This document shows, one piece after another, positions 1-64,000 of a DNA stretch of 64,000 nucleotides; positions within the stretch are counted from its first letter, which is position 1, and each line of letters begins with the position of its first letter. The DNA is from Sedimentitalea arenosa (lineage in GTDB: Bacteria; Pseudomonadota; Alphaproteobacteria; Rhodobacterales; Rhodobacteraceae): assembly GCF_016428585.1 (NCBI RefSeq), contig NZ_JAELVR010000004.1:1-64000 (forward strand), written 5' to 3'. The notes under the pieces were generated by a model, which saw only the letters and a list, made by a program, of their open reading frames with translations, did not search any database and was not told the DNA's origin. Both the position numbers and the translations under genes were made by a program.

Positions 1-119
1 ACGTGAGCTTCGGCGTCGAGCTGATCGCCCCGATCGCGATGGAAAACGGCCTCCGCTTCGCCATCCGCGAAGGCGGCCGCACCGTCGGAGCCGGCGTCGT
101 CTCCAAAATCATCGAGTAA
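1..119 (+). CDS. tuf: Elongation factor Tu, C-terminal end (partial)
   Basis: Only the last 39 codons are present, in the frame that starts at base 3. They encode the EF-Tu domain 3 ending, with the family signature [18 protein letters not shown] and a terminal IIE before TAA. EF-Tu is the GTPase that brings aminoacyl-tRNA to the ribosome. Its position just before rpsJ is the usual junction of the str and S10 operons. The N-terminal part lies outside the window, so I cannot tell which of two possible tuf copies this is. Confidence 0.95.
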
Positions 120-186
120 GCGCTTGATGCGCGGTCCGCGCTGTGCGAAAGCGCGGCGCGGATCGTACAGAACCGATCTGACCTTC

Positions 187-207
187 GGGCGGGAGTCACT
201 CCCGCCC
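187..207 (+). promoter_or_regulatory. Stem-loop in the tuf-rpsJ leader
   Basis: A perfect 9-bp inverted repeat, GGGCGGGAG and CTCCCGCCC, has a 3-nt loop and lies about 75 nt before rpsJ. It has no U-tract, so it looks more like a leader or processing element than a classical terminator. A second weaker stem, CCGCGCT with AGCGCGG, lies near 136-160. The function is inferred; S10 leaders in other bacteria are targets of L4 control. Confidence 0.4.
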
Positions 208-282
208 TTCGGGTTCGAAGAGGGCCGATGGAATGAGCCACCGGTCGTCCTATCAACTCCAAAGCCTTGAAAGGCTGACGAA

Positions 283-597
283 ATGCAAAGCCAAAACATT
301 CGCATTCGGCTGAAAGCGTTCGACTACCGTGTGCTGGACGCCAGCACCCAGGAGATCGTGAACACAGCCAAGCGGACCGGCGCCAACGTCCGTGGCCCGA
401 TCCCGCTCCCCAACAAGATCGAGAAGTTCACCGTTCTGCGTGGTCCCCACGTCGACAAGAAATCTCGTGACCAGTTCGAGATCCGCACGCACAAGCGCCT
501 GCTGGACATCGTCGATCCGACCCCGCAGACCGTGGACGCGCTGATGAAGCTCGACCTCGCGGCCGGCGTGGATGTCGAGATCAAGCTGCAATCGTAA
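283..597 (+). CDS. rpsJ: 30S ribosomal protein S10
   Basis: This 104-residue protein has the full S10 length and family features: the start [19 protein letters not shown], the GPIPLP segment near residue 39, the [16 protein letters not shown] loop and the [11 protein letters not shown]-like end. S10 is in the 30S head and also acts as NusE in transcription antitermination with NusB. It is the first gene of the S10 operon and lies 163 nt after tuf, with a structured leader between. rplC follows after a 12-18 nt gap, depending on its start. Confidence 0.98.
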
Positions 598-615
598 GCC
601 GGGAGGGTAATGAGA

Positions 616-1458
616 ATGTTGCGCTCTGGTATCATCGCCAAGAAGGTCGGCATGACCCGACTGTTCATGGAAGACGGCAAGCAGGTTCCGGTGACGGTCC
701 TGCAACTGGACAAGCTTCAGGTGGTCGCTCAGCGCACCGCCGAGAAGGACGGCTACAGCGCCGTTCAGCTGGGGGCTGGAACCTCCAAGGCCAAGCGGGT
801 CAGCAAGGCCATGCGTGGCCATTTCGCCACCGCTAAGGTCGAACCCAAGCGGAAGGTCGCCGAGTTCCGGGTCGATCCCGAGAACCTGATCGAGGTCGGT
901 GAGGAAATCACCGCCGATCACTACTTTGAAGGCCAGTTCGTCGACGTGGCGGGCACCTCGATCGGTAAGGGGTTCGCCGGTGCCATGAAGCGGCACAATT
1001 TCGGCGGCTTGCGCGCCAGCCACGGCGTGTCGATCAGTCACCGTAGCCACGGCTCGACCGGCCAGTGTCAGGACCCCGGCAAGGTGTTCAAGGGCAAGAA
1101 GATGGCCGGCCACATGGGCGCTGCCCGCGTGACCACGCAGAACCTGCAGGTCGTCCGCACGGACTCCGAGCGCGGCCTGATCATGGTCAAGGGCGCGGTT
1201 CCCGGCTCCAAGGGTGGTTGGGTCACCGTCAAGGATGCGGTCAAGAAGCCGTTCCCCGAGAACGCGATCCTGCCCGCCGCACTGAAATCCGCAGCCGAGG
1301 CCGCGGCGAAAGCGGCCGAGGAAGCCGCTGCAGCCGCCGCAGCCGAAGCCGAGGCCGAGGCCAAGCGCCTGGCCGAGGAACAGGCCGCCGCCGAGGCCGA
1401 GGCGCTGAAAGCCGCCGAGGCCGAGATCGAGGCCGAGAAGAAGGAAGGCGAGGAATGA
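616..1458 (+). CDS. rplC: 50S ribosomal protein L3 with long Ala/Glu tail
   Basis: The L3 core covers about residues 1-215 (start [17 protein letters not shown], central [19 protein letters not shown]). L3 is one of the first proteins to bind 23S rRNA and shapes the peptidyl transferase region. I chose ATG 616 over ATG 610 because the GGGAGGG at 601-607 is too close to 610 and homologues begin MLRSG. The last 60-65 residues are almost only Ala, Glu and Lys, a predicted helical tail. The stop overlaps the rplD start by 4 nt. Confidence 0.97.
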
Positions 1459-2072
1459 AACTCGACGTGATCAAACTCGACGGTGCCAAAGCCGGCGATA
1501 TCGAGCTCGACGCCGATCTGTTCGGCCTGGAGCCGCGTGCGGATATCCTGCACCGCGTGGTCCGCTGGCAGCGCAACAACGCGCAGCAGGGCACCCACAA
1601 GGTCAAGACCCGTTCTGAAACCAGCTTCTCGACCAAGAAGATCTATCGCCAGAAAGGCACCGGCGGCGCACGCCACGGTGACCGGAACGCACCGATCTTC
1701 CGTGGTGGTGGCATCTACAAGGGGCCGACCCCGCGCAGCCACGGTCATGAGCTGACCAAGAAGTTCCGCAAGCTGGGCCTGCGCCACGCGCTGTCCGCCA
1801 AGGCGAAAGCGGGCGAGCTGGTCATCCTCGACGAAGCGGCCGCCGACGGCAAGACCGGCGCCCTGGCCAAGCAGGTCAAGAGCCTGGGCTGGAAGCGCGC
1901 GCTGATCATCGACGGAGCATCGGTCAACGAAGGTTTCGCCAAGGCGGCGCGCAACATCGAAGGCCTGGACGTGCTGCCGACGATGGGCGCAAACGTTTAC
2001 GACATCCTCAAGCGTGACACGCTGGTGATCACGAAAGCGGGTGTCCAAGCACTGGAGGCTCGTCTGAAATGA
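1455..2072 (+). CDS. rplD: 50S ribosomal protein L4
   Basis: This 205-residue L4 has the signature loop with [20 protein letters not shown] and [15 protein letters not shown], which extends into the nascent peptide exit tunnel. In E. coli L4 also represses its own S10 operon; whether it does here is not shown by the sequence. The ATG at 1455 overlaps the rplC stop (ATGA), and its own TGA overlaps the rplW start in the same way, so rplC-rplD-rplW are probably translationally coupled. Confidence 0.98.
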
Positions 2073-2365
2073 GCGCGAAACCGGAATACTACGACGTGAT
2101 CCGCAAGCCGGTCATCACCGAGAAGGCCACCATGGCGTCCGAAAGCGGCGCGGTGGTATTCGAAGTGGCGATCGACAGCAACAAGCCGCAGATCAAGGAG
2201 GCCGTCGAGGCGCTCTTTGGTGTCAAGGTGAAGGCCGTGAACACGACCATCACCAAGGGCAAGGCAAAGCGGTTCCGCGGCCAGATGGGCAAGCGGAAGG
2301 ACGTCAAGAAAGCCTATGTGACGCTCGAAGAGGGCAACACGATCGACGTGACGACCGGGCTGTAA
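2069..2365 (+). CDS. rplW: 50S ribosomal protein L23
   Basis: This 98-residue L23 begins [20 protein letters not shown] and carries the conserved [20 protein letters not shown] region. L23 lies at the tunnel exit and is the docking site for trigger factor and SRP. It overlaps the rplD stop by 4 nt. Unusually it is followed by a rho-independent terminator and an unrelated gene, not directly by rplB. Confidence 0.98.
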
Positions 2366-2389
2366 GCGCGGTTTCACCCGACGGTAAAG

Positions 2390-2426
2390 AACCCCGGCTG
2401 CGCGAGCGGCCGGGGTTTCACGTTTT
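2390..2426 (+). terminator. Terminator after rplW, inside the S10 cluster
   Basis: A 9-bp stem, AACCCCGGC with GCCGGGGTT, has a 10-nt loop and is followed by TCACGTTTT. It lies 24 nt after the rplW stop and should end or attenuate transcription from rpsJ before the inserted gene. Confidence 0.8.
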
Positions 2427-2598
2427 CGGGGGCGTTGGGAGGCGAGGTCCTTTGCCGGTCGAGATGCGCGCAGCGGAACTGGCCGACGCAACGTCACAAC
2501 GGCCGCTGCTTGTTCCGTCCGGGAAACCGATTACGTGGGCGGCGTTGCAATTTCGATCTTGCTGCACCTGCAGCAGAAGATCGGTACGGAGTTCCATC

Positions 2599-3198
2599 AT
2601 GTTTTACAGAGTTTTCGCGGCTGCTTTCGTTGCCGTCGCGCTTTCAACCGCAGTTGCATCGGCCGCCACGCTGATCGAGGCGGATTTCGGAGAGTTCGGC
2701 GACAGGTTCGACGTGCCGACCGATTTCACCGGGTACGACACGATCGTCGGCAGTTCGAACGAGCGTGAGGATTTCGAGTATTTCCGGTTCGATTCCTTTC
2801 TTGAAGGAACGACCAGCCTCGAATTTTCGCTGACGAACGCGGGGCAGGGCTCGAACATGCTGATCCGCTTGTCGTCCACTCCCTTCACGATGAGCGAGTG
2901 GGACTGGACGATCGACGAGTTCGAGGCGGGCAGCATGAGCGCGCGCGAGCTTTATGCAAACCAATGGGATCCCGAGGACAGGTATACCTTCGTGCTTCCG
3001 GACGGGTTTGAGGGACCGCTTTACGGATTCGTTCGCTTCTACAGCACCAATAGCGACTCGTCCTTTTCGATCAGCGCAACCGGGGCCCAAGGCGGGGGCG
3101 AGGTGTCACCGGTTCCGGTGCCGGCGGCGCTTCCGATGATGCTGGCCGCCCTAGGTGCGATGGGCGCTGTCTATGGGGCCCGCCGGCGGTCTGCCTGA
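2599..3198 (+). CDS. Secreted protein with VPLPA-CTERM-like sorting signal
   Basis: This 199-residue protein has a signal peptide of about 22 residues (start MFYRVFAAAFVAVALS, cleavage after ASA). The acidic, Ser-rich middle matches no enzyme I know. The C-terminus from residue 172 has VPVPAALP, then a hydrophobic helix and a final RRRSA. This is the three-part layout of the VPLPA-CTERM/PEP-CTERM class, which is processed by an exosortase. I chose ATG 2599 because it has an ACGGAG site 8 nt upstream and starts a good signal peptide; upstream in-frame codons encode none. It is inserted between rplW and rplB. No exosortase is in the window. Confidence 0.8.
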   Translation: MFYRVFAAAFVAVALSTAVASAATLIEADFGEFGDRFDVPTDFTGYDTIVGSSNEREDFEYFRFDSFLEGTTSLEFSLTNAGQGSNMLIRLSSTPFTMSEWDWTIDEFEAGSMSARELYANQWDPEDRYTFVLPDGFEGPLYGFVRFYSTNSDSSFSISATGAQGGGEVSPVPVPAALPMMLAALGAMGAVYGARRRSA

Positions 3199-3345
3199 CG
3201 TCCGGACCGGGAGTAGGGCGGCATACGCGGCGGTAACGACGCCGGGATCCGTGCGCCCGCAGGTCTCCGCCAAGGGATTTCTTGCGGCACGGTGCTGCAG
3301 GTCTCTTTTCCGGACTGGGCCGATGGGATTATTCGGCCTTTGCCG

Positions 3346-3373
3346 CTTGACCCGCCCGCCAGTCCTTTATAAC
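3346..3373 (+). promoter_or_regulatory. Candidate promoter for the rplB block
   Basis: CTTGAC at 3346-3351 and TATAAC at 3368-3373 are separated by 16 nt, close to the alphaproteobacterial housekeeping pattern. The site lies about 155 nt before rplB in the 330-nt gap after the inserted gene. It would restart ribosomal gene transcription after the terminator at 2390. Confidence 0.55.
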
Positions 3374-3389
3374 AGACACCATCCGCGAG

Positions 3390-3409
3390 GCCCCGGATTC
3401 GTCCGGGGC
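3390..3409 (+). promoter_or_regulatory. UUCG-capped stem-loop in the rplB leader
   Basis: GCCCCGGA and TCCGGGGC form a perfect 8-bp stem around a TTCG tetraloop, about 17 nt after the candidate -10 box, followed by TTTGCCGTTGT. It may be an attenuator or a transcript-stabilising hairpin. Confidence 0.45.
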
Positions 3410-3486
3410 TTTGCCGTTGTTCCGCACCGGATGCGTCCGATCCGCGGAACGTCAAGTCGGGGACCTTCGGGGCCCTTCATACCATA

Positions 3487-3504
3487 GGCGGGACCTGTCC
3501 CGCC
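3487..3504 (+). promoter_or_regulatory. Stem-loop just before rplB
   Basis: GGCGGGAC and GTCCCGCC are perfect complements with a very short loop, ending 24 nt before the rplB ATG. The stem resembles the GGCGGGAG stem before rpsJ. The apart from this stem and the one at 3390, I see nothing else in 3199-3528 beyond the promoter. Confidence 0.4.
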
Positions 3505-3528
3505 GTTCAGCAAACGGAAGACAGTAAC

Positions 3529-4371
3529 ATGGCACTCAAGTCGTACAAGCCGACGACGCCGGGCCAGCGTGGGCTGGTTCTGATCGACCGTTCGGAGCTT
3601 TGGAAAGGACGCCCCGTCAAGGCCCTCACGGAGGGTCTGACCAAGTCGGGCGGACGGAACAACACCGGGCGGATCACCATGCGTCGCACGGGCGGCGGGG
3701 CAAAGCGCCTCTACCGCGTCGTGGATTTCAAGCGCAACAAACTGGATATGTCCGCCGTGGTGGCGCGTATCGAATATGACCCGAACCGGACCGCGTTCAT
3801 CGCGCTGATCCAGTACGAAGACGGCGAGCAGGCCTATATCCTCGCGCCGCAACGTCTGGCGATCGGTGACAAGGTCATCGCGGGCAGCAAGGTCGACATC
3901 AAGCCGGGCAACGCGATGCCGTTCTCGGGAATGCCGATCGGCACGATCGTGCACAACATCGAAATGAAGCCCGGCAAGGGCGGCCAGATCGCACGTGCGG
4001 CCGGCACCTACGCCCAGTTCGTCGGTCGCGATGGCGGCTATGCCCAGATCCGTCTGAGCAGCGGTGAACTGCGCCTGGTGCGCCAGGAATGCATGGCCAC
4101 CGTCGGCGCCGTGTCCAACCCGGACAACAGCAACCAGAACTTCGGCAAGGCCGGGCGCATGCGTCACAAGGGCATCCGCCCATCCGTGCGCGGTGTCGTG
4201 ATGAACCCGATCGACCACCCCCATGGTGGTGGTGAAGGCCGCACCTCCGGTGGCCGTCACCCGGTGACGCCCTGGGGCAAGCCGACCAAGGGTGCCAAGA
4301 CCCGCAACAGAAACAAAGCGTCCAGCAAGCTGATCATCCGCTCGCGGCACGCCAAGAAGAAGGGACGCTGA
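3529..4371 (+). CDS. rplB: 50S ribosomal protein L2
   Basis: This 280-residue L2 starts [17 protein letters not shown]. It has the conserved C-terminal [22 protein letters not shown] block, whose His is important for peptidyl transferase activity and subunit association. It is the first gene of the re-started ribosomal block, and rpsS follows after 3 nt. Its leader has a promoter candidate and two stem-loops. Confidence 0.98.
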
Positions 4372-4374
4372 TAG

Positions 4375-4653
4375 ATGTCTCGCTCTGTCTGGAAAGGGCC
4401 TTTCGTCGACGCATACGTGTTGAAGAAGGCCGAAGCGGCCCGCGAAAGCGGTCGCAACGAAGTCATCAAGATCTGGTCGCGCCGCTCGACGATCCTGCCC
4501 CAGTTCGTGGGTTTGACGTTCGGCGTCTACAACGGCAAGAAACACATCCCCGTCAACGTCAGCGAGGACATGATCGGTCAGAAGTTCGGCGAATACAGCC
4601 CGACGCGGACCTATTATGGCCATGCCGCCGACAAAAAAGCGAAGCGGAAGTAA
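4375..4653 (+). CDS. rpsS: 30S ribosomal protein S19
   Basis: This 92-residue S19 starts [19 protein letters not shown] and has the family core [16 protein letters not shown] followed by [10 protein letters not shown]19 is in the 30S head, contacts S13 and helps form the intersubunit bridge. It is tightly spaced, 3 nt after rplB and 3 nt before rplV, so the three genes share one message. Confidence 0.98.
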
Positions 4654-4656
4654 GCC

Positions 4657-5037
4657 ATGAGCAAGGACAAGAATCCCCGCCGCGTGGCAGACAACGAAGC
4701 GATGGCAAAACTGCGCATGCTTCGCACGTCGCCGCAGAAACTCAACCTGGTCGCCGCGATGATCCGCGGCAAGAAGGTCGATCGGGCGCTGACCGATCTG
4801 ACGTTCTCCAACAAGCGGATCGCCGAGGACGTGAAGAAGTGTCTTCAGTCCGCGATTGCGAATGCCGAGAACAACCACAACCTGGACGTCGATGAACTGA
4901 TCGTCGCCGAGGCCTATGTGGGCAAGAACCTGACACTGAAGCGCGGTCGTCCGCGGGCTCGTGGCCGGTTCGGCAAGATCATGAAGCCGTTCTCGGAACT
5001 GACCATCAAAGTGCGCCAGGTAGAGGAGCAAGCCTAA
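4657..5037 (+). CDS. rplV: 50S ribosomal protein L22
   Basis: This 126-residue L22 has the conserved loop with [15 protein letters not shown], which reaches into the exit tunnel and is where macrolide resistance changes occur in other bacteria. The N-terminal extension ([18 protein letters not shown]) precedes the usual [12 protein letters not shown] start of the fold. The stop and the rpsC start share one base (TAATG), which implies coupling. Confidence 0.98.
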
Positions 5038-5744
5038 TGGGTAACAAAGTCAATCCGATTGGCATGCGCCTGCAGGTGAACCGCACCTGGGACAGCCGCT
5101 GGTATGCCGACACCAAGGATTATGGTGATCTTCTTCTGGAAGACCTCGCCATCCGCGATTTCGTCAAGGACGAGTGCAAGCAGGCCGGCATCAGCCGCGT
5201 GATCATCGAGCGTCCGCACAAGAAGTGCCGCGTCACGATCCACACGGCGCGTCCGGGCGTCATCATTGGCAAGAAAGGCGCGGATATCGAGACGCTGCGC
5301 AAGAAGATCGCCAACATGACGGACAGCGAGCTGCACCTGAACATCGTCGAAGTGCGCAAGCCGGAACTCGACGCGGCGCTGGTGGGTGAATCCATCGCGC
5401 AGCAACTCGAGCGCCGGGTGTCGTTCCGTCGCGCCATGAAGCGCGCGGTGCAGAACGCCATGCGGATGGGGGCCCTGGGGATCCGGGTGAACCTCGCCGG
5501 GCGTCTCGGCGGTGCCGAGATCGCGCGGACCGAATGGTATCGCGAGGGCCGGGTGCCGCTGCACACGCTGCGCGCGGACATCGATTACGCCCATGTCGAA
5601 GCCAAGACCGCTTACGGGATCATCGGGATCAAGACCTGGATCTTCAAGGGCGAGATCATGGAGCACGACCCGGCGGCACGCGACCGCAAGGCACAGGAAC
5701 TCCAGGACGGACCAGCACCTCGCGGTGCCGGTGGCCGTCGCTAA
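5037..5744 (+). CDS. rpsC: 30S ribosomal protein S3
   Basis: This 235-residue S3 starts [20 protein letters not shown]. It has a KH domain with the [14 protein letters not shown] motif at about residues 73-86, and the C-terminal [30 protein letters not shown] signature (given here only as a family reference around residues 155-185). S3 forms part of the mRNA entry channel and helicase with S4 and S5. It overlaps rplV by 1 nt; rplP follows after 13 nt. Confidence 0.98.
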
Positions 5745-5757
5745 GGGGGAATGAAAG

Positions 5758-6171
5758 ATGCTTCAACCAAAGCGCACAAAATTCCGCAAGCAGCACAAGG
5801 GCCGCATCAGCGGTCAGGCAAAGGGCGGATCTGACCTCAACTTCGGGACCTATGGCCTGAAGGCGTTGCAGCCCGAGCGTGTCACCGCGCGCCAGATCGA
5901 AGCTGCGCGTCGTGCCATGACCCGTCACATGAAACGCCAGGGCCGGGTCTGGATCCGGATCTTCCCGGACACCCCGGTGACCTCCAAGCCGACCGAAGTG
6001 CGGATGGGTAAAGGCAAGGGCTCGGTCGATTTCTGGGCCGCCAAGGTCAAGCCGGGCCGCGTGATGTTCGAGATCGACGGCGTCAATGACGACATCGCCC
6101 GCGAGGCCCTGCGCCTTGCCGCGATGAAGCTGCCGATCAAGACCCGCGTCGTGGTTCGCGAAGACTGGTAA
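5758..6171 (+). CDS. rplP: 50S ribosomal protein L16
   Basis: This 137-residue L16 starts [16 protein letters not shown]. It contains RVWIRIFPD and [15 protein letters not shown]; the Arg in VRMGKGKG matches E. coli Arg81, the residue hydroxylated there by the oxygenase YcfD/RoxA. L16 helps position tRNAs in the A and P sites. It is the last gene before a strong terminator; the next gene is a 2OG-Fe(II) oxygenase-like protein, not rpmC. Confidence 0.98.
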
Positions 6172-6211
6172 CCGACGGCGTCGCCGCTGTGCGCGCTCCG
6201 GTTCAGATATT

Positions 6212-6248
6212 GCCCCCGCCGGGACACCGGCGGGGGCTTTCCTTTTTT
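6212..6248 (+). terminator. Strong terminator after rplP
   Basis: A perfect 11-bp GC stem (GCCCCCGCCGG with CCGGCGGGGGC) has a GACA loop and is followed by TTTCCTTTTTT, 40 nt after the rplP stop. It is a textbook rho-independent terminator and splits the S10 cluster from rpmC. Confidence 0.92.
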
Positions 6249-6250
6249 GC

Positions 6251-6313
6251 AGGGGGCGCTGCCCCCGTCGCGGCGGGCCGCGACTCCCCCGCCGTATTTG
6301 GACCAAGAAGAAG
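6251..6313 (+). repeat. Intergenic GC-hairpin repeat ending GTATTTGGACCAAGAAGAAG
   Basis: Two hairpins (GGGGGC/GCCCCC at 6252-6266 and GTCGCGG/CCGCGAC at 6267-6284) are followed by the GTATTTGGACCAAGAAGAAG tail. From memory this composite is scattered between genes in many Rhodobacteraceae. A shorter relative lies at 30236-30257. Confidence 0.55.
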
Positions 6314-6372
6314 AGCCGGGTTGCGGCGTGATCTGCCCTCGTCCTCGGTGTTTCGCTGCGCTATGAGGGGGT

Positions 6373-6990
6373 ATGGCCGAGATCGAGTCGCTTTTCGTCA
6401 CCCGTCTGTACCGTGCCGCCCTGGGCGAGCGGGGCGGGATCGATGTGGCGGAGCTGGAGGCATCCTGTCTTGCGATCGCCGAGGATGACGAGGCGGGGCA
6501 GGCGTGGTGCGAGGAGAACGGCTATCCCGGCTACACGAGCTATGCATCGCTGGACGATCTGCCCTGGCGCTTTCCGATCTTCAAGGATCTGGAGGCGGTG
6601 CTGGATGCCCATGTGGCGGCCTTCGCCGAGGATCTGGAGTTCGACCTGGGCGCGCGGAAGCTGAAGCTCGACAGCCTGTGGATCAACATCCTGCCCGAGG
6701 GCGGGACCCATGCGAGCCATATCCATCCGCACAGCGTGATCAGCGGAACGACCTATGTGGCGATGCCGGACGGGGCGAGCGCGCTGAAGCTGGAGGATCC
6801 GCGGTCGGCGCGGATGATGGCGGCGCCGCCGAGGGTGAAGGCGGCGCGCCGGGAGATGCGGCCGTTCATCTACGTGACGCCGGCGGTGGGCGATGTGCTG
6901 CTCTGGGAGAGTTGGTTGCGCCACGAGGTGCCGATGAACATGGCCGAGGACGAGCGGATCAGCGTCAGCTTCAACTACGCCTGGGCGTAG
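6373..6990 (+). CDS. 2OG-Fe(II) oxygenase-like protein (TIGR02466/PF13759 type)
   Basis: This 205-residue protein matches the TIGR02466 family as I know it. The segment around residues 105-130 (NILPEGGTHASHIHPHS, then SGTTYV) and WLRHEVP at 181-187 provide His116, His118, His120 and His184 as metal ligand candidates. ERISVSFN near 194-201 provides Arg195, which would bind 2-oxoglutarate. The family is a predicted hydroxylase fold with no settled substrate. It lies directly after rplP and its terminator and has an in-family length. ATG 6373 follows a run of G (GAGGGGGT), a poor but possible ribosome site. Confidence 0.75.
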   Translation: MAEIESLFVTRLYRAALGERGGIDVAELEASCLAIAEDDEAGQAWCEENGYPGYTSYASLDDLPWRFPIFKDLEAVLDAHVAAFAEDLEFDLGARKLKLDSLWINILPEGGTHASHIHPHSVISGTTYVAMPDGASALKLEDPRSARMMAAPPRVKAARREMRPFIYVTPAVGDVLLWESWLRHEVPMNMAEDERISVSFNYAWA

Positions 6991-7195
6991 GGGGACGCGG
7001 CCCGCGGTCGCGACCGCGCTTGATCCGTTACCCGAACCTTAACGCGACCGGGGCGAAAGACGCCGCGCAGCTGCGACTCGCCAGGTTAACAAGGGCGATG
7101 CGGGCGACTCCGGGTTGTGCAGGGCGTGCAGACTGCGTGCAGATCGCGTGCATACGCGCTGTGCCGATGGGGCCGGTAAACAGGGCGCGCGCCGG

Positions 7196-7522
7196 TCAGT
7201 CGGGCGCCTTGCAGCCGAAGGGGACGAAGGTGCTGGCCATGCCTTCGTTCATCGTCATGATCGTCAGAAGGTCGGCCAGGGCGATCTCGGCCTCGGTTTC
7301 GGCGCAGACCGTTCCCTGCGTGGTGCAGCCCGACGCGATGAAGGCGTCGTTCTGCGCCAGGAAGCCCGGGCGCAGGCCGACAGGTCCGACGGCGGCGAGG
7401 GCGTCGCTGAAGGCCTGCTGGTAGAGGTCGCATTTCTCGGCGCTCCAGTCCGCGGGAAGGGGGGCCGGGTCCTGCACGGCGAGGAGGGCGAACGGGGCTG
7501 CCGCAAGGATCAGGTCGATCAT
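7196..7522 (-). CDS. Small predicted exported protein with four cysteines
   Basis: I do not recognise this 108-residue protein. It starts with a short hydrophobic segment (MIDLILAAAPFALLAVQ) that looks like a signal peptide. The rest has four Cys, in KCDLY, SGCTTQGTVCAE and FGCKA, which could form two disulfides in the periplasm. It is on the opposite strand to the ribosomal genes, in the gap between the oxygenase gene and rpmC. I see no clear ribosome binding site. Codon use and GC content resemble the neighbours, so it is probably a real local gene. Confidence 0.6.
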   Translation of the reverse strand: MIDLILAAAPFALLAVQDPAPLPADWSAEKCDLYQQAFSDALAAVGPVGLRPGFLAQNDAFIASGCTTQGTVCAETEAEIALADLLTIMTMNEGMASTFVPFGCKAPD

Positions 7523-7659
7523 CGAGATGGGGTCCGTGCAAGGATCAGGGTCGGCCGCAAGTTACGGCCCGACCGCCGGTCTGTCCATCGCGCGGGCAGG
7601 GGCGACGACGGTCTCTGGCCGCTCATCGCGGCTGACCGCAGGGGCGTGCAAACTTTCTC

Positions 7660-7688
7660 TTGCCCTCATCGAGTGAGGCCCCTATAGA
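7660..7688 (+). promoter_or_regulatory. Candidate promoter for the rpmC block
   Basis: TTGCCC at 7660 and TATAGA at 7683 are 17 nt apart, about 120 nt before rpmC. It would drive rpmC through rpmD after the terminator at 6212. The rest of 7523-7806 shows no gene. Confidence 0.55.
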
Positions 7689-7806
7689 GCGGCATCTTGC
7701 GGGTTCCTGCCAATGGCGGGGGATTCGCGTGTCAATCTGTCATCCACCAGGTCAAGGGTGACCCGACCGTCGGGGCTCTCTGGTGTTTTGAGAAAGGAAA
7801 ACGGCG

Positions 7807-8013
7807 ATGAACGCCCAGGAATTGCGTGACAAGACGCCCGATCAGCTTCGTGAAGAGCTGGTCAATCTGAAAAAGGAAGGCTTCAACCTGCGCTTCCAGC
7901 AGGCCACCGGCCAGCTCGAGAACACGGCCCGCATGCGGGCTGTGCGTCGCGAAGCCGCGCGCGTGAAGACCATCCTGAACGAAAAGGCCGCTGCCGCGGC
8001 ATCCGAGGAGTAA
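7807..8013 (+). CDS. rpmC: 50S ribosomal protein L29
   Basis: This 68-residue L29 starts [19 protein letters not shown]. It has the two-helix family pattern with [19 protein letters not shown] and [18 protein letters not shown]29 lies beside L23 at the tunnel exit. It is the first gene of the third ribosomal segment, with an AGAAAGGAAAACGGCG leader and its own promoter candidate. The rpsQ gene begins 4 nt after its stop. Confidence 0.97.
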
Positions 8014-8017
8014 TCAG

Positions 8018-8248
8018 ATGCCCAAGCGTATCCTGCAAGGCACCGTCACCAGCGACGCCAACGAACAGACCGTCACCGTGTCCGTGGAACGCCGTTTCAC
8101 GCACCCGGTTCTGAAGAAGACCATCCGTAAGTCCAAGAAGTACCGGGCTCACGATGAGAAGAACGCTTTCAAGGTCGGCGATTCCGTCCGCATCATCGAA
8201 TGCGCGCCGCGCTCGAAAACGAAACGCTGGGAGGTTCTGGAGGCGTAA
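8018..8248 (+). CDS. rpsQ: 30S ribosomal protein S17
   Basis: This 76-residue S17 starts [19 protein letters not shown]. It has the OB-fold core with [35 protein letters not shown] and the final [11 protein letters not shown]17 binds 16S rRNA early in assembly of the 30S body. It follows rpmC closely, but a 71-nt gap containing a hairpin separates it from rplN. Confidence 0.97.
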
Positions 8249-8279
8249 GCCTGCGGAACTGACCGTTTAATCGAAACCC

Positions 8280-8301
8280 TGGGGCAGGACGCCTGTCCCC
8301 A
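8280..8301 (+). promoter_or_regulatory. Stem-loop between rpsQ and rplN
   Basis: TGGGGCAGG pairs with CCTGTCCCCA (one bulged U) around an ACG loop, 18 nt before rplN. It is similar in place and composition to the stems before rpsJ and rplB. There is no U-tract. It may be a control or processing site in the spc block. Confidence 0.35.
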
Positions 8302-8319
8302 AAGGTCGGGAGACATCAT

Positions 8320-8688
8320 ATGATCCAGATGCAGACCAATCTGGATGTCGCTGACAACTCCGGCGCACGCCGAGTTCAGTGCATCAAGGTCCTGGGTGGG
8401 TCCAAGCGGAAATACGCGAGTGTCGGTGACATCATCGTCGTGTCCGTCAAGGAAGCCATCCCGCGCGGCCGCGTGAAGAAGGGCGACGTCCGCAAGGCCG
8501 TCGTCGTGCGCACCGCCAAGGAAGTTCGCCGCGATGACGGCACCGCGATCCGCTTCGACCGGAACGCCGCCGTGATCCTCAACAACGCGGGCGAGCCCGT
8601 TGGCACCCGGATCTTCGGACCCGTGGTGCGCGAGCTGCGCGCCAAGAACTTCATGAAAATCATCTCGCTTGCTCCGGAGGTGCTGTAA
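8320..8688 (+). CDS. rplN: 50S ribosomal protein L14
   Basis: This 122-residue L14 has exactly the usual family length and starts [19 protein letters not shown]. It contains [15 protein letters not shown] and the end [12 protein letters not shown]14 forms part of the intersubunit bridge region and is the docking site of the silencing factor RsfS. rplX follows after 2 nt. Confidence 0.98.
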
Positions 8689-8690
8689 TC

Positions 8691-9002
8691 ATGGCTGCCA
8701 AACTCCGCAAAGGCGACAAGGTCGTCGTTCTGGCCGGCAAGGACAAGGGCAAGGAAGGCACGATCTCTTCCGTTGACCCGAAGGCCGGCAAGGCCGTGGT
8801 CGATGGTGTGAACATCGCCATCCGCGCCACCCGTCAAAGCCAGACCAGCCAGGGCGGTCGCATCCCGAAGGCGATGCCGATCCAGCTGAGCAACCTGGCG
8901 CTGCTCGATGCCAACGGCAAGCCCACGCGCGTGGGCTTCAAGACGGAAGGCGACAAGAAAGTGCGCTTTGCCAAGACCACGGGGGACGTGATCGATGCTT
9001 GA
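8691..9002 (+). CDS. rplX: 50S ribosomal protein L24
   Basis: This 103-residue L24 has the KOW motif [20 protein letters not shown] near the N-terminus, followed by [15 protein letters not shown]24 starts 50S assembly by binding the 5' end of 23S rRNA. Its last 8 nt overlap the start of rplE, so the two genes should be translationally coupled. Confidence 0.98.
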
Positions 9003-9558
9003 TACCGCGAACTATACCCCGCGCCTCAGAACCGAGTTCCGCGAACGCATCAAGGCCGCGATGAAGGAAGAGTTCGGTTACAAGAACGACATGCAGATCC
9101 CGCGTCTGGACAAGATCGTCCTGAACATCGGCTGCGGTGCCGAGGCTGTCCGTGACAGCAAGAAGGCAAAGTCGGCGCAGGAAGACCTGACCACCATCGC
9201 CGGCCAGAAGGCCGTGACCACCAAGGCCAAGAAATCCATCGCCGGCTTCCGGGTCCGCGAAGAGATGCCCCTGGGGGCCAAGGTGACGCTGCGCGGCGAC
9301 CGGATGTATGAATTCCTTGATCGTCTGATCACCATTGCGATGCCCCGCATCCGCGACTTCCGCGGCGTGCCGGGCAAGTCGTTCGACGGCCGTGGCAACT
9401 ATGCCATGGGCCTGAAGGAACACATCGTGTTCCCCGAGATCGATTTCGACAAGGTCGACGAGACCTGGGGGATGGACATCATCATCGCCACCACGGCGAA
9501 AACCGACGCTGAAGCCAAGGCGCTGTTGAAGCATTTCAACATGCCCTTCAATTCATAA
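8995..9558 (+). CDS. rplE: 50S ribosomal protein L5
   Basis: This 187-residue L5 has the family features [32 protein letters not shown] and the [19 protein letters not shown] block, with NMPFNS at the end. L5 binds 5S rRNA in the central protuberance together with L18 and L25. It begins inside the rplX end (8-nt overlap) and is followed by rpsN after 18 nt. Confidence 0.98.
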
Positions 9559-9576
9559 GCGCGGGAAGGATTACAC

Positions 9577-9882
9577 ATGGCCAAGAAAGCAATGATCGAA
9601 CGCGAGAAGAAGCGGGAAGCGCTGGTGAAGAAATACGCCGCCAAGCGTGCCGCTCTGAAAGAGATCGCGAATGACGAGAGCAAGCCGATGGAAGAGCGTT
9701 TCAAGGCGCGCCTGAAGCTTGCCAAGCTGCCGCGCAACAGCTCGGCGACGCGTCTGCACAACCGGTGCCAACTGACCGGGCGTCCGCACGCGTATTACCG
9801 CAAACTGAAGATTTCGCGGATCGCGCTCAGGGATCTCGGCTCTGCCGGCCAGATCCCCGGCATGGTCAAGTCGAGCTGGTGA
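9577..9882 (+). CDS. rpsN: 30S ribosomal protein S14
   Basis: This 101-residue S14 is the longer, zinc-free type: the CxxC pairs of the short form are absent, and the sequence keeps [20 protein letters not shown] and the [22 protein letters not shown] ending in outline. S14 is in the 30S head near S10 and S19. It lies between rplE and rpsH with short gaps, the standard spc operon order. Confidence 0.97.
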
Positions 9883-9894
9883 GGAGGGCATAAG

Positions 9895-10287
9895 ATGAAC
9901 GATCCTATCGCAGACATGCTCACCCGGATCCGCAACTCGTCGATGCGCGGCAAATCTACCGTGATCACCCCGGCGTCGAAGCTGCGGGCATGGGTTCTGG
10001 ATGTGCTGGCCGACGAAGGCTATATCCGCGGCTACGAGAAGCTGACCGGGGCCGATGGCCATCCGGCGCTGGAAATCAGCCTGAAATACTTCGAAGGCGA
10101 ACCCGTCATTCGCGAGCTCAAGCGGGTCTCCAAGCCCGGTCGCCGCGTCTATATGGGCGTCAAGGACATCCCGCAGGTTCGTCAGGGCCTGGGCGTGTCG
10201 ATTGTCTCCACCCCCAAGGGTGTGATGTCGGATGCAGCAGCGCGCAATGCCAATGTCGGCGGCGAAGTGCTCTGCACCGTATTCTAA
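9895..10287 (+). CDS. rpsH: 30S ribosomal protein S8
   Basis: This 130-residue S8 starts [20 protein letters not shown] and has the C-terminal RNA-binding block with [16 protein letters not shown] followed by [10 protein letters not shown]8 organises the 16S central domain, and in E. coli it represses the spc operon by binding near rplE; no matching structure is obvious here. GAGGAGGGC precedes the ATG. rplF follows after 12 nt. Confidence 0.98.
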
Positions 10288-10299
10288 GGAGGTCCATCG

Positions 10300-10833
10300 A
10301 TGTCTCGTATTGGCAAGAAACCGGTCGAACTGCCCAGTGGCGTGACCGCCTCCGTCGCGGGCCAGACCATCGAGGTCAAGGGCCCCAAGGGCACGCGCAG
10401 CTTCTCGGCCACGGATGACGTGACCCTGGCTGTCGAGGACAATGTCGTCACCATCACGCCGCGCGGCTCCTCCAAACGGGCGCGTCAGCAGTGGGGCATG
10501 TCCCGCACGATGATCGCCAACCTGGTCACCGGCGTGACCACTGGGTTCAAGAAGGAACTCGAGATCCAGGGTGTGGGCTATCGTGCCCAGATGCAGGGCA
10601 ACACGCTGAAGCTGAACCTGGGCCTGTCGCATGACGTGGATTACACGGCGCCCGACGGGGTCACCGTTTCCGCGCCCAAGCAGACCGAGGTCGTGGTCGA
10701 GGGCATCGACGAGCAGCTCGTCGGGCAGGTCGCCGCGAACATTCGCAACTGGCGCCGTCCCGAGCCCTACAAGGGTAAGGGCATCCGCTACAAGGGCGAG
10801 TTCATCTTCCGCAAGGAAGGCAAGAAGAAGTAA
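10300..10833 (+). CDS. rplF: 50S ribosomal protein L6
   Basis: This 177-residue L6 starts [18 protein letters not shown]. It has the two repeated L6 domains and the C-terminal signature [19 protein letters not shown]6 lies near the sarcin-ricin loop where elongation factors bind. It is preceded by a strong AAGGAGG site 9 nt before the ATG, and rplR follows after 11 nt. Confidence 0.98.
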
Positions 10834-10844
10834 GGACGCAAGAC

Positions 10845-11204
10845 ATGGCAAACAGCAAAAGACAACTGTTCTTGAAGCGCCGCCTGCGCGTTCGGAACAA
10901 GCTTCGCAAGGTCAACGCCGGGCGTCCGCGCCTGTCGGTGCACCGCTCGAACAAGAACATCAGCGTGCAGCTGATCGACGACGTGAACGGCGTGACGCTC
11001 GCGTCGGCCTCCACGCTCGAGAAGGACCTGGGCGTGGTCGGCAAGAACAACGTCGAGGCCGCGACCAAGGTGGGTGCGGCGATCGCCGAGCGCGCCAAGA
11101 AGGCCGGTGTGGACGAAGCCTATTTCGACCGCGGCGGCTTCCTGTTCCACGGCAAGGTGAAGGCCCTGGCCGACGCTGCGCGCGAGGGCGGACTGAAGCT
11201 CTGA
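10845..11204 (+). CDS. rplR: 50S ribosomal protein L18
   Basis: This 119-residue L18 starts [19 protein letters not shown] and has [19 protein letters not shown] and the [23 protein letters not shown] ending in outline. L18 carries 5S rRNA into the large subunit. A perfect 11-bp tandem duplication (GCTCTGACGTC twice, 11198-11219) covers its stop codon. A gap of 127 nt with a hairpin follows before rpsE. Confidence 0.97.
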
Positions 11205-11219
11205 CGTCGCTCTGACGTC
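11198..11219 (+). repeat. 11-bp tandem duplication over the rplR stop
   Basis: GCTCTGACGTC occurs twice head to tail, so the TGA of rplR is present in two copies. It looks like a recent replication slippage and does not change the protein. Confidence 0.85.
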
Positions 11220-11232
11220 GCATGGCTGAAGG

Positions 11233-11252
11233 CGGCCCCGGTGGTGGGGCCG
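11233..11252 (+). promoter_or_regulatory. Stem-loop between rplR and rpsE
   Basis: CGGCCCC and GGGGCCG pair around a 6-nt loop with no U-tract, about 80 nt before rpsE. It may be a weak attenuator or processing site. Confidence 0.35.
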
Positions 11253-11331
11253 TCTCGATGATCCGGGAGCCGCGTGCTCACCTGGATTGAGACAAGAACA
11301 GGGCCGCGTGCCCGAAACCGAAGGAGGCCAC

Positions 11332-11910
11332 ATGGCCAGAGATGACAACCGCCGGGGCAACCGTCGCGACCGCGACGAGACGCCCGAATTCGCAGATCGC
11401 CTGGTCGCGATCAACCGTGTGTCCAAGACCGTCAAGGGCGGCAAGCGCTTCGGCTTCGCGGCGCTCGTCGTCGTGGGCGACCAGAAGGGCCGCGTGGGCT
11501 TTGGCAAGGGCAAGGCGAAAGAAGTGCCCGAGGCCATCCGCAAGGCCACCGAGGCCGCCAAGCGCGGCATGATCCGCGTGCAACTGCGCGAAGGCCGCAC
11601 CCTGCACCACGACATGGAAGGCCGTCACGGCGCCGGCAAGGTCGTGATGCGCACGGCGCCGGAAGGAACCGGGATCATCGCCGGTGGTCCGATGCGCGCC
11701 GTGTTCGAGATGCTGGGCGTCAAGGACGTGGTCAGCAAGTCGACCGGCAGCCAGAACCCCTATAACATGATCCGCGCCACCATGGACGGGTTGAAGAAGG
11801 AACAGTCGCCCCGGTCCGTCGCGCAGCGCCGCGGCAAGAAGGTGGCCGACATCCTGCCCAAGCGTGACGAGGCCCCCACGGCGTCGGCACAAGTGGCCGA
11901 GGAGGCTTAA
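11332..11910 (+). CDS. rpsE: 30S ribosomal protein S5
   Basis: This 192-residue S5 has the double-stranded RNA-binding N-domain ([20 protein letters not shown]) and the C-domain [19 protein letters not shown]5 takes part in decoding accuracy and the mRNA helicase. I chose ATG 11332 because a perfect AAGGAGG ends 4 nt upstream and homologues begin MARDDNRRG; an upstream in-frame start at 11287 would add 15 unrelated residues. rpmD follows after 3 nt. Confidence 0.97.
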
Positions 11911-11913
11911 ACC

Positions 11914-12102
11914 ATGGCAAAAACCATCGTCGTCAAGCAGATCGGCAGCCCGATCCGCCGCCCCGCCAAGCAGCGCGCGACGCTGATCGGCCTGGGCCTG
12001 AACAAGATGCACAAGACCCGCGAACTGGAAGACACGCCGTCCGTGCGCGGCATGATCAACAGCATCCCGCACATGGTCGAGATCATCGAAGAGCGCGACT
12101 GA
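11914..12102 (+). CDS. rpmD: 50S ribosomal protein L30
   Basis: This 62-residue L30 starts [20 protein letters not shown] and has [20 protein letters not shown], the family core. L30 binds the 23S rRNA surface. It is normally followed by rplO and secY in the spc operon; here a strong terminator follows at 12125 and neither gene appears in the rest of the window. Confidence 0.97.
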
Positions 12103-12124
12103 GCGGTTTTCGAAGGTGATTGCG

Positions 12125-12165
12125 AAAACGCCCCGGAGTGATCCTCCGGGGCGTTTTTTCTTTTT
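12125..12165 (+). terminator. Terminator ending the ribosomal cluster
   Basis: A perfect 14-bp stem (AAAACGCCCCGGAG with CTCCGGGGCGTTTT) has a 5-nt loop and is followed by TTCTTTTT. It lies 23 nt after rpmD and should stop transcription completely. Confidence 0.95.
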
Positions 12166-12230
12166 GATGAAGGCGTGTTTTTTCGGCGGACTATTTTGCG
12201 GCCGCGCGGGATCAATTGCACAAGGGGGTC

Positions 12231-12818
12231 TCAGAGAGGGAGCTCGACGATGGCGCTGCGCAGCTCTGGATGCATTTTCCAACGGCCTTCCAGGCCCGGA
12301 GTGTTCTTTTCCGGAATCCAGAGCGCGATCACGCCCGTTGGGAAGTCTTTTTCGCGAGAGCCAGATTGAGGCACACGGATCGACATGGCGTCGGCGAGCA
12401 GTCTTCCCGCTTTTCCGTAGTGTAGATTCGCGGTGGAGAAATCAGAGTAGCCACCCGATCTTGCGAGTTCAGATGCCGTCATTAATTGTTCGTCCGCCCG
12501 TGCGTGTGCCCTGAGCATGTCACGTTGGGCTTTGTGCAAATCTGCGATGCCGAGTGCTATCGCGTATTCCGCTTTGGACGGAACATGGAAGTTCATGCTT
12601 TCTTCAAATCTGCGCGCTGCTTTGGCGTCGCTATCCCGCGCGTCGAGCTTTTGGCGTATTTCGTCCAGCACCTGTTTTTCGTCAGGTGCGGATGCCTGAG
12701 CGACGATACCCGAGCCTTGCTTTGCCTTTGAGAGAAAGGCGCGCGCCTCCCAAGCGTCTCTGACGGGCATGGCCTTGATTGTATATTGCCTGAAATTGAC
12801 TGTCGTTGCCTTGCGCAA
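12231..12818 (-). CDS. Protein of unknown function, AT-richer than its surroundings
   Basis: I cannot assign this 195-residue protein. The N-terminal half is charged and helical. The C-terminal half has ASELARSGGYSDFSTANLHY followed by GKAGRLLAD and a W-rich end. I faintly recall this module (ELA..GY...ANL.YGK) from scattered proteins of unknown function, some linked to restriction or phage genes, but this is only a recollection. The start is TTG 12818, with AAGGGAA upstream; ATG 12770 is an alternative. Base composition is lower in GC than in neighbouring genes, which suggests transfer. A perfect palindrome lies just upstream. Confidence 0.6.
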   Translation of the reverse strand: MRKATTVNFRQYTIKAMPVRDAWEARAFLSKAKQGSGIVAQASAPDEKQVLDEIRQKLDARDSDAKAARRFEESMNFHVPSKAEYAIALGIADLHKAQRDMLRAHARADEQLMTASELARSGGYSDFSTANLHYGKAGRLLADAMSIRVPQSGSREKDFPTGVIALWIPEKNTPGLEGRWKMHPELRSAIVELPL

Positions 12819-12832
12819 TGGTCGTTCCCTTT

Positions 12833-12854
12833 TTTCAATTCTGACGAATTGAAA
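12833..12854 (-). promoter_or_regulatory. Perfect inverted repeat, possible operator
   Basis: TTTCAATTC and GAATTGAAA are perfect 9-bp arms around a 4-nt spacer (TGAC), ending 15 bp before the TTG start of the unknown gene. The size and place suit a dimeric repressor site, possibly autoregulation. Confidence 0.5.
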
Positions 12855-12985
12855 TCACCATTTCTGCCGCTGGAGAACAAGGCTTTGAAAAGCAGGACTT
12901 AGATGGTCCATCTTGATACTTCGACTTGAAGTGTGTTTGTGTCTTTCTCCGAATGTGAACTGGGCAGGTTCGGCTTGCAGTGATC

Positions 12986-13468
12986 TCACGCCTCGGCGAG
13001 CAGGGCCGGGACGTCGAGCGGTGCGTTGATCATCTGCAGTTGGCCGTCGGCATCGCGGGGCCAGTCTTCGGGGGCGCGGTCGCGGTAGAGTTCGACGCCG
13101 TTCTGGTCCGGGTCGCGCAGGTAGATCGCTTCGCTGACGCCGTGGTCGGCCGCGCCGTCGAGCGGGATGCCGGCGTCGAGCACGCGTTTCAGGGCCTGGG
13201 CCAGGGCGGTGCGATCGGGAAACAGGAAGGCGGTGTGGTAGAGGCCGGTATGGCCCGGGGGCGGGGGCGTGCTGCCGGCGCTCTCCCAGGTGTTGAGCCC
13301 GATATGGTGGTGATAGCCGCCGGCGGCGAGGAAGGCGGCCTGGCTGCCGTAGCGCTGGGTCAGCTCAAAGCCGAGCACGCCGCCGTAGAACGCGATGGCG
13401 CGGTCGAGGTCTGCGACCTTGAGGTGAACGTGACCGACGCGGGTCTGCGGGGCGATGGGATGATCCAT
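12986..13468 (-). CDS. VOC family (glyoxalase/dioxygenase fold) protein
   Basis: This 160-residue protein has the paired beta-alpha-beta modules of the vicinal oxygen chelate fold: VGHVHLKVADLDRAIAFYGG at residues 11-30, then GHTGLYHTAFLFPDR and EAIYLRDPDQNGVELYRDR. His14, a His in GLYHTAF and Glu in GVELY are plausible metal ligands. It resembles CatE-like catechol 2,3-dioxygenase domain proteins, but the substrate cannot be read from the sequence. It lies beside trpS on the same strand, 91 nt upstream of it in the chromosome order. Confidence 0.85.
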   Translation of the reverse strand: MDHPIAPQTRVGHVHLKVADLDRAIAFYGGVLGFELTQRYGSQAAFLAAGGYHHHIGLNTWESAGSTPPPPGHTGLYHTAFLFPDRTALAQALKRVLDAGIPLDGAADHGVSEAIYLRDPDQNGVELYRDRAPEDWPRDADGQLQMINAPLDVPALLAEA

Positions 13469-13518
13469 GGTGAGGTCCTTTCGCCCACAGATATGGGCGA
13501 AGGACGCGGCCCGTGGAA

Positions 13519-13550
13519 GGGCGCGCGGCGCGCAGACGGGCTGCGCGCCC
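13519..13550 (-). terminator. Hairpin after trpS
   Basis: GGGCGCGC and GCGCGCCC pair with a 16-nt loop between trpS and the VOC gene. There is no U-tract, so it is a weak terminator candidate for trpS. Confidence 0.35.
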
Positions 13551-13559
13551 GCACAGGGG

Positions 13560-14588
13560 TCAGCCGACGGGGCCGACCATGCCGACGATGTCGAAGGTCT
13601 TGCGCAGGATCGGGGCGGTGATCTCGCGGGCCCGGTGGGCGCCGGCGCTCAGGATGCGGTCGATCTCGGCCGGGTCGGCCATCAGGCGGGACATCTCGGC
13701 CGAGATCGGCGACAGCTTGGCAACGGCGAGGTCGGCCAGCGCGGGCTTGAAGGTGCCGAAGGGCTGGCCTGCGAACTGGGTCATCACCGCCTCGGCCGTG
13801 CTGTCGTCAAGTGCTGCGTAGATGTTGACGAGATTGCGCGCCTCGGGCCGGTCGGCCAGCCCGTCGAGGCTGTCGGGCAGGGGTTCCGGGTCGGTCTTGG
13901 CCTTGCGGATCTTCTTGGCAATCGCGTCGGCGTCGTCGGTCATGTTGATCCGGCTCATGTCCGAGGGGTCGGACTTGCTCATCTTCTTGGTGCCGTCGCG
14001 CAGGCTCATCACGCGGGTGGCGGCACCTTCGATGACCGGTTCGGTGATCGGGAAGAAGTCGACGCCGTAGTCGTGGTTGAACTTGGTGGCGATGTCGCGG
14101 GTGAGTTCGAGATGCTGCTTCTGGTCCTCGCCCACGGGGACGTGGGTGGCGTGATAGATCAGGATGTCGGCGGCCATCAGCGACGGGTAGGCGAACAGGC
14201 CCAGCGAGGCGTTCTGGGCGTTCTTGCCGGCCTTGTCCTTGAACTGGGTCATCCGCTGCATCCAGCCCATGCGGGCGACGCAGTTGAACACCCAGGCAAG
14301 CTGTGCGTGTTCGGGCACCTGGCTCTGGTTGATCAGGATGGATTTCGCCGGGTCGATGCCGGCGGCGAGGAAACCGGCGCAGAGCTCGCGCGTGTTGCGG
14401 GTGAGCGTGGCGGGGTCCTGCCAGACGGTGATCGCGTGCAGGTCGACCATGCAATAGACGGTCTCGAAGCTGCCTGCCTCCTGCATGTCGACGAAACGCT
14501 TCATCGCGCCGAGGTAGTTGCCGAGCGTCAGCCCGCCGGACGGCTGGATGCCGGAGAACACGCGCGGCGTAAAACTGGACTCGGTCAT
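13560..14588 (-). CDS. trpS: Tryptophanyl-tRNA synthetase
   Basis: This 342-residue class I synthetase joins Trp to tRNA-Trp in the cytoplasm. The HIGH-like motif is in [16 protein letters not shown] (residues 12-27) and the KMSKS motif is exact at residues 202-206. The length is usual for bacterial TrpRS. The ATG at 14588 follows a GGGAGTTCCCC region. A divergent rhomboid-like gene begins 100 bp away. I see no tryptophan attenuator. Confidence 0.98.
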
Positions 14589-14688
14589 GGGGAACTCCCG
14601 TCTGGCATATCTGGCCCGCCTCGCTTACCCATGGGGCGGGGTATCGTCAACAGGCCCCGAACGCAGGCCGCAGAAGGGATTGCACCGC

Positions 14689-15375
14689 ATGGGAAACGAT
14701 CAGAACATCAGCGCCGTCAACCCGTTGCCGCCCGTGGTCGCGGCGCTGTTTCTCGTCATCCTGGGGATCGAGCTTCTGTTCCAGCTGGGCACGCGCGGCC
14801 TGGTCGGCGGGCCCGGCGCGGTGGGCTGGCGGCTGGAGGCGATCCAGACCTATGCGTTCTCGGGCGATATCCTCGACTGGATGCGGGAGACCGGGCAATG
14901 GCCGCCGGAGCACCTGTTCCGGTTCCTGAGCTATCCGTTCGTGCACACCTCGTTTACCCATGCGCTGTTCGTTGGAGTGTTCCTGCTGGCGATGGGCAAG
15001 ATGGTGGCCGAGGTGTTCGGCAGCGTCGCGTTCCTGGTGGTGTTCGTGGTGTCGGGGATCGGCGGCGCACTGGCCTATGGCGTGCTGCTGGACGATCCGG
15101 TGCCGCTGATCGGGGGCTTTCCGCCGGTCTACGGGCTGATCGGGGCATTCACCTACATGCTGTGGCGGTCGCTGTCGACGGTGGGGGCGAACCAGGCGCG
15201 GGCCTTCACGCTGATCAGTTTCCTGATGGGGATCCAGCTGCTGTTCGGCCTGCTGTTCGGGGGCAACAACGACTGGGTGGCCGATCTCGCCGGGTTCGCC
15301 ACCGGGTTCGGCCTGTCGTTCTTCGTGTCGCCCGGCGGCTGGGCGCGGCTGCGCTCGCGCATCCGGCACGACTGA
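14689..15375 (+). CDS. Rhomboid-fold membrane protein, catalytic residues lost
   Basis: This 228-residue protein has about six membrane helices and rhomboid landmarks: PFVHTSFTHALF around residues 83-94 and GGFPPVYGLIGAF at 142-154. In active proteases the second motif reads GxSG; here the Ser position is Phe144. The catalytic His (AHLGGF in relatives) is Asp199 in ADLAGF, and the Asn after His91 is Val95. It is thus probably a pseudo-protease that binds membrane proteins without cutting them. ATG 14689 was chosen because an AAGGGA site precedes it and the helix pattern starts there. Confidence 0.8.
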   Translation: MGNDQNISAVNPLPPVVAALFLVILGIELLFQLGTRGLVGGPGAVGWRLEAIQTYAFSGDILDWMRETGQWPPEHLFRFLSYPFVHTSFTHALFVGVFLLAMGKMVAEVFGSVAFLVVFVVSGIGGALAYGVLLDDPVPLIGGFPPVYGLIGAFTYMLWRSLSTVGANQARAFTLISFLMGIQLLFGLLFGGNNDWVADLAGFATGFGLSFFVSPGGWARLRSRIRHD

Positions 15376-15414
15376 TCCGGCGGCACGGGGGCGCGCCGGA
15401 TCGGCGGTGGTCTG

Positions 15415-15609
15415 TCAGTTCTTGCGCATCGGGCAGGTGTTCATGCCCAGCAGCTGGTAGAGCGGGCAATAGCCGATCGCGCCGGTCAGGAGGGGCACGA
15501 TCCCGATCAGGCCCCAGGCGGTCTTGGGTCCGACGAAGACCAGCGACAGCAGCACGAGCCCCAGTATGACGCGCAGCGCGCGGTCGAGCGTTCCTTCATT
15601 TCGTGTCAT
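15415..15609 (-). CDS. YgaP-like (DUF2892) small membrane protein
   Basis: This 64-residue protein starts MTRNEGTLDRALRVILGLV. It has two short membrane helices and the conserved end GYCPLYQLLGMNTCPMRKN. This is the transmembrane domain found alone or fused to rhodanese in YgaP; the two Cys could take part in sulfur or redox chemistry. An upstream in-frame ATG at 15702 would add 31 residues that do not fit the family. It is convergent with the rhomboid-like gene and is followed on the far side by murJ. Confidence 0.85.
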   Translation of the reverse strand: MTRNEGTLDRALRVILGLVLLSLVFVGPKTAWGLIGIVPLLTGAIGYCPLYQLLGMNTCPMRKN

Positions 15610-15708
15610 TCCATGTCCTTTCCTTGGCGCTTCGGAATGGAGAACATATAGCATAACGGGAATATCTTGTCGCGGCCGAAACGTGCGCCCTGGATGCGGC
15701 AATCTGTT

Positions 15709-17331
15709 TCAGGCGACGGGCGGCCCCGGGTCGACGGAGCGGCGGCGGCGCACCGCGTTGCGGAATTCGGACAGCTTGAAGGCGCCGATCAGCTGGCCGC
15801 AGCCGAAATAGGAGACCGCGCCGATGACGATCAGCGCCGCGAGCGCGAGGTAGCGCCAGCCATGGGTCATGAAGAGCGGCGTCATCAGCCAGGACGACAG
15901 CCAGAGCGCGCAGCCCATGACGGCGGAGGCGAGGCAGACCAGCCACAGGCGCTTGTGGAAGCGGTCGTCGAAGCGGGCGACGTCGCCCAGCGGCCGGACC
16001 CCGCGCATCAGCTGATAGACCATCGCCCAGGCCGCCACGGTGGCGCCCAGAGCGGCACCGACGAAGCCCAGCACATAGGCCATCGAAATCGCCACCACCG
16101 CGTTCACGCACATCGACACGAGCGCGAAGCGGAAGGGCGAGCGGGTGTCCTCGCGCGCGAAGTAGAGCGGTTGCAGCACCTTCTGCAGCACGAAGGCGGG
16201 CAGCCCGAAGCCGTAGACCGACACGGCGAGCGCCACCGCCGCGGTGTCCTGGGCATCGAAGGCGCCGCGCTGGAACAGGACCGAGACGAGCTGGGTCGGG
16301 ATCACCACGAGCGCGGTGGCCGAGGGGATCGTCAGGGCGAGGGAGACCTCGCCCGCGCGGCTCAACGCGTATTTCGCACCGGTGTCGTCGCGGGACGCGA
16401 GGCGGCGCGACAGGTCGGGCAGCAGCACCACGGCGACGGCGATGCCGACCACGCCGAGCGGCAGTTGATAGAGCCGGTCGGCATAGCTGAGCCAGGCGAT
16501 CGCGCCGTCAAAGAAGCTGGCCACCTGCCGTCCGACCAGCAGGTTGATCTGCACGACGCCGCCGGCGAGCATCGCCGGGACGGCGATGACCGCGAGGCGC
16601 TTGAGGTCGGGAGTCATCCGCGGCCATTGCAGGCGGATGTGAAAGCCGGCGCGCGATGCGGCGACCCAGAGCAGGGCGAGCTGCGCGATGCCCGCGAGCA
16701 CGACGCCCCAGACCAGGAGCGTCGCGTGGTGCATCCCCGTGCGGCTGGTGCCTTCGCCGGTCTCGACCTGCATGAAGGGCGACAGCCAGCCGGATTCCGC
16801 CAGCATCAGCGCCGCGATCAGGATCACGTTCAGCAGGATCGGCGCCGCCGCCGCCGCCGCGAACCGCCCGGTGGCGTTGAGCACGCCCGAGAGCAGCGCA
16901 GCGAGCGAGATGAACAGGATGTAGGGAAAGGCGATGCGGCCGAAGAACACCGCCAGGTCGAAGCGGCTGTCGCCGATGAAGCCGCTGGCCATCGCCAGCA
17001 CCAGCCACGGCATGAAGATCTGCGCCAGCACGGTGAAGACGATCAGCAGGCTGGCCAGCGCGGCGAAGGCGTCGTTGGCGAATGCCTCGGGCGCGTCGCG
17101 TTTTTCAAGCTTCTTGGAGAAGAGCGGGATGAAGGCGGTGTTGAACGCGCCTTCGGCGAAGAAGCGGCGGAACATATTGGGCAGGCTGAAGGCGACGAGA
17201 AACGCCTCGGCCACCGGGCCCGTGCCGAGCCAGCCGGCGATCAGCACATCGCGGCAGAAGCCGAGCACGCGGCTCAGGAGGGTCCAGACTCCGACCGTGA
17301 GAAAGCCGGACATCAGGCGGATCGGTTTCAA
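15709..17331 (-). CDS. murJ: Lipid II flippase MurJ
   Basis: This 540-residue polytopic protein of the MOP superfamily moves lipid II across the inner membrane for peptidoglycan synthesis. It has about 14 helices and the N-terminal family motif RVLGFCRDVLIAGWLG plus NMFRRFFAEGAFNTAFIP. I chose TTG 17331 (protein start LKPIRLMSGFLTVG): GAGGGG lies 7 nt upstream and homologues start MKPIRL. The longer ATG start at 17403 adds 24 non-conserved residues. It lies downstream of glnD on the same strand, with an 90-nt gap. Confidence 0.95.
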   Translation of the reverse strand: MKPIRLMSGFLTVGVWTLLSRVLGFCRDVLIAGWLGTGPVAEAFLVAFSLPNMFRRFFAEGAFNTAFIPLFSKKLEKRDAPEAFANDAFAALASLLIVFTVLAQIFMPWLVLAMASGFIGDSRFDLAVFFGRIAFPYILFISLAALLSGVLNATGRFAAAAAAPILLNVILIAALMLAESGWLSPFMQVETGEGTSRTGMHHATLLVWGVVLAGIAQLALLWVAASRAGFHIRLQWPRMTPDLKRLAVIAVPAMLAGGVVQINLLVGRQVASFFDGAIAWLSYADRLYQLPLGVVGIAVAVVLLPDLSRRLASRDDTGAKYALSRAGEVSLALTIPSATALVVIPTQLVSVLFQRGAFDAQDTAAVALAVSVYGFGLPAFVLQKVLQPLYFAREDTRSPFRFALVSMCVNAVVAISMAYVLGFVGAALGATVAAWAMVYQLMRGVRPLGDVARFDDRFHKRLWLVCLASAVMGCALWLSSWLMTPLFMTHGWRYLALAALIVIGAVSYFGCGQLIGAFKLSEFRNAVRRRRSVDPGPPVA

Positions 17332-17421
17332 GTTCAGACCCCTCAGACGCGATGGGATTGGCCCCGCGTGCCGTAGCGTTTGCGCCGGCACTGCGCAATT
17401 CAAATCTGGCGCACCGCCCCG

Positions 17422-20250
17422 TCAGGTGTCGGCGCGCTCGGCGCCCTCGGCGATGGCTTCGCGCAGCTTGGCCTCGAGAAACCGCTGCTTGGATTCGGAA
17501 TGGTATTTCAGCCCGAACATGTCCTTGACGTAGAAGCTGTCGACCACCTGTTCGCCATAGGTCGCGATCACCGCGTTGGCGATGTAGACGTTGGCATTGG
17601 CCAGCGCGCGGGCGAGGTCGTAGAGCAGGCCGGGCCGGTCGCGGGTATCGACCTCGATGATCGTGTAGATTTCGGAGCCGTCATTGTCGAAGCTGATATG
17701 GGTCGGGACGTTGAAGGCCTTCTCGCGCTTCTTGATCTTGTCGCGCGACTTGAACGCCTCGCGCGCGATGACCTCGCCCTTGAGCGTCTTGTGAATCATC
17801 TGCGTCAGGCGGGGCAGGCGGGCGGCCTCGAACGGATGACCTTCGCTGTCCTGGATCCAGAACGCATCGGTGATGTAGCCGTCCTTGGTGGTGTAGCTGC
17901 GCGCGTCGACCACGTTGGCCCCGACCAGCGCCAGCGCGCCGGCCAGACGCGCGAAGATGCCCGGGTGGTCGGCCATCACGAAACAGGCGCGGGTGGCGTC
18001 GCGGTCCTCGTCCGGGTGCAGGTTGATCAGGATCTCGCCCGGATCCTCCGCCGCCTCGAGCTGGCGCAGCATGTGGGCGAAATCCACATGCGCGGTGACA
18101 TGCAGCCCCTGCCAGTAGGGCGGGTAGTGGCGCGATGTCTCGAGCTTGAGCGCGGCCTTGGGCCAGTCGGGCAGCGCCGCGCGCAGCGCCTTCTTGGCCT
18201 CGGCGCCGCGATTCTCGCGGTTGAGGTCCTCCATCCCGGTTTCCAGCGCGCGGCGCGTCTGCCGGTAGAGCCCGCGAAGCAGCGCGGCCTTCCAGTTGTT
18301 CCAGGTGTTCGGCCCGACGCCGCGGATGTCGCAGACCGTCAGCACCGTCAGCAGGTCGAGCCGCTTGACCGTCTGCACCGCCTTGGCGAAATCGCGCACC
18401 GTGCGCGGATCGGCGATGTCGCGTTTCTGTGCCATGTCCGACATCAGCAGGTGATAGCGCACCAGCCATTCCACGGTTTCGGAATCGGCCTTGCTCAGCC
18501 CCAGCCGGGGCGCGACCCTGCGGGCGATCTGGGCGCCGAGGATCGAGTGATCCTCGGGGCGGCCCTTGCCGATGTCATGCAGCAGCAGCGCGACATAGAG
18601 CACCTTGCGGTTCACGCCGCGCTTGAGGATGCCGGAGGCGACCGGAAGTTCCTCGACCAGTTCGGCCTTTTCGATCTGCGCCAGGTTGACGATGCACTGG
18701 ATGATGTGTTCGTCCACCGTGTAGCTGTGATACATGTTGAACTGCATCATCGCCACGATCGGTTCGAATTCGGGCACGAAGGCGCCCAGCACGCCCAGTT
18801 CGTTCATGCGCCGGAGCGCGCGCTCCGGGTTGCCGTGTTTCAGCATCAGGTCGAGAAAGATCCGCCGGGCTTCCTTGTCGTTGCGCATCTCGTCGTCGAT
18901 CAGGTGCAGGTTGGCGCGCACCAGCCGCATCACGTCCGGGTGGATCAGCATCCCGGTGCGCAGCGCCTCCTCGAACAGGCGCAGGAGGTTCAGCTTGTCC
19001 GACAGGAAGGCTTTGGGATCGATCACGTCGAGCCGGTTGTTGGTGACGGAATAGCCCGCCTTGACCTTGGGCTTGCGGCGGAAGATCCGTTCCAGCAGGG
19101 GTTCGGATTTCAGGTGGATCGCTTCCAGCTTGGTCAGGAAGATGCGGGTCAGGTCGCCGACCGCGGTGGCGTGGCGGAAATACTCCTGCATGAAGATCTC
19201 GACCCCGCGGCGGCCGGCGAGATCCTTGTATCCCATCCTGTCGGCGACCTCGACCTGCAGGTCGAAGGTCAGCTTTTCGGTCGCCCGCCCGGTGATCAGG
19301 TGCATGTGCGAGCGCACCGCCCAGAGGAAATCCTCGGCGGTGACAAACTGGGCGAATTCCTCGGGGCGGAACACGCCGAGCGGCACCAGTTCGGCGGCGT
19401 CCTGCACGCCGTGGATGTATTTCGCGATCCAGAACAGCGATTGCAGGTCGCGCAGGCCGCCCTTGCCCTCCTTGACGTTGGGTTCGACCATGTAGCGCTG
19501 GCCCTGCCGCTTGTGGCGCGCTTCGCGTTCCTCGAGCTTGGCCTCGATGAAGTCCTTGCCGGTGTCCGAGAACAGCTCGGCGCCGAGCCGCCGGTCGAAC
19601 TCCTGGGCCAGCGGCGCGTGGCCGGCCAGGAAGCGGTGTTCGAGCAGGGCGGTGCGGATGGTGAAATCCTCGTGCCCGAGGCGCAGGCAGTCCTTGATGG
19701 TGCGGCTGGCATGGCCGACCTTCAGCTTGATGTCCCACAGCATGTAGAGCATCGATTCGATGACGCTCTCGGCCCAGGGGGTGATCTTGTAGGGCGTCAG
19801 GAACAGCAGGTCGACATCGGAGAACGGCGCCATTTCGCCCCGTCCGTAGCCGCCGACCGCGATCACCGCGATGCGTTCCTGCGCGGTCGGGTTGGGGCGC
19901 GGGTGCAGCATGGTGCTGGCGACCTGCAGCGCCGTCATCACAAGGCCGTCGGTCAGGAAGGTGTAGGAGCGCGTGACCGGGCGCGCGGCGAAGGGCTCCT
20001 CGGCGAAGGCGCCGGCGATCGCGTTGCGCCCCTCGGTCTGCATGTCGCGCAGGATGCGCACCGCTTCGGCGCGCAGGTCGGCGTTGTCGGCGGCACTGTC
20101 GCGCGCCTCCGCGATGCGGCGCTGCACGGTGTGCGCGTCGAAAATGGCCTCCGGCGCGCAGACCAGCGTGCCGGAGGCGGTCGGGTGGTACCTGTCGGGG
20201 CCGGGCGGTTCAGAAACCGGCGCCGGAAAAGCTTCTTGGGGCAGGGTCAA
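17422..20250 (-). CDS. glnD: PII uridylyltransferase / uridylyl-removing enzyme
   Basis: This 942-residue GlnD senses glutamine and modifies the PII proteins that control nitrogen assimilation. Domains in order: nucleotidyltransferase with GGYGRGEMAPFSDVDLLF at 133-150 (Asp145, Asp147), an HD hydrolase domain with LLHDIGKGRPEDHS at 556-569, and two C-terminal ACT domains (near 740-800, with DHPGIFARLAGALALVGA, and 855-930, with RPGLLYDLARALANANVY). All catalytic motifs are intact. Its start lies 41 nt inside the end of the LpoA-like gene, so the two are coupled or the true start is slightly later. Confidence 0.97.
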   Translation of the reverse strand: MTLPQEAFPAPVSEPPGPDRYHPTASGTLVCAPEAIFDAHTVQRRIAEARDSAADNADLRAEAVRILRDMQTEGRNAIAGAFAEEPFAARPVTRSYTFLTDGLVMTALQVASTMLHPRPNPTAQERIAVIAVGGYGRGEMAPFSDVDLLFLTPYKITPWAESVIESMLYMLWDIKLKVGHASRTIKDCLRLGHEDFTIRTALLEHRFLAGHAPLAQEFDRRLGAELFSDTGKDFIEAKLEEREARHKRQGQRYMVEPNVKEGKGGLRDLQSLFWIAKYIHGVQDAAELVPLGVFRPEEFAQFVTAEDFLWAVRSHMHLITGRATEKLTFDLQVEVADRMGYKDLAGRRGVEIFMQEYFRHATAVGDLTRIFLTKLEAIHLKSEPLLERIFRRKPKVKAGYSVTNNRLDVIDPKAFLSDKLNLLRLFEEALRTGMLIHPDVMRLVRANLHLIDDEMRNDKEARRIFLDLMLKHGNPERALRRMNELGVLGAFVPEFEPIVAMMQFNMYHSYTVDEHIIQCIVNLAQIEKAELVEELPVASGILKRGVNRKVLYVALLLHDIGKGRPEDHSILGAQIARRVAPRLGLSKADSETVEWLVRYHLLMSDMAQKRDIADPRTVRDFAKAVQTVKRLDLLTVLTVCDIRGVGPNTWNNWKAALLRGLYRQTRRALETGMEDLNRENRGAEAKKALRAALPDWPKAALKLETSRHYPPYWQGLHVTAHVDFAHMLRQLEAAEDPGEILINLHPDEDRDATRACFVMADHPGIFARLAGALALVGANVVDARSYTTKDGYITDAFWIQDSEGHPFEAARLPRLTQMIHKTLKGEVIAREAFKSRDKIKKREKAFNVPTHISFDNDGSEIYTIIEVDTRDRPGLLYDLARALANANVYIANAVIATYGEQVVDSFYVKDMFGLKYHSESKQRFLEAKLREAIAEGAERADT

Positions 20251-21379
20251 TCACAACCACCTGTTTGTTCTGGATCGTGGCCACCGCCAGGCCGCGCTCG
20301 TTGGTGCCGTCGGGGCGCAGCCGGAAGATTCCGTTGACGCCCTGGAACCCCGCGCTTTGCGTCAGCGCGCCGCCGGTCAGCGCATCGGCCTTGCCCGCAC
20401 CGACCAGGGCGCCGATGGCGGCGATGCCGTCATAGGCCAGCCCGCCGATCGGGTGCGGCGCACCGCCATAGGCGGCGGCGTAGCGCGCGTTGAACTGCTG
20501 GGTCTGGGTCGGGTCGGGCATCGCGAACCAGCCGCCCTGCACGCCCGGCAGCGCCAGGGTCTGGGGCGGGATGTCCCAGCGGGTCAGGCCGATATACTGG
20601 GTGGTCGCCGGGGACACGCCGGATTCCGGCAGCAGCTGGGTGAAGAGCGGCAGCGCGCCGGCGGTGGTCGAGGTGAGGAAGATCGAGGTCGCCGCACCGC
20701 TTTCGACCGCGCTGCGCACCTGCGGGACGGTGGCGATCACCGCCTGCTGGGACAGGTCGTAGGGCACGGTGCCGACGAGGCGCGCGCCGCTGCCGGAGAT
20801 GGCGTTGCGGATCGCGTCGCGGCCCAGCTGGCCCGAGAGATCGGTGCCGTGGACGATCACGATGTCGCCCTTGCCCTGGCGCACGGCATAGCGCGTCAGG
20901 CGGTTCGCCGCGGTGTCGAAGAGCTGGCCCAGCACGAACACGTTGCCGCCGGCGATGGTGGGATTGTTGGAGAAGGACAGCACGTTGACGTTCTGGCCGC
21001 GCACCGCGAGGCCGACCGCGTTGGTGGCCTCGGCGTAGAGCGGACCAAGAATGATGCGTGCGCCGTCGTTCACCGCCTGCGTGGCCTGCGCCGCCGCCGT
21101 GGTGGCGTTGCCGCCGGTATCATAGACGCGCAGGTCGATCTGCACCCCGTTCAGATCGCCGATCGCCAGTCGCGCCGCGTTCTCGAGGCTGCGTGCCAGC
21201 AGGGCGTCGCCGGCCTGTCCCGAGTTCTGCGGCACCAGCAGGGCCACCGGAACCGGCGCGTTGGTGTTGATCGTCGGGCCTCCCACGGGGCCGGTTTCGC
21301 AGGCGGCCAGGAACAGCAGGGCGAACAGCGCGAGCCAGCGAAGCGCCACCTTGCGGGGCAGGGCGAAAACGGCAAACAT
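20210..21379 (-). CDS. LpoA/LppC-like lipoprotein (penicillin-binding protein activator)
   Basis: This 389-residue protein has a lipoprotein signal (ALFALLFLAAC, lipobox LAAC) and a type 1 periplasmic-binding fold with ARIILGPLYAEATNAVG and LSFSNNP. Family members are outer membrane lipoproteins that activate class A penicillin-binding proteins; in some species the role is unproven. ATG 21379 has a GGGAG site 10 nt upstream; a start at 21418 would place extra residues before the signal. The gene is divergent from rsmI and overlaps glnD. Confidence 0.85.
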   Translation of the reverse strand: MFAVFALPRKVALRWLALFALLFLAACETGPVGGPTINTNAPVPVALLVPQNSGQAGDALLARSLENAARLAIGDLNGVQIDLRVYDTGGNATTAAAQATQAVNDGARIILGPLYAEATNAVGLAVRGQNVNVLSFSNNPTIAGGNVFVLGQLFDTAANRLTRYAVRQGKGDIVIVHGTDLSGQLGRDAIRNAISGSGARLVGTVPYDLSQQAVIATVPQVRSAVESGAATSIFLTSTTAGALPLFTQLLPESGVSPATTQYIGLTRWDIPPQTLALPGVQGGWFAMPDPTQTQQFNARYAAAYGGAPHPIGGLAYDGIAAIGALVGAGKADALTGGALTQSAGFQGVNGIFRLRPDGTNERGLAVATIQNKQVVVIDPAPRSFSGAGF

Positions 21380-21464
21380 GGATGGACAACTCCCTTTACT
21401 GGCGGAACGAGGCCGCAAGTCTGTCAGGTCGGGATAATAAACGTCAACAGGGGCGGGTCCAGCG

Positions 21465-22325
21465 TTGAATCATCAAAAGGTCAGATTGGACCCGGGGCTG
21501 CATTTCGTGGCGACGCCGATCGGGACGGCGCGGGACATCACCCTGCGGGCGCTGGATGTGCTGGCGTCGGCGGACATGATCGCCGCCGAGGACACCCGCA
21601 GCCTGCGCCACCTGATGGACATTCACGGCGTGCCGCTCGCCGGGCGGCGGGTGCTGTCCTATCACGATCACAGCGGCGCGGGGGCGCGGCGCAAGCTGCT
21701 CGACGCGCTGGGCGCGGGACAGTCGGTCGCCTATGCCTCGGAAGCGGGAATGCCGCTGATCGCCGATCCGGGCTTTGACCTTGCGCGGGCGGCGGCAGAG
21801 GCGGGCGCGCGGGTCACGGTGGCCCCGGGCCCATCGGCGGTGCTGGCGGCGCTGACGCTGGCCGGGCTGCCGACGGATGCGTTCTTTTTCGCGGGCTTCC
21901 TGCCCAACGCCAAGGCGGCGCGGCGGACGCGGCTCGAGGCGTTGAGGGCGGTGCCGGGCACGCTGGTCTTTTACGAATCGCCCAAGCGGGTGGCGGCGAG
22001 CCTTGCGGACATGGCGGAGGTGCTGGGCGCCGGACGGGCCGCCGCCCTGTGCCGGGAACTGACCAAGAAATTCGAGGAGGTGCGCCGGGGCAGCCTGTCC
22101 GAACTGGCGGCTTCGGTCGCCGAGGAGAAGGTCAGGGGCGAGATCGTGCTGGTGGTGGATCGCGGGGATTCGGAAACTGTTAGGGATTCGACGATAGAAG
22201 AGGATCTGCGGGTGGCGCTGGCGCGCGAGTCGATGCGCGACGCGGCGGATTTGGTGGCGCGGATGCACGATGTTCCGCGGCGCAAGGTGTACCAGATGGC
22301 GCTGGAACTGACGAAGGACGGGTAG
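21465..22325 (+). CDS. rsmI: 16S rRNA (cytidine-1402-2'-O)-methyltransferase
   Basis: This 286-residue SAM-dependent enzyme methylates the 2'-O of C1402 in the ribosomal P site. Family motifs are FVATPIGTARDITLRALD, AEDTRSLRHL, YASEAGMPLIADPG (usually AGTP) and APGPSAVLAALTLAGLP. The longest start is TTG 21465; TTG 21486 has a better site (AAAAGG, 5 nt upstream) and keeps the whole fold. yraN follows after 4 nt, a common pairing, so rsmI-yraN-gshB probably form one transcript. Confidence 0.95.
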   Translation: MNHQKVRLDPGLHFVATPIGTARDITLRALDVLASADMIAAEDTRSLRHLMDIHGVPLAGRRVLSYHDHSGAGARRKLLDALGAGQSVAYASEAGMPLIADPGFDLARAAAEAGARVTVAPGPSAVLAALTLAGLPTDAFFFAGFLPNAKAARRTRLEALRAVPGTLVFYESPKRVAASLADMAEVLGAGRAAALCRELTKKFEEVRRGSLSELAASVAEEKVRGEIVLVVDRGDSETVRDSTIEEDLRVALARESMRDAADLVARMHDVPRRKVYQMALELTKDG

Positions 22326-22329
22326 CGAC

Positions 22330-22698
22330 ATGCAGAGGGTGAGCCGCGGGCGGATGGCGCAGTGCAAGGGCGACGCGGCCGAACAGGGCATCGCGCGCGA
22401 CTATGAGCGGCGCGGCCACAGCATCGCGCGGCGGCGCTGGCGCGGGCGGGCCGGCGAGGTCGACCTGATCACCCGCGACGGCGACGCGCTGGTCTTCGTC
22501 GAGGTGAAGGCGAGCCGCAGCTTCGCGCAGGCCGCGCGCAGCCTCGGCGCCCGGCAGATGGCGCGGCTCTGCGCCGCGGCCGAGGAATTCATCGCTGGCG
22601 AGCCGCGCGGGGCGCTGACCGAAATGCGCTTTGACGTGGCGCTGGTCGACGCGACCGGAGCGTTCGAAATCGTGGAAAACGCTTTCGGCGCCGCCTGA
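22330..22698 (+). CDS. yraN: YraN family (UPF0102) nuclease-like protein
   Basis: This 122-residue protein has the endonuclease-like core [20 protein letters not shown], then [20 protein letters not shown]. The Glu-Asp-ExK pattern (GEVDL, VEVKA) resembles Holliday junction resolvases, but no activity has been settled for the family. A few extra N-terminal residues (MQRVSRGRM) may not be translated, since a second ATG is at codon 9. It sits between rsmI and gshB. Confidence 0.9.
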
Positions 22699-22760
22699 AC
22701 GGCATTGATCCCCCCGCGTGCCTGCGCCATGTATCATGCGCGCAACCAGGGGGCAGCCGC

Positions 22761-23696
22761 ATGAAGATCGCCTTTCAGATGGACCCGATCGGGGCCGTGG
22801 ACATCAATGCCGACAGCAGCTTCCGCCTGGCCGAAGAGGCGCAGGCGCGGGGCCATTCGCTGTTCTACTACGGCCCGGATCACCTGGCCTATCAGGAGGG
22901 GCGGATAACCGCCCGCGGGCAGGACATGACCGTGCAGCGGGTGGCGGGCGACCCCGCCAAGCTGGGCGAGATGCGCGAGGTCGACCTGGCCGGGTTCGAT
23001 GTCGTCTGGCTGCGCCAGGACCCGCCTTTCGACATGCATTACATCACGTCGACGCACCTGCTGGATCGGCTGGCGCCGGATACGCTGGTGGTCAACGATC
23101 CGTTCTGGGTGCGCAACTACCCCGAGAAGCTGCTGGTGCTGGACTTTCCCGACCTGACCCCGCCCACGGCCATCGCGCGCGACCTGGCCACGATCAAGGC
23201 GTTCAAGGAGCGTCATGGCGACATCATCCTGAAGCCGCTCTACGGCAACGGGGGCGCGGGGGTGTTCCGGCTGGATGCGGATGACCGCAACCTGACCTCG
23301 CTGCACGAGCTGTTCACCGGCTTTTCGCGCGAGCCCCTGATCGTGCAGAAGTTCCTGCCGGACGTCGCCAAGGGGGACAAGCGGATCATCCTGGTCGATG
23401 GCGAGGCGGTCGGCGCGATCAACCGGGTGCCGGCGGAGGGCGAGACCCGGTCGAACATGCATGTGGGCGGGCGGCCCGAGAAGATCGGGCTGAGCGATCG
23501 GGACCGCGAGATCTGCGCGGCGATCGGCCCCCTGCTGCGCGAGAAGGGACAGATCTTCGTGGGGATCGACGTGATCGGTTCGTACCTGACCGAGATCAAC
23601 GTGACCTCGCCCACCGGGATCCAGGAGCTGGAGCGGTTCGACGAGGTCAACATCGCGGCCAAGATCTGGGACGCCATCGAGGCCAGGCTGGCCTGA
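22761..23696 (+). CDS. gshB: Glutathione synthetase
   Basis: This 311-residue ATP-grasp enzyme joins gamma-glutamylcysteine and glycine. It starts [20 protein letters not shown], the usual opening, and has the ATP-grasp segments [15 protein letters not shown] and [20 protein letters not shown], ending near [16 protein letters not shown] with the metal ligand Asn. The length matches the 310-320 residue family. A GGGGGCAGCC site precedes the ATG. It ends 4 nt before the convergent comM stop. Confidence 0.97.
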
Positions 23697-23699
23697 GCC

Positions 23700-25208
23700 T
23701 CAGGTCGCCTGGGTCAGCCGGAAGCTCAGCGCCTCGGCGACGTGCGGTCGGCGCACCTCCTGCGAGCCGTCGAGATCGGCGATGGTGCGCGCGACCCGCA
23801 GCACCCGGTGATAGCCGCGGGCCGAGAGGCCGAAGCGTTCGGCGACCCGGCTGAGCAGCGCGCGACCTTCGGCATCGGGCGTTGCGATCTCCTCGAGCCG
23901 GGCGCCTTCGGCATCGGCGTTCTGGCGCAGGCCGGGCTGGTCCTGAAAGCGCATGGCCTGCACCTGCCGCGCGGCGGCGACGCGCTGGGCGACCGTGGCG
24001 GAGGTTTCGCCGTCGGCGGGCAGGTCGAGATCGGTGAAGGCGACGGGCGGTACCTCGATCCGCAGGTCGAAGCGGTCCATCAGCGGGCCCGACACCCGGC
24101 CGAGGTAGTCCGCGCCGCAGACCGGCACCCGTGCGCAGGCGCGCGTCGGGTCGGTCATGTAGCCGCATTTGCAGGGATTGGCCGCGGCGATCAGCATGAA
24201 GCGGCAGGGATAGCGGACATGGGCGTTGGCGCGCGCGATCATGATCTCGCCGGTTTCGATGGGTTGGCGCAGGGTTTCCAGCACCGCGCGGTTGAACTCG
24301 GGGAATTCGTCCATGAACAGCACGCCGTTATGGGCGAGGCTGATCTCGCCCGGCTTGGCGTTGCGGCCGCCGCCGACGATGGCCGCCATCGAGGCGGTGT
24401 GGTGCGGTTCGCGGAACGGGCGGGTGCGGTTGATGCCGCCCTCGTCGAGCAGCCCGCAGAGTGACTGGATCATCGAGGTCTCCAGCGCCTCGGGCGCGGT
24501 CAGGGGGGGCAGGATGCCGGGGATGCGGGCTGCGAGCATCGACTTGCCCGATCCGGGCGCGCCGACCAGCATCAGGTGGTGCCGCCCGGCGGCGGCGATC
24601 TCGAGCGCCCGCTTGGCGCGCTCCTGTCCCTTGACCTCGCGCAGGTCGCGGTCATGCTGCGCCGGTGCGGTCTCGCCCGGTTCGGCCGGGGGGATCGGAG
24701 CCTGTCCGGTGAAGTGGCGGACCACGTCGCCGAGGGTTTCGGCGCCGATCACCTGGGCGGCGCCGACCCAGGCGGCCTCGGCCCCGCAGGCGCGGGGGCA
24801 GAGCAGGCCGCGGTCTTCCTCGGCCGCCGCCATCGCCGCGGGCAAGGCCCCCAGCACCGGCACCAGCGAGCCGTCGAGCGACAGTTCACCGAGCGCCACG
24901 GTGCCTTCGATCTCGTCCGCCGGCACGATTTGCAGCGCCGCCAGCAGGGCCAGCGCGATGGGCAGGTCGAAATGGCTGCCCTCCTTGGGCAGATCGGCGG
25001 GAGACAGGTTGATGGTGACGCGCTTGGAGGGCAGCGCGATGGCCATCGCGCTGAGCGCGCTGCGCACCCTGTCGCGGGCCTCGGAGACGGCCTTGTCGGG
25101 CAGGCCGACGATGGAGAAGGCCGGCAGGCCCGGGGCGACCGCGCATTGCACCTCGACCAGCCGGGCGTCAACCCCCTGAAAAGCCACCGTGTAGGCGCGC
25201 GCGATCAT
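23700..25208 (-). CDS. comM: ComM/YifB family Mg-chelatase-like AAA+ ATPase
   Basis: This 502-residue protein has a Lon-like N-domain (FSIVGLPDKAVSEARDRVR), a Walker A in GAPGSGKSMLAARIPGILPP, a Walker B in GVLFMDEFPEFNR and a C-terminal zinc region with NPCKCGYMTDPTRACAR. ComM relatives are helicases that drive branch migration when taken-up DNA recombines. In Rhodobacter capsulatus comM is reported as needed by recipients of gene transfer agent DNA and as CtrA-controlled. I chose ATG 25208 over 25232 because MIARAYTVAFQGVDA is the family start. A CtrA-like site lies 49-64 bp upstream. Confidence 0.93.
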   Translation of the reverse strand: MIARAYTVAFQGVDARLVEVQCAVAPGLPAFSIVGLPDKAVSEARDRVRSALSAMAIALPSKRVTINLSPADLPKEGSHFDLPIALALLAALQIVPADEIEGTVALGELSLDGSLVPVLGALPAAMAAAEEDRGLLCPRACGAEAAWVGAAQVIGAETLGDVVRHFTGQAPIPPAEPGETAPAQHDRDLREVKGQERAKRALEIAAAGRHHLMLVGAPGSGKSMLAARIPGILPPLTAPEALETSMIQSLCGLLDEGGINRTRPFREPHHTASMAAIVGGGRNAKPGEISLAHNGVLFMDEFPEFNRAVLETLRQPIETGEIMIARANAHVRYPCRFMLIAAANPCKCGYMTDPTRACARVPVCGADYLGRVSGPLMDRFDLRIEVPPVAFTDLDLPADGETSATVAQRVAAARQVQAMRFQDQPGLRQNADAEGARLEEIATPDAEGRALLSRVAERFGLSARGYHRVLRVARTIADLDGSQEVRRPHVAEALSFRLTQAT

Positions 25209-25256
25209 TCGAACCCCTGCCCATCCCTGCAATGGTTAACGGGTAGCGGGTTCGTG

Positions 25257-25272
25257 GTTGATAAACTGTTAA
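25257..25272 (-). promoter_or_regulatory. Near-match to a CtrA box upstream of comM
   Basis: On the minus strand this reads TTAA, 7 bases, TCAA, one mismatch from the CtrA consensus TTAA-N7-TTAA; the following base is C as in many sites. A further GTTAAC lies at 25235-25240, closer to comM. The binding is inferred. Confidence 0.35.
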
Positions 25273-25276
25273 CGGA

Positions 25277-25300
25277 GACCGGGAAAGCGACCGGGAAAGC
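25277..25300 (+). repeat. 12-bp tandem duplication after the GST gene
   Basis: GACCGGGAAAGC occurs twice head to tail, just beyond the stop of the minus-strand GST gene. It looks like slippage and has no evident role. Confidence 0.85.
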
Positions 25301-25306
25301 GCGGGC

Positions 25307-25993
25307 TCAGTCCCATTCGGGCCAGGGCCGGGTCGGCAGGTCGAGCGCGTACGGGTCGGGATCGTAGCTGACCTGCTGCGCCAGCCGCCGCCACTGCTGC
25401 ACCGGCGGGTCGGACAGGAGTGCCGCGCAATAGGCCTGCGCCGTGTCGCCGACCGGCAGGCCGTAGCCGATGATCCGCGCCGCGACCGGCACGAAGAAGG
25501 CATCGGCGGCGCAATAGGCCCCGAAGAGCCAGGGCGTGTCGCTGCCGGACAGCGCGCGGGCATGCGCCCAGAGCTGCTGCAGGCGGTCGAGATCGGCCAG
25601 CACGCCCTGTCCGGGGGCAAAGCCGACATGGCAATGCCGCAGCTGCATTGGGCAGTCCGACCGCAGGGCCGAGAAGCCGGCGGCCATCTCGGCGCAGAGC
25701 CAGCGCGCGGTCGCCCGCGCGTCGGGCGCCGTCGGCCACAGCCCGGCTTCGGGATGGCGTTCGGCCAGCGTCTCGGCGATGGCGAGGCTTTCGCCGACGA
25801 TCGTGCCGTCGGGCGTGCGCAGCGTCGGCACGAGCCGGGCCGGGGCCAGCGCCGCCATGTCCTGCGCCATCGTGCCGGAATAGAGGCCCACCATGTGCAC
25901 CCGATGGGCGATGGCGAACCGTTCCAGCAGCAGCCAGCCGCGCAGGGACCAGCTGGAGAACATCCTGTCGCCGATATAGAAATCATAGGTCAT
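25307..25993 (-). CDS. Glutathione S-transferase family protein
   Basis: This 228-residue protein has the thioredoxin-like N-domain of GSTs: IGDRMFSSWSLRGWLLLERF with Ser residues in the catalytic place at 14-16, LVPTLRTPDG with the cis-Pro, and GESLAIAETLAERHP, the glutathione-binding Glu-Ser. The C-domain is helical. The SSWSLR start recalls the zeta/maleylacetoacetate-like group, but the substrate cannot be stated. It is upstream of comM on the same strand, with a 98-nt gap. Confidence 0.85.
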   Translation of the reverse strand: MTYDFYIGDRMFSSWSLRGWLLLERFAIAHRVHMVGLYSGTMAQDMAALAPARLVPTLRTPDGTIVGESLAIAETLAERHPEAGLWPTAPDARATARWLCAEMAAGFSALRSDCPMQLRHCHVGFAPGQGVLADLDRLQQLWAHARALSGSDTPWLFGAYCAADAFFVPVAARIIGYGLPVGDTAQAYCAALLSDPPVQQWRRLAQQVSYDPDPYALDLPTRPWPEWD

Positions 25994-26053
25994 GGCGCGG
26001 AGGGTAGCCCGGCCGGTCGTCCGGCGACCACCGAATTTTCGTGCGCAGCCGCA

Positions 26054-26632
26054 TCACGGGCGGTGATTGATCCGCCCGATCCGCCAGCCCGCGGTCCCCG
26101 CCCGCATGTCGGTGACCGAGAGGTTGTCGATGCGGTGGCCGAAGGTGTCATAGGCGGCGAGGCCCGTGGCGCGTTGCAGCTGGGTCAGGATCACGCCGAA
26201 ATGGGCCACGACGATCACGTGCCGCCCGTCATGGGCGCGGATCAGCCGATCGATGGCGGCGTCGACGCGGGCGCGCACCTCGTTCCAGCTTTCGCCGCCG
26301 GGCGGACGGATATCGCCGGGAGTTTCCCAGTAGGCGCGGATCAGTGTCGGATCTTCCGCCTCGATCTCGGCGGCGCGGCGCAGTTCCCAGGCCCCGAAAT
26401 TGATCTCGCGCAGGTCGGGATCATGCGGCAAGCGTTCGCGGCTGTCCTGGATCGCGTCGGCGGTGTGCGCGGCGCGGGACAGGTCCGAGGAGATCACCAC
26501 CGCGTCCGGCGGGAGATGTCCCGACAGGCGGCGCAACGTTTCCGTGTCGCTGAGATCGGCAGGCAGGTCGGACCAGCCGACCATCGATTTCGCATGAGTC
26601 GGGCCATGCCGGACGAGGTGCAGCGTGGTCAC
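26054..26632 (-). CDS. Histidine phosphatase, CobC/alpha-ribazole phosphatase-like
   Basis: This 192-residue protein starts MTTLHLVRHGPTHAKSMVGW with the RHG catalytic motif at residues 8-10. A second catalytic His is in VIVVAHFGVILTQL and the REINFGAWE segment provides the Glu. Its start overlaps the cobU stop by 4 nt, so it probably dephosphorylates alpha-ribazole phosphate or cobalamin phosphate in the nucleotide loop pathway. A broader phosphoglycerate mutase-like role is possible. Confidence 0.8.
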   Translation of the reverse strand: MTTLHLVRHGPTHAKSMVGWSDLPADLSDTETLRRLSGHLPPDAVVISSDLSRAAHTADAIQDSRERLPHDPDLREINFGAWELRRAAEIEAEDPTLIRAYWETPGDIRPPGGESWNEVRARVDAAIDRLIRAHDGRHVIVVAHFGVILTQLQRATGLAAYDTFGHRIDNLSVTDMRAGTAGWRIGRINHRP

Positions 26633-27156
26633 AGCGGGGCGCCCTTGAGGATCAGCGGCAGGCCGGCGACCACCTGGATCACGCGGTCGGACCGGGCGGC
26701 GAGGGCGATGTTGAGTCGCCCCTGCGCGTCGCGGAACCGCCGTGCCAGCGCATTGTCCGGTACGATTCCCTGCCCGACTTCATTGCTGACGACGACCAGT
26801 TCGGCGGCACAGCCCGCGAGCGCGGCCAGAAACTTGTCCTGGGCGGTGGCAAGATCGTCCTCGGCGAGCATCCGGTTGCTGAGCCACATGGTCGCGCAAT
26901 CCAGCAGGCAGACCTGATCGGTGTGCAAGCCGGACAGGGCCGGCGCGACATCGTGCGGGGCCTCGAGCGTCGTCCAGTCGGGGCCGCGCTGATCGCGGTG
27001 GCGGTCGACCTTGGCGCGCATCTCGTCATCGAACGCCTGCGCGGTGGCGAGGTAGACCCTCGGTTTTCCTGTCGCCATCACCAGCGTCTCGGCAAAGGCC
27101 GATTTGCCGGATGCCGCCCCGCCGAGCACCAGGGTCAGGGTTTGCCGCACGTGCAT
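26629..27156 (-). CDS. cobU: Adenosylcobinamide kinase / guanylyltransferase
   Basis: This 175-residue bifunctional enzyme (CobU/CobP) phosphorylates adenosylcobinamide and adds GMP in cobalamin assembly or salvage. Walker A is LVLGGAASGKSAFAE at residues 9-23, and the family motifs CLLDCATMWLSNRML and VVSNEVGQGIVPDNALAR are present. The promoter region is shared with the divergent rpoH gene. The following phosphatase gene overlaps it. Confidence 0.95.
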   Translation of the reverse strand: MHVRQTLTLVLGGAASGKSAFAETLVMATGKPRVYLATAQAFDDEMRAKVDRHRDQRGPDWTTLEAPHDVAPALSGLHTDQVCLLDCATMWLSNRMLAEDDLATAQDKFLAALAGCAAELVVVSNEVGQGIVPDNALARRFRDAQGRLNIALAARSDRVIQVVAGLPLILKGAPL

Positions 27157-27168
27157 TTGACCTTTGAG

Positions 27169-27198
27169 TGATCCAGTTTCCGTTAACCTGCGTAAACG
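27169..27198 (+). promoter_or_regulatory. RpoE (ECF) type promoter upstream of rpoH2
   Basis: TGATCC at 27169-27174 and TAAACG at 27193-27198 are separated by 18 nt. TGATCC is the -35 element I know for the singlet-oxygen sigma factor RpoE of Rhodobacter sphaeroides, where rpoHII is a direct target. A TTGACC at 27157 could be a second, housekeeping -35 but has no good -10. Confidence 0.5.
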
Positions 27199-27253
27199 TC
27201 ACAAAAGCGCAAGACAAGACGCGCTTCCGAATGACAACGACTGGGGGTACCTG

Positions 27254-28132
27254 ATGGCACTGGATGCGTCTCGAGAAGTCTCATTGTCACGCAAGGCGAT
27301 GAAGGCCGAATTGCTGGATGCGGAGACCGAGTTGAGGCTGGCCTACGCTTGGCGGGACCAGCGCGACGAGGCGGCCCTGCATCGCCTGATCACCGCATAC
27401 ATGCGACTGGCGATCTCGATGGCGGCCAAGTTCCGCCGGTACGGTGCTCCGATGAACGACCTCGTGCAGGAGGCCGGGCTCGGGCTGATGAAGGCCGCGG
27501 ACAAGTTCGACCCGGATCGCGGTGTGCGGTTCTCGACCTACGCGGTCTGGTGGATCAAGGCGTCGATCCAGGATTACGTGATGCGCAACTGGTCGATGGT
27601 GCGCACCGGGTCAACCTCGTCCCAGAAATCGCTGTTCTTCAACATGCGCCGGGTGCAGGCGCGGCTGGAGCGTGAGGCGGCCGCGCGGGGCGACAAGTTG
27701 GACCGGCACCAGTTGCACCAGATGATCTCGACCGAGATCGGCGTGCCGCTGCGGGATGTCGAAATGATGGAAGGTCGCCTGTCGGGGTCGGATTTCTCGC
27801 TCAACGCGACCCAATCGGTCGAGGACGAGGGCCGCGAGTGGATCGATGCGCTGGAAGACGACAGCGCGCAGGCCGCAGAACTGGTCGAAGACACTCATGA
27901 CCGCGAGCAGCTGCGCGAATGGCTGCTGGCCGCGATGCAGACGCTGAGCGATCGCGAGCGATTCATCGTGCGCGAGCGCAAGCTGCGCGACCAGGCGCGC
28001 ACGCTGGAGAGCCTCGGCGACGAGCTGGGCCTGTCCAAGGAGCGGGTGCGCCAGCTCGAAGCGGCGGCGTTCCAGAAGATGCGCAAGAGTCTTGAAAGCC
28101 AGTCGCGCGAAGTGCAACACTTTCTCGCATGA
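27254..28132 (+). CDS. rpoH: RNA polymerase sigma-32 factor, RpoH2 type
   Basis: This 292-residue sigma factor has region 2 with LVQEAGLGLMKAADKFDPDR and FSTYAVWWIKASIQDYVMRN, the RpoH box-like STSSQKSLFFNMRR stretch, and a C-terminal region 4 with LGLSKERVRQLEAAAFQKMR. It resembles the second RpoH of Rhodobacterales, which runs the photo-oxidative stress response. I chose ATG 27254 (MALDASREVSLSRKAMKAEL), with GGGGGT upstream; the frame is open to 27164 but that part covers the promoter. The stop overlaps the next gene by 4 nt. Confidence 0.93.
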   Translation: MALDASREVSLSRKAMKAELLDAETELRLAYAWRDQRDEAALHRLITAYMRLAISMAAKFRRYGAPMNDLVQEAGLGLMKAADKFDPDRGVRFSTYAVWWIKASIQDYVMRNWSMVRTGSTSSQKSLFFNMRRVQARLEREAAARGDKLDRHQLHQMISTEIGVPLRDVEMMEGRLSGSDFSLNATQSVEDEGREWIDALEDDSAQAAELVEDTHDREQLREWLLAAMQTLSDRERFIVRERKLRDQARTLESLGDELGLSKERVRQLEAAAFQKMRKSLESQSREVQHFLA

Positions 28133-28947
28133 GATCCTTTCGCAACATCCTGATCGCCCTTGTGGCATGTGTGGCCGCCCCGAGTTGGGCGGCCTCTTTG
28201 TCTGATGACCTGTTGGAGCGGATGTCAGAGGCGGACGTGGTCCTGCTGGGTGAAATCCACGACAACCCGGCCCATCACGAGACCCAACGCGCGGCACTGG
28301 CCGCGTTGCAGCCCAAGGCGGTGGTCTGGGAGATGCTGACCGGCGTGCAGGCCGGCCGGATCGGCGCGCAACTGATCAACCGTCCCGAGGAAATGGCGCG
28401 CATTCTGGACTGGGCCGAATCCGGCTGGCCGGCCTTCGCCATGTATTACCCGCTGTTCAAGGCGGTGCCGGGCGCCCGGATCTATGGCGGCGCGGTCCCG
28501 CGCGAGGCGGCGATGGCGGCGATGCAGGCGGGCGAAGCGGTGGCCTTCGGAGCGGATGCGGCGCGCTACGGGCTGACCGTCGATCTGCCGCCCGCGGAGA
28601 TGGCGGAACGGGTCGAGCTGCAATTCGCCGCCCATTGCGAGGCGATCCCGCGCGACCGCTTGCCGGCCATGGTCGGGATTCAGCGCCTGCGCGACGCGGT
28701 TCTGGCGCGCGAGGTGCTGATGGCGCTGGAAGAAACCGGCGGGCCGGTGGCGGTGATCACCGGCAACGGTCATGCGCGCCGGGATTGGGGCATCCCGGTC
28801 TATCTCGACCGGGTGCGTCCGGGCCTTGCCGTCTTCGCGCTCGGCCAATCCGAGAACGGTGGCATCGACGGGGTGTTCGACGCGGTGCTGGACAGCCCGC
28901 CGGTCGAGCGCGACGATCCCTGCCTCGCCTTCACGCGCAGCAACTGA
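28129..28947 (+). CDS. ChaN-like haem-binding uptake protein
   Basis: This 272-residue protein has an N-terminal signal with a possible lipobox (LVAC at residues 11-14) or a cleavage after SWA. It has VVLLGEIHDNPAHHETQ at about 37-53, the signature of the ChaN/PF04187 family, and a second motif VITGNGHARRDWGIPVYL. The His in GEIHDNPAHH are candidates for haem binding. The start overlaps the rpoH stop by 4 nt, so it is translated with the sigma factor and may belong to the same stress response. Confidence 0.85.
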   Translation: MRSFRNILIALVACVAAPSWAASLSDDLLERMSEADVVLLGEIHDNPAHHETQRAALAALQPKAVVWEMLTGVQAGRIGAQLINRPEEMARILDWAESGWPAFAMYYPLFKAVPGARIYGGAVPREAAMAAMQAGEAVAFGADAARYGLTVDLPPAEMAERVELQFAAHCEAIPRDRLPAMVGIQRLRDAVLAREVLMALEETGGPVAVITGNGHARRDWGIPVYLDRVRPGLAVFALGQSENGGIDGVFDAVLDSPPVERDDPCLAFTRSN

Positions 28948-29023
28948 GCCGGCGCGGATAAGCGCTGGCGGATCGCAAGTGCCGCGCCTATGGTCGGGGC
29001 GGTTCGGACCGGAGACGTGCGCC

Positions 29024-30220
29024 ATGCTGGCTTCAAAACGCATTCTGCTGATCATCGGCGGCGGCATCGCCGCCTACAAGACGCTTGAACTGATCCGGCG
29101 GTTGAAGGACGCGGGGGCCGCCGTGACGCCGGTTCTGACCCGCGCCGGGGAGGAATTCGTCACGCCGCTTTCGGTGGCGGGGGTGGCCGGTCACAAGGTG
29201 TATCGCGACCTGTTCGATTTGGGCGACGAGGCCGAGATGGGCCATATCCAGCTGTCGCGCAGCGCCGATCTGGTGGTGGTGGCCCCGGCGACCGCAGACC
29301 TGATGGCGAAGATGGCGACGGGGCTGGCGAACGATCTGGCCTCGACGCTGCTGCTGGCCACCGACACGCCGGTGCTGATCGCGCCGGCGATGAACGTGCG
29401 GATGTGGGAGCACCCGGCGACACGGCGCAACCTCGACCGCTTGCGCGGGGACGGCGTGCGGGTGATCGGGCCGAACGAGGGATCGATGGCCTGTGGCGAG
29501 TTCGGCCCCGGCCGCATGGCCGAACCGGCGGAGATCCTGGCCGCGATCGACGCGGGGCTGTCGGACGGGCCGCTGGCGGGGCGGCGGGTGCTGGTGACCT
29601 CGGGGCCGACGCACGAGCCGATCGACCCGGTGCGCTACATCGCCAACCGCTCCTCGGGCGCGCAGGGCACCGCGATCGCGCGGGCGCTCGCGGCGTTGGG
29701 GGCGGAGGTGATCTTCGTGACCGGTCCGGCCTCGGTGCCGCCGCCCGAGGGGGTGGAGATCGTGCCGGTGCAGACCGCGCAGGAGATGGCCGACGCGGTG
29801 CAGGCGGCGCTGCCGGTCGACGCGGCGGTGTTCGCGGCGGCGGTGGCCGACTGGCGCATGGCGCAGGCTTCTGAGCGCAAGCTGAAGAAGACGCGCGACG
29901 GGATGCCGGTGCTCAGGTTCGCCGAGAACCCGGATATCCTGGCGGGCGTGGCGCAGATGGAGCAGGGCCGCCCGGCGCTTGTCATCGGATTCGCCGCCGA
30001 GACCGACGACGTGGTGGCGCATGCCACCGCGAAACGGGTGCGCAAGGGGTGCGACTGGATCGTCGCCAACGATGTCAGCCCGGCGACCGGGATCATGGGC
30101 GGGAGCGAGAACGCCGTGGTTCTGATCTCGGCGGATGGTGCTGAGACCTGGCCGCGCATGGGCAAGGATGCGGTGGCGCGACAGTTGGCCGAGCGGATCG
30201 CCGATGCCTTGAGCGGGTGA
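29024..30220 (+). CDS. coaBC: CoaBC: phosphopantothenoylcysteine decarboxylase/synthetase
   Basis: This 398-residue bifunctional enzyme makes 4'-phosphopantetheine for coenzyme A. The N-terminal flavoprotein half (CoaC) has [19 protein letters not shown], the active-site His in [33 protein letters not shown] and the Cys of [12 protein letters not shown]. The CoaB half follows from about residue 185 with [19 protein letters not shown] and the nucleotide-binding Lys region. ATG 29024 has a GGAGA site 9 nt upstream. Dut follows. Confidence 0.97.
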
Positions 30221-30235
30221 CGCCGCCTTCGGCGA

Positions 30236-30257
30236 GAGTATTTTCGCAAAGATGAAG
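30236..30257 (+). repeat. Intergenic motif GAGTATTTTCGCAAAGATGAAG-like element
   Basis: This 22-bp stretch after a small CTTCGG hairpin matches the tail of the repeat at 6251-6313 in about 16 of 22 positions. It includes an ATG (30252), which argues against that codon as the dut start. Confidence 0.45.
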
Positions 30258-30269
30258 CAGGTTCAGGAC

Positions 30270-30725
30270 ATGGTTTCGATCCGGGTGACACGTGAGGAGG
30301 GGGCGGATGAGAGCGTCGCCCTGCCCAGCTATGAGACCGCCGGCGCGGCGGGCGCGGACCTGCGTGCCAACTTCGCCGATCGCGGTGTGATGCGGCTGGC
30401 CGCGGGGGAACGGGCGCTGGTGCCGACCGGGCTGCGGCTGGAGATTCCGGCGGGCTACGAGGCGCAGATCCGGCCGAGATCCGGGCTGGCGCTGAAGCAC
30501 GGGATCACCTTGCCGAACGCGCCCGGCACCATCGACAGCGACTATCGCGGGCCGCTGGGGGTGATCCTGATGAACGCCGGGGAGGCGCCGTTCGAGGTGC
30601 GTCATGGCGACAGGATCGCGCAGATCGTGATCGCCCCGGTGGTGCAGGCGCGGTTCGACCTCGTGGCGGAGCTGGGCGGTTCGGCGCGGGGCGCCGGCGG
30701 GTTCGGATCGACGGGACGGTTCTGA
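30270..30725 (+). CDS. dut: dUTPase
   Basis: This 151-residue enzyme hydrolyses dUTP to dUMP, keeping uracil out of DNA and feeding dTMP synthesis. All five motifs are visible: [24 protein letters not shown], the catalytic Asp region [24 protein letters not shown], and the C-terminal [11 protein letters not shown] arm. I chose ATG 30270 ([11 protein letters not shown]) because the upstream ATG 30252 lies in a repeated intergenic motif and homologues start near here. The TGA shares a base with the moeB ATG. Confidence 0.95.
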
Positions 30726-31789
30726 TGCTGCTGGTTCTGGCACTTGCCGCGCTACTCTGGGGACTGGGCGCGTTGATGAAGGCGCCGCGGCGGGCGCGGT
30801 TCGTGATGATCGCGATCCTGTTCGGGGGCGTGCTCTTGCTGCAGCTGGTTCTGCCTGACGGGCACCCGGTGCGGCAGGCGACCGGGGAGTCCCCCGCGTT
30901 GTGGCTGATCCTGGGTGGGTTCGCGCTGATCGGTGTCGGCTATGGGCAGGTTCTGAAGCGGCTGAGGCGGCGGGCGGAGGCGAGCGAGGCACCGCCCGCC
31001 GGGGCGACGGTCGGCGCGTTTTCCGAGACCGAGCTGAACCGCTATGCGCGCCACATCGTGCTGCGCGAGATCGGCGGGCCCGGGCAGAAGCGGATGAAAC
31101 AGGCGCGGGTTCTGGTTATCGGGGCCGGCGGTCTGGGCGCGCCGGCGCTGCAGTATCTGGCGGCGGCCGGGATCGGCACGATCGGGGTGATTGACGACGA
31201 CGTGGTCGAGAACGCCAACCTGCAGCGGCAGGTCATTCACCGGGACCGGGATATCGGCATGCCCAAGGTGTTTTCCGCGCAGGCGGCGATGGAGGCACAG
31301 AATCCGGCGGTGATCGTGCGGCCCTATCACCGGCGGCTGACCGGGGAGATCGCCGCCGATCTGTTTTCGGATTATGACGTCATCCTCGACGGCACCGACA
31401 ATTTCGACACCCGCTACCTGTCCAACGCGACCGCCGTGGCGGCAGGCAAGCCGCTGATTTCGGGCGCGTTGTCGCAATGGGAGGGGCAGTTGAGCGTGTT
31501 CGACCCGGCGCATTCCGGCCCCTGCTATCAATGCATCTTCCCGGAAGCCCCGGCGCCGGGGTTGGCGCCGTCCTGTGCCGAGGCGGGGGTGATCGGCCCG
31601 CTGCCGGGTGTGATCGGCGCGATGATGGCGGTGGAGGCGATCAAGGTGGTGACCGATGCCGGCGCGCCCTTGCGCGGGCAGATGCTGATCTACGATGCGC
31701 TTTACGGCGAGACCCGCACCATCCGGTTGAAGCCGCGCGCCGACTGCCCGGTTTGCGGCGTCACAACGCGCGGTCAAGATCCGCGATGA
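30725..31789 (+). CDS. moeB: MoeB/ThiF family adenylyltransferase with membrane anchor
   Basis: This 354-residue protein has two parts. Residues 1-75 hold two or three hydrophobic helices ([18 protein letters not shown], then 26-43 and 59-75). From about 98 a normal E1-like domain follows: YARHIVLREIGGPGQKRM, GAGGLGAPALQYLAAAGIG at 133-151, GTDNFDTRYL and zinc CxxC pairs in CYQC and CPVC. MoeB activates the C-terminus of MoaD or a ThiS-like sulfur carrier for molybdopterin synthesis. It overlaps dut by 1 nt. The membrane anchor is unusual for MoeB. It could serve another sulfur carrier. Confidence 0.88.
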   Translation: MLLVLALAALLWGLGALMKAPRRARFVMIAILFGGVLLLQLVLPDGHPVRQATGESPALWLILGGFALIGVGYGQVLKRLRRRAEASEAPPAGATVGAFSETELNRYARHIVLREIGGPGQKRMKQARVLVIGAGGLGAPALQYLAAAGIGTIGVIDDDVVENANLQRQVIHRDRDIGMPKVFSAQAAMEAQNPAVIVRPYHRRLTGEIAADLFSDYDVILDGTDNFDTRYLSNATAVAAGKPLISGALSQWEGQLSVFDPAHSGPCYQCIFPEAPAPGLAPSCAEAGVIGPLPGVIGAMMAVEAIKVVTDAGAPLRGQMLIYDALYGETRTIRLKPRADCPVCGVTTRGQDPR

Positions 31790-32969
31790 GATCCTCGGGG
31801 TCTTCCAGACCGACGGACATGCGGAAGATGCCGTCGCCCGCATAGGCGCGGTAGTCTTCCTGCGAGGCGCCTGTCAGGCGGAAGGAGGTCTCCATCAACC
31901 CGGCGGTTTCCATCCAGAACATCAGGCTGCGGTGATGGCCGAGCGAGACGGCGTAGTGGATGACCTCGAACCGGTCGATCATCTGCTGGGCGATGCGCTC
32001 TCCGGTGGCCGCGTCGCCGACCTGGAAGCTGAGCATGCCGGAGCAGTTGGACATCTGCCGCTGCGCCAGGTCGTGCTGCGGGTGCGTTTCCAGTCCCGGA
32101 TAGATCACCTTGGTGACGGACGGGTGGGTTTGGAGCCATTCGGCCACCGCCTGGGCGCCGGCAGCGTGCGCCTTCATGCGCAGGGGCAGGGTCGCGGCGC
32201 CGCGGGCGATGAGCCACGCGTTGAACGGTGACAGGATGCCGCCATGGTGGATCGAGGCTTCGAGCCGCATCCGGCGGATCAGCTCGGCCCGGCCCGCGAC
32301 CGCGCCGCCGACCGCGTCGCCATGCCCGCCGACATATTTGGTGGTCGAGTGCATCACCAAGTCGACGCCGAGCGCGCCGGTGTCCATGCCAAGTGGCGAC
32401 GCGAAGGTGGCATCCGTCGAGTGGAGCGCGCCGGCGTCATGGGCGAGCCTGGAAATCGCGGCGAGGTCGGTCAGGCGCATGATCGGGTTCACCGGGCTTT
32501 CGCTGTGCAGAAGCCTGGTGTTCGGCCGGATCGCGTCCGCGACGGCGGCCGGATCGGACATGTTGACGGTGGTGACCTCGATGCCCAGCCGGGGCAGCGT
32601 ATCGCGCGCCAGTTCGCCGACGCCGGCATAGGAGACATCGGAAATGACCGCGTGATCGCCTGCCGACAGGAAGGTGAAGAAGATCGCGCTGGCGGCCGCC
32701 ATGCCCGAGGCGGTGGCGAGGCACTCCTCGGTGCCCTGCATCGCGGCGATCTTGGTTTCCAGCATCGCAGTGGTCGGATTGGCCCAGCGGGCATAGGCAT
32801 AGGGGCTGTCGGGCGTCAGGTCATGGGCGGAAAAGCCGGAAACGTCGCCCGAGACGAAGGTCGAGGACATGTGGATCGCGGGTGCCGAGGCGCCGTTCGC
32901 GGGATCGGGGCTTTCACCGGCGTGAATGGCGGTGGTCATCGGTCCGTGCGATGCGTTGCGACGGCTCAT
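31761..32969 (-). CDS. PLP trans-sulfuration enzyme (cystathionine/methionine gamma-lyase-like)
   Basis: This 402-residue Cys/Met metabolism PLP enzyme has the cofactor Lys in HSTTKYVGGHGD (about residue 213), Tyr and Arg in PYAYARWANPTT, and the SxxTK core. It is close to the gamma-lyase/gamma-synthase group; whether it makes methanethiol from methionine, cleaves cystathionine or builds it cannot be decided by eye. ATG 32969 (MSRRNASHGPMTTAIHAG) has an AAAGGAG site. Its 3' end overlaps the end of moeB by 29 nt on the opposite strand. Confidence 0.88.
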   Translation of the reverse strand: MSRRNASHGPMTTAIHAGESPDPANGASAPAIHMSSTFVSGDVSGFSAHDLTPDSPYAYARWANPTTAMLETKIAAMQGTEECLATASGMAAASAIFFTFLSAGDHAVISDVSYAGVGELARDTLPRLGIEVTTVNMSDPAAVADAIRPNTRLLHSESPVNPIMRLTDLAAISRLAHDAGALHSTDATFASPLGMDTGALGVDLVMHSTTKYVGGHGDAVGGAVAGRAELIRRMRLEASIHHGGILSPFNAWLIARGAATLPLRMKAHAAGAQAVAEWLQTHPSVTKVIYPGLETHPQHDLAQRQMSNCSGMLSFQVGDAATGERIAQQMIDRFEVIHYAVSLGHHRSLMFWMETAGLMETSFRLTGASQEDYRAYAGDGIFRMSVGLEDPEDLIADLDRAL

Positions 32970-33106
32970 GTGGGGCTCCTTTCTGACATGTCGCGGCACC
33001 GTGGCGGCGCCACAGGCCTGTTGCAACCTGTTTTTGCTCGTGTCGCGACCGCTGGCACTGGACCCCGGTCGGGTGCGCGCCTAGCTTGGGCGCAAAGGAG
33101 ATCCGC

Positions 33107-35119
33107 ATGACAAATCCGATCCTGTCCGACTGGGCGACACCGTTTGAGATCGCCCCGTTCGACGACATTTCCGATGACGATTTCGCGCCGGCGCTGGACG
33201 AGGCGCTCGCCGCCCACGAGGCCGAGATCGACGCCATCGCGAACAATCCGGACGCGGCGAGTTTCGCCAACACGGTCGAGGCGCTGGAGGCCGCGGGCCG
33301 GCAGCTCGACAAGGTGTTGTCGGTGTTCTTCACGGTGGCGGGCGCTGACAGCAACCCTGCGCGGGAGGCCTTGCAGCGCGAGTTTTCGCCGCGTCTCGCG
33401 GCGCATTTCTCGGCGATTTCGTCGAACAAGGTGCTGTTCGCGCGGGTTGCCGACCTGTGGGAGCGGCGCGACAGTCTCGACCTGACCGAAGAACAGGCGC
33501 GGGTGCTGATGCTGACCCATCGCGGCTTCGTGCGCGCGGGGGCTGCGCTGGACGGGGCCGAGGATGCGCGGATGAAGGAGATCAAGAGCGGTCTTGCGAG
33601 CCTTGGCACGCAGTTCACCCAGAACCTTTTGGCGGATGAGCGCGACTGGCACATGGAGCTGAGCGAGGCCGATCTGGAAGGGCTGCCGGGCTTCGTCGTC
33701 AATGCCGCCCGCACGGCGGGCAAGGAAAAGGGGCTGGACGGTCCCGTGGTCACGCTGTCGCGGTCGATCATCGTGCCGTTCCTGCAATTTTCGCCGCGCC
33801 GCGACCTGCGCGAGAAAGCCTATCTTGCCTGGGCCGCGCGCGGGGCCAATGGCGGCGACACCGACAACAGGGCGATCGCGGCAGAGACGCTGGCACTGCG
33901 CGAGGAACGCGCGGCGTTGCTGGGTTATGACAGTTTTGCCGACTACAAGCTCGAGACCGAGATGGCGCGCGAGCCCGCCAAGGTACGCGAGTTGCTGATG
34001 GCGGTCTGGGGGCCGGCCAAGGCACGGGCGGATGCGGATGCCGAGGTGCTGACCCGGATGATGCAGGAGGACGGCATCAACGGACCGCTGGAGCCGTGGG
34101 ACTGGCGCTATTATGCCGAGAAGCGGCGCAAGGCCGAGCATGACCTCGACGAGGCGGCGCTGAAACCCTACCTGCAGCTCGATCGGATGATCGAGGCGGC
34201 GTTCGCCTGCGCCAACCGGTTGTTCGGGCTCGAGTTCAGGCAACTGGACATCCCGCTCTACCATCCGGATTGCCGGGCCTGGGAGGTGACCAGAAACGGC
34301 GCGCATGTGGCGGTGTTCATCGGCGACTATTTCGCGCGCGGCAGCAAGCGGTCGGGCGCGTGGTGCAGTGCGATGCGCAGCCAGGCGAAGTTTCCCGCGG
34401 TGCAGGCGCCGGTGGTCATCAACGTGTGCAATTTCGCCAAGGGCGATCCGGCGCTGCTGTCCTACGACGACGCGCGGACGCTGTTTCACGAGTTCGGCCA
34501 CGCGCTGCACCAGATGCTGTCGGATGTGACCTATGAGAGCATTTCCGGCACCTCGGTCGCGCGGGATTTCGTCGAACTGCCGAGCCAGCTCTACGAACAC
34601 TGGCTGGAAGTGCCCGAGGTGTTGCGCGAATTCGCCACTCATGCCGAGACCAGTGAGCCCATGCCGCAGGACATGTTGGACAAGGTGCTGAAGGCCGCGA
34701 ATTTCGACATGGGGTTCCAGACGGTGGAATACGTCGCCTCGGCGCTTGTCGACCTGGCCTTTCACGAGGACGCGGCCCCGGCCGATCCGATGGCCAGACA
34801 GGCCGAGGTTCTGGCCGATCTGGGCATGCCGCACGCCATCGGGATGCGCCACGCCACGCCGCAATTCGCGCATGTGTTTTCCGGCGACGGCTATTCCAGC
34901 GGCTACTACAGTTACATGTGGTCAGAGGTGATGGACGCCGATGCCTTTGCCGCGTTCGAGGAAGCCGGCGGTGCCTTTGACGAGGAGCGCGCGCGGGCGT
35001 TGGAGACCCACATCCTGTCGACCGGCGGATCGCGCGAGCCCGACGTGCTCTACACCGCGTTTCGCGGCCGGCTGCCGGGGGTCGAGGCGCTGCTCAAAGG
35101 CCGCGGGCTGGCGGCATGA
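33107..35119 (+). CDS. M3 family metallopeptidase (oligopeptidase A/Dcp-like)
   Basis: This 670-residue zinc peptidase of the thimet family cleaves short peptides in the cytoplasm. The zinc motif HEFGH is at residues 461-465 in ARTLFHEFGHALHQML, with the third ligand Glu in SGTSVARDFVELPSQLYEHW. The C-terminal YSSGYYSYMWSEVMDADAF block is the usual substrate loop. No signal peptide is present. ATG 33107 has an AAAGGAG site 8 nt upstream. The next gene overlaps by 4 nt. Confidence 0.95.
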   Translation: MTNPILSDWATPFEIAPFDDISDDDFAPALDEALAAHEAEIDAIANNPDAASFANTVEALEAAGRQLDKVLSVFFTVAGADSNPAREALQREFSPRLAAHFSAISSNKVLFARVADLWERRDSLDLTEEQARVLMLTHRGFVRAGAALDGAEDARMKEIKSGLASLGTQFTQNLLADERDWHMELSEADLEGLPGFVVNAARTAGKEKGLDGPVVTLSRSIIVPFLQFSPRRDLREKAYLAWAARGANGGDTDNRAIAAETLALREERAALLGYDSFADYKLETEMAREPAKVRELLMAVWGPAKARADADAEVLTRMMQEDGINGPLEPWDWRYYAEKRRKAEHDLDEAALKPYLQLDRMIEAAFACANRLFGLEFRQLDIPLYHPDCRAWEVTRNGAHVAVFIGDYFARGSKRSGAWCSAMRSQAKFPAVQAPVVINVCNFAKGDPALLSYDDARTLFHEFGHALHQMLSDVTYESISGTSVARDFVELPSQLYEHWLEVPEVLREFATHAETSEPMPQDMLDKVLKAANFDMGFQTVEYVASALVDLAFHEDAAPADPMARQAEVLADLGMPHAIGMRHATPQFAHVFSGDGYSSGYYSYMWSEVMDADAFAAFEEAGGAFDEERARALETHILSTGGSREPDVLYTAFRGRLPGVEALLKGRGLAA

Positions 35120-35931
35120 GCGATGGATCGGAACCCGGCGCGGACGCGCGGGAGGTGCCGCCCGACCGCGCCTTGCCCAGCGATCCGCCCTTCGAGATGT
35201 ATGTCGATCTGATGGCGAAATGCCTGACCGACATGATCTATGGCGCGGACCGCCCGATCGTGCGGCGCGGCAAGCGGGTGCAGTTCGATGCCAGGAAGCG
35301 GTTCCAGGGGCGCGATTGGCCGGTCGTGGGGCACAGCATGGCCGGGATCAAGCGGTTGCAGAACGTGGCGCACCTGACCGACCGGGCGATCGCCGAAGGC
35401 GTCCCCGGGGATTTCATCGAAACCGGCGTTTGGCGCGGGGGCGCGTCGGCGATGGTGCGCGGGGTGCTGAAGTTTCGCGGCGTGACCGACCGCAAGGTCT
35501 ATCTGGCCGACAGTTTCGAAGGCCTGCCGCCGCCCGACGAGGCGGCGTTTCCCGCCGACACGGGCAGCCGCTATCACACGCGGGGTCGGCTGGCGGTCGG
35601 GGTCGAGGCGGTCCGGAAGACCTTCGAGGCCTACGATCTGATGGACGAGCAGGTCGAATTCGTCGTTGGCTGGTTCAAGGACACATTGCACAAGCTGGAC
35701 GTGCCGCAGTTCGCGCTGATCCGGCTGGATGGCGACATGTATGAATCCACGATTCAGGCGATCACCGCGCTTTATCCCAAGCTTGCGCCGGGCGGGTTCG
35801 TGATCGTGGACGATTACGGCGGCATCAAGGCCTGTCGCGCGGCGATCGAGGACTACCGCGCGGCCGAAGGCATCGCCGCGGAAATCCACCGCATCGACCA
35901 CACCGGCGTGTGGTGGCGCAAGCCTCAGTAG
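35116..35931 (+). CDS. TylF/MycF-type O-methyltransferase
   Basis: This 271-residue SAM-dependent enzyme matches the macrocin O-methyltransferase family (PF05711): GDFIETGVWRGGASAMVRGV for SAM binding, KVYLADSFEGLPPPD, and the metal site in LIRLDGDMYESTIQAI followed by GGFVIVDDYG. TylF itself methylates a sugar of the antibiotic tylosin; no sugar or polyketide genes are near, so the acceptor here is unknown. The start overlaps the peptidase stop by 4 nt, hence coupled translation. Confidence 0.88.
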   Translation: MSDGSEPGADAREVPPDRALPSDPPFEMYVDLMAKCLTDMIYGADRPIVRRGKRVQFDARKRFQGRDWPVVGHSMAGIKRLQNVAHLTDRAIAEGVPGDFIETGVWRGGASAMVRGVLKFRGVTDRKVYLADSFEGLPPPDEAAFPADTGSRYHTRGRLAVGVEAVRKTFEAYDLMDEQVEFVVGWFKDTLHKLDVPQFALIRLDGDMYESTIQAITALYPKLAPGGFVIVDDYGGIKACRAAIEDYRAAEGIAAEIHRIDHTGVWWRKPQ

Positions 35932-36857
35932 CCGAGGTCGCGATTCACAAGATGCAGGAGCGGTTCGCCCGCCTCGCCCCGGCGGACGTTCTCGGCGATG
36001 ACACGGCTGGCGCTGTCCGCCCGTGTCGCCGAAGCGATATGCGGCGTGACGGTCACCTTGGGATGCGCCCAGAACGGATGCACGGGCAGCAGCGGCTCGG
36101 TGCGGAACACGTCGAGCGTGGCGTGGCCCAGCCGGCCGCTGTCGAGCGCCTCGATCAGCGCCGTGTCGTCGATCAGCGTGCCCCGCCCGGGGTTGATCAG
36201 GACGGCCCCCTCGGGCATCTGGGCCAGCCTGTCCGCATTCACGAGGTCTGTGGTATCGGGCGTGTCGGGCAGGAGCAGCACGAGGATGTCCGCGCGGGAC
36301 AGGGCCTCGGCGAGGCCGTCATCGCCGTGGTAGGTGGTCACGTCGGGCAGGCTCTTGGCGCTGCGGCTCCAGCCCGAGACCGGAAAGCCCAGCCGGGCGA
36401 GGCTGTCGGCGCAGGCGCGTCCCAATTCACCCAGCCCGAGGATCGTGACGCGCCGATCCTGCGCGAGAGGCGGCACCTCGGTGCGCCATTGCCCGTCCTG
36501 GCCGAGGATATGTGCGTCCATGCCGAGGTGATGGCGCAGCACGTGGCCCGTCACCCATTCGACCATGCCCTGCGTCAGACCGTGATCGACCATGCGGGCC
36601 AGCGGCACGCTCAGCGTCGGGTTGAAGACCACGTCCTCGACCCCGGCCCAGAGGTTCAGCACCGCCTTGAGCCGGGTGTAGGGCTTGAAGTCCTGCACTT
36701 CGCTGTTGGGCGCATAGACGATGTAATCGACCTCGTCGGGCGGGAAATCGGTGCGCAGGTCGAAGGCGACACCGGCCTCGCGCAGCGCTTCGGACAGCGG
36801 TGTTTCGTATTCGGCCCAGCGGTTCGCCGTGGCCGCGAAAAGGATATTGGCGGTCAT
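35925..36857 (-). CDS. ghrA: Glyoxylate/hydroxypyruvate reductase A-like dehydrogenase
   Basis: This 310-residue D-2-hydroxyacid dehydrogenase has the NAD(P) motif GLGELGRACADSLARLGF, the substrate Arg in LINPGRGTLIDDTALIEAL, and the C-terminal catalytic His in HPFWAHPKVTVTPHIASAT. It reduces glyoxylate or hydroxypyruvate in GhrA-like enzymes. It begins 1 nt after rodA, at the end of the mre operon, and ends in a 7-nt overlap with the convergent methyltransferase gene. Confidence 0.88.
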   Translation of the reverse strand: MTANILFAATANRWAEYETPLSEALREAGVAFDLRTDFPPDEVDYIVYAPNSEVQDFKPYTRLKAVLNLWAGVEDVVFNPTLSVPLARMVDHGLTQGMVEWVTGHVLRHHLGMDAHILGQDGQWRTEVPPLAQDRRVTILGLGELGRACADSLARLGFPVSGWSRSAKSLPDVTTYHGDDGLAEALSRADILVLLLPDTPDTTDLVNADRLAQMPEGAVLINPGRGTLIDDTALIEALDSGRLGHATLDVFRTEPLLPVHPFWAHPKVTVTPHIASATRADSASRVIAENVRRGEAGEPLLHLVNRDLGY

Positions 36858-36858
36858 T

Positions 36859-38010
36859 TCAGAGTCCCTGTTGACGGGGGCGGTGGATATGCGCGCTGTG
36901 AACGAGGCCGAAGGCGACCATCAGGACCAGCATGGCAGAGCCGCCATAGCTGACCATCGGAAGCGGTACGCCGACCACGGGCGCAAGGCCCATCACCATC
37001 GACATGTTCACCGCGAAAAACAGGAAGAAGTTGATCGCGATCCCCAGCGTGACGAGCGACGAGAACCGGTCGCGCGTGGCCAGCGCCGTGGCGATGCAGA
37101 AGACGATGATGAGCGTGTAGAGCGTCAGCAGGGAGAAACCGCCGACGAAACCGAATTCCTCGGCCAGGGTCGTGAAGATGAAATCGGTGTGCTTTTCAGG
37201 CAGGAAGTTCAGCCGCGACTGGGTGCCCTGCATGAAGCCCCGCCCTGTCCAGCCGCCGGAGCCGAGCGCGATCTTGGACTGGGTGATGTGATAGCCGGCG
37301 CCCAGCGGGTCGGTCGAGGGGTCGAGGAAGGTGTCGATGCGGCGATACTGGTAGTTCTTGAGCAATTGCCAGTCGGTGCCGCGGCTCTGGAACACCGCCG
37401 TGACGAGGCCGACGCCTGCGGCGATCACCGCGGCGAAATAGGCCCAGTGCACCCCGGCGAGGAACATCAGCCCGCCGCCCGCCGCCAGCAGCAGGATCGA
37501 GGTGCCGAGATCGGGCTGCCGCAGCACGAGAAACGTGGGAAACAGGATCATCAGGACCGGGATCAGCACCCAGAACGGGCGCGAGGTGCGCCGGGCCGGC
37601 AGCCAGTCGTAATAAGCGGCCAGCAGCATCACGAGGGTGATCTTCATCAGCTCGGACGGTTGCAGCCGCATGAACCCGAGGTCGATCCAGCGCTGCGCGC
37701 CCATGCCGACCGTGCCCATCACCTCGACCAGGATCAGCAGCAGCACCGACACGCCATAGGCGACGACGGCCATGTTGCGCCAGAACCAGATCGGCACCAT
37801 CGCGACAAGGGTCATCACGAAGAGCCCGAGCGCGAAACGTTCCATCTGTGGTTCGGCCCAGGGCGTGAAGGAGCCGCCCGCGACCGAGTAGAGCATCAGG
37901 AAGCCAACCGAGGCGACGCTGATCAGAAGCAGCGTCAGCGGCCAGTTCATGTGCAGCAGCTTGCGCAGACCCGTCGGGGTCGACTTGAGATTATGCTCGA
38001 GATAGCTCAT
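36859..38010 (-). CDS. rodA: RodA, SEDS peptidoglycan glycosyltransferase
   Basis: This 383-residue polytopic protein starts MSYLEHNLKSTPTGLRKLLH. It has about ten helices and SEDS motifs such as GAQRWIDLGFMRLQPSELMK and FVGGFSLLTLY, plus LPMVSYGGSAML near the end. It polymerises glycan strands for cell elongation with PBP2. The start overlaps mrdA by 4 nt. It works with MreB, MreC and MreD in the same operon. Confidence 0.96.
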   Translation of the reverse strand: MSYLEHNLKSTPTGLRKLLHMNWPLTLLLISVASVGFLMLYSVAGGSFTPWAEPQMERFALGLFVMTLVAMVPIWFWRNMAVVAYGVSVLLLILVEVMGTVGMGAQRWIDLGFMRLQPSELMKITLVMLLAAYYDWLPARRTSRPFWVLIPVLMILFPTFLVLRQPDLGTSILLLAAGGGLMFLAGVHWAYFAAVIAAGVGLVTAVFQSRGTDWQLLKNYQYRRIDTFLDPSTDPLGAGYHITQSKIALGSGGWTGRGFMQGTQSRLNFLPEKHTDFIFTTLAEEFGFVGGFSLLTLYTLIIVFCIATALATRDRFSSLVTLGIAINFFLFFAVNMSMVMGLAPVVGVPLPMVSYGGSAMLVLMVAFGLVHSAHIHRPRQQGL

Positions 38011-39950
38011 GCGCGGTCGCTCACCGGGGCGCCGATATTGGGATGCTCGCGGTGCAGCCGCTCCTGCTGGGCCTTGATCGCGCTGCGGTCGCCGGCGGGA
38101 TAGGCCGACAGCGGCGGGGTGCCGCCGTAAAGCGCCTGCAGCATCACGTCGCGCGCGATCGGGGCCGCCGCGGTCGAGCCGCCGCCGCCATGTTCGACCA
38201 CCACCGACACAGCGTAGCGCGGGTTCTCGAAAGGCGCGAAGCTGACGAACAGCGCGTGATCGCGCCGCTCCCAGGGCAGGTCGCTGTTGCGGATCACGCC
38301 TGCGGCGCGCTCGGCCTTGGTGATGTTGCGCACCTGGCTGGTGCCGGTCTTGCCGGCCATGCGCAGATCGTCCGCGATGATGCGGCTGCGATAGGCGGTG
38401 CCGCGCCGGTCGTTGCAGACCGCGTACATGGCGCGGCGGATCTTGCGCAGGTTGTTTTCGTTCATCCCCATCGAGATGCCGGCGCCGCTCGGCTGCTCGA
38501 TGCCGTTGATCGTCTTGACCAGGCGCGGGGCGACGTCGCGGCCGGTGGCGATCCGCGCGGACATCACCGCCAGTTGCAGCGGCGAGGCCAGCATGAAGCC
38601 CTGTCCGATCGAGGCGTTGGCGGTGTCGCCGACGCGCCAGACATCGCCATGCACGCGCTCTTTCCAGGCGCGGTCGGGGGTCAGCCCCTGCGCCACCGCC
38701 GACATCGGCACGTCATGGCGCACGCCCAGACCGAAGCGGTTGGCCATTTCCGAAATCTTGTCGATCCCGACCTTGAGCGCGAGGTCGTAGTAATAGACGT
38801 CGCAGCTCTGCTTGAGCGAGTTCAGCAGGTCCATATGCCCGTGCCCCGCGCGTTTCCAGCAGTGGAAGCGGCGGCCCGACACTTCCAGATGGCCCGGGCA
38901 CCAGACGGTTTCATCCGGCCCCACAAGGCCGTTTTCAAGGGCCGCCATGGCGGTGATCATCTTGAAGGTCGATCCCGGCGGGTAGGTGCCCTGCACGGTC
39001 TTGTTGGCCAGCGGGCGATAGGGATCCTCGGTCAACGCGCGGTAGTCCGCGACCGAGATTCCGCGCACGAAGAGGTTCGGGTCGAAGCTGGGCGAGGAGC
39101 AGATCGCCGCCAGGTCGCCGTTCTCGCAATCCATCACCACCGCGGCGGCGCTTTCGGTGCCGAGCCGCGCCTGCACATAGCCTTGCAGGTCGGCATCGAC
39201 TGCCAGTTGCAGGTCGGCGCCCGCAACGCCCTCGCGCCGGTCCAGTTCGCGCATGACGCGCCCCGTCGCGTTGACCTCGACCCGCTTGGCCCCGGCGACG
39301 CCGCGCAACACGTCTTCCCGCTTGGATTCCAGCCCCACCTTGCCAATCTGGAAGCGCGGAATCCGCAGCACCGGTTCCGGATCCTCGAGCTGGCTGAGAT
39401 CGTAGTCGCTGACCGGGCCGACATAGCCGACCACATGGGCAAGGTCCGCGCCGCGCGGATAGACGCGCGTCAGGCCGACTTCGGGGGTAACGCCGGGCAG
39501 GGCGGGGGCGTTGACGGCGACCTTGCTGATCGCGTCCCAACTGACCTGGTCGGCGATGGTGACGGGCAGAAAGGGCGCGCTGCGGCGCATTTCGGTCATC
39601 GCCCGGTTCAGGTCTTCTTCGTTCAGTTCGACGAGCCGTGACAGATCGGCGATGGTCTTGTCGACATCGCCCGCGTCCTCGCGCACGATCACGATACGAT
39701 AGCTGGGAGAGTTGCGCGCAACGATGGTTCCGTTGCGGTCGAACACCTCGCCGCGCGCCGGCGGGATCAGGCGGATGTTGATCCGGTTCTCCTCGGCCAG
39801 CAGGCGGAACTGGTCGGCCTGGTCGACCTGCATGTAGCGCATCCGCAGCCCGAGCGCGCCCACGAAGGCCAGTTGCACCCCGCCCATCAATGCCGCGCGG
39901 CGGCTCATGGTGCGGTGGGTGGCGTCCAGTTCGCGAGGATTGCGGCGCAT
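38007..39950 (-). CDS. mrdA: Penicillin-binding protein 2 (elongation transpeptidase)
   Basis: This 647-residue class B PBP has one N-terminal membrane helix (residues about 22-40), a dimerisation domain, and a transpeptidase domain. The active-site Ser is in GTYPPGSTFKMITAMAALE, the SxN-type motif is SCDVYYYD, and KTG is in MAGKTGTSQVR. It crosslinks peptidoglycan in the elongasome. The start overlaps the mreD stop by 1 nt. No deletion or odd residue is visible. Confidence 0.97.
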   Translation of the reverse strand: MRRNPRELDATHRTMSRRAALMGGVQLAFVGALGLRMRYMQVDQADQFRLLAEENRINIRLIPPARGEVFDRNGTIVARNSPSYRIVIVREDAGDVDKTIADLSRLVELNEEDLNRAMTEMRRSAPFLPVTIADQVSWDAISKVAVNAPALPGVTPEVGLTRVYPRGADLAHVVGYVGPVSDYDLSQLEDPEPVLRIPRFQIGKVGLESKREDVLRGVAGAKRVEVNATGRVMRELDRREGVAGADLQLAVDADLQGYVQARLGTESAAAVVMDCENGDLAAICSSPSFDPNLFVRGISVADYRALTEDPYRPLANKTVQGTYPPGSTFKMITAMAALENGLVGPDETVWCPGHLEVSGRRFHCWKRAGHGHMDLLNSLKQSCDVYYYDLALKVGIDKISEMANRFGLGVRHDVPMSAVAQGLTPDRAWKERVHGDVWRVGDTANASIGQGFMLASPLQLAVMSARIATGRDVAPRLVKTINGIEQPSGAGISMGMNENNLRKIRRAMYAVCNDRRGTAYRSRIIADDLRMAGKTGTSQVRNITKAERAAGVIRNSDLPWERRDHALFVSFAPFENPRYAVSVVVEHGGGGSTAAAPIARDVMLQALYGGTPPLSAYPAGDRSAIKAQQERLHREHPNIGAPVSDRA

Positions 39951-40486
39951 CAGCGGGCTCCCAGGGTTTCGGCGTCACTGGGAGACAGGCGGCGCACTCC
40001 CATGACACCCTGGGTGATCAGCACCACGAGTGGATAGACCAGCATGGTCAGCGCCATCTGGATCAGGTTGAGCACGAACGGGGCCTGGTCGACCAGCAGC
40101 AGGCTGAGGGCCAACCGGTTGAGCACCGTGATCGCCACGAGAACGAGGCAGACCGAGGCCCATTCGCCCGCGAAGCTGGTCTCGCCCGGGGTCGTGGCGC
40201 GCGATTTCAGGTACTCGCTGCCCAGCAGCACCAGCAGCGCCATCAGCCCCGGCGGGCGCTGCAGCAGCAGATCGGCCGTCAGCATGACCGCCGCGATGCT
40301 GGCCGCGGGCACGAAATCGGGCCGGCGGATCGCCCAGGCGAAGGTGAAGGCCAGCAGCAGGTCCGGTGGCGCCCAGCGGCGCGGCTGGGTGTCCAGCGGC
40401 AGCAGGTGGAAGAACAGGATCAGCAGGGCCAGGCCGATGAACCAGACCCGCATGAGCCAGACATGGGGAGAGGTCAGCCTATCCAT
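39950..40486 (-). CDS. mreD: Rod shape-determining protein MreD
   Basis: This 178-residue membrane protein starts MDRLTSPHVWLMRVWFIGLA and has five or six hydrophobic helices with few charges, as expected of MreD. MreD varies greatly, so the call rests on the place between mreC and mrdA. The first codons overlap mreC by 8 nt. It stabilises the MreC-PBP2-RodA assembly in the inner membrane. Confidence 0.9.
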   Translation of the reverse strand: MDRLTSPHVWLMRVWFIGLALLILFFHLLPLDTQPRRWAPPDLLLAFTFAWAIRRPDFVPAASIAAVMLTADLLLQRPPGLMALLVLLGSEYLKSRATTPGETSFAGEWASVCLVLVAITVLNRLALSLLLVDQAPFVLNLIQMALTMLVYPLVVLITQGVMGVRRLSPSDAETLGAR

Positions 40487-41381
40487 CGGTGGGCTCCTCT
40501 GTCGACAGGGGAACCGCAGCCGTGGCGGGCGCGACGATGGTGCCGGGATCGGTGATCCCCTCGGTACCGTGATGGCGCAGAACGCGCAGGAACTCGAGCC
40601 GCTCGTAGTCGGCCGACAGCCGCACGCGCAGCCGCCCGGACGGATCGGCCGCGACCTGCCCGATCAGTAGACCCGCGGGAAAGACGCCGCCGTCGCCGGA
40701 ACTGATCACCCGGTCGCCCGGGCGCACGAGGTCGGGGCTTTCGAGAAAGTCCAGGATCGGCGCGGCCGAATTGTCCCCGGCGACCAGCGCCGACTGTCCC
40801 GACGGCTGCACCTGTGCGGGCACCGAACTGGCCGGATCGGTCAACAGGATCACCCGCGCGGTCGTCTGCCCGGTGCCGGAAATCCGGCCGACCAGGCCGA
40901 TCCCGTCCATCGCGGCCCAGCCATCCATGATGCCGTCGCGCGCCCCGACGTTCAGCAGCACCGATTGCCGGAAAGGCGAGCCCGAATCCGCCATCACGAC
41001 GCCGGTGACATAGGTCAGGCGCGGGTCCAGCCGGACATTGTTGAGGTCGAGAAGGCGGGCGTTTTCCTGTTCCAGTTGCAGGGCGGCCTCTTTCCAGGCC
41101 TGCATCTGGCGCAATTCGCTGCGCAGGTCGCGATTCTGTTCGGACAGGCGCTGGTAGCTCTGGAAATCGCGCACGAGGTTGATGACCCCGGTGACCGGCG
41201 CCATCGCCCAGTCCATCCGCGGCACGACCGCGTCGGTCACGCGCGCGCGAAACTGTTCGACACGCGGACTGTCGATGCGCCAGACGAGGAAGATCGCCAG
41301 CAGACACAGACAGAGCGCCCCGAGCAGCAGCCGCCGCAGGGGGCCGGTATAGTCATCACGCTGTGATCGGTTCTTGGCCAA
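40479..41381 (-). CDS. mreC: Rod shape-determining protein MreC
   Basis: This 300-residue protein has one membrane helix (about residues 14-32) and a periplasmic part with a coiled coil (SEQNRDLRSELRQMQAWKEA) and beta domains with GVINLVRDF and GLVGRISGTGQTTARVILL. MreC links MreB filaments to PBP2. The C-terminus is Pro/Ala/Thr-rich. It lies 58 nt after mreB and overlaps mreD. Confidence 0.95.
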   Translation of the reverse strand: MAKNRSQRDDYTGPLRRLLLGALCLCLLAIFLVWRIDSPRVEQFRARVTDAVVPRMDWAMAPVTGVINLVRDFQSYQRLSEQNRDLRSELRQMQAWKEAALQLEQENARLLDLNNVRLDPRLTYVTGVVMADSGSPFRQSVLLNVGARDGIMDGWAAMDGIGLVGRISGTGQTTARVILLTDPASSVPAQVQPSGQSALVAGDNSAAPILDFLESPDLVRPGDRVISSGDGGVFPAGLLIGQVAADPSGRLRVRLSADYERLEFLRVLRHHGTEGITDPGTIVAPATAAVPLSTEEPTDG

Positions 41382-41439
41382 TGGACCCTCGTTTGCCGCG
41401 CCGGGACGCGGATTACCCGATGATCAAAGGGTGCGCGCC

Positions 41440-42576
<1,137 letters not shown>

Positions 42577-42746
42577 AGCAGGTAATGGCCACCGGTAAGC
42601 GCCATTTCGCCAGACTGCCCGGTCTTGCGCGCGTGTTCCGGCGTCAGCTTGCGGACTCGGGTCTGTTCGAATGCCGTGGCGCTTGCTAGGCTGAAATCGG
42701 GCCGGCGCAGGTTCTTGCGCCGTAAGTTGCAAACGGAGAGATCGCA

Positions 42747-43325
42747 ATGAAAACCGGGATGATCGCGATGGTTGTCGCCTTGGCGACGCTCTGCGCTTCG
42801 GTGCTGTCGGCGGCACCGCTGAAACTGACCCCGGCCAATCCTCAGCCGGGGTCGGTCAAGAGCGGGTTGGACGTCAGGTACGGCTATGCGTCGGACAAGT
42901 TCAAGTCGATCGATCTGGCGCGGAGCATCTACAACTCGGGCCAGAAGAAGGCGGGTCCGCCGCTGTCCGGACTGGACTATCGCGACACCGATTTCGGCGA
43001 TATGACGCTGACCTCGACCGCCGCGTGGTACATGACGGCGCAGATAAACGGTTACTACTATTTCCCCGCCGCAGGGGTCTATGACATCGAGTTCTTCGTG
43101 AATGACGGGCTGGATGCGCGCATCGGGGGCCAGCGGGTCGGGTATTTCGATGGCATCCAGGGGTGCGAGAGCACCGTCGTGACACAGGTCGAAGCGCCGC
43201 AGGCCGGATGGTATGACCTCGACATCTTCTATTACCAGAATGCCGGCACGGCCTGCCTGATGATGAAGATGGGCCCGGCCGGCGGCAAGCGTTCCTGGGT
43301 CGAGAACGCCGCCTTCGGCCGGTAG
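42747..43325 (+). CDS. Secreted PA14-domain-like protein
   Basis: This 192-residue protein has a signal peptide (MKTGMIAMVVALATLCASVL, cleavage after SAA). The remainder looks like a single PA14 beta-barrel: LDVRYGYASDKFKSIDLA, then AQINGYYYFPAAGVYDIEFF, NDGLDARIGGQRV and GWYDLDIFYYQNAGTACLMM. PA14 domains bind sugars in adhesins and glycosidases. Two Cys (about residues 142 and 172) could form a disulfide. GGAGAG precedes the ATG. It stands alone, divergent from mreB. Confidence 0.72.
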   Translation: MKTGMIAMVVALATLCASVLSAAPLKLTPANPQPGSVKSGLDVRYGYASDKFKSIDLARSIYNSGQKKAGPPLSGLDYRDTDFGDMTLTSTAAWYMTAQINGYYYFPAAGVYDIEFFVNDGLDARIGGQRVGYFDGIQGCESTVVTQVEAPQAGWYDLDIFYYQNAGTACLMMKMGPAGGKRSWVENAAFGR

Positions 43326-43344
43326 GGCGGCGCGCACGCCGCCC
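43325..43344 (+). terminator. Bidirectional hairpin between convergent genes
   Basis: GGGCGGCG and CGCCGCCC form a perfect 8-bp stem with a CGCA loop, between the stops of the PA14-like gene and the RTX gene. It has no U-tract. Confidence 0.5.
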
Positions 43345-43353
43345 CGGGTGGGG

Positions 43354-44382
43354 TCAGATGAACACGAAGTCCGATTCGTTGAGGCTGGCGAGCGCCGTGT
43401 CTTCGAGCCGCAGAGAGTTGCCGCCGCCGAAATCGAACCGCACGTCGTCGCCGTCGCCGACCACGCGGGCGGTGGCCATCAGGTCCGAGAAGCTGGCGAC
43501 GCCGACCTCGGAGGCATCGATCCAGATCGTGTCCTCGGCGCTGAAATCCTCGATCTCGTCGCGGCCCTGCGAGAAGATGAAGATGTCGCTGCCCGCGCCT
43601 CCCAGCATCTCGTCATTGCCCCGGCCTCCGTCCAGCACGTCATCGCCCGCGCCGCCGACCAGATCATCGCGCCCGGCCCCGCCGTTCAGCGTGTCGTCGC
43701 CGTCGCCGCCGGTCAGATCGTCCCGTCCACCACCGCCTTCGAGCGTGTCGTCGCCAGCGCCTCCGTTGAGGTCGTCATTGCCGGCATTGCCCCTGAGGAC
43801 GTCGTCGCCGCCGAGACCGTCGATATCGTCGTTGCCACGCCGCCCGTTGATCACGTCGGCACCCGATGTGCCGGTCAGATCGTCCGCGCCGTTGGTGCCG
43901 GTGATCGGACCGGTCGGTGGCGCAGGGGGCGTGGGCGGCGTCGGAGGCGTGCCGGGACCGTCGAGAAAGACGAACTGGCTTTCATAGGACGCATCCAGTC
44001 GAACGTCTTCCAGCAAGAGGCCATTGCCGTTGCCGAAATCGATGCGGGTGCTGTCGCCACCGTCCACGATGGTCGAGGCGGCCAACAGCTCCGCGAAGGA
44101 CGAGACGCCTGACCCGGCCAGGATCTCGACCGTGTCTTCCCGGCGCAGCAGGTCGATCGTGTCGAAGCCTTCTCCGACAATGAAGATGTCGGCGCCTCGG
44201 CCGCCGAACAATTCGTCGTTGCCAGCCCCTCCGTTCAGAATGTCGTTGCCGCTGCCGCCGTTGAGTTCGTCGTTCCCGGCCCCGCCGAACAACTGGTCGC
44301 GTCCACCCCGACCGTTGAGTTCGTCATTGCCGGGCGTCCCGTTCAGAATGTCGTTTCCGGGCGTTCCGTAAATCTCGTTCAT
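43354..44382 (-). CDS. RTX (haemolysin-type Ca-binding repeat) protein
   Basis: This 342-residue acidic protein has two blocks of GGxGxDxLx nonapeptide repeats (residues about 5-60 and 160-260) that form calcium-binding beta-rolls. Each block is followed by the same kind of tail (GADIFIVGEGFDTIDLL and GSDIFIFSQGRDEIEDF, then SFAELLA or SFSDLMA and a VFL/VFI end). A Pro/Thr linker joins the halves, so the gene arose by internal duplication. Such proteins leave by type I secretion; no exporter genes are nearby. ATG 44382 has AAGGA 9 nt upstream; the frame could begin at TTG 44391. Confidence 0.88.
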   Translation of the reverse strand: MNEIYGTPGNDILNGTPGNDELNGRGGRDQLFGGAGNDELNGGSGNDILNGGAGNDELFGGRGADIFIVGEGFDTIDLLRREDTVEILAGSGVSSFAELLAASTIVDGGDSTRIDFGNGNGLLLEDVRLDASYESQFVFLDGPGTPPTPPTPPAPPTGPITGTNGADDLTGTSGADVINGRRGNDDIDGLGGDDVLRGNAGNDDLNGGAGDDTLEGGGGRDDLTGGDGDDTLNGGAGRDDLVGGAGDDVLDGGRGNDEMLGGAGSDIFIFSQGRDEIEDFSAEDTIWIDASEVGVASFSDLMATARVVGDGDDVRFDFGGGNSLRLEDTALASLNESDFVFI

Positions 44383-44507
44383 CGCTTTCAATCCTTGGTT
44401 GGTCGCGCAGTCTGGCGGGAAGATCGTTCGACACCGCGTGCAGGGTTTCGGTGAAATTCAGGTATGCCGGCATCGCCGTTTTGGAATATGATTTTGCATG
44501 AGCCTCT

Positions 44508-44524
44508 GATCGGAATTCCCTATC
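44508..44524 (+). promoter_or_regulatory. Possible LysR-type binding site
   Basis: GAT, 11 bases, ATC forms an imperfect palindrome (six of eight pairs) 33 bp before the regulator ATG, in the divergent 175-bp gap shared with the RTX gene. Confidence 0.28.
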
Positions 44525-44557
44525 GGAGACACCAGAACCGGATCGGGATGCGGGCGC

Positions 44558-45490
44558 ATGGACACACGGATCACGCTGAAACAGTTGCGGTTTTTCCTCG
44601 CCGTTGCGCAGAAACGGCATTTCCGCAAGGCGGCCGAGAGCGAAGGGGTGACACAGCCGTCACTGAGCGCGCAGATCGCCAACCTGGAACATGAACTGGG
44701 TTTGCAACTGGTCGAGCGGGGCGGGCGAGAGATCATGCTGACCGCGCCGGGGCGCGAAATCCACGCCCGCGCACAACGCGTGATGGAAGAAGTGCGGGGT
44801 CTTGCGGATCTGTCGGTCAGTTTGCGCGCCGGAACGTCCGGCGTTCTGAATGTCGGTGTGTCGTCCACGGTCGGCCCGTACCTGATGCCGCATGTCGTGC
44901 GCGACCTGCACCGCAGCTATCCCGACATGGGCCTGTTCATCCGCGAGGGCGCGCCGCGCGCGCTGGAGGTCGAACTGCTGCAAGGCGAGCACGATATCAT
45001 CATCTCGCAGCTGCCTCTGCGCAGCTCGGATGTGATGACGGTTCCGGTGTTCCGCGAACCGCTGTTCCTGGTCGTGGCCGACGATCACAGGCTGGCCGGG
45101 CAGGGCGCGGCGCAGGACAGCGACCTTGCGGGTATGCCCGTTCTTACCCTGGGGCAGGGATATGCGCTGAACGATATCGTCACATCGCTGTGCGCGGATC
45201 TCGGGGCGACCCTGATGGTGAACTACCAGGGCACGAGCCTGGACGCGCAACGCCAGATGATCGGGATGGGCATGGGCTGCGGGTTTCTACCGGCGCTCTA
45301 CATAGAGTCCGAAATCCGGGGCAGGGATTCCTCCGTCGCGATCGTGCCGTTCCGGCCCGGGCGGTTGAACCGGACCGTCGGATGCGCCTGGCGGCGCTCG
45401 ACCGGGCGGATGCGGTTGATCGAGCTTCTGGTAGAGCAGTTGCGCGGCACGATCCGGGACAAGTTCGGCCCCATCGTGACCGCGCTCTGA
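44558..45490 (+). CDS. LysR-type regulator, OxyR-like without the peroxidatic Cys
   Basis: This 310-residue regulator has an N-terminal winged helix (LKQLRFFLAVAQKRHFRKAA, VTQPSLSAQIANLEHELG) and a substrate-binding domain like OxyR (LTLGQGYALNDIVTSLCADL, MGMGCGFLP). The place of E. coli Cys199 is Ala203, while the Cys208 place is Cys212. It therefore should not sense peroxide by the known disulfide switch. It is divergent from the RTX gene, which may be a target. Confidence 0.85.
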   Translation: MDTRITLKQLRFFLAVAQKRHFRKAAESEGVTQPSLSAQIANLEHELGLQLVERGGREIMLTAPGREIHARAQRVMEEVRGLADLSVSLRAGTSGVLNVGVSSTVGPYLMPHVVRDLHRSYPDMGLFIREGAPRALEVELLQGEHDIIISQLPLRSSDVMTVPVFREPLFLVVADDHRLAGQGAAQDSDLAGMPVLTLGQGYALNDIVTSLCADLGATLMVNYQGTSLDAQRQMIGMGMGCGFLPALYIESEIRGRDSSVAIVPFRPGRLNRTVGCAWRRSTGRMRLIELLVEQLRGTIRDKFGPIVTAL

Positions 45491-45496
45491 TCACGG

Positions 45497-45535
45497 CCCA
45501 CCGGGCGCGGACCAGAGCGGCCCGCGCCCGGTGGG
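45497..45535 (-). terminator. Hairpin between the LysR gene and leuA
   Basis: A perfect 14-bp stem (CCCACCGGGCGCGG with CCGCGCCCGGTGGG) with an 11-nt loop fills the gap between two convergent genes. It has no U-tract on either strand and probably serves both. Confidence 0.65.
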
Positions 45536-45537
45536 TG

Positions 45538-47112
45538 TCAGGACACGTCCTTGTAGCTGATCTCGCGCGTGTCGCTGCCCGGCGCGGATTTCTCGCGCCG
45601 CACGATCAGCCGGTTCAGCGCGTTGACATAGGCCTTGGCGCTGGCGACCACGGTGTCTGTATCCGCCGACTGGCCGGTGACGATGCGCCCGTCCTCTTCC
45701 ATGCGCACGCTGACGGTGGCCTGTGCGTCTGTGCCTTCGGTCACCGCGTGCACCTGGTAGAGCTGCAGTTGCGCAGTGTGCGGAAACAGGGCCTTGACCG
45801 CGTTGAAGGTCGCGTCGACCGGACCGTCGCCGGTCTGGGTGGTGGAGTGTTCGACGCCGTCGATCTCCATCACCAGGTCCGCCTTCTGCGGTCCCTTGGT
45901 GCCGCACACCACCTGCAGCGACTTGATCTTGAGCCGGTCGTTTTCCGGGTCTTCACCGACGCGCATCAGCGCGATCAGATCGTCGTCATAGACTTCCTTC
46001 TTGCGGTCGGCGAGTTCTTTGAAACGCACGAACACGTCCTTGAGCTGGTTGTCGCCCAGTTCGAACCCGAGATCGGACAGCTTCGCGCGCAGCGCCGCGC
46101 GTCCGGAATGCTTGCCCATCACCAGGTTGGTTTCCGACAGGCCCACGTCCGAGGGGCGCATGATCTCGAAATTCTCGGGGTTCTTCAGCATCCCGTCCTG
46201 GTGGATGCCGCTTTCATGGGCAAAGGCGTTCTTGCCCACGATGGCCTTGTTGAACTGCACCGGGAAGCCGCTGACGGTCGCGACACGACGGCTGATGTTC
46301 ATGATCTTGGTGGAGTCGATGCCGGTGGTCCAGGGCATGATGTCGTGCCGCACCTTCAGCGCCATCACGACCTCTTCCAGCGCGGTGTTTCCGGCCCGTT
46401 CGCCGAGACCGTTGATCGTGCATTCGATCTGGCGCGCACCGCCCGCCACGGCGGCGAGGCTGTTGGCGGTCGCCATGCCCAGGTCGTTGTGGCAGTGGGT
46501 GGCGAACACCACCTCGTCGGCGCCGGGCACGGTGGCGATCAGGCGCTTGATCAGGTCGGCGCTTTCCACCGGGGCGGTATAGCCCACCGTATCGGGGATG
46601 TTGATCGTCGTGGCGCCGGCCTTGATCGCGATCTCGATCACCCGGCAGAGATAGTCCCATTCGGTCCGCGTGGCATCCATCGGCGACCATTGCACGTTGT
46701 CGCAGAGGTTGCGGGCGTGGGTCACGGTTTCGTGGATGCGGTCGGCCATCTCGTCCTGGGTCAGGTTTGGAATGGCGCGATGCAGGGGCGAGGTGCCGAT
46801 GAAGGTGTGAATGCGCGGCTGACGCGCATGTTTCACCGCGTCCCAGCAGCGGTCGATATCGGCGATATTGGCGCGGGCGAGGCCGCAGATGACCGAATTC
46901 CTCGCGTTGGCCGCGATGTCAGACACGGCCTGGAAATCACCCTCGGAGGCGATCGGGAAGCCAGCCTCGATGATGTCCACGCCCATGTCGTCGAGCAGCC
47001 CTGCGATTTCGAGCTTCTCGTCATGGGTCATCGTGGCGCCGGGGCTCTGTTCGCCGTCGCGCAGGGTCGTGTCGAAGATCAGGACGCGGTCCTTGTCTGC
47101 AATCTGTGTCAT
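45538..47112 (-). CDS. leuA: 2-isopropylmalate synthase
   Basis: This 524-residue enzyme condenses acetyl-CoA and 2-ketoisovalerate, the first step of leucine synthesis. The TIM barrel starts RVLIFDTTLRDGEQSPGATM and has VVFATHCHNDLGMATANSLA with the metal His pair. The C-terminal regulatory domain (from about 390) for leucine feedback is complete. ATG 47112 (MTQIADKDRV) was preferred over 47160, which would start inside the leader region. An upstream leader peptide with five Leu codons suggests attenuation. Confidence 0.97.
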   Translation of the reverse strand: MTQIADKDRVLIFDTTLRDGEQSPGATMTHDEKLEIAGLLDDMGVDIIEAGFPIASEGDFQAVSDIAANARNSVICGLARANIADIDRCWDAVKHARQPRIHTFIGTSPLHRAIPNLTQDEMADRIHETVTHARNLCDNVQWSPMDATRTEWDYLCRVIEIAIKAGATTINIPDTVGYTAPVESADLIKRLIATVPGADEVVFATHCHNDLGMATANSLAAVAGGARQIECTINGLGERAGNTALEEVVMALKVRHDIMPWTTGIDSTKIMNISRRVATVSGFPVQFNKAIVGKNAFAHESGIHQDGMLKNPENFEIMRPSDVGLSETNLVMGKHSGRAALRAKLSDLGFELGDNQLKDVFVRFKELADRKKEVYDDDLIALMRVGEDPENDRLKIKSLQVVCGTKGPQKADLVMEIDGVEHSTTQTGDGPVDATFNAVKALFPHTAQLQLYQVHAVTEGTDAQATVSVRMEEDGRIVTGQSADTDTVVASAKAYVNALNRLIVRREKSAPGSDTREISYKDVS

Positions 47113-47160
47113 GTCGGAGTCTTTCGTTTCTGTCCTATAGCCATGGCGCGCGGGCTGCAT

Positions 47161-47197
47161 CCTCTGAGCGGGCGCGCCTGAATGGCACGCTCAGAGG
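47161..47197 (-). promoter_or_regulatory. Stem-loop of the leuA leader (attenuator candidate)
   Basis: On the minus strand CCTCTGAGCG (ending the leader peptide gene) and CGCTCAGAGG are perfect 10-bp complements with a 17-nt loop. The loop holds GGCGCGC, which can instead pair with GCGCGCC downstream (47145-47151). The two pairings exclude each other, as in attenuators. No U-tract follows. Confidence 0.6.
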
Positions 47198-47274
47198 CGC
47201 ATTAGGAACAGCAAGCCGCACGCGGAACATCCGCAGAGCGCGGACGAAACGGCGATATGGGCGGCGTTGGTCAT
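47191..47274 (-). CDS. leuA leader peptide
   Basis: This 27-codon gene is 78 nt upstream of leuA. It encodes MTNAAHIAVSSALCGCS followed by ACGLLFLMRL. Its last seven codons hold four Leu (TTG, CTG, CTA, CTC), including rare CTA, right where the stem-loop starts, and one more Leu lies at codon 13. It has no ribosome binding site, and a TATAAC lies 8 nt before the ATG, so the transcript may be leaderless. CxCxxC within it is unexplained. Confidence 0.6.
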   Translation of the reverse strand: MTNAAHIAVSSALCGCSACGLLFLMRL

Positions 47275-47282
47275 GGGGACAG

Positions 47283-47310
47283 GTTATATCGGCCATGGCA
47301 CAAATGGGAA
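47283..47310 (-). promoter_or_regulatory. Candidate leuA promoter
   Basis: On the minus strand TTCCCA (47305-47310) and TATAAC (47283-47288) are 16 nt apart. Transcription would begin at or very near the leader peptide ATG (47274). The -35 is weak. Confidence 0.45.
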
Positions 47311-47408
47311 GGCCGAATTTTCTCATCATTCGGCGAGTGCGCGATCGGCACGGGGTTTTCACCGGCACGAGGCTGGACCTCGCGCCGAACCCGGTTAAGT
47401 CCAAGGGC

Positions 47409-48074
47409 ATGGAACGTGTATTGATCATCGGAAACTCGGGTGGGATCGGTTCGGCGCTCGAGTCCGCGCTGCGCGCGCGGGGCAGCGAGGTAACCGGCCT
47501 GTCCCGGTCGCAGGACGGGTTCGACGTCACCGACGAGGCCGCCGTGGCCGAGGGGATGGCGCGGCTTGACGGAGAGTTCGATCTGATTTTCATTGCGACA
47601 GGTGCGCTCGAGATCGGGGGCGCGGGGCCGGAAAAGACGGTCAAGGCGATATCGGCAGAGGCGATGGCGGACCAGATGGCACTGAACGTCATCGGGCCCG
47701 CGCTGGTGATGAGACATGCCTTTGACCTTATGCCGCGGAATCGCCGGTCGGTCTTTGCGGCGCTGTCCGCACGGGTCGGCTCGATCGGCGACAACCGGTT
47801 GGGCGGCTGGATCAGCTATCGAGCCTCCAAGGCGGCGTTGAACCAGGTGATCCACACCGGCGCGATCGAACTGGCGCGCAGCCACAAGCAGGGGGTCTGT
47901 GTCGCCTTGCATCCCGGCACGGTCAGAACCGCCTTCACCGAGAAATATCTGGGTCGTCATCCTTCGGTCGCTGCCGAGGACGCGGCGCAGAATCTGCTGG
48001 GGGTGCTCGACGGGCTGACGCCCGAGCAGAACGGTGGTTTCTACGACTGGGCCGGAAAGCCGGTGCCCTGGTGA
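47409..48074 (+). CDS. Short-chain dehydrogenase/reductase (C-factor-like)
   Basis: This 221-residue SDR has the cofactor motif IIGNSGGIGSALESAL at residues 6-21, FIATGALEIGG, and the catalytic SYRASKAALNQ with Tyr and Lys. Ser lies in FAALSARVGSIGD. The substrate is unknown. I chose ATG 47409 with AAGGG just upstream; the frame is open further upstream but overlaps the leuA leader. Its TGA overlaps the photolyase GTG start by 4 nt, so the two are translated together. Confidence 0.85.
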   Translation: MERVLIIGNSGGIGSALESALRARGSEVTGLSRSQDGFDVTDEAAVAEGMARLDGEFDLIFIATGALEIGGAGPEKTVKAISAEAMADQMALNVIGPALVMRHAFDLMPRNRRSVFAALSARVGSIGDNRLGGWISYRASKAALNQVIHTGAIELARSHKQGVCVALHPGTVRTAFTEKYLGRHPSVAAEDAAQNLLGVLDGLTPEQNGGFYDWAGKPVPW

Positions 48075-49597
48075 CCCGGCTGGTTCTTGTTCTCGGCGAT
48101 CAACTGTCGAAGAGCCTGTCCGCTTTGCGAAAGGCCGATCCGTCAAGCGACGTGGTGGTGATGGCCGAGGTCGCGGACGAGAGCGTCTATGTCCGGCACC
48201 ATCCCAAGAAGATCGCGCTGATCCTGGCCGCGATGCGCAAGTTCGCGGCGCGACTGGAACAAGATGGCTGGCGCGTGGCCTACACGCGGCTCGACGATCC
48301 GGAGGCCGGTAGCTCGATCTGCGCCGAGATTTTGCGCCGGGCCGAAGAGCAGGGCGCAGACGAGGTTCTGGTCACCACGCCCGGAGAATGGCGCCTGATC
48401 GAGGCGCTCAGGCATTGCCCGATCAAGATTCGGTTTCACGCCGACGACCGCTTCATCGCGTCGCGCACGGATTTCGAAACCTGGGCCGAGGGGCGCAAGC
48501 AGTTGCGCATGGAGTATTTCTATCGCGAGATGCGCAGGAAGACCGGTCTGCTGATGGAGGAGGACGAGCCCGCGGGCGGGCAGTGGAACTTCGATTCCGA
48601 GAACCGCAAACCACCGCCCGAGGGGGTCGACCATTCCGGGCCCATGCAGTTCACGCCCGACGAGGTCATCGAGGAGGTGCTCGATCTGGTCGAGTCCCGG
48701 TTCTCGGATCATTTCGGTGACCTGCGCCCGTTTCACTTTGCCACCGATCAGGCACAGGCGCGCCGCGCGCTTGCGCATTTCATTCGCCACGCGCTGCCCC
48801 GCTTCGGCGACTACCAGGACGCGATGATGCGCGGCGAGCGCACACTCTATCACGCGGTGATCTCGCCCTACCTGAATATCGGGCTTCTCGACCCGATGGA
48901 GGTTTGCAAGGCGGCCGAACAGGCCTGGCGCGACGGGGATGTGCCGATCAACGCAGCCGAAGGCTTCATCCGGCAGATTCTCGGCTGGCGCGAATTCGTG
49001 CGCGGGATCTACTTCCTGCAGGGCCCGGACTATACCGGGCTGAACGCGCTTGGACACGACGCCGACCTGCCATCGGTCTATTGGGGCGGCGAGACAGGGA
49101 TGCGCTGCATGGAACAGGCGGTGACCCAGACGCGCGAGGATGCCTATGCGCACCATATCCAGCGCCTGATGGTAACGGGAAACTTCGCGCTTCTCGCGGG
49201 CATCGACCCGGCGCAGGTGCATGAGTGGTATCTGGCGGTCTATGCGGATGCGTTCGAATGGGTGGAAGCGCCCAACACGATCGGGATGAGCCAGTTCGCC
49301 GATGGCGGGATCGTCGGCTCAAAGCCCTATGTCAGCAGCGGCGCCTACATCAACCGGATGTCGGACTACTGCAAGGCCTGCGACTACAAGGTGAGCGTCA
49401 AGACGGGCGAGGGCGCCTGTCCGTTCAACCTGCTCTACTGGCATTTCCTCAATCGTCACCGCGATCGCTTCGAAAGCAACCCTCGCATGGGCAACATGTA
49501 CCGCACCTGGGACCGGATGGACGCCGAGCGGCGCGATACTGTGCTATCGGACGCCGGCGCGCTTCTGGCTCGGTTGAACCAAGGCGAGCCGGTGTAG
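48071..49597 (+). CDS. FeS-type bacterial cryptochrome/photolyase (PhrB/CryB family)
   Basis: This 508-residue protein belongs to the iron-sulfur bacterial photolyase group. The four cluster Cys are at 346, 434, 437 and 450 (GMRCMEQ, SDYCKACDYK, GEGACPF), each exactly four less than the cluster Cys 350, 438, 441 and 454 that I recall for Agrobacterium PhrB. FAD and antenna domains follow the family plan, with LTYHAVISPYLNIGLL and WREFVRGIYF. It repairs (6-4) photoproducts in PhrB. The start is GTG 48071, overlapping the SDR stop. Confidence 0.92.
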   Translation: MTRLVLVLGDQLSKSLSALRKADPSSDVVVMAEVADESVYVRHHPKKIALILAAMRKFAARLEQDGWRVAYTRLDDPEAGSSICAEILRRAEEQGADEVLVTTPGEWRLIEALRHCPIKIRFHADDRFIASRTDFETWAEGRKQLRMEYFYREMRRKTGLLMEEDEPAGGQWNFDSENRKPPPEGVDHSGPMQFTPDEVIEEVLDLVESRFSDHFGDLRPFHFATDQAQARRALAHFIRHALPRFGDYQDAMMRGERTLYHAVISPYLNIGLLDPMEVCKAAEQAWRDGDVPINAAEGFIRQILGWREFVRGIYFLQGPDYTGLNALGHDADLPSVYWGGETGMRCMEQAVTQTREDAYAHHIQRLMVTGNFALLAGIDPAQVHEWYLAVYADAFEWVEAPNTIGMSQFADGGIVGSKPYVSSGAYINRMSDYCKACDYKVSVKTGEGACPFNLLYWHFLNRHRDRFESNPRMGNMYRTWDRMDAERRDTVLSDAGALLARLNQGEPV

Positions 49598-49618
49598 GTT
49601 CGCGCGCAACGTGCGGTG

Positions 49619-51097
49619 TCAGCCGTCCGAGGCGGGGGCCTCGTCAGGCGCGGCCGGGGTGTCGTCCTCGGCGGCCGGCGGGGCGCCGTTCGTCAGCGCG
49701 CCGTTGTCCCAACGCCCGGTTTCCTCTTCGCCGCTGGCATAGCGCATTGTGCCCGGTCCCTGGCGTTTGCCGTTCTCGAACATGCCTTCATAGACGTCGC
49801 CATTGGCATAGGTCGCGATGCCTTCGCCGCTGATCTCTCCATCCTTCCACGTGCCCGAATAGCGAAAGCCGTCCGCCATGACGATTTCGCCCGTGCCGTC
49901 GCGCTGGCCGCGGCGGAAACTGCCGGTATAAACCGATCCGTCGACATAGGTCGCCTTGCCTTCGCCGTGTCGCTGACCGTTCTCCCACTCGCCTTCATAG
50001 CGATAACCGTCGGCATAGGTCATGACGCCCTGCCCGTGGTTCAGCGCGTTCTTGAACTCGCCCTTGTACACGACGCCATTGGCGTAGATCGCGGTGCCGC
50101 TGCCCTCGATGACGCCGGCGACCCAGTCGCCCTCGTAGGAGGAGCCGTCGGTGTAGGTGATCTTGCCGACCCCATGAGCGAGATCGTTGCGGAAATCCCC
50201 GACATAGATCGAGCCGTCCGGATAGGTGACCTGTCCGACGCCCTCGATCTGCCCATTGGTCCAGGCGCCGGTATAGACATAGCCGTCCTGGCCAGTGAAG
50301 GTACCCGTGCCTTCCCGACGGTCCTCGACGAAGCTGCCCTCGTAGACATCGCCATTGGCGTATTCGACGCGCCCTTGGCCTTGTCGCCGACCGCCGACGA
50401 ATTCGCCCGTGTAGACATCGCCATTGGGCTGGGTCAGCGTTCCGGTGCCGTCGAACTGGCCGTTCTTCCAGCCGCCGGAATAGGTCACTCCATCGGGCAG
50501 GGTCAACGTGCCCTGGCCCCACCGTTTGCCATCCTGCATCTCGCCGTCATAGACAGCACCATCGGCGAAGGTGATTTCGCCCTTGCCCTGCTTGACCCCG
50601 TCGACCCAGTCGCCGCGGTATTCATAGCCCTCCGCCGTGCGCATCACGCCGGTGCCGTGATGCCCGGCATTTCGAAAGCCGCCCTCATAGCGGGAGCCAT
50701 CGGCATAGATCACCGTGCCGCGCCCGTTGATGGCCCCGTCGCTCCATTCGCCGTCATAGGTGCCACCGTCTGCAAAGGTGATCTTGCCGGCGCCATGCGG
50801 TTTGCCCTTGGCGAATTCGCCCTCGTAGACCGAGCCGTTCGGGAACCAGGCAGTGCCGCGGCCCTTGATTTCGCCCTCTTCCCACTCACCGGAATAGCGG
50901 TAGCCGTTGGGCAGGGTATAGGTGCCCGTGCCATGCTGAAGACCGCCGCGGAAGGTGCCCTCGTAGACGCCCCCGACATCGTCCTGGGTGGTCAGAACCT
51001 GGCCGTTCTCGTTCTGGGCCTGAGCCGCGAGGGACCACAGGGTCAGGCCGAAGGCGGCGGCGCAAAGCCGGAATGTCGCGCTGTGCTGCATCGTCAT
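49619..51097 (-). CDS. Exported MORN-repeat protein, 18 repeats
   Basis: This 492-residue protein has a signal peptide (MTMQHSATFRLCAAAFGLTL, cleavage after AQA) and then 18 clear MORN repeats of 23 residues (YxGxWxxGxxxGxG pattern) from about residue 43 to 465, plus a degenerate last one. The end is Pro/Ala/Glu/Asp-rich. MORN repeats form a long beta-ribbon that binds lipids or proteins. The start is ATG 51097, with an AGGA site; the open frame runs to 52570 but lies antisense to nadE. It ends 21 nt from the convergent photolyase. Confidence 0.88.
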   Translation of the reverse strand: MTMQHSATFRLCAAAFGLTLWSLAAQAQNENGQVLTTQDDVGGVYEGTFRGGLQHGTGTYTLPNGYRYSGEWEEGEIKGRGTAWFPNGSVYEGEFAKGKPHGAGKITFADGGTYDGEWSDGAINGRGTVIYADGSRYEGGFRNAGHHGTGVMRTAEGYEYRGDWVDGVKQGKGEITFADGAVYDGEMQDGKRWGQGTLTLPDGVTYSGGWKNGQFDGTGTLTQPNGDVYTGEFVGGRRQGQGRVEYANGDVYEGSFVEDRREGTGTFTGQDGYVYTGAWTNGQIEGVGQVTYPDGSIYVGDFRNDLAHGVGKITYTDGSSYEGDWVAGVIEGSGTAIYANGVVYKGEFKNALNHGQGVMTYADGYRYEGEWENGQRHGEGKATYVDGSVYTGSFRRGQRDGTGEIVMADGFRYSGTWKDGEISGEGIATYANGDVYEGMFENGKRQGPGTMRYASGEEETGRWDNGALTNGAPPAAEDDTPAAPDEAPASDG

Positions 51098-51250
51098 GCG
51101 TGTCCTGTTGCCTGCTCGCGGGCATTTTGACCCGTTTGTGTTGAAATTAGGTGTTCGTGCTCCGGGGAGCAATGTCTTTTGCCCCGTCTCCCTTCCCCTC
51201 CGGCGGCGATCTGCTAAATGGCAGCAGATGGTTTTGGGCAAGAGGGCAGG

Positions 51251-52909
51251 ATGACCGAGCGATTTCGCGTGACCTTGGCACAGTTGAACCCGGTCGTCGG
51301 CGACCTCGCCGGAAACGCCGCGCAGGCCCGTGACGCGTGGTCCGAGGGACGCGCGGCCGGGGCCGACCTGGTGGCGCTGCCCGAGATGTTCATCACCGGG
51401 TACAACGCGCAGGACCTGGTGCGCAAACCGGCGTTCCACACCGCCGCGATGGAAACCGTGCGCCAGCTTGCGGTCGACTGCGCCGACGGTCCGGCGCTGG
51501 CCATCGGCGGGCCCTGGGTCGAAGGCACGGGTCTGTTCAACGCCTACATGATCCTCAAGGACGGGCGGATCGCCAGCACGGTGCTGAAACACCACCTGCC
51601 CAACGAAACCGTGTTCGACGAGGTTCGGATCTTCGACGCGGGACCGCTCGGCGGGCCCTATTCGGTGGGCGACACCCGGATCGGCAGCCCGATCTGCGAG
51701 GATGCCTGGCACGAGGATGTAGCCGAAACGCTGGCCGAGACCGGGGCCGAGTTCCTGCTGGTGCCCAACGGATCTCCCTACTACCGCGGCAAGTTCGACA
51801 CCAGGCTCAACCACATGGTCGCAAGGGTGGTCGAGACCGGTCTGCCGCTGATCTACCTGAACATGGTCGGCGGGCAGGATGACCAGGTGTTCGACGGTGG
51901 CAGTTTCGCGCTCAATCCGGGCGGTGCCCTGGCGGTGCAGATGCCGCTGTTCGACCGTGCGATCACCCATGTCGACCTGGAACGCGGCGATGACGGCTGG
52001 CGCATCGTGCCGGGAGTCGAGCACAGGCATCCCGATCCGTACGAGCAGGACTATCGTGTCATGGTGACGGGGCTGCGCGACTACGTGGCCAAGTCGGGCT
52101 TTCACAAGGTTCTGCTGGGCTTGTCGGGTGGGGTGGACAGCGCCATCGTCGCGGCCATCGCTGTCGACGCGCTGGGGGCCGAGAATGTGCGCTGCGTGAT
52201 GCTGCCGTCGGAATACACCAGCCGTGAGAGCCTCGCCGATGCCGAGGCGGTCGCCGAGGCGCTGGGCTGCCGGTATGACCACGTCCCGATCACCAAGGGC
52301 AGGGCGGCGATCACCGAAACGCTGGCGCCGCTGTTTGACGGGCTCAAGCCGGACCTGACCGAGGAAAACATCCAGTCCCGCCTGCGCGGGCTGCTGCTGA
52401 TGGCGTTGTCCAACAAGTTCGGCGAGATGCTTCTGACCACGGGCAACAAGTCCGAGGTGGCGGTCGGCTATGCCACGATCTACGGCGACATGGCGGGCGG
52501 CTACAACCCGATCAAGGATCTCTACAAGACACGGGTGTTCGAAACCTGCCGCTGGCGCAACGCCAACCATCGCGACTGGATGATGGGGCCCGAGGGCGAG
52601 GTGATTCCGCCCAACGTGATCTCCAAACCGCCGACGGCGGAACTGCGCGAGGATCAGAAGGACAGCGACAGCCTGCCGGATTATCCCGAGCTGGACGCGA
52701 TCCTCGAGATCCTCGTGGATCGGGACGGGTCGATCGCCGATTGCGTCGCTGCGGGCTTCGCGCGCGAGACCGCGCAGAAGGTCGAGCGGCTGATCTATCT
52801 GAGCGAATACAAGCGGTTCCAGTCGGCACCCGGGCCGCGCCTGACCAAGCGAGCGTTCTGGCTGGATCGCCGGTATCCCATCGTCAACCAGTGGCGCGAT
52901 CCCAGCTGA
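51251..52909 (+). CDS. nadE: Glutamine-dependent NAD+ synthetase
   Basis: This 552-residue enzyme makes NAD+ from nicotinate adenine dinucleotide, ATP and glutamine. The N-terminal nitrilase-like amidase has Glu45, Lys113 and Cys149 (GSPICEDAW) as the catalytic triad. The C-terminal synthetase has the ATP motif LLGLSGGVDSAIVAAIAVDA. I chose ATG 51251 (MTERFRVTLAQLNP), which starts the nitrilase fold, with GGCAGG just before; the frame is open to 51218. Confidence 0.97.
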   Translation: MTERFRVTLAQLNPVVGDLAGNAAQARDAWSEGRAAGADLVALPEMFITGYNAQDLVRKPAFHTAAMETVRQLAVDCADGPALAIGGPWVEGTGLFNAYMILKDGRIASTVLKHHLPNETVFDEVRIFDAGPLGGPYSVGDTRIGSPICEDAWHEDVAETLAETGAEFLLVPNGSPYYRGKFDTRLNHMVARVVETGLPLIYLNMVGGQDDQVFDGGSFALNPGGALAVQMPLFDRAITHVDLERGDDGWRIVPGVEHRHPDPYEQDYRVMVTGLRDYVAKSGFHKVLLGLSGGVDSAIVAAIAVDALGAENVRCVMLPSEYTSRESLADAEAVAEALGCRYDHVPITKGRAAITETLAPLFDGLKPDLTEENIQSRLRGLLLMALSNKFGEMLLTTGNKSEVAVGYATIYGDMAGGYNPIKDLYKTRVFETCRWRNANHRDWMMGPEGEVIPPNVISKPPTAELREDQKDSDSLPDYPELDAILEILVDRDGSIADCVAAGFARETAQKVERLIYLSEYKRFQSAPGPRLTKRAFWLDRRYPIVNQWRDPS

Positions 52910-52936
52910 TGATGACGAGCGTGCCCTGACCGGCGC

Positions 52937-53329
52937 TCACTCCCACCAGCGATCGATTCGGGCGATGTCGTCGTCCGACCAGCCGAAGTGGTGCGCGAAC
53001 TCGTGAATCGTCACGTGGGCGATCAGGTCGTCCAACTCCACATCCCCGCGCGAGCGCCACTCGGCCAGGATAGGTTCGCGGAACAGCCAGACCGTGTCCG
53101 GCCCCATCGGCTGGTCCCAGACCGATTTCTCTGTCATCGGCACGCCTTCATACAGGCCGGTGAGATCCAGCGGATGCGCGACGCCGAGCTCGCGCAGAAT
53201 CTGCCGGTCGGGCCAGTCCGCCACGCGCAGTGCGACCTCGCGCGCCGCCGGAAGGAAGGCGGATGGCAGCGCATCGACGGTGGTGCGGGCCACGGTCTCG
53301 AAATGGGCGAGCGATTTGTCCGGTGTCAT
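52937..53329 (-). CDS. Small zinc metallopeptidase (PF06262 type)
   Basis: This about 130-residue protein has the zinc site in HVTIHEFAHHFGWSDDDIAR near the C-terminus, the pattern of the MpfM/zincin-like family of unknown substrate. The middle has ADWPDRQILRELGV and LTGLYEGVPMTEKS, which also match the family. ATG 53329 (MTPDKSLAHFE) is one of three possible starts (TTG 53347, ATG 53338), none with a clear site. It is divergent from the FAD enzyme. Confidence 0.82.
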   Translation of the reverse strand: MTPDKSLAHFETVARTTVDALPSAFLPAAREVALRVADWPDRQILRELGVAHPLDLTGLYEGVPMTEKSVWDQPMGPDTVWLFREPILAEWRSRGDVELDDLIAHVTIHEFAHHFGWSDDDIARIDRWWE

Positions 53330-53418
53330 GGTTCGCATATGGGCCAATCCGGTGCCGTCGAAAAGGGCTGTTTGCGCCGGGGCTTTACGTCGTCCGGCAC
53401 CCGTGTCTAGGTGGTGCC

Positions 53419-54747
53419 ATGCCCGGTCCGGCCCTTACCCCCTTTCACAGCGATCCATCCCTGCCCGCGCGGGTTGACGTGGTCGTGATCGGTGGCGGCA
53501 TCATCGGCGTCAGCACGGCGCTGGAACTGGCCGAGCGGGGGCAGTCAGTTCTGCTTTGCGAGAAGGGCCAGATCGGCGGCGAGCAATCCAGCCGCAACTG
53601 GGGCTGGGTACGCATCTCGCGTCGAGATCCGCGAGAGATCCCGATGATGATCGAGGCGATCCGGGCTTGGGACGACATGGATCGCCGCACCGGGCGCAAG
53701 ACCGGCTATACCCGCACCGGTATCCTGTTCACCGCGCCGACCGACAGGACCTATGCCCAGTTCGATCGCTGGACGCGGCACCTTGCTCCCCACCAGATCG
53801 AATGCCGCATGGTGTCGGGCGACGAGCTCGACCGCCTGTTGCCGGGACACCGGATGACGGTAAAGGGCGCGCTCTACACGCCGCTCGACGGGCGGGCCGA
53901 GCCGCAATGGGCCGCACCTGCCATCGCCGAGGCGGCCCGTGCGGCGGGCGCTTCGGTTCTGACGGGCTGTGCGGTGCGGTCGCTCGACATGGTGGGCGGT
54001 CGCGTCGCCGGCGTGATCACCGAGCGCGGACGGGTGGCCTGCGACGCGGTGGTGCTGGCGGGCGGTGCGTGGTCGCGGCTCTTTGCCGGCAACGCGGGGA
54101 TCGACCTGCCGCAGCTCAAGGTGCTGAACACGGTCATGCGCACGACGCGGGTCGAGGGGCCGGAGACCTCCGTCTGGGCCGACGGCTTTGCGCTGCGCAA
54201 GCGCGCCGACGGAGGCTATACCGTCGCCTCGGGCACCGAGAATACGGTCGATCTGGTCCCCGACAGTTTCCGCCTTGCGCGGCGTTTCCTGCCCGCGTTG
54301 CGCGAGGATTGGCGCAGCCTGCGTTTTCGGCTGTCTTCGCGCTGGCGCGAAGAGGCGCGCGAGCCGCGCAGTTGGCGGCCCGACGAGGAAACCCCGTTCG
54401 AGCGTACCCGCGTGCTCGACCCCGCCCCCAGCCAGCGCGCGCTGCGACAAAGCTGGGCCGACGCCGGACGCGCGTTCCCGTTCCTCGCACAGGCTGAAGT
54501 CGTGCAGAGCTGGGCCGGGCTGATCGACGTGACGCCGGATGCGATCCCGGTCATATCGACCATTGATGCGCTGCCCGGCCTGCATATCGCGACCGGCTTT
54601 TCCGGTCACGGCTTTGGCATCGGCCCCGGCGCGGGGCGGCTGATGGCCGACCTGGTGACGGGTGCGCCGCCTATCGTAGACCCGGACCCATTCCGGTTTT
54701 CGCGATTCCTCGATGGCAGCGTCGTGCGGCCGGATCACGGGTTCTGA
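53419..54747 (+). CDS. FAD-dependent amine/amino acid oxidoreductase (DAO family)
   Basis: This 442-residue flavoprotein has the Rossmann motif VDVVVIGGGIIGVSTALELA at residues 19-38, and the C-terminal HIATGFSGHGFGIGPGAGR typical of DadA/glycine oxidase-like enzymes. It probably oxidises an amino acid or amine; a RidA-like protein is convergent 7 nt away, and RidA clears enamines that such oxidases can release. ATG 53419 has an AGGTGG site. No membrane helix is evident. Confidence 0.88.
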   Translation: MPGPALTPFHSDPSLPARVDVVVIGGGIIGVSTALELAERGQSVLLCEKGQIGGEQSSRNWGWVRISRRDPREIPMMIEAIRAWDDMDRRTGRKTGYTRTGILFTAPTDRTYAQFDRWTRHLAPHQIECRMVSGDELDRLLPGHRMTVKGALYTPLDGRAEPQWAAPAIAEAARAAGASVLTGCAVRSLDMVGGRVAGVITERGRVACDAVVLAGGAWSRLFAGNAGIDLPQLKVLNTVMRTTRVEGPETSVWADGFALRKRADGGYTVASGTENTVDLVPDSFRLARRFLPALREDWRSLRFRLSSRWREEAREPRSWRPDEETPFERTRVLDPAPSQRALRQSWADAGRAFPFLAQAEVVQSWAGLIDVTPDAIPVISTIDALPGLHIATGFSGHGFGIGPGAGRLMADLVTGAPPIVDPDPFRFSRFLDGSVVRPDHGF

Positions 54748-54754
54748 GCCGGGC

Positions 54755-55141
54755 TCAGCCCTGCGCCGCTGCCGTGACGGCGATTTCGACTTTCCAGTCG
54801 GGGCTTGCCAGACCGCAGATCAGCAGTGTCGAACACGCCATGTGACCTTCGAGCATCCGGTCGCGCACCTGGCGGAAGATCGGCACCCCGGCCGGATCGC
54901 TGACCATCGCCAGTACATCGACGATATCGGTCTTGGTCATGTCGGCGGCCGCGAGAATGGCGAAGATGTTGATCCAGGCCTGTTCGTGCTGCGCTTCCGC
55001 ATTGGCCGGGAGTGTGCCGTCTGTGGAGACGCCGACCTGGCCCGAGACGCGCAGCGTGCGTGCGCCTGCCGGGACTTCGACGGCCTGGCTGTAGGCGGAA
55101 AACGATGCCGGCGCGTTCGGGGTCTTGATGGTCCTGTTCAT
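54755..55141 (-). CDS. RidA/YjgF family protein, atypical (no catalytic Arg)
   Basis: This 128-residue protein starts MNRTIKTPNAPASFSAYSQA and has the family fold (LRVSGQVGVSTDGTLP, MTKTDIVDVLAMVS). In E. coli RidA, Arg105 binds the imine carboxylate; the matching segment here is ACSTLLICGLASPDWKVEI, with Cys in place of Arg by my alignment. It thus looks like one of the non-deaminase Rid groups. The start at 55141 follows AAAGGCGACGGA; the frame is open upstream to 55405 but non-coding. It faces the FAD oxidase. Confidence 0.88.
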   Translation of the reverse strand: MNRTIKTPNAPASFSAYSQAVEVPAGARTLRVSGQVGVSTDGTLPANAEAQHEQAWINIFAILAAADMTKTDIVDVLAMVSDPAGVPIFRQVRDRMLEGHMACSTLLICGLASPDWKVEIAVTAAAQG

Positions 55142-55197
55142 TCCGTCGCCTTTCAGGGGGGGGCGAGTCCGCGCTGCGGTCTCGCCCGGTGGTCGCG

Positions 55198-56124
55198 TCA
55201 GAGAAGCAACTGGTAGCTGTGCGGCGTGTAGTGATAACCATCGCCTTGGGTTTCGACATAGCCGATCCCGGGCCAGGGCATGTGGTAGCCGATCATCGGC
55301 ACGTTGTCGGCGGCCAGCATGTCCAGCAGTTTGCGCCGCGTCTTGGCCGCCGCCTCCTTGTCGCGGTCGAACTTGACCTCCCAGTCCGGATGCGCCAGCG
55401 ACCACACGTAGTGGTTGGTGAAATCCGCGCCGATCAGCAGCTGCTTGCCGTCGTTGTCCAACATGTAGGCCATGTGACCGGGCGTGTGGCCGAACGCCTC
55501 GACCGCCGTGATGCCGCTGGCCACGTCGGTTCCGGGATCGATCATCGTCGTCTGTTCGGCCAGGGGGCGCATCTGCGCCTCGAAGGTTTCATTGCCGGAC
55601 ATGTCCCAGGCATCGAACTCGGCCGCGCCTGTCACGTAGCGCGCGTTGGGATAGGTCGGCGCTCCCTCGTTCATCAGGCCGCCGATATGGTCGCCATGCA
55701 TGTGGGTGATCACCACAACGTCGACCATGTCGGGCGTATATCCCGCCGCCGCCAGCGCCGCCGTCGTGCCCGCGGCACTGAGCCCGGTGTCGAACAGCAC
55801 GAGTTCGGAGCCGGTATTGACCACGGTGGGGGTAAAGAAGAACTGCGCCTGGTCGGTCGGCAGGTTGGCCGCGGTCGACACCTCGGCGAATTCTTCGGGC
55901 GTGGCGTTCATGCCGAAAATGGTCTGCGGGTCCGGAACCGCCCGAGTGCCCGCCAGGATGGTCGTGACGTCGAACTCGCCAAGCTTGACCCGATTGTAGG
56001 GAGCGGACCCCGCGTCCATCATCGGGGCCGCGGCCTTGACGCGGCTCGCCGTCGCCGCGAGGGGCAGGGCGGCCGCCCCAGCGAGGGCTGCGCGTCGGGT
56101 GAGTTTGGCACGTATGAGGGACAT
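55198..56124 (-). CDS. Exported metallo-beta-lactamase-fold hydrolase
   Basis: This 308-residue protein has a twin-arginine signal (LTRRAALAGAAALPLAATA) and the MBL zinc motif HMHGDH at residues 141-146, with EAFGHTPGHMAYML and a downstream GADFTNHY. It should act in the periplasm as a lactonase or arylesterase-like hydrolase; the substrate is unknown. ATG 56124 (MSLIRAKLTRRA) has an AGGAGGTCCCAG region upstream. The RidA-like gene follows on the same strand. Confidence 0.87.
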   Translation of the reverse strand: MSLIRAKLTRRAALAGAAALPLAATASRVKAAAPMMDAGSAPYNRVKLGEFDVTTILAGTRAVPDPQTIFGMNATPEEFAEVSTAANLPTDQAQFFFTPTVVNTGSELVLFDTGLSAAGTTAALAAAGYTPDMVDVVVITHMHGDHIGGLMNEGAPTYPNARYVTGAAEFDAWDMSGNETFEAQMRPLAEQTTMIDPGTDVASGITAVEAFGHTPGHMAYMLDNDGKQLLIGADFTNHYVWSLAHPDWEVKFDRDKEAAAKTRRKLLDMLAADNVPMIGYHMPWPGIGYVETQGDGYHYTPHSYQLLL

Positions 56125-56341
56125 TCTGGGACCTCCTGTTACTTCCTTCATGCGCCGAAGTTAGCACGGCCGTTGAAAAAGGCGACACGCCCGATGCAAA
56201 AGCCTCGCACAATCGCTGTGCACGGAACACTGCGAGTCACTTCCCGCGTGAAATAGGCGACGCCGGGGTGTATCAAGGTCATGGAGTGAATGCATTGCGG
56301 TCCGGCGCTGTTACGAACACGGATCGCGTTGGAGGTGAGCG

Positions 56342-58594
56342 ATGGAATCCAAGGATGCAATGCGGACGCAGGTGACATCAAGCCATTGGGGGGCGTTCGA
56401 GGTCGATGTCGAGGACGGCCGCATCATTGCGACACGTCCCTTCGCCGAGGACCCGCATCCCAGCGCGATACCCGCGATCCTGCCGGAGGCCGTGCACCAC
56501 AGATCCCGCATCGCGCGTCCGTCGGTGCGGCGCGGATGGCTCAAGTCCCGCGACCGTGGCGGGCGGGGCAGCGACGACTTCGTCGACCTGCCCTGGGACG
56601 AGGCGCTCGACATCGCGGCGGACGAGCTCGACCGGGTGCGCAAGACCCATGGCAACGAGGCGATCTTCGGCGGCTCCTATGGCTGGGGCTCGGCCGGGCG
56701 GTTCCACCATGCACAGAGCCAGGCGCACCGGTTCCTCAACAAGATCGGTGGCTATGTCGCATCGTTCGGCAGCTATTCGACCGGCTGCGCCCAGGCGATC
56801 ATGCCGCATGTTCTGGGCGGCCCGTTCCTGAAGTTCCTCTACGAGCACCAGGACGGATGGGAGACCATCTGCGAGCACACGGAAACGCTCGTGATGTTCG
56901 GAGGGATCAATCCGAAGAACGCGCAGGTCAGCATGGGTGGTGTCACACGGCACGAAACCGCACACTGGTTCGACCGCTTCGCCGAAAAGGGCATGCGCTG
57001 CATCAACGTTTCGCCGCAAAGGACCGATGCGCCGGAGGGCTGCGAGTGGATACCGGTCACGCCCGGATCGGACACCGCCCTGATGCTGGCCCTCGCGTAT
57101 GTGCTCGAGACAGACGGGCTGACCGACCGGTCTTTCCTCGATCGCTGCACGGTCGGCTTCGACCGGTTCCGCCCCTACTTGATGGGCCAGAGCGACGGCG
57201 CGCCCAAGTCACCGGAGTGGGCGGCCCCGCTCTGCGGCGTCGACGCCCAGACGATCCGGGCGCTGGCGCATCGGATGGCGTCAACCCGCACGCTGATCAC
57301 CGTGGCGTGGTCGTTGCAGCGGGCCGAGCATGGCGAGCAACCCTACTGGATGTCCGCGGTGTTGGCGGCAATGCTGGGACAGGTGGGGTTGCCGGGTGCC
57401 GGCGTCGGATATGGCTATGGTGCCATCGGCGGCGTTGGAAAGTCGTTCAAGGGGCTGCGGGGCATGACCTTTTCGCAGGGTGAAAACCCGGTGCAGACAG
57501 TCATACCGGTCGCGCGGATCGGGGACATGCTGCGCAATCCGCGGCAGCCCTATGATTTCAACGGGCGGCGCGAGCCCTATCCGGATATCAAGCTGATCTA
57601 CTGGGCCGGCGGCAACCCGTTTCACCATCACCAGGACCTGAACGCGCTGCACGACGCCTGGACGCGTCCGCAGACGATCATCGTGCATGATCCGTGGTGG
57701 ACGGCGACGGCGAAACGCGCCGACATCGTGTTCCCGGCGACCACGCCCTATGAGCGCGCTGATATCGGGCGCGCGAATCTCGACGATTACATGTTCCACA
57801 TGCCGCAACTGATCCCGCCGGTCGGCGAGGCCCGCGACGACTACGAGATTTTTGCAGCCCTTGCCGAGCGGTTGGGGCATGGCGAAGAGTTCACCGAGGG
57901 CCGCTCGTCCGCGGAGTGGATAGAGCTGCTCTACGAAGAGTTCCGCGGCCTTGCGCGCGAGGAAGGGGTCGATGTGCCTGACCTCGACACGCTGAGGGAA
58001 CGCAACTGGATGCGGCTCCCGATTGCCGCCAGGGGGCCCAACCGCACGCTGCTGGCGCCGTTCCGCGAAGACCCCGAGGCGCACCCGCTGCAGACTCCTT
58101 CGGGCAGGATCGAGATATTCTCGGAAACGATCGAAGGCTTCGGATATGCCGATTGTCCGGGCCATCCGGTCTTTCTGCCCCCGGGCGAGTGGCGTGGAAC
58201 CGCGACGGGCGCCGCCCCGCTGCACCTCGTGTCGCCGCAGCCCGGCGACAAGCTGCACAGCCAGCTCGAAAGCGCGCTGGCCGATGTCGCGGGCGCGCGC
58301 CCCGAATCCGTGATCATCCATCCGGCGGATGCCGCGGCCAGGGCGATCACCACGGGAGATCTTGTGCAGGTGTTCAACGCCCGCGGCGCCTGTCGCGCCC
58401 GCGCGGTCCTGTCCGAAGACATCCTGCAGGGCGTCGTTGCCTTGCCGACCGGCGCCTGGTTCGGCGATCCGGGCGACAACATCGACCCGCATGGCAACCC
58501 GAACGTGCTGACACGCGATGTCGGAACGTCGCGGCTGGGCCAGGGATGCAGCGCGCACTCCGCGCTGGTCGATGTCGCACCGCTGAACGACTGA
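56342..58594 (+). CDS. Molybdopterin oxidoreductase, BisC/DMSO reductase type
   Basis: This 750-residue enzyme belongs to the DMSO reductase family with a bis-MGD cofactor. The Mo ligand is Ser146 in FGSYSTGCAQAIMPHVLGG, as in DMSO and TMAO reductases. No iron-sulfur Cys motif or Tat signal is present at the N-terminus, so it is cytoplasmic like biotin sulfoxide reductase. GGAGG lies 7 nt before ATG 56342. It is probably an S-oxide or N-oxide reductase; the substrate is not shown. It precedes the methanethiol oxidase gene. Confidence 0.9.
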   Translation: MESKDAMRTQVTSSHWGAFEVDVEDGRIIATRPFAEDPHPSAIPAILPEAVHHRSRIARPSVRRGWLKSRDRGGRGSDDFVDLPWDEALDIAADELDRVRKTHGNEAIFGGSYGWGSAGRFHHAQSQAHRFLNKIGGYVASFGSYSTGCAQAIMPHVLGGPFLKFLYEHQDGWETICEHTETLVMFGGINPKNAQVSMGGVTRHETAHWFDRFAEKGMRCINVSPQRTDAPEGCEWIPVTPGSDTALMLALAYVLETDGLTDRSFLDRCTVGFDRFRPYLMGQSDGAPKSPEWAAPLCGVDAQTIRALAHRMASTRTLITVAWSLQRAEHGEQPYWMSAVLAAMLGQVGLPGAGVGYGYGAIGGVGKSFKGLRGMTFSQGENPVQTVIPVARIGDMLRNPRQPYDFNGRREPYPDIKLIYWAGGNPFHHHQDLNALHDAWTRPQTIIVHDPWWTATAKRADIVFPATTPYERADIGRANLDDYMFHMPQLIPPVGEARDDYEIFAALAERLGHGEEFTEGRSSAEWIELLYEEFRGLAREEGVDVPDLDTLRERNWMRLPIAARGPNRTLLAPFREDPEAHPLQTPSGRIEIFSETIEGFGYADCPGHPVFLPPGEWRGTATGAAPLHLVSPQPGDKLHSQLESALADVAGARPESVIIHPADAAARAITTGDLVQVFNARGACRARAVLSEDILQGVVALPTGAWFGDPGDNIDPHGNPNVLTRDVGTSRLGQGCSAHSALVDVAPLND

Positions 58595-58617
58595 TGACGG
58601 TATTGATCGGTCGGCTG

Positions 58618-58650
58618 ATCCAAAGGGCGTGCCGCTCCCTTTGGATTTGT
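58618..58650 (+). terminator. Hairpin between the molybdoenzyme and SBP56 genes
   Basis: A perfect 10-bp stem (ATCCAAAGGG with CCCTTTGGAT) with a 9-nt loop is followed by TTGTT. It could terminate the molybdoenzyme transcript or attenuate a joint one. Confidence 0.6.
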
Positions 58651-58749
58651 TGACGGCCGGCGGACGAATCGCGCTACTGTTCGGAAAAAGTCAGTTTCGA
58701 GGGACGAGTGACAACAGGCGGCAGGATGCCGCTGGGAGGAGACTGCGAC

Positions 58750-60150
58750 ATGAACCTGAGACCCGATCCGACCTTTCATGCAACTCCGAAACTGGCCATG
58801 GCGGCGCCGCCGGAAACGCTTGCCTTCACCCTGATGCTCAGTCCCGACGGCGCGCAGCCCGACGGTCTTGCAGTGGTCGACGTGAACCCGAACTCCGACA
58901 CTTACGGCCAGATCGTCCACAAGGTGATCATGCCAAACACGGGCGACGAGTTTCACCATTTCGGTTGGAACGCCTGTTCCTCGGCGCTGAGTCCGCTGAC
59001 CGGCCACGCCTTTCTGGAACGCCGCTACCTGATCATTCCGGGCATCCGGTCCAGCCGCATCTACATCATCGACGTCAAGGAGCCGCTGAAGGCGAAGATC
59101 CACAAGATCATCGAACCCGAGGAGGTCTTTGCCAAGACCGGCTATTCGCGGCCGCACACGATCCATTGCGGTCCCGAGGGCATCTATGTTTCGACGCTGG
59201 GCGGAAGAGGCGAAGACGGCACCGACGGGCCTCCGGGCATCTTCATCATGGATTGCGAGACCTTCGACATCCTCGGACGCTACGAGATGGATCGTGGCCT
59301 CCAGGACAAGCACTATGATTTCTGGTGGAACCTGCCACGCGACTACATGGTCAGCAGTGAATGGGGGCTACCGCCGCAATTCGAGAACGGGATCGTCGCC
59401 GAGGACTTGCTGAGCAACAAGTACGGCCACAGCATCCATTTCTGGGATTTGCGCGGCCGCAAGAACATCCAGACCATCGACCTGGGCGAGAATCACCAGA
59501 TGGCGCTGGAGATCCGCCCGGCGCATGATCCGGCCAAGCAGTACGGCTTCTGCGGCGTGGTCGTGGACACGACCAACCTGCAGGGCGCGATCTTCACCTG
59601 GTGGCGCAACGAGGATGGCAGCTTCGAGACCAGGAAGACAATCACCATCGATCCGCAACCCGCTTCGGCCGACGACCTGCCCGACCTGCTCAAGGGGTTC
59701 GAAGCGGTGCCGCCGCTGGTCACCGATATCGATCTCAGCCTCGATGACCGGTTTCTCTACGTCTCCTGCTGGGGCACGGGCGAGATGCATCAATACGACG
59801 TGTCCGACCCGATGAACCCGAAACTGGCCGGCAAGGTCGAGATCGGCGGAATCGTCAAGAAGACGCCGCACCCCAACGGCAAGACCTTCGGGTACGGTCC
59901 GCAGATGGTCGAGATCAGCCGCGATGGAAAGCGGGTCTATTGGACCAACTCGCTCTATTCCACTTGGGACGATCAATTCTATCCGGGCGACCGGGGCGGG
60001 GCGATGGTCATGGCCAACGTGGGTGACGATGGCGGTTTGACCCTGGCCGAGGATTTCTGGGTCGAGTTCCCGAAAGGCTATCGCAGCCACCAGATCCGGC
60101 TTGAAGGGGGCGACTGTTCGACCGACAGTTTCTGCTATCCCAACACCTGA
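58750..60150 (+). CDS. Selenium-binding protein 56 / methanethiol oxidase
   Basis: This 466-residue protein is of the SBP56 family, the beta-propeller enzyme that oxidises methanethiol to formaldehyde, H2S and H2O2 (MtoX in Hyphomicrobium and marine Roseobacter relatives). Family landmarks are PHTIHCGPEGIYVSTLGG, KHYDFWWNLPRDYMVSSEWG and HQMALEIRPAHDP. ATG 58750 follows GGGAGGAGACTGCGAC. No signal peptide is visible. The 3-nt spacing to the next gene implies co-translation. The name mtoX is not used, because the activity is not proven here. Confidence 0.9.
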   Translation: MNLRPDPTFHATPKLAMAAPPETLAFTLMLSPDGAQPDGLAVVDVNPNSDTYGQIVHKVIMPNTGDEFHHFGWNACSSALSPLTGHAFLERRYLIIPGIRSSRIYIIDVKEPLKAKIHKIIEPEEVFAKTGYSRPHTIHCGPEGIYVSTLGGRGEDGTDGPPGIFIMDCETFDILGRYEMDRGLQDKHYDFWWNLPRDYMVSSEWGLPPQFENGIVAEDLLSNKYGHSIHFWDLRGRKNIQTIDLGENHQMALEIRPAHDPAKQYGFCGVVVDTTNLQGAIFTWWRNEDGSFETRKTITIDPQPASADDLPDLLKGFEAVPPLVTDIDLSLDDRFLYVSCWGTGEMHQYDVSDPMNPKLAGKVEIGGIVKKTPHPNGKTFGYGPQMVEISRDGKRVYWTNSLYSTWDDQFYPGDRGGAMVMANVGDDGGLTLAEDFWVEFPKGYRSHQIRLEGGDCSTDSFCYPNT

Positions 60151-60152
60151 CC

Positions 60153-60821
60153 GTGGCGGCCGAACCTTCGCTGGCGGCCCTGTGGTGGGCCGTCATCGGC
60201 GTCGGGCTGTTTCACGGGGCCAATCCCGGCATGGGCTGGCCCCTGGCGGTTTCCGCCGCACTCATGGAACAGCGCCGCAGCGCGCTGCTCATCGCGCTGA
60301 TGATGCTCGGCCTCGGGCATTTCCTCGCGATGGCGGTTATCCTGGTCCCGTTCTCGGCGATGTATGCCCTGGTCGAATGGCAACGTGAGATCAGGATAGG
60401 TGCCGGTGCGCTCGTCATGGCCGTCGGCGTGTATCTCCTGATCAGCCGCCGTCACCCGCGGTTTCTGGCGCGGATCAAACCCGAACGGCTGGCGCTCTGG
60501 TCGTTCCTCGCGGCGATCGCCCATGGCGCGGCGCTGATGCTGGTGCCGATCTATCTGGGCCTTTGCCGCCTTGACGAACTGGATGCGGGGCATCGCGCCG
60601 CCACCGGCCTGATGGCCGAGAATTTCAGCACGGCGATCGCGGTCGCGATGGTGCACACCGCCGCAATGACAGTTGCCGGCGGCGTGATCGCGGTTGGGGT
60701 CTATGCGTGGATGGGCCTGAGCGTGTTATCGCGCACCTGGTTCAACCTCGACGTTCTGTGGGCGTTGAGCCTGATCCTCGTCGGGGCGCTCGGCATCTGG
60801 CCGGCCGTCCAGGCGACGTGA
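60153..60821 (+). CDS. Polytopic membrane protein, possible metal or thiol transporter
   Basis: This 222-residue protein has six or more hydrophobic helices. The first carries GVGLFHGANPGMGWPLAVSA, which faintly recalls the HxxxD(H) helix of NicO/UreH-like metal exporters without the Asp. Other conserved-looking parts are AIAHGAALMLVPIY and MVHTAAMTVAGG, each with a His in a membrane helix. It starts at GTG 60153, 3 nt after the SBP56 stop, so it works with that enzyme, perhaps in copper or sulfur handling. I cannot name the substrate. Confidence 0.75.
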   Translation: MAAEPSLAALWWAVIGVGLFHGANPGMGWPLAVSAALMEQRRSALLIALMMLGLGHFLAMAVILVPFSAMYALVEWQREIRIGAGALVMAVGVYLLISRRHPRFLARIKPERLALWSFLAAIAHGAALMLVPIYLGLCRLDELDAGHRAATGLMAENFSTAIAVAMVHTAAMTVAGGVIAVGVYAWMGLSVLSRTWFNLDVLWALSLILVGALGIWPAVQAT

Positions 60822-60916
60822 TCCGCGCGCGCGATCGCCCGTTGTGACCCCGCATCCGCCACGCTAGCGTGGCCGCACACGTGCAATCCGTCGCGCCAGA
60901 CCCCAAGGAGACCGAC

Positions 60917-61267
60917 ATGACAGATATCATTCGCGCCCATACCAACGACCGCATGAGCCAGATCGTGCGACATGGCGACACGATCTATCTGGCAGGCCAG
61001 GTCGGAACACCGGGGGCCAGTGTCACCGAACAGACGCACGATTGCCTGCAAAAGGTCGAAACACTGCTTGCCGAGGCCGGCAGCGACAAGACTCGGATCC
61101 TCCAAACCACGATCTGGCTGGCCGACATGGCGGATTTCGCTGAAATGAATGTGGTTTGGGACGCGTGGGTGCCCAAGGGTCATGCCCCGGCGCGGGCCTG
61201 CGGCGAGGCGAAACTGGCCACCCCGGACTACCTTGTCGAATTCATCGTGGTCGCCGCCCGCACCTGA
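60917..61267 (+). CDS. RidA/YjgF family protein with catalytic Arg
   Basis: This 116-residue protein has the RidA fold with ILQTTIWLADMADFAEMN and the C-terminal APARACGEAKLATPDYLVEF. Here the Arg in ARACGEA matches Arg105 of E. coli RidA, so it may deaminate enamines or imines released by PLP enzymes. ATG 60917 has a CAAGGAG site; the frame is open to 60869. It follows the membrane protein gene and precedes tex. Confidence 0.88.
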   Translation: MTDIIRAHTNDRMSQIVRHGDTIYLAGQVGTPGASVTEQTHDCLQKVETLLAEAGSDKTRILQTTIWLADMADFAEMNVVWDAWVPKGHAPARACGEAKLATPDYLVEFIVVAART

Positions 61268-61336
61268 ATTTGCCGTCTTGGCGTCGCCGATGCACGGCGG
61301 TATGTCTCGGGTCCCCAACCCGAGCAGGAGGCCGCC

Positions 61337-63646
61337 TTGGATACCGAAACGCGCATCTCGCACCTCATAGCGACCGAAATCGGCGCCCGTCCCGAGCAGG
61401 TGGCAGCGGTGATCGGATTGCTCGACGATGGTTCCACGGTTCCTTTCGTGGCGCGGTATCGCAAGGAGGCGACCGGTGGGCTGGACGACACGCAGCTGCG
61501 AACCCTGTCGGACCGATTGACCTACCTGCGCGAGCTGGAAGCAAGGCGGGCGGCGATTGGCGAGTCGATCCGCGCGCAGGACAAGATGACCGACGATCTC
61601 GCACGCGCCATCGCCGGTGCGACCACAAAGGCCGAGCTCGAGGACATCTATCTTCCGTTCAAGCCCAAGCGGCGCACCAAGGCGATGATCGCGCGCGAGA
61701 ATGGGCTCGAGCCGCTGCTCGACGCGATCCTGGCCGATCGCGAAGCCGACCCCGAAGTTCTGGCCGCGCCCCATGTCGGTGGCCCGCTCGCCGACGTGAA
61801 GGAGGCGTTGACCGGAGCGCGTGACATCCTTTCCGAGCGCCTGTCGGAAAACGCCGCCCTGCTGGGTGATCTGCGCGCCTTCATGCAGCAGGAGGCGATC
61901 CTGACCTCGCGCGTGGTGCCGGGGCAGGAACAGGCGGGTGCGAAATTTTCGGATTACTTCGATCACCGCGAGGCTTGGGCCAAGGTCGCCTCGCACCGGG
62001 CGCTGGCGATGCTGCGCGCTTCCAAGGAAGGGGTCGTGACGGTCGATATCGCTCCAGACCCCGACACCGGTGCCGCACGGGCCGAGGCGATCGTCATGCG
62101 CCATATCGGCATCTCGGGGCAGGGGGCAGGTGACACCTGGCTGCGCGCCGCTGCCGGATGGACCTGGCGCGTCAAGCTGGCCACGACGATGATGATGGAT
62201 CTGTTCGGTGACCTGCGCGCGCGCGCGCATGAGGACGCAATCACCGTCTTCGCACGCAACCTCAAGGACCTCTTACTTGCCGCCCCTGCCGGGCCGCGCC
62301 CGACGTTGGGACTCGATCCCGGCATCCGAACCGGGGTCAAGGCGGCGGTGGTCGATGCCACCGGCAAGGTGGTCGCGACCGAGACACTCTATCCGTTCCA
62401 GCCCAAGAACGATGTGAACGGCGCGAAATCAGCGATTCTGCGGCTGATCGCCCAACATGGGGTCGAGCTGGTTGCCATCGGCAACGGCACCGCCAGCCGC
62501 GAGACCGAACGATTGGTGGGCGAAACGCTCAAGGCCCTGCCCAAGGGGCGCAAGGCGCCGGCCAAGGTGATCGTGTCCGAGGCGGGGGCGTCGGTCTATT
62601 CGGCCTCGGAACTGGCGGCACGCGAGTTTCCCGATCTCGACGTCAGCCTGCGCGGTGCTGTGTCGATCGCCCGCCGGCTGCAGGATCCGCTGGCGGAGCT
62701 GGTCAAGATCGAGCCCCGCTCGATCGGGGTGGGACAGTACCAGCACGATGTCGACCAGCACCGGCTGGGCCGGTCGCTCGAGGCGGTGGTCGAGGACGCG
62801 GTGAACGCGGTCGGCGTCGACCTGAACACCGCCTCGGCGCCGCTGCTGTCGCACGTATCGGGTCTCGGTCCGGGCTTGGCAGAGGCCATCGTCGCGCATC
62901 GGGATGCAAACGGCGCGTTCCGCTCGCGCAAGCAACTGCTCGATGTGGCCCGATTGGGGCCGCGTGCATTCGAGCAATGCGCGGGCTTTCTGCGGGTGCG
63001 GGAAGGCGACGAGCCGCTCGACGCCTCGGCCGTGCATCCCGAGGCCTATGGCGTGGCACGACGGATCGTGGCGGCCTGCGGGCGCGATCTGCGCGACATC
63101 ATGGGCGATGCCACGGCCCTGCGCCGAATGCGTGCCGAGGATTTCGTCGACGGCGAATTCGGCTTGCCGACCGTGCGCGATATTCTCTCCGAACTCGAAA
63201 AGCCCGGACGCGACCCGCGCCCCGACTTCAGGACCGCGCAATTCGCCGACGGGGTCGACGACATCAAGGACCTGAAGCCCGGCATGATGCTGGAAGGGAC
63301 GGTCACCAACGTCGCGGCCTTCGGTGCTTTCGTCGATATCGGCGTGCATCAGGACGGGCTGGTCCACGTCAGCCAGTTGGCGGACCGGTTCGTCAAGGAT
63401 GCACATGAGGTCGTCAAGGCGGGCGACGTGGTGCGGGTGCGCGTGACCGAGGTGGACGTGCCGCGCAATCGGATCGGTCTGAGCATGCGCAAGGAGCGCG
63501 AAACCCCTCCGCGCGACACGCGCGGCGACAGGGGCGCTGCGCCAAAGGGCAAGGCCAACGGTGGTGTGGCGAAACCAAAACCGGCCCGTCGCGAGGAGAC
63601 CGGCGCTTTCGGTGCGGCGCTGCGCGACGCGATGAAGCGCAGCTAG
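61337..63646 (+). CDS. tex: Tex family RNA-binding transcription accessory protein
   Basis: This 769-residue protein has the Tex plan: N-terminal helical bundle, YqgF-like RNase H-fold domain (TLGLDPGIRTGVKAAVVDAT), helix-hairpin-helix region (HVSGLGPGLAEAIVAHRDAN), and a C-terminal S1 domain (MMLEGTVTNVAAFGAFVDIG) near residues 650-715. Tex acts on RNA and transcription, and its exact job is unclear. The start is TTG 61337, with AGGAGG 5 nt upstream. The end is basic (GDRGAAPKGKANGGVAKPKP). Confidence 0.95.
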   Translation: MDTETRISHLIATEIGARPEQVAAVIGLLDDGSTVPFVARYRKEATGGLDDTQLRTLSDRLTYLRELEARRAAIGESIRAQDKMTDDLARAIAGATTKAELEDIYLPFKPKRRTKAMIARENGLEPLLDAILADREADPEVLAAPHVGGPLADVKEALTGARDILSERLSENAALLGDLRAFMQQEAILTSRVVPGQEQAGAKFSDYFDHREAWAKVASHRALAMLRASKEGVVTVDIAPDPDTGAARAEAIVMRHIGISGQGAGDTWLRAAAGWTWRVKLATTMMMDLFGDLRARAHEDAITVFARNLKDLLLAAPAGPRPTLGLDPGIRTGVKAAVVDATGKVVATETLYPFQPKNDVNGAKSAILRLIAQHGVELVAIGNGTASRETERLVGETLKALPKGRKAPAKVIVSEAGASVYSASELAAREFPDLDVSLRGAVSIARRLQDPLAELVKIEPRSIGVGQYQHDVDQHRLGRSLEAVVEDAVNAVGVDLNTASAPLLSHVSGLGPGLAEAIVAHRDANGAFRSRKQLLDVARLGPRAFEQCAGFLRVREGDEPLDASAVHPEAYGVARRIVAACGRDLRDIMGDATALRRMRAEDFVDGEFGLPTVRDILSELEKPGRDPRPDFRTAQFADGVDDIKDLKPGMMLEGTVTNVAAFGAFVDIGVHQDGLVHVSQLADRFVKDAHEVVKAGDVVRVRVTEVDVPRNRIGLSMRKERETPPRDTRGDRGAAPKGKANGGVAKPKPARREETGAFGAALRDAMKRS

Positions 63647-63653
63647 GACCGCG

Positions 63654-64000
63654 TCAGGCGGACAGGTCCAGCCGGGCGAGGGCGTCGTCCAGCCGCGACT
63701 CCCATGTCGCGCCGAGCGTGGCATTCGGCGTCCGGCGCAGGCCCCATGCCTTGAGCTGCTCGAAACGGTCGCGCGCGCCCTCGCCGAAGACGGCGGCGAC
63801 GCGTGGGCGCCAGTAGGTCACGGCCGCAACGGCGGCGGGGCCACCGCCCTGCGCGATCAGCTTTTGCAGACCTTCCTCGGCCAGTTCGGTGTGGCGCGCT
63901 TCGACCGGGGTGATCTTGCGGATGGCCTCGGCGAAAGGCTGGTAGGAGGACGTCAGGAATTCGTCGAGCTGCACACCGACGGCCAGCCCCATGCAGAGGT
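63654..64000 (-). CDS. PaaA/PaaC-like diiron protein, C-terminal end (partial)
   Basis: The minus-strand frame is open to the window edge and ends at 63654. The visible part has EARHTELAEEGLQKLIAQGG and YWRPRVAAVFG, then QLKAWGLRRTPNATLGATW. This matches the phenylacetyl-CoA epoxidase PaaA family as I know it, with the diiron ligand pattern ExxH in VEARHTE. The first ATG at 63992 is probably internal. No other paa genes are in view, so the substrate is not known. Confidence 0.7.
   Translation of the reverse strand, partial: LCMGLAVGVQLDEFLTSSYQPFAEAIRKITPVEARHTELAEEGLQKLIAQGGGPAAVAAVTYWRPRVAAVFGEGARDRFEQLKAWGLRRTPNATLGATWESRLDDALARLDLSA

Follow-up and report, generated by a model that had tools for sequence, protein, structure and literature searches.

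The window (the whole stretch of 64,000 nt from Sedimentitalea arenosa that was analysed) contains a gene for the alternative sigma factor RpoHII, followed by an overlapping gene of the ChaN family and preceded by a promoter of the RpoE type. The features of the locus are as follows.

26054..26632, minus strand: histidine phosphatase gene after cobU (family scan), which we take to be cobC
26629..27156, minus strand: cobU, divergent from rpoH2 (family scan)
27169..27194, plus strand: ECF11/RpoE-type promoter TGATCC-N15-GCGTA (sequence, conservation and published form)
27243..27247, plus strand: GGGGG, likely ribosome-binding site of rpoH2, judged from the sequence
27254..28132, plus strand: rpoH2 (RpoHII), 292 aa (family model NF005693, 450 bits, cut-off 315)
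28129..28132, plus strand: ATGA stop/start overlap of rpoH2 and chaN (sequence; conserved in relatives)
28129..28947, plus strand: chaN, ChaN-family secreted protein, 272 aa (PF04187, 124.9 bits; TIKI/Ere fold)
29024..30220, plus strand: presumably coaBC (phosphopantothenoylcysteine decarboxylase/synthetase), 76 bp 3′ of chaN
30252..30725, plus strand: next gene after coaBC, taken by resemblance to be dut (dUTPase)

The sigma factor was assigned to RpoHII on its score above the NF005693 cut-off and its separation from an RpoH1-like paralogue (G000:C12:147483), to which it is 44% identical; its score with the general RpoH model, rpoH_proteo, is under that model's threshold. We place its start at ATG 27254 and its stop codon at 28130-28132. 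The longest ORF would begin at TTG 27164; this start was dropped because it overlaps the promoter and because the protein begins with MAL in most relatives. The primer used to clone R. sphaeroides RpoHII from its start codes for MALDG (PMC3441632, accessible part).

The earlier note had described a TGATCC box, an 18-nt spacer and TAAA ahead of rpoH2, and these elements are indeed present in the window (TGATCC at 27169-27174 and TAAA at 27193-27196). The −10 element is better described as GCGTA at 27190-27194, giving a promoter TGATCC-N15-GCGTA with its 3′ edge 59 nt from the rpoH2 ATG. The Pos19 promoter of R. sphaeroides, which depends on RpoE, is printed as TGATCC(N15)GCGTA (PMC5036791, accessible part); the window promoter is identical to it and is classified here as ECF11. 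The transcription start of rpoH2 would lie near 27201-27205. On the opposite strand, the start codon of cobU is 12 bp from the −35 box (the gap is window 27157-27168), so that binding of RpoE could repress cobU.

The earlier note had also suggested looking for chrR-rpoE elsewhere in the genome, and the pair was found: ChrR is encoded at G000:C2:114523 (212.6 bits, cut-off 124.5), with rpoE directly upstream and preceded by its own TGATCC-N15-GCGTA. In the 3.98-Mb genome the pattern TGATCC-N15-17-CGTA is matched at 18 places, and at none when it is read backwards. Eight of the 18 have a 16-nt spacing before CGTA. Downstream of seven of these eight, the longest ORFs that start within 250 nt are those for rpoE, rpoH2, folE2, two fasciclins, a glutathione peroxidase-like protein and a secreted protein; the eighth (L260) has only a doubtful ORF after it. 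The other ten matches, with other spacings, are mostly followed by no clear gene. Both folE2 and a fasciclin gene appear in a table of the R. sphaeroides RpoE regulon (PMC7074977, accessible part).

Two further observations concern this genome. At L257 (G000:C2:142956) a perfect RpoE-type site precedes an ORF for a small secreted-looking protein, for which no Pfam match was found at E 0.001. Reaction-centre genes (Photo_RC) are present in the genome of the window and absent from all four genus relatives.

Conservation of the promoter was assessed at 132 rpoH2 loci: 80 named loci, 48 from an order sample and four genus loci. The named loci are the 80 top matches among at least 556 and therefore lean toward close relatives; the order sample comprises 61 genomes, 48 of them with rpoH2 above the family cut-off; the genus loci were fetched via their chaN. 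The set includes the window locus and the identical proteins L046/L107, L047/L113 and L127/L128. With up to one mismatch allowed, 87 loci have a TGATCC-type site, 38 a TGAACC-type site and seven neither. Exact TGATCC matches were found at 80 of the 132 loci and exact TGAACC matches at 34, while upstream regions with shuffled letters gave exact TGATCC in 0 of 2640 cases (a control on the TGATCC form alone). The box TCATCC precedes rpoH2 in L074, L127 and L128.

The comparison with ChrR covered the 48 order-sample genomes with rpoH2 and 39 of 40 named genomes (all but L090); L047 and L113 are apparently one genome counted twice. ChrR was scored present in all 48 TGATCC-type genomes versus 29 of the 39 others (Fisher p 1.6e-4, kinship ignored), and none of the ten genomes scored as ChrR-less has TGATCC before rpoH2. 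The ChrR of G064 (L172, L197), whose rpoH2 has a TGATCC site, is divergent and under the cut-off (74 bits); the genome was counted as positive because an RpoE relative adjoins ChrR. A kinship-aware pair test yielded four supported pairs only; on average, 1.4 of these had ChrR changing in the same direction, and none had it changing in the opposite one. Among the five order-sample genomes with rpoH2 and without ChrR, TGAACC occurs in two, GGAACC-N16-CGTA and GCAACC-N16-CGTT in one each, and the fifth shows no clear site. G082, an uncultured Sulfitobacter MAG and the genome of L085, has reaction-centre genes and a TGAACC-type rpoH2; no ChrR above the cut-off was found in this possibly incomplete assembly.

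Could the TGATCC box be a chance match, or a site for a different sigma factor? Matches to so short a motif do occur with no gene after them, and most of the ten genome matches with other spacings resemble background. Against this, the spacing before rpoH2 is exact, the exact sites in the compared loci all lie at −57 to −139 from rpoH2 (92 of 112 at −72 to −87), and the site co-occurs with ChrR; we regard such a reading as highly improbable. The RpoE-type promoter that the earlier note saw as driving rpoH2 is backed by the exact published form, by conservation and by the co-occurrence with ChrR, and the predicted control of rpoH2 by RpoE is well supported.

The RpoE-to-RpoHII cascade is itself established knowledge, and its description in the earlier note as the singlet oxygen cascade of phototrophic relatives agrees with published work (PMC6852236, PMC3441632 and PMC7074977, in their accessible parts). 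With the RpoE-ChrR-RpoHII system of R. sphaeroides the window genome shares the promoter form, the target, a chrR-rpoE pair with its own site and the sites at folE2 and fasciclin genes. No essential difference was seen; here an overlapping chaN follows rpoH2, and many relatives have no chaN.

In the relatives, a second form of the promoter recurs. TGAACC is found upstream of rpoH2 in L023, L024, L039-L041, L043, L044, L058, L165, L170, L171, L173-L174 and other loci, and in L175 the −35 box of rpoH2 is GGAACC. The TGATCC and TGAACC forms occupy the same position, mostly with the same GCGTA −10 element. The site of rpoE itself is TGATCC in 48 of the 49 genomes examined and TGAACC in none; G021, G028 and G041 have TGATCC-N16-CGTA there, and in G064 neither box was found before rpoE. 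In the order sample, the eight TGAACC-type genomes that have ChrR all carry TGATCC at rpoE.

Sites of the form GGAAC[CA]-N15/16-CGTT, which we take to be the EcfG consensus form, were found near nepR in 13 of 20 loci. The TGAACC class is marked by GAACC, as in this form, and by an A as the second base after the box (31 of 36 members, versus 33 of 79 in the TGATCC class; uncorrected p 6e-6); the variant looks like a cross between the RpoE box and that of EcfG. At least ten changes of promoter type are needed on the RpoH2 tree, and supported branches force at least three for the TGAACC group.

From these data we suggest, as a tentative reading that we hold somewhat doubtful, that a single −35 base change from TGATCC to TGAACC (and then to GGAACC) has rewired rpoH2 several times in Rhodobacteraceae: RpoHII would pass to EcfG or be shared with it, the rpoE promoter would stay TGATCC, and the window would represent the RpoE-only form. 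If this is true, the input of RpoHII moves from the singlet-oxygen sensor RpoE-ChrR to the general-stress factor EcfG, or is shared by the two.

Two candidate separators of the promoter types were tried in the order sample and rejected. Reaction-centre genes are present in 24 of 34 TGATCC-type, five of 11 TGAACC-type and none of three unclassed genomes; being split across promoter types, they make phototrophy no clean separator. For the presence of EcfG the difference is weak (NepR in 11 of 11 TGAACC-type versus 24 of 34 TGATCC-type genomes, one-sided p 0.04, uncorrected).

In rhizobia rpoH2 is under EcfG (RpoE2). Sigma-24 promoter signals have been reported before rpoH2 in most Rhizobiales (PMC4843759, accessible part). 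The two systems are alike in placing rpoH2 under an ECF sigma factor; the window, however, uses an ECF11 box, and a likeness to the EcfG −35 element is seen only in those related loci that have TGAACC or GGAACC. No prior report of the TGAACC variant was found in the literature searched, with subscription papers mostly outside its coverage, and the one-base variant in the relatives looks new.

The second gene of the locus, chaN, was said in the earlier note to be made together with rpoH2. Among the 61 order-sample genomes, 48 have rpoH2, 34 a PF04187 protein and 29 both; in 28 of these 29, chaN lies on the same strand no more than 300 bp after rpoH2. The exception is G061, whose chaN belongs to another clade and adjoins an ABM-domain gene. 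Of the 80 named loci, 63 have chaN after rpoH2 and 79 have coaBC downstream; over 67 loci, five of which have no rpoH2, the median gap between chaN and coaBC is 79 bp. The rpoH2 stop is overlapped by an ATGA or GTGA in 75 of the 87 loci where chaN is adjacent versus 16 of 45 others, and of 64 pairs tested, 60 have this start codon in the frame of chaN. Conservation of the pair, which the earlier note had wanted checked, is borne out where chaN is present, and because the overlap is conserved, co-production is likely: chaN is probably co-produced with rpoH2, although a link of ChaN to stress is unproved. The literature searched, which covered few subscription papers, contained no evident prior report of the pairing.

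A terminator-like structure (a perfect GC hairpin of eight pairs with a T-rich stretch) lies at 28173-28194, within the signal-peptide codons of chaN, and could lower read-through into chaN here; the scan for structures of this type gave three sites versus 2.1 expected. We rejected its reading as a conserved attenuator: hairpins were counted in 25 of 96 real versus 15 of 96 shuffled chaN starts, and none was found in the four genus relatives (own scan).

The alternative that chaN is a passenger of the cobU/coaBC neighbourhood, with its own function and promoter, that merely ended up after rpoH2 must be taken seriously; we put it not far short of an even chance. The presence of chaN does not correlate with that of rpoH2 (29 of 48 genomes with rpoH2, five of 13 without; Fisher p 0.21). 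In the five rpoH2-less genomes with chaN (L207, L216, L218, L222 and L225) this gene occupies the same slot between cobU and coaBC (only cobC is seen in L216), ChrR is kept in all five, and in four of them no RpoE-type site (up to one mismatch) was found in the 180 nt before chaN. Likewise, rpoH2 keeps its promoter in loci without chaN: of 37 such loci, 21 are of the TGATCC type and 14 of the TGAACC type. On the other side stands the conserved in-frame ATGA/GTGA overlap, which suggests selection for coupled translation, or else mere compaction. Also, in the fifth of these genomes, G005 (L218), TCATCC-N16-CGTA occurs at −135 of chaN, beside the cobU start and placed like the rpoH2 promoter; a site as good was found in six of 500 shuffles of the region. 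It may be a remnant, a working or a kept RpoE site, and is the one result favouring RpoE control of chaN itself. As a separate observation, the arrangement of the rpoH2-less loci would fit an excision of rpoH2 with its promoter from the slot, or their insertion into it.

The ChaN product was placed in its family by PF04187 (124.9 bits, cut-off 27.7) and by fold. Its AlphaFold2 model has a mean pLDDT of 95.2. VIA-align matched it best to C. jejuni ChaN (2g5g; Z 22.2, 224 aligned residues, rmsd 2.8), then to HopBA1 (Z 14.1) and EreC (Z 13.1); RRSP and PMT came up as further fold relatives, and of these matches only the common fold is used here. A lipoprotein signal was considered and rejected: the window protein has LVAC, but a lipobox is present in only eight of 96 relatives.

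In an alignment of 52 relatives the invariant residues include E42, H44, D45, H50, E68, H169, C170, H215, R217 and C265. Four of these (E42, H44, E68 and H215, each in 52 of 52) are candidates, judged by motif and order, for a two-His/two-Glu set. Such a set is catalytic in Ere and TIKI enzymes (PMC7979712 and PMC6254334, accessible parts). The matching set in the same order suggests that ChaN is at least as likely a hydrolase as a haem carrier. With the erythromycin esterase/TIKI hydrolases EreC, BcR135 and RRSP it has in common the core fold and, putatively, an invariant 2His/2Glu-like set; it differs from EreC in size (about 250 mature residues versus about 400), and its activity is predicted at most.

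A specific link to haem uptake, which the earlier note drew from a haem-binding uptake protein fused into the operon by overlap, is not supported. 'Haem-binding uptake' is the Pfam family name of PF04187, chaN is uncorrelated with rpoH2, and the haem-linked ChaN of a relative is of a separate clade. That relative, G001 (L017), has a second ChaN whose neighbours are a FecCD permease, a presumably IsdG-like ABM gene and the ATPase of a haem ABC transporter (NF010068, 321 bits, cut-off 261). This second ChaN and the ChaN of G061 (L224) form the separate clade of two rows (SH-aLRT 99), which is likely the true haem-linked ChaN.

A role of the window ChaN as a periplasmic carrier of haem or some other tetrapyrrole under photo-oxidative stress is a reading we consider unlikely. 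It can point to the fold match with C. jejuni ChaN (Z 22.2), to the Pfam name and to the paralogue adjoining a haem ABC transporter in one relative. With C. jejuni ChaN the protein shares the Pfam family, the fold and the GExHD, E and H motifs, but 2g5g, the sole solved relative that a sequence-profile search brought up, is remote, at 20–21% identity, and the lipobox is confined to the few relatives noted above. No haem uptake genes were found beside the window chaN, whose identified neighbours are cobU, coaBC and dut; the same order recurs in the named loci (six named genes were scored, and others may lie between or beyond them). Moreover, Y106 is the sole invariant Tyr, other Tyr columns reaching at most 29 of 52, and the haem-linked type is confined to its two-row clade.

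Taken as a whole, the RpoE to rpoH2-chaN scheme is in our judgement the best explanation of the locus, and we hold it with good confidence; it is drawn from the promoter match, its conservation, the co-occurrence with ChrR, the gene overlap and the predicted fold. In this scheme, singlet oxygen or an organic peroxide would lead to degradation of ChrR and free RpoE (ECF11), which with RNA polymerase would use the promoter at 27169-27194 to produce the rpoH2 transcript. RpoHII would then drive the wider oxidative-stress regulon. The transcript would extend by read-through into chaN, which would be translated by ribosomes ending rpoH2 at the ATGA overlap, presumably through coupling. It may also reach coaBC-dut; since these genes are present without rpoH2 or chaN ahead of them, they must be expressed otherwise as well. 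The ChaN-like protein would be exported and act most likely as a periplasmic TIKI/Ere-type hydrolase or a ligand-binding protein, its chemistry being predicted from the motifs and fold.

For this organism, comparative genomics indicates a standard singlet-oxygen cascade in a phototroph. The secreted TIKI/Ere-like protein, probably produced with RpoHII, adds a new player that can be tested. The switch between TGATCC and TGAACC in the relatives is what might surprise a specialist: with variants at 38 of 132 loci, and with the ChrR-less genomes having no TGATCC before rpoH2, it becomes directly testable how a stress cascade comes to switch sensors.

What the first reader, a model, noticed from the sequence alone, without database searches (positions are those of the whole stretch)
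47145..47310. Leucine leader peptide and competing stems before leuA
A 27-codon gene ends LLFLMRL, with rare CTA among the Leu codons. Its end is also the first arm of a perfect 10-bp stem, and a second pairing (GGCGCGC with GCGCGCC) excludes that stem. This is the layout of translation-controlled attenuation. The start ATG lies 8 nt after a TATAAC, so the RNA may be leaderless. A CxCxxC in the peptide is not explained by leucine sensing and could mean a second signal.
Basis: partly seen in the sequence, partly recalled or inferred. Interest (0 to 1): 0.6.

Follow-up and report, generated by a model that had tools for sequence, protein, structure and literature searches.

The report
Leucine leader switch upstream of leuA
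In front of the leucine-synthesis gene leuA lies a tiny gene whose leucine codons can pair with the region where ribosomes load onto leuA, so a ribosome waiting for leucine should switch leuA on; the arrangement is conserved in the window's bacterial family, recurs across its class, matches a known element of Actinobacteria, and is missing from the RNA family catalogue.

Summary
In detail: on the minus strand a 27-codon ORF (47274-47191) precedes leuA (47112-45538), and its last codons start a perfect 10-bp stem. A leader of this kind precedes leuA in about 148 of 151 genera of the family and in much of Alphaproteobacteria. The -10 box lies 7-8 nt before the leader ATG in most genera, so a leaderless transcript is likely. 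There is no U-tract, so this is not intrinsic transcription attenuation; the best reading is translational attenuation in which the leucine codons act as an anti-Shine-Dalgarno strand. CxCxxC occurs in the window species only (1 of 147), so the second-signal idea fails. The layout is that of the LEU element of Actinobacteria. It is absent from Rfam 15, and I found no description of it in Alphaproteobacteria in the papers available. Verdict: real, a new variant of a known kind; leucine response and translational output are inferred, not measured.

The parts
47305..47310 (-). -35-like TTCCCA, 16 nt before the -10; family consensus here is TTTTC/TTTCC
   Evidence: Sequence; conserved T-rich block at -36..-28 from the leader ATG in 144 genera. 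Promoter use not measured.
47283..47288 (-). -10 box TATAAC, 8 nt before the leader ATG; predicted transcript start about 47276-47274 (leaderless)
   Evidence: Gap from -10 to ATG is 7 or 8 nt in 104 and 6-10 nt in 139 of 147 genera.
47191..47274 (-). Leader peptide ORF, 27 codons, MTNAAHIAVSSALCGCSACGLLFLMRL*
   Evidence: homologous ORF in 147 genera; Leu at stop-4 in 147/147, stop-6 in 96%, stop-1 in 97%.
47254..47259 (-). CATATC (His-Ile, codons 6-7), conserved, function unknown
   Evidence: About 0.7-1.4 bits per base against <0.8, mostly <0.5, in neighbouring codons.
47203..47211 (-). P3 5' strand: leucine-codon stretch CTGT(T)CCTA
   Evidence: Pairs with 47137-47130 in the minimum-energy fold; own-versus-swapped test z 18.5; covariation at third codon positions.
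47188..47197 (-). P1 5' arm CCTCTGAGCG, contains the leader stop codon TGA (47193-47191)
   Evidence: 100% paired in 59 genera; six pairs with compensatory changes class-wide.
47184..47187 (-). P1a 5' strand TGCC, inner extension of P1 that competes with P2
   Evidence: 99% paired, little variation; one compensatory case in L099.
47172..47178 (-). P2 5' strand GGCGCGC (its GGCG, 47178-47175, is also the P1a partner)
   Evidence: Covaries with 47151-47145: CG to UA in six genera, CG to AU in nine; swap test z 8.2.
47161..47170 (-). P1 3' arm CGCTCAGAGG
47145..47151 (-). P2 3' strand GCGCGCC
47130..47137 (-). P3 3' strand TAGGACAG, just upstream of the leuA Shine-Dalgarno region
   Evidence: In other genera this strand lies 4-9 nt (is the SD) or 14-23 nt from the start codon.
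47121..47126 (-). Probable leuA Shine-Dalgarno CGAAAG/GAAAG
   Evidence: Sequence; position 8 nt before ATG. Inferred.
45538..47112 (-). leuA, 2-isopropylmalate synthase, the regulated gene
   Evidence: single full-length orthologue; ATG at 47112-47110.

Best explanation
A leucine-responsive, ribosome-controlled translational attenuator of leuA. Transcription starts at or next to the AUG of the leader ORF (inferred from the -10 position). A ribosome translates the 27-codon leader. When leucyl-tRNA is plentiful it runs to the UGA and leaves; the RNA then closes: the leucine codons pair with TAGGACAG beside the leuA ribosome-binding site (P3), around a P1 hairpin that can be extended (P1a) or knotted (P2). 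leuA is then poorly translated. When leucyl-tRNA is short the ribosome waits on the leucine codons, covers the P3 5' strand and, at the invariant Leu codon four before the stop, also the P1 5' arm. P3 cannot form, the leuA ribosome-binding site is open, and LeuA is made. The leucine codons thus do two jobs: they sense leucine and act as an anti-Shine-Dalgarno strand. Shown here: ORF, helices, conservation, covariation, absence of a U-tract, and the calculated effect of masking the leucine codons. Inferred: leaderless start, stalling, direction of the response, translational output.
For: Leader core in about 148 of 151 family leuA regions, in 147 of 150 order genomes with model R1, and class-wide: 13 of 13 extra hits lie before leuA with a Leu-rich peptide, 39 of 66 class-wide leuA regions by pattern alone. 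P3: own strands pair better than strands swapped between genera, 17.45 against 13.96, z 18.5, control z 1.3; compensatory changes at the third bases of leucine codons, e.g. UA:25/AU:21 and CG/AU/GC/UA/UG. P2 and P1 covary too. Stop-4 codon is Leu in 147/147, CTA or CTT in 146. No T-run over 4 between P1 and leuA in any of 146. Masking the leucine codons lowers the energy needed to open the leuA start region from 7.56 to 3.45 kcal/mol on average in 136 genera, and from 4.24 to 1.82 in the window; swapping the strands between genera gives 5.5-6.0. Once per genome, only before leuA.
Against: No expression, stalling or transcript-start data were available. P3 in the window itself is 8 bp with a bulge and its 3' strand ends 17 nt before the ATG, upstream of the likely SD, so blocking would be by sterics rather than direct SD pairing. 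In Streptomyces, codon changes in the analogous leuA leader did not act as classical attenuation predicts, according to PMC1262725. Class-wide evidence for P3 outside the family is weak (z 2.2). The near-invariance of P1 in the family is more than pairing alone explains.
Confidence: 0.72

Rival explanations
1. Same leader and sensor, but the output is Rho-dependent transcription termination (or RNA decay) in the untranslated stretch between leader and leuA, with SD masking secondary.
For: No U-tract, and an untranslated stretch of about 40-70 nt after P1 that would be exposed when leuA is not translated. Seliverstov et al. raise Rho for terminator-less cys leaders (PMC1262725).
Against: P3 covaries with a strand placed at the ribosome-binding site rather than with a Rho site, and in many genera that strand is the SD itself. 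Rho sites were not tested.
Confidence: 0.17
2. The folded element (P1/P2 pseudoknot plus P3) is bound by a protein or a small molecule, and translation of the leader is incidental. This was proposed for the actinobacterial LEU element.
For: P1 in the family is nearly invariant in sequence (6 of 10 pairs never vary). Seliverstov et al. argued for protein binding in Actinobacteria.
Against: The leader ORF, its start position, its Leu codons and its stop are all conserved; variation in the P3 strand sits at third codon positions, as expected if it is translated. Class-wide, P1 varies freely with compensation.
Confidence: 0.07
3. Classical transcription attenuation with an intrinsic terminator, as in the enterobacterial leu operon.
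For: Leader peptide with control codons and alternative helices before leuA.
Against: Longest T-run between P1 and the next start codon is 4 or less in all 146 genera, TTTT in 10 only.
Confidence: 0.02
4. Second signal through cysteines (CxCxxC): the leader also senses cysteine or metal/redox state.
For: Three Cys codons in the window peptide. Rhodobacterales do have a separate Cys-codon leader before cysS (uORFC-8-2, PMC8632094).
Against: CxC or CxxC in 1 of 147 leaders, the window's own; 84 leaders have no Cys. Congeners L006-L009 have none or one.
Confidence: 0.01

Closest known systems
LEU element upstream of leuA in Actinobacteria (Seliverstov et al. 2005, PMC1262725)
   [quoted passage not shown] leaderless in S. 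lividans (PMC8079986). I re-found it in 102 actinobacterial loci by P1/P2/P3 search. The letters GGGCTGCTTCTCCTTAGCTGCC occur in both L085 and Streptomyces leaders.
   Different: Different phylum and different P1/P2 sequences. The stop codon lies in the P1 5' arm here and in the P1 loop in Actinobacteria. P3 contacts the SD itself in Actinobacteria, often the stretch just upstream of it here. The enzyme is type-1 LeuA here and yeast-type LeuA there.
Enterobacterial leu operon leader (leuL; Rfam Leucine operon leader; from my own knowledge)
   Same: Short leader peptide with leucine control codons before leuA; ribosome position sets RNA folding.
   Different: Intrinsic terminator there, none here; no Rfam match here.
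trpL / rnTrpL of Sinorhizobium meliloti (PMC7298713, PMC10117765)
   Same: Alphaproteobacterial leader peptide translated from a leaderless transcript.
   Different: Tryptophan sensor with transcription attenuation; no pseudoknot or SD-pairing control codons.
uORFC-8-2 motif before cysS in Rhodobacterales (PMC8632094)
   Same: Ribosome-mediated leader in the same order, found by comparison.
   Different: Cys codons, aminoacyl-tRNA synthetase gene, intrinsic terminator.

Membership tests
LEU element (Actinobacteria, leuA) | Lies upstream of leuA | tested here: met
LEU element (Actinobacteria, leuA) | Leader peptide with run of leucine codons | tested here: met
   in the window the run is broken, LLFLMRL
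LEU element (Actinobacteria, leuA) | Base stem: leucine codons pair with the leuA Shine-Dalgarno region | tested here: met
   strand is the SD or lies just upstream of it
LEU element (Actinobacteria, leuA) | Two helices that can form a pseudoknot inside the base stem | tested here: met
   P1 and P2 share no bases, cross, and both covary. That they form at the same time was not tested
[quoted passage not shown]
   P1+P1a+P3 is the minimum-energy fold; P1a 99% paired
LEU element (Actinobacteria, leuA) | Common descent with the actinobacterial element | tested here: inconclusive
   R1 finds L220, L262 and L253 elements as top matches but at E 0.012-0.29, and those loci were chosen by a shared string; convergence not excluded
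Enterobacterial-type leu transcription attenuator | Intrinsic terminator with U-tract before leuA | tested here: not met
Any Rfam 15 family | Match at gathering score | tested here: not met
Leaderless leader-peptide mRNA | Transcript begins at or within a few nt of the leader AUG | tested here: inconclusive
   -10 spacing conserved in 147 genera; no transcript ends mapped
Leucine-responsive translational attenuator | Leucine limitation raises leuA translation through the leader | not testable with these tools
   Needs reporter assays

The most novel reading that the evidence does not exclude
The leuA leaders of Alphaproteobacteria and the LEU elements of Actinobacteria are one ancient (or transferred) RNA regulator that spans two phyla and stays with leucine synthesis even when the LeuA enzyme type changes, with leucine codons acting as anti-Shine-Dalgarno.
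Probability: 0.3. Interest if true: 0.65.

Novelty: new variant of a known kind. Interest (0 to 1): 0.5.

Why it matters
It adds an unlisted, class-wide RNA regulator of a core pathway, and it gives a simple test of how LEU-type elements work, unresolved since 2005. Because CUN codons naturally resemble an anti-Shine-Dalgarno sequence, leucine is an amino acid whose control codons can themselves hide a ribosome-binding site; that would explain why the same layout appears in two phyla without any terminator. The compensatory changes at silent third positions of leucine codons show that codon choice in a leader can be set by RNA pairing, not only by codon rarity.

Tried and rejected
Intrinsic terminator: no U-tract. 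Cysteine signal: CxCxxC unique to the window. Folding energy as evidence: z -0.7 to -1.4, not informative. Known Rfam family: none. Other copies in the genome: none. P3 across the whole class: only suggestive (z 2.2). R1 as a test of homology with Actinobacteria: weak and biased by how the loci were picked. Three weak class hits were checked: L418 is real and precedes a type-2 LeuA; L420 and L421 are chance. Older papers that might already describe alphaproteobacterial leuA leaders (Vitreschak 2004; a 2010 Molecular Biology paper on attenuation cited in PMC4833913) are not held in the library and were not read.

Full report
What is there. leuA runs 47112-45538 on the minus strand. Upstream on the same strand lies an ORF at 47274-47191, MTNAAHIAVSSALCGCSACGLLFLMRL, with TATAAC 8 nt before its ATG. 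Its last codons and stop form the 5' arm of a perfect 10-bp stem, P1 (47197-47188 with 47170-47161). GGCGCGC in the loop of P1 (47178-47172) is complementary to GCGCGCC downstream (47151-47145), P2. P1 and P2 use different bases, so they are compatible as a pseudoknot. P2 excludes only P1a, the inner TGCC:GGCG extension of P1.

Conservation. leuA was located in one genome per genus across the family and 151 upstream regions were read. 149 matched the core within three mismatches; one of these (L041) is spurious, leaving about 148. A covariance model (R1, from alignment A1) matched 147 of 150 genomes of an order sample, all in the same family; the three without a match belong to one genus, g24. 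In 385 genomes of the class R1 gave 13 further weak matches in other families, and all 13 lie directly before leuA with a leucine-rich peptide ending LLLxRP or similar. In 66 leuA upstream regions sampled across the class, 39 fit a simple pattern, with further ones visible by eye; the consensus there is CTTCGACTTAxxxGCCCCTGAGCG...CGTTCAGGGG. A class model (R2) at higher sensitivity gave 17 of 39 genomes at E 0.05, two of which are chance. One of the true ones, L418, lies before a yeast/actinobacterial-type LeuA.

The helices are real. P3: strands from the same genome pair better than strands swapped between genera (17.45 against 13.96, z 18.5; a control region gives z 1.3), P2 z 8.2, P1 z 7.2. 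On the MAFFT alignment, made without structure, P3 has compensatory changes at the third positions of leucine codons (CG/AU/GC/UA/UG at one pair; UA 25 against AU 21 at another) and P2 at three or more pairs; whole-structure covariation 0.132 against 0.077 shuffled and 0.045 or less when slid. P1 hardly varies in the family, but class-wide six of its ten pairs show compensatory changes, including pairs in the stop codon (UGA, UAG or UAA each with the matching partner). These sets are related by descent, so the z-values are not probabilities. Folding energy alone is uninformative at this G+C content.

The leader peptide. In 147 genera the codon four before the stop is always Leu, and is CTA (79) or CTT (67), once CTG, although CTG and CTC make up 79% and CTA 1.1% of leucine codons in the window's long ORFs. 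CTA and CTT are what P3 needs (TAGG or AAGG opposite), so rarity is not the only explanation. The -10 box ends 7 or 8 nt before the ATG in 104 of 147 genera, which argues for a leaderless leader transcript, as is known for trpL of S. meliloti (PMC7298713, PMC10117765). The middle of the peptide is not conserved, and CxCxxC is unique to the window. A conserved CATATC at codons 6-7 is unexplained.

Mechanism. No U-tract follows the helices in any of 146 genera, so intrinsic termination is out. The P3 3' strand mostly lies 4-9 nt or 14-23 nt before the start codon, that is, it is the Shine-Dalgarno sequence or sits next to it inside the ribosome's loading site. Masking the leucine codons and the stop, as a stalled ribosome would, lowers the calculated cost of opening the leuA start region from 7.56 to 3.45 kcal/mol on average, and swapping the leucine-codon strand between genera gives 5.5-6.0. 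I therefore propose leucine-controlled translational attenuation, with leucine codons as the anti-Shine-Dalgarno strand. Stalling, leucine response and the level of control are inferred; a Rho-dependent component is the main rival.

Relation to known systems. Seliverstov et al. (PMC1262725) described the LEU element of Actinobacteria: leader peptide with a leucine run, pseudoknot, base stem of leucine codons with the leuA SD, and an alternative hairpin. S. lividans LeuL1, MRFGLLLLSCRGEGL, is leaderless and has no terminator (PMC8079986). A genome scan with a string guessed from that peptide found many such elements in Actinobacteria, with the P1 arms, a loop-to-downstream pairing and a Leu-codon pairing in most of 102 of 114 loci analysed. 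The alphaproteobacterial leader meets every structural feature tested. Common descent is not shown: the shared string CTTCTCCTTAGCTGCC is what leucine codons plus an SD complement would largely give, and R1 matches Actinobacteria only weakly. Neither element is in Rfam 15, and the library searched gave no description of the alphaproteobacterial one; two older papers that might mention it are not held.

Verdict. A real, conserved regulatory leader: a new variant of a known kind.

Noticed in passing
window 47254-47259 (-) and family leaders: Conserved CATATC at codons 6-7 of the leader ORF (+16..+21); in L092 the letters persist in a shifted frame, so it may be a nucleotide signal near the transcript start.
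   Followed up: partly
L028, L042, L052, L067, L096, L101, L111-L113, L124, L144, L157: A small cupin gene sits between the leader and leuA in about a dozen genera; P3 then faces the cupin gene's ribosome-binding site, so that gene would be under leucine control too.
   Followed up: no
L418 (genome G409): The alphaproteobacterial leader stands before a yeast/actinobacterial-type LeuA, so the leader is kept although the enzyme type differs.
   Followed up: partly
genomes G027, G308, G374 and G324, G330, G357 (genus g24): One genus of the family has lost the element or keeps only a weak match.
   Followed up: no
window 3459-3527 (+): Rfam L2-Alphaproteobacteria ribosomal protein leader, 68 bits.
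   Followed up: no
L214, L220, L230, L253: The actinobacterial LEU element, published in 2005, has no match in Rfam 15 at gathering score.
   Followed up: partly
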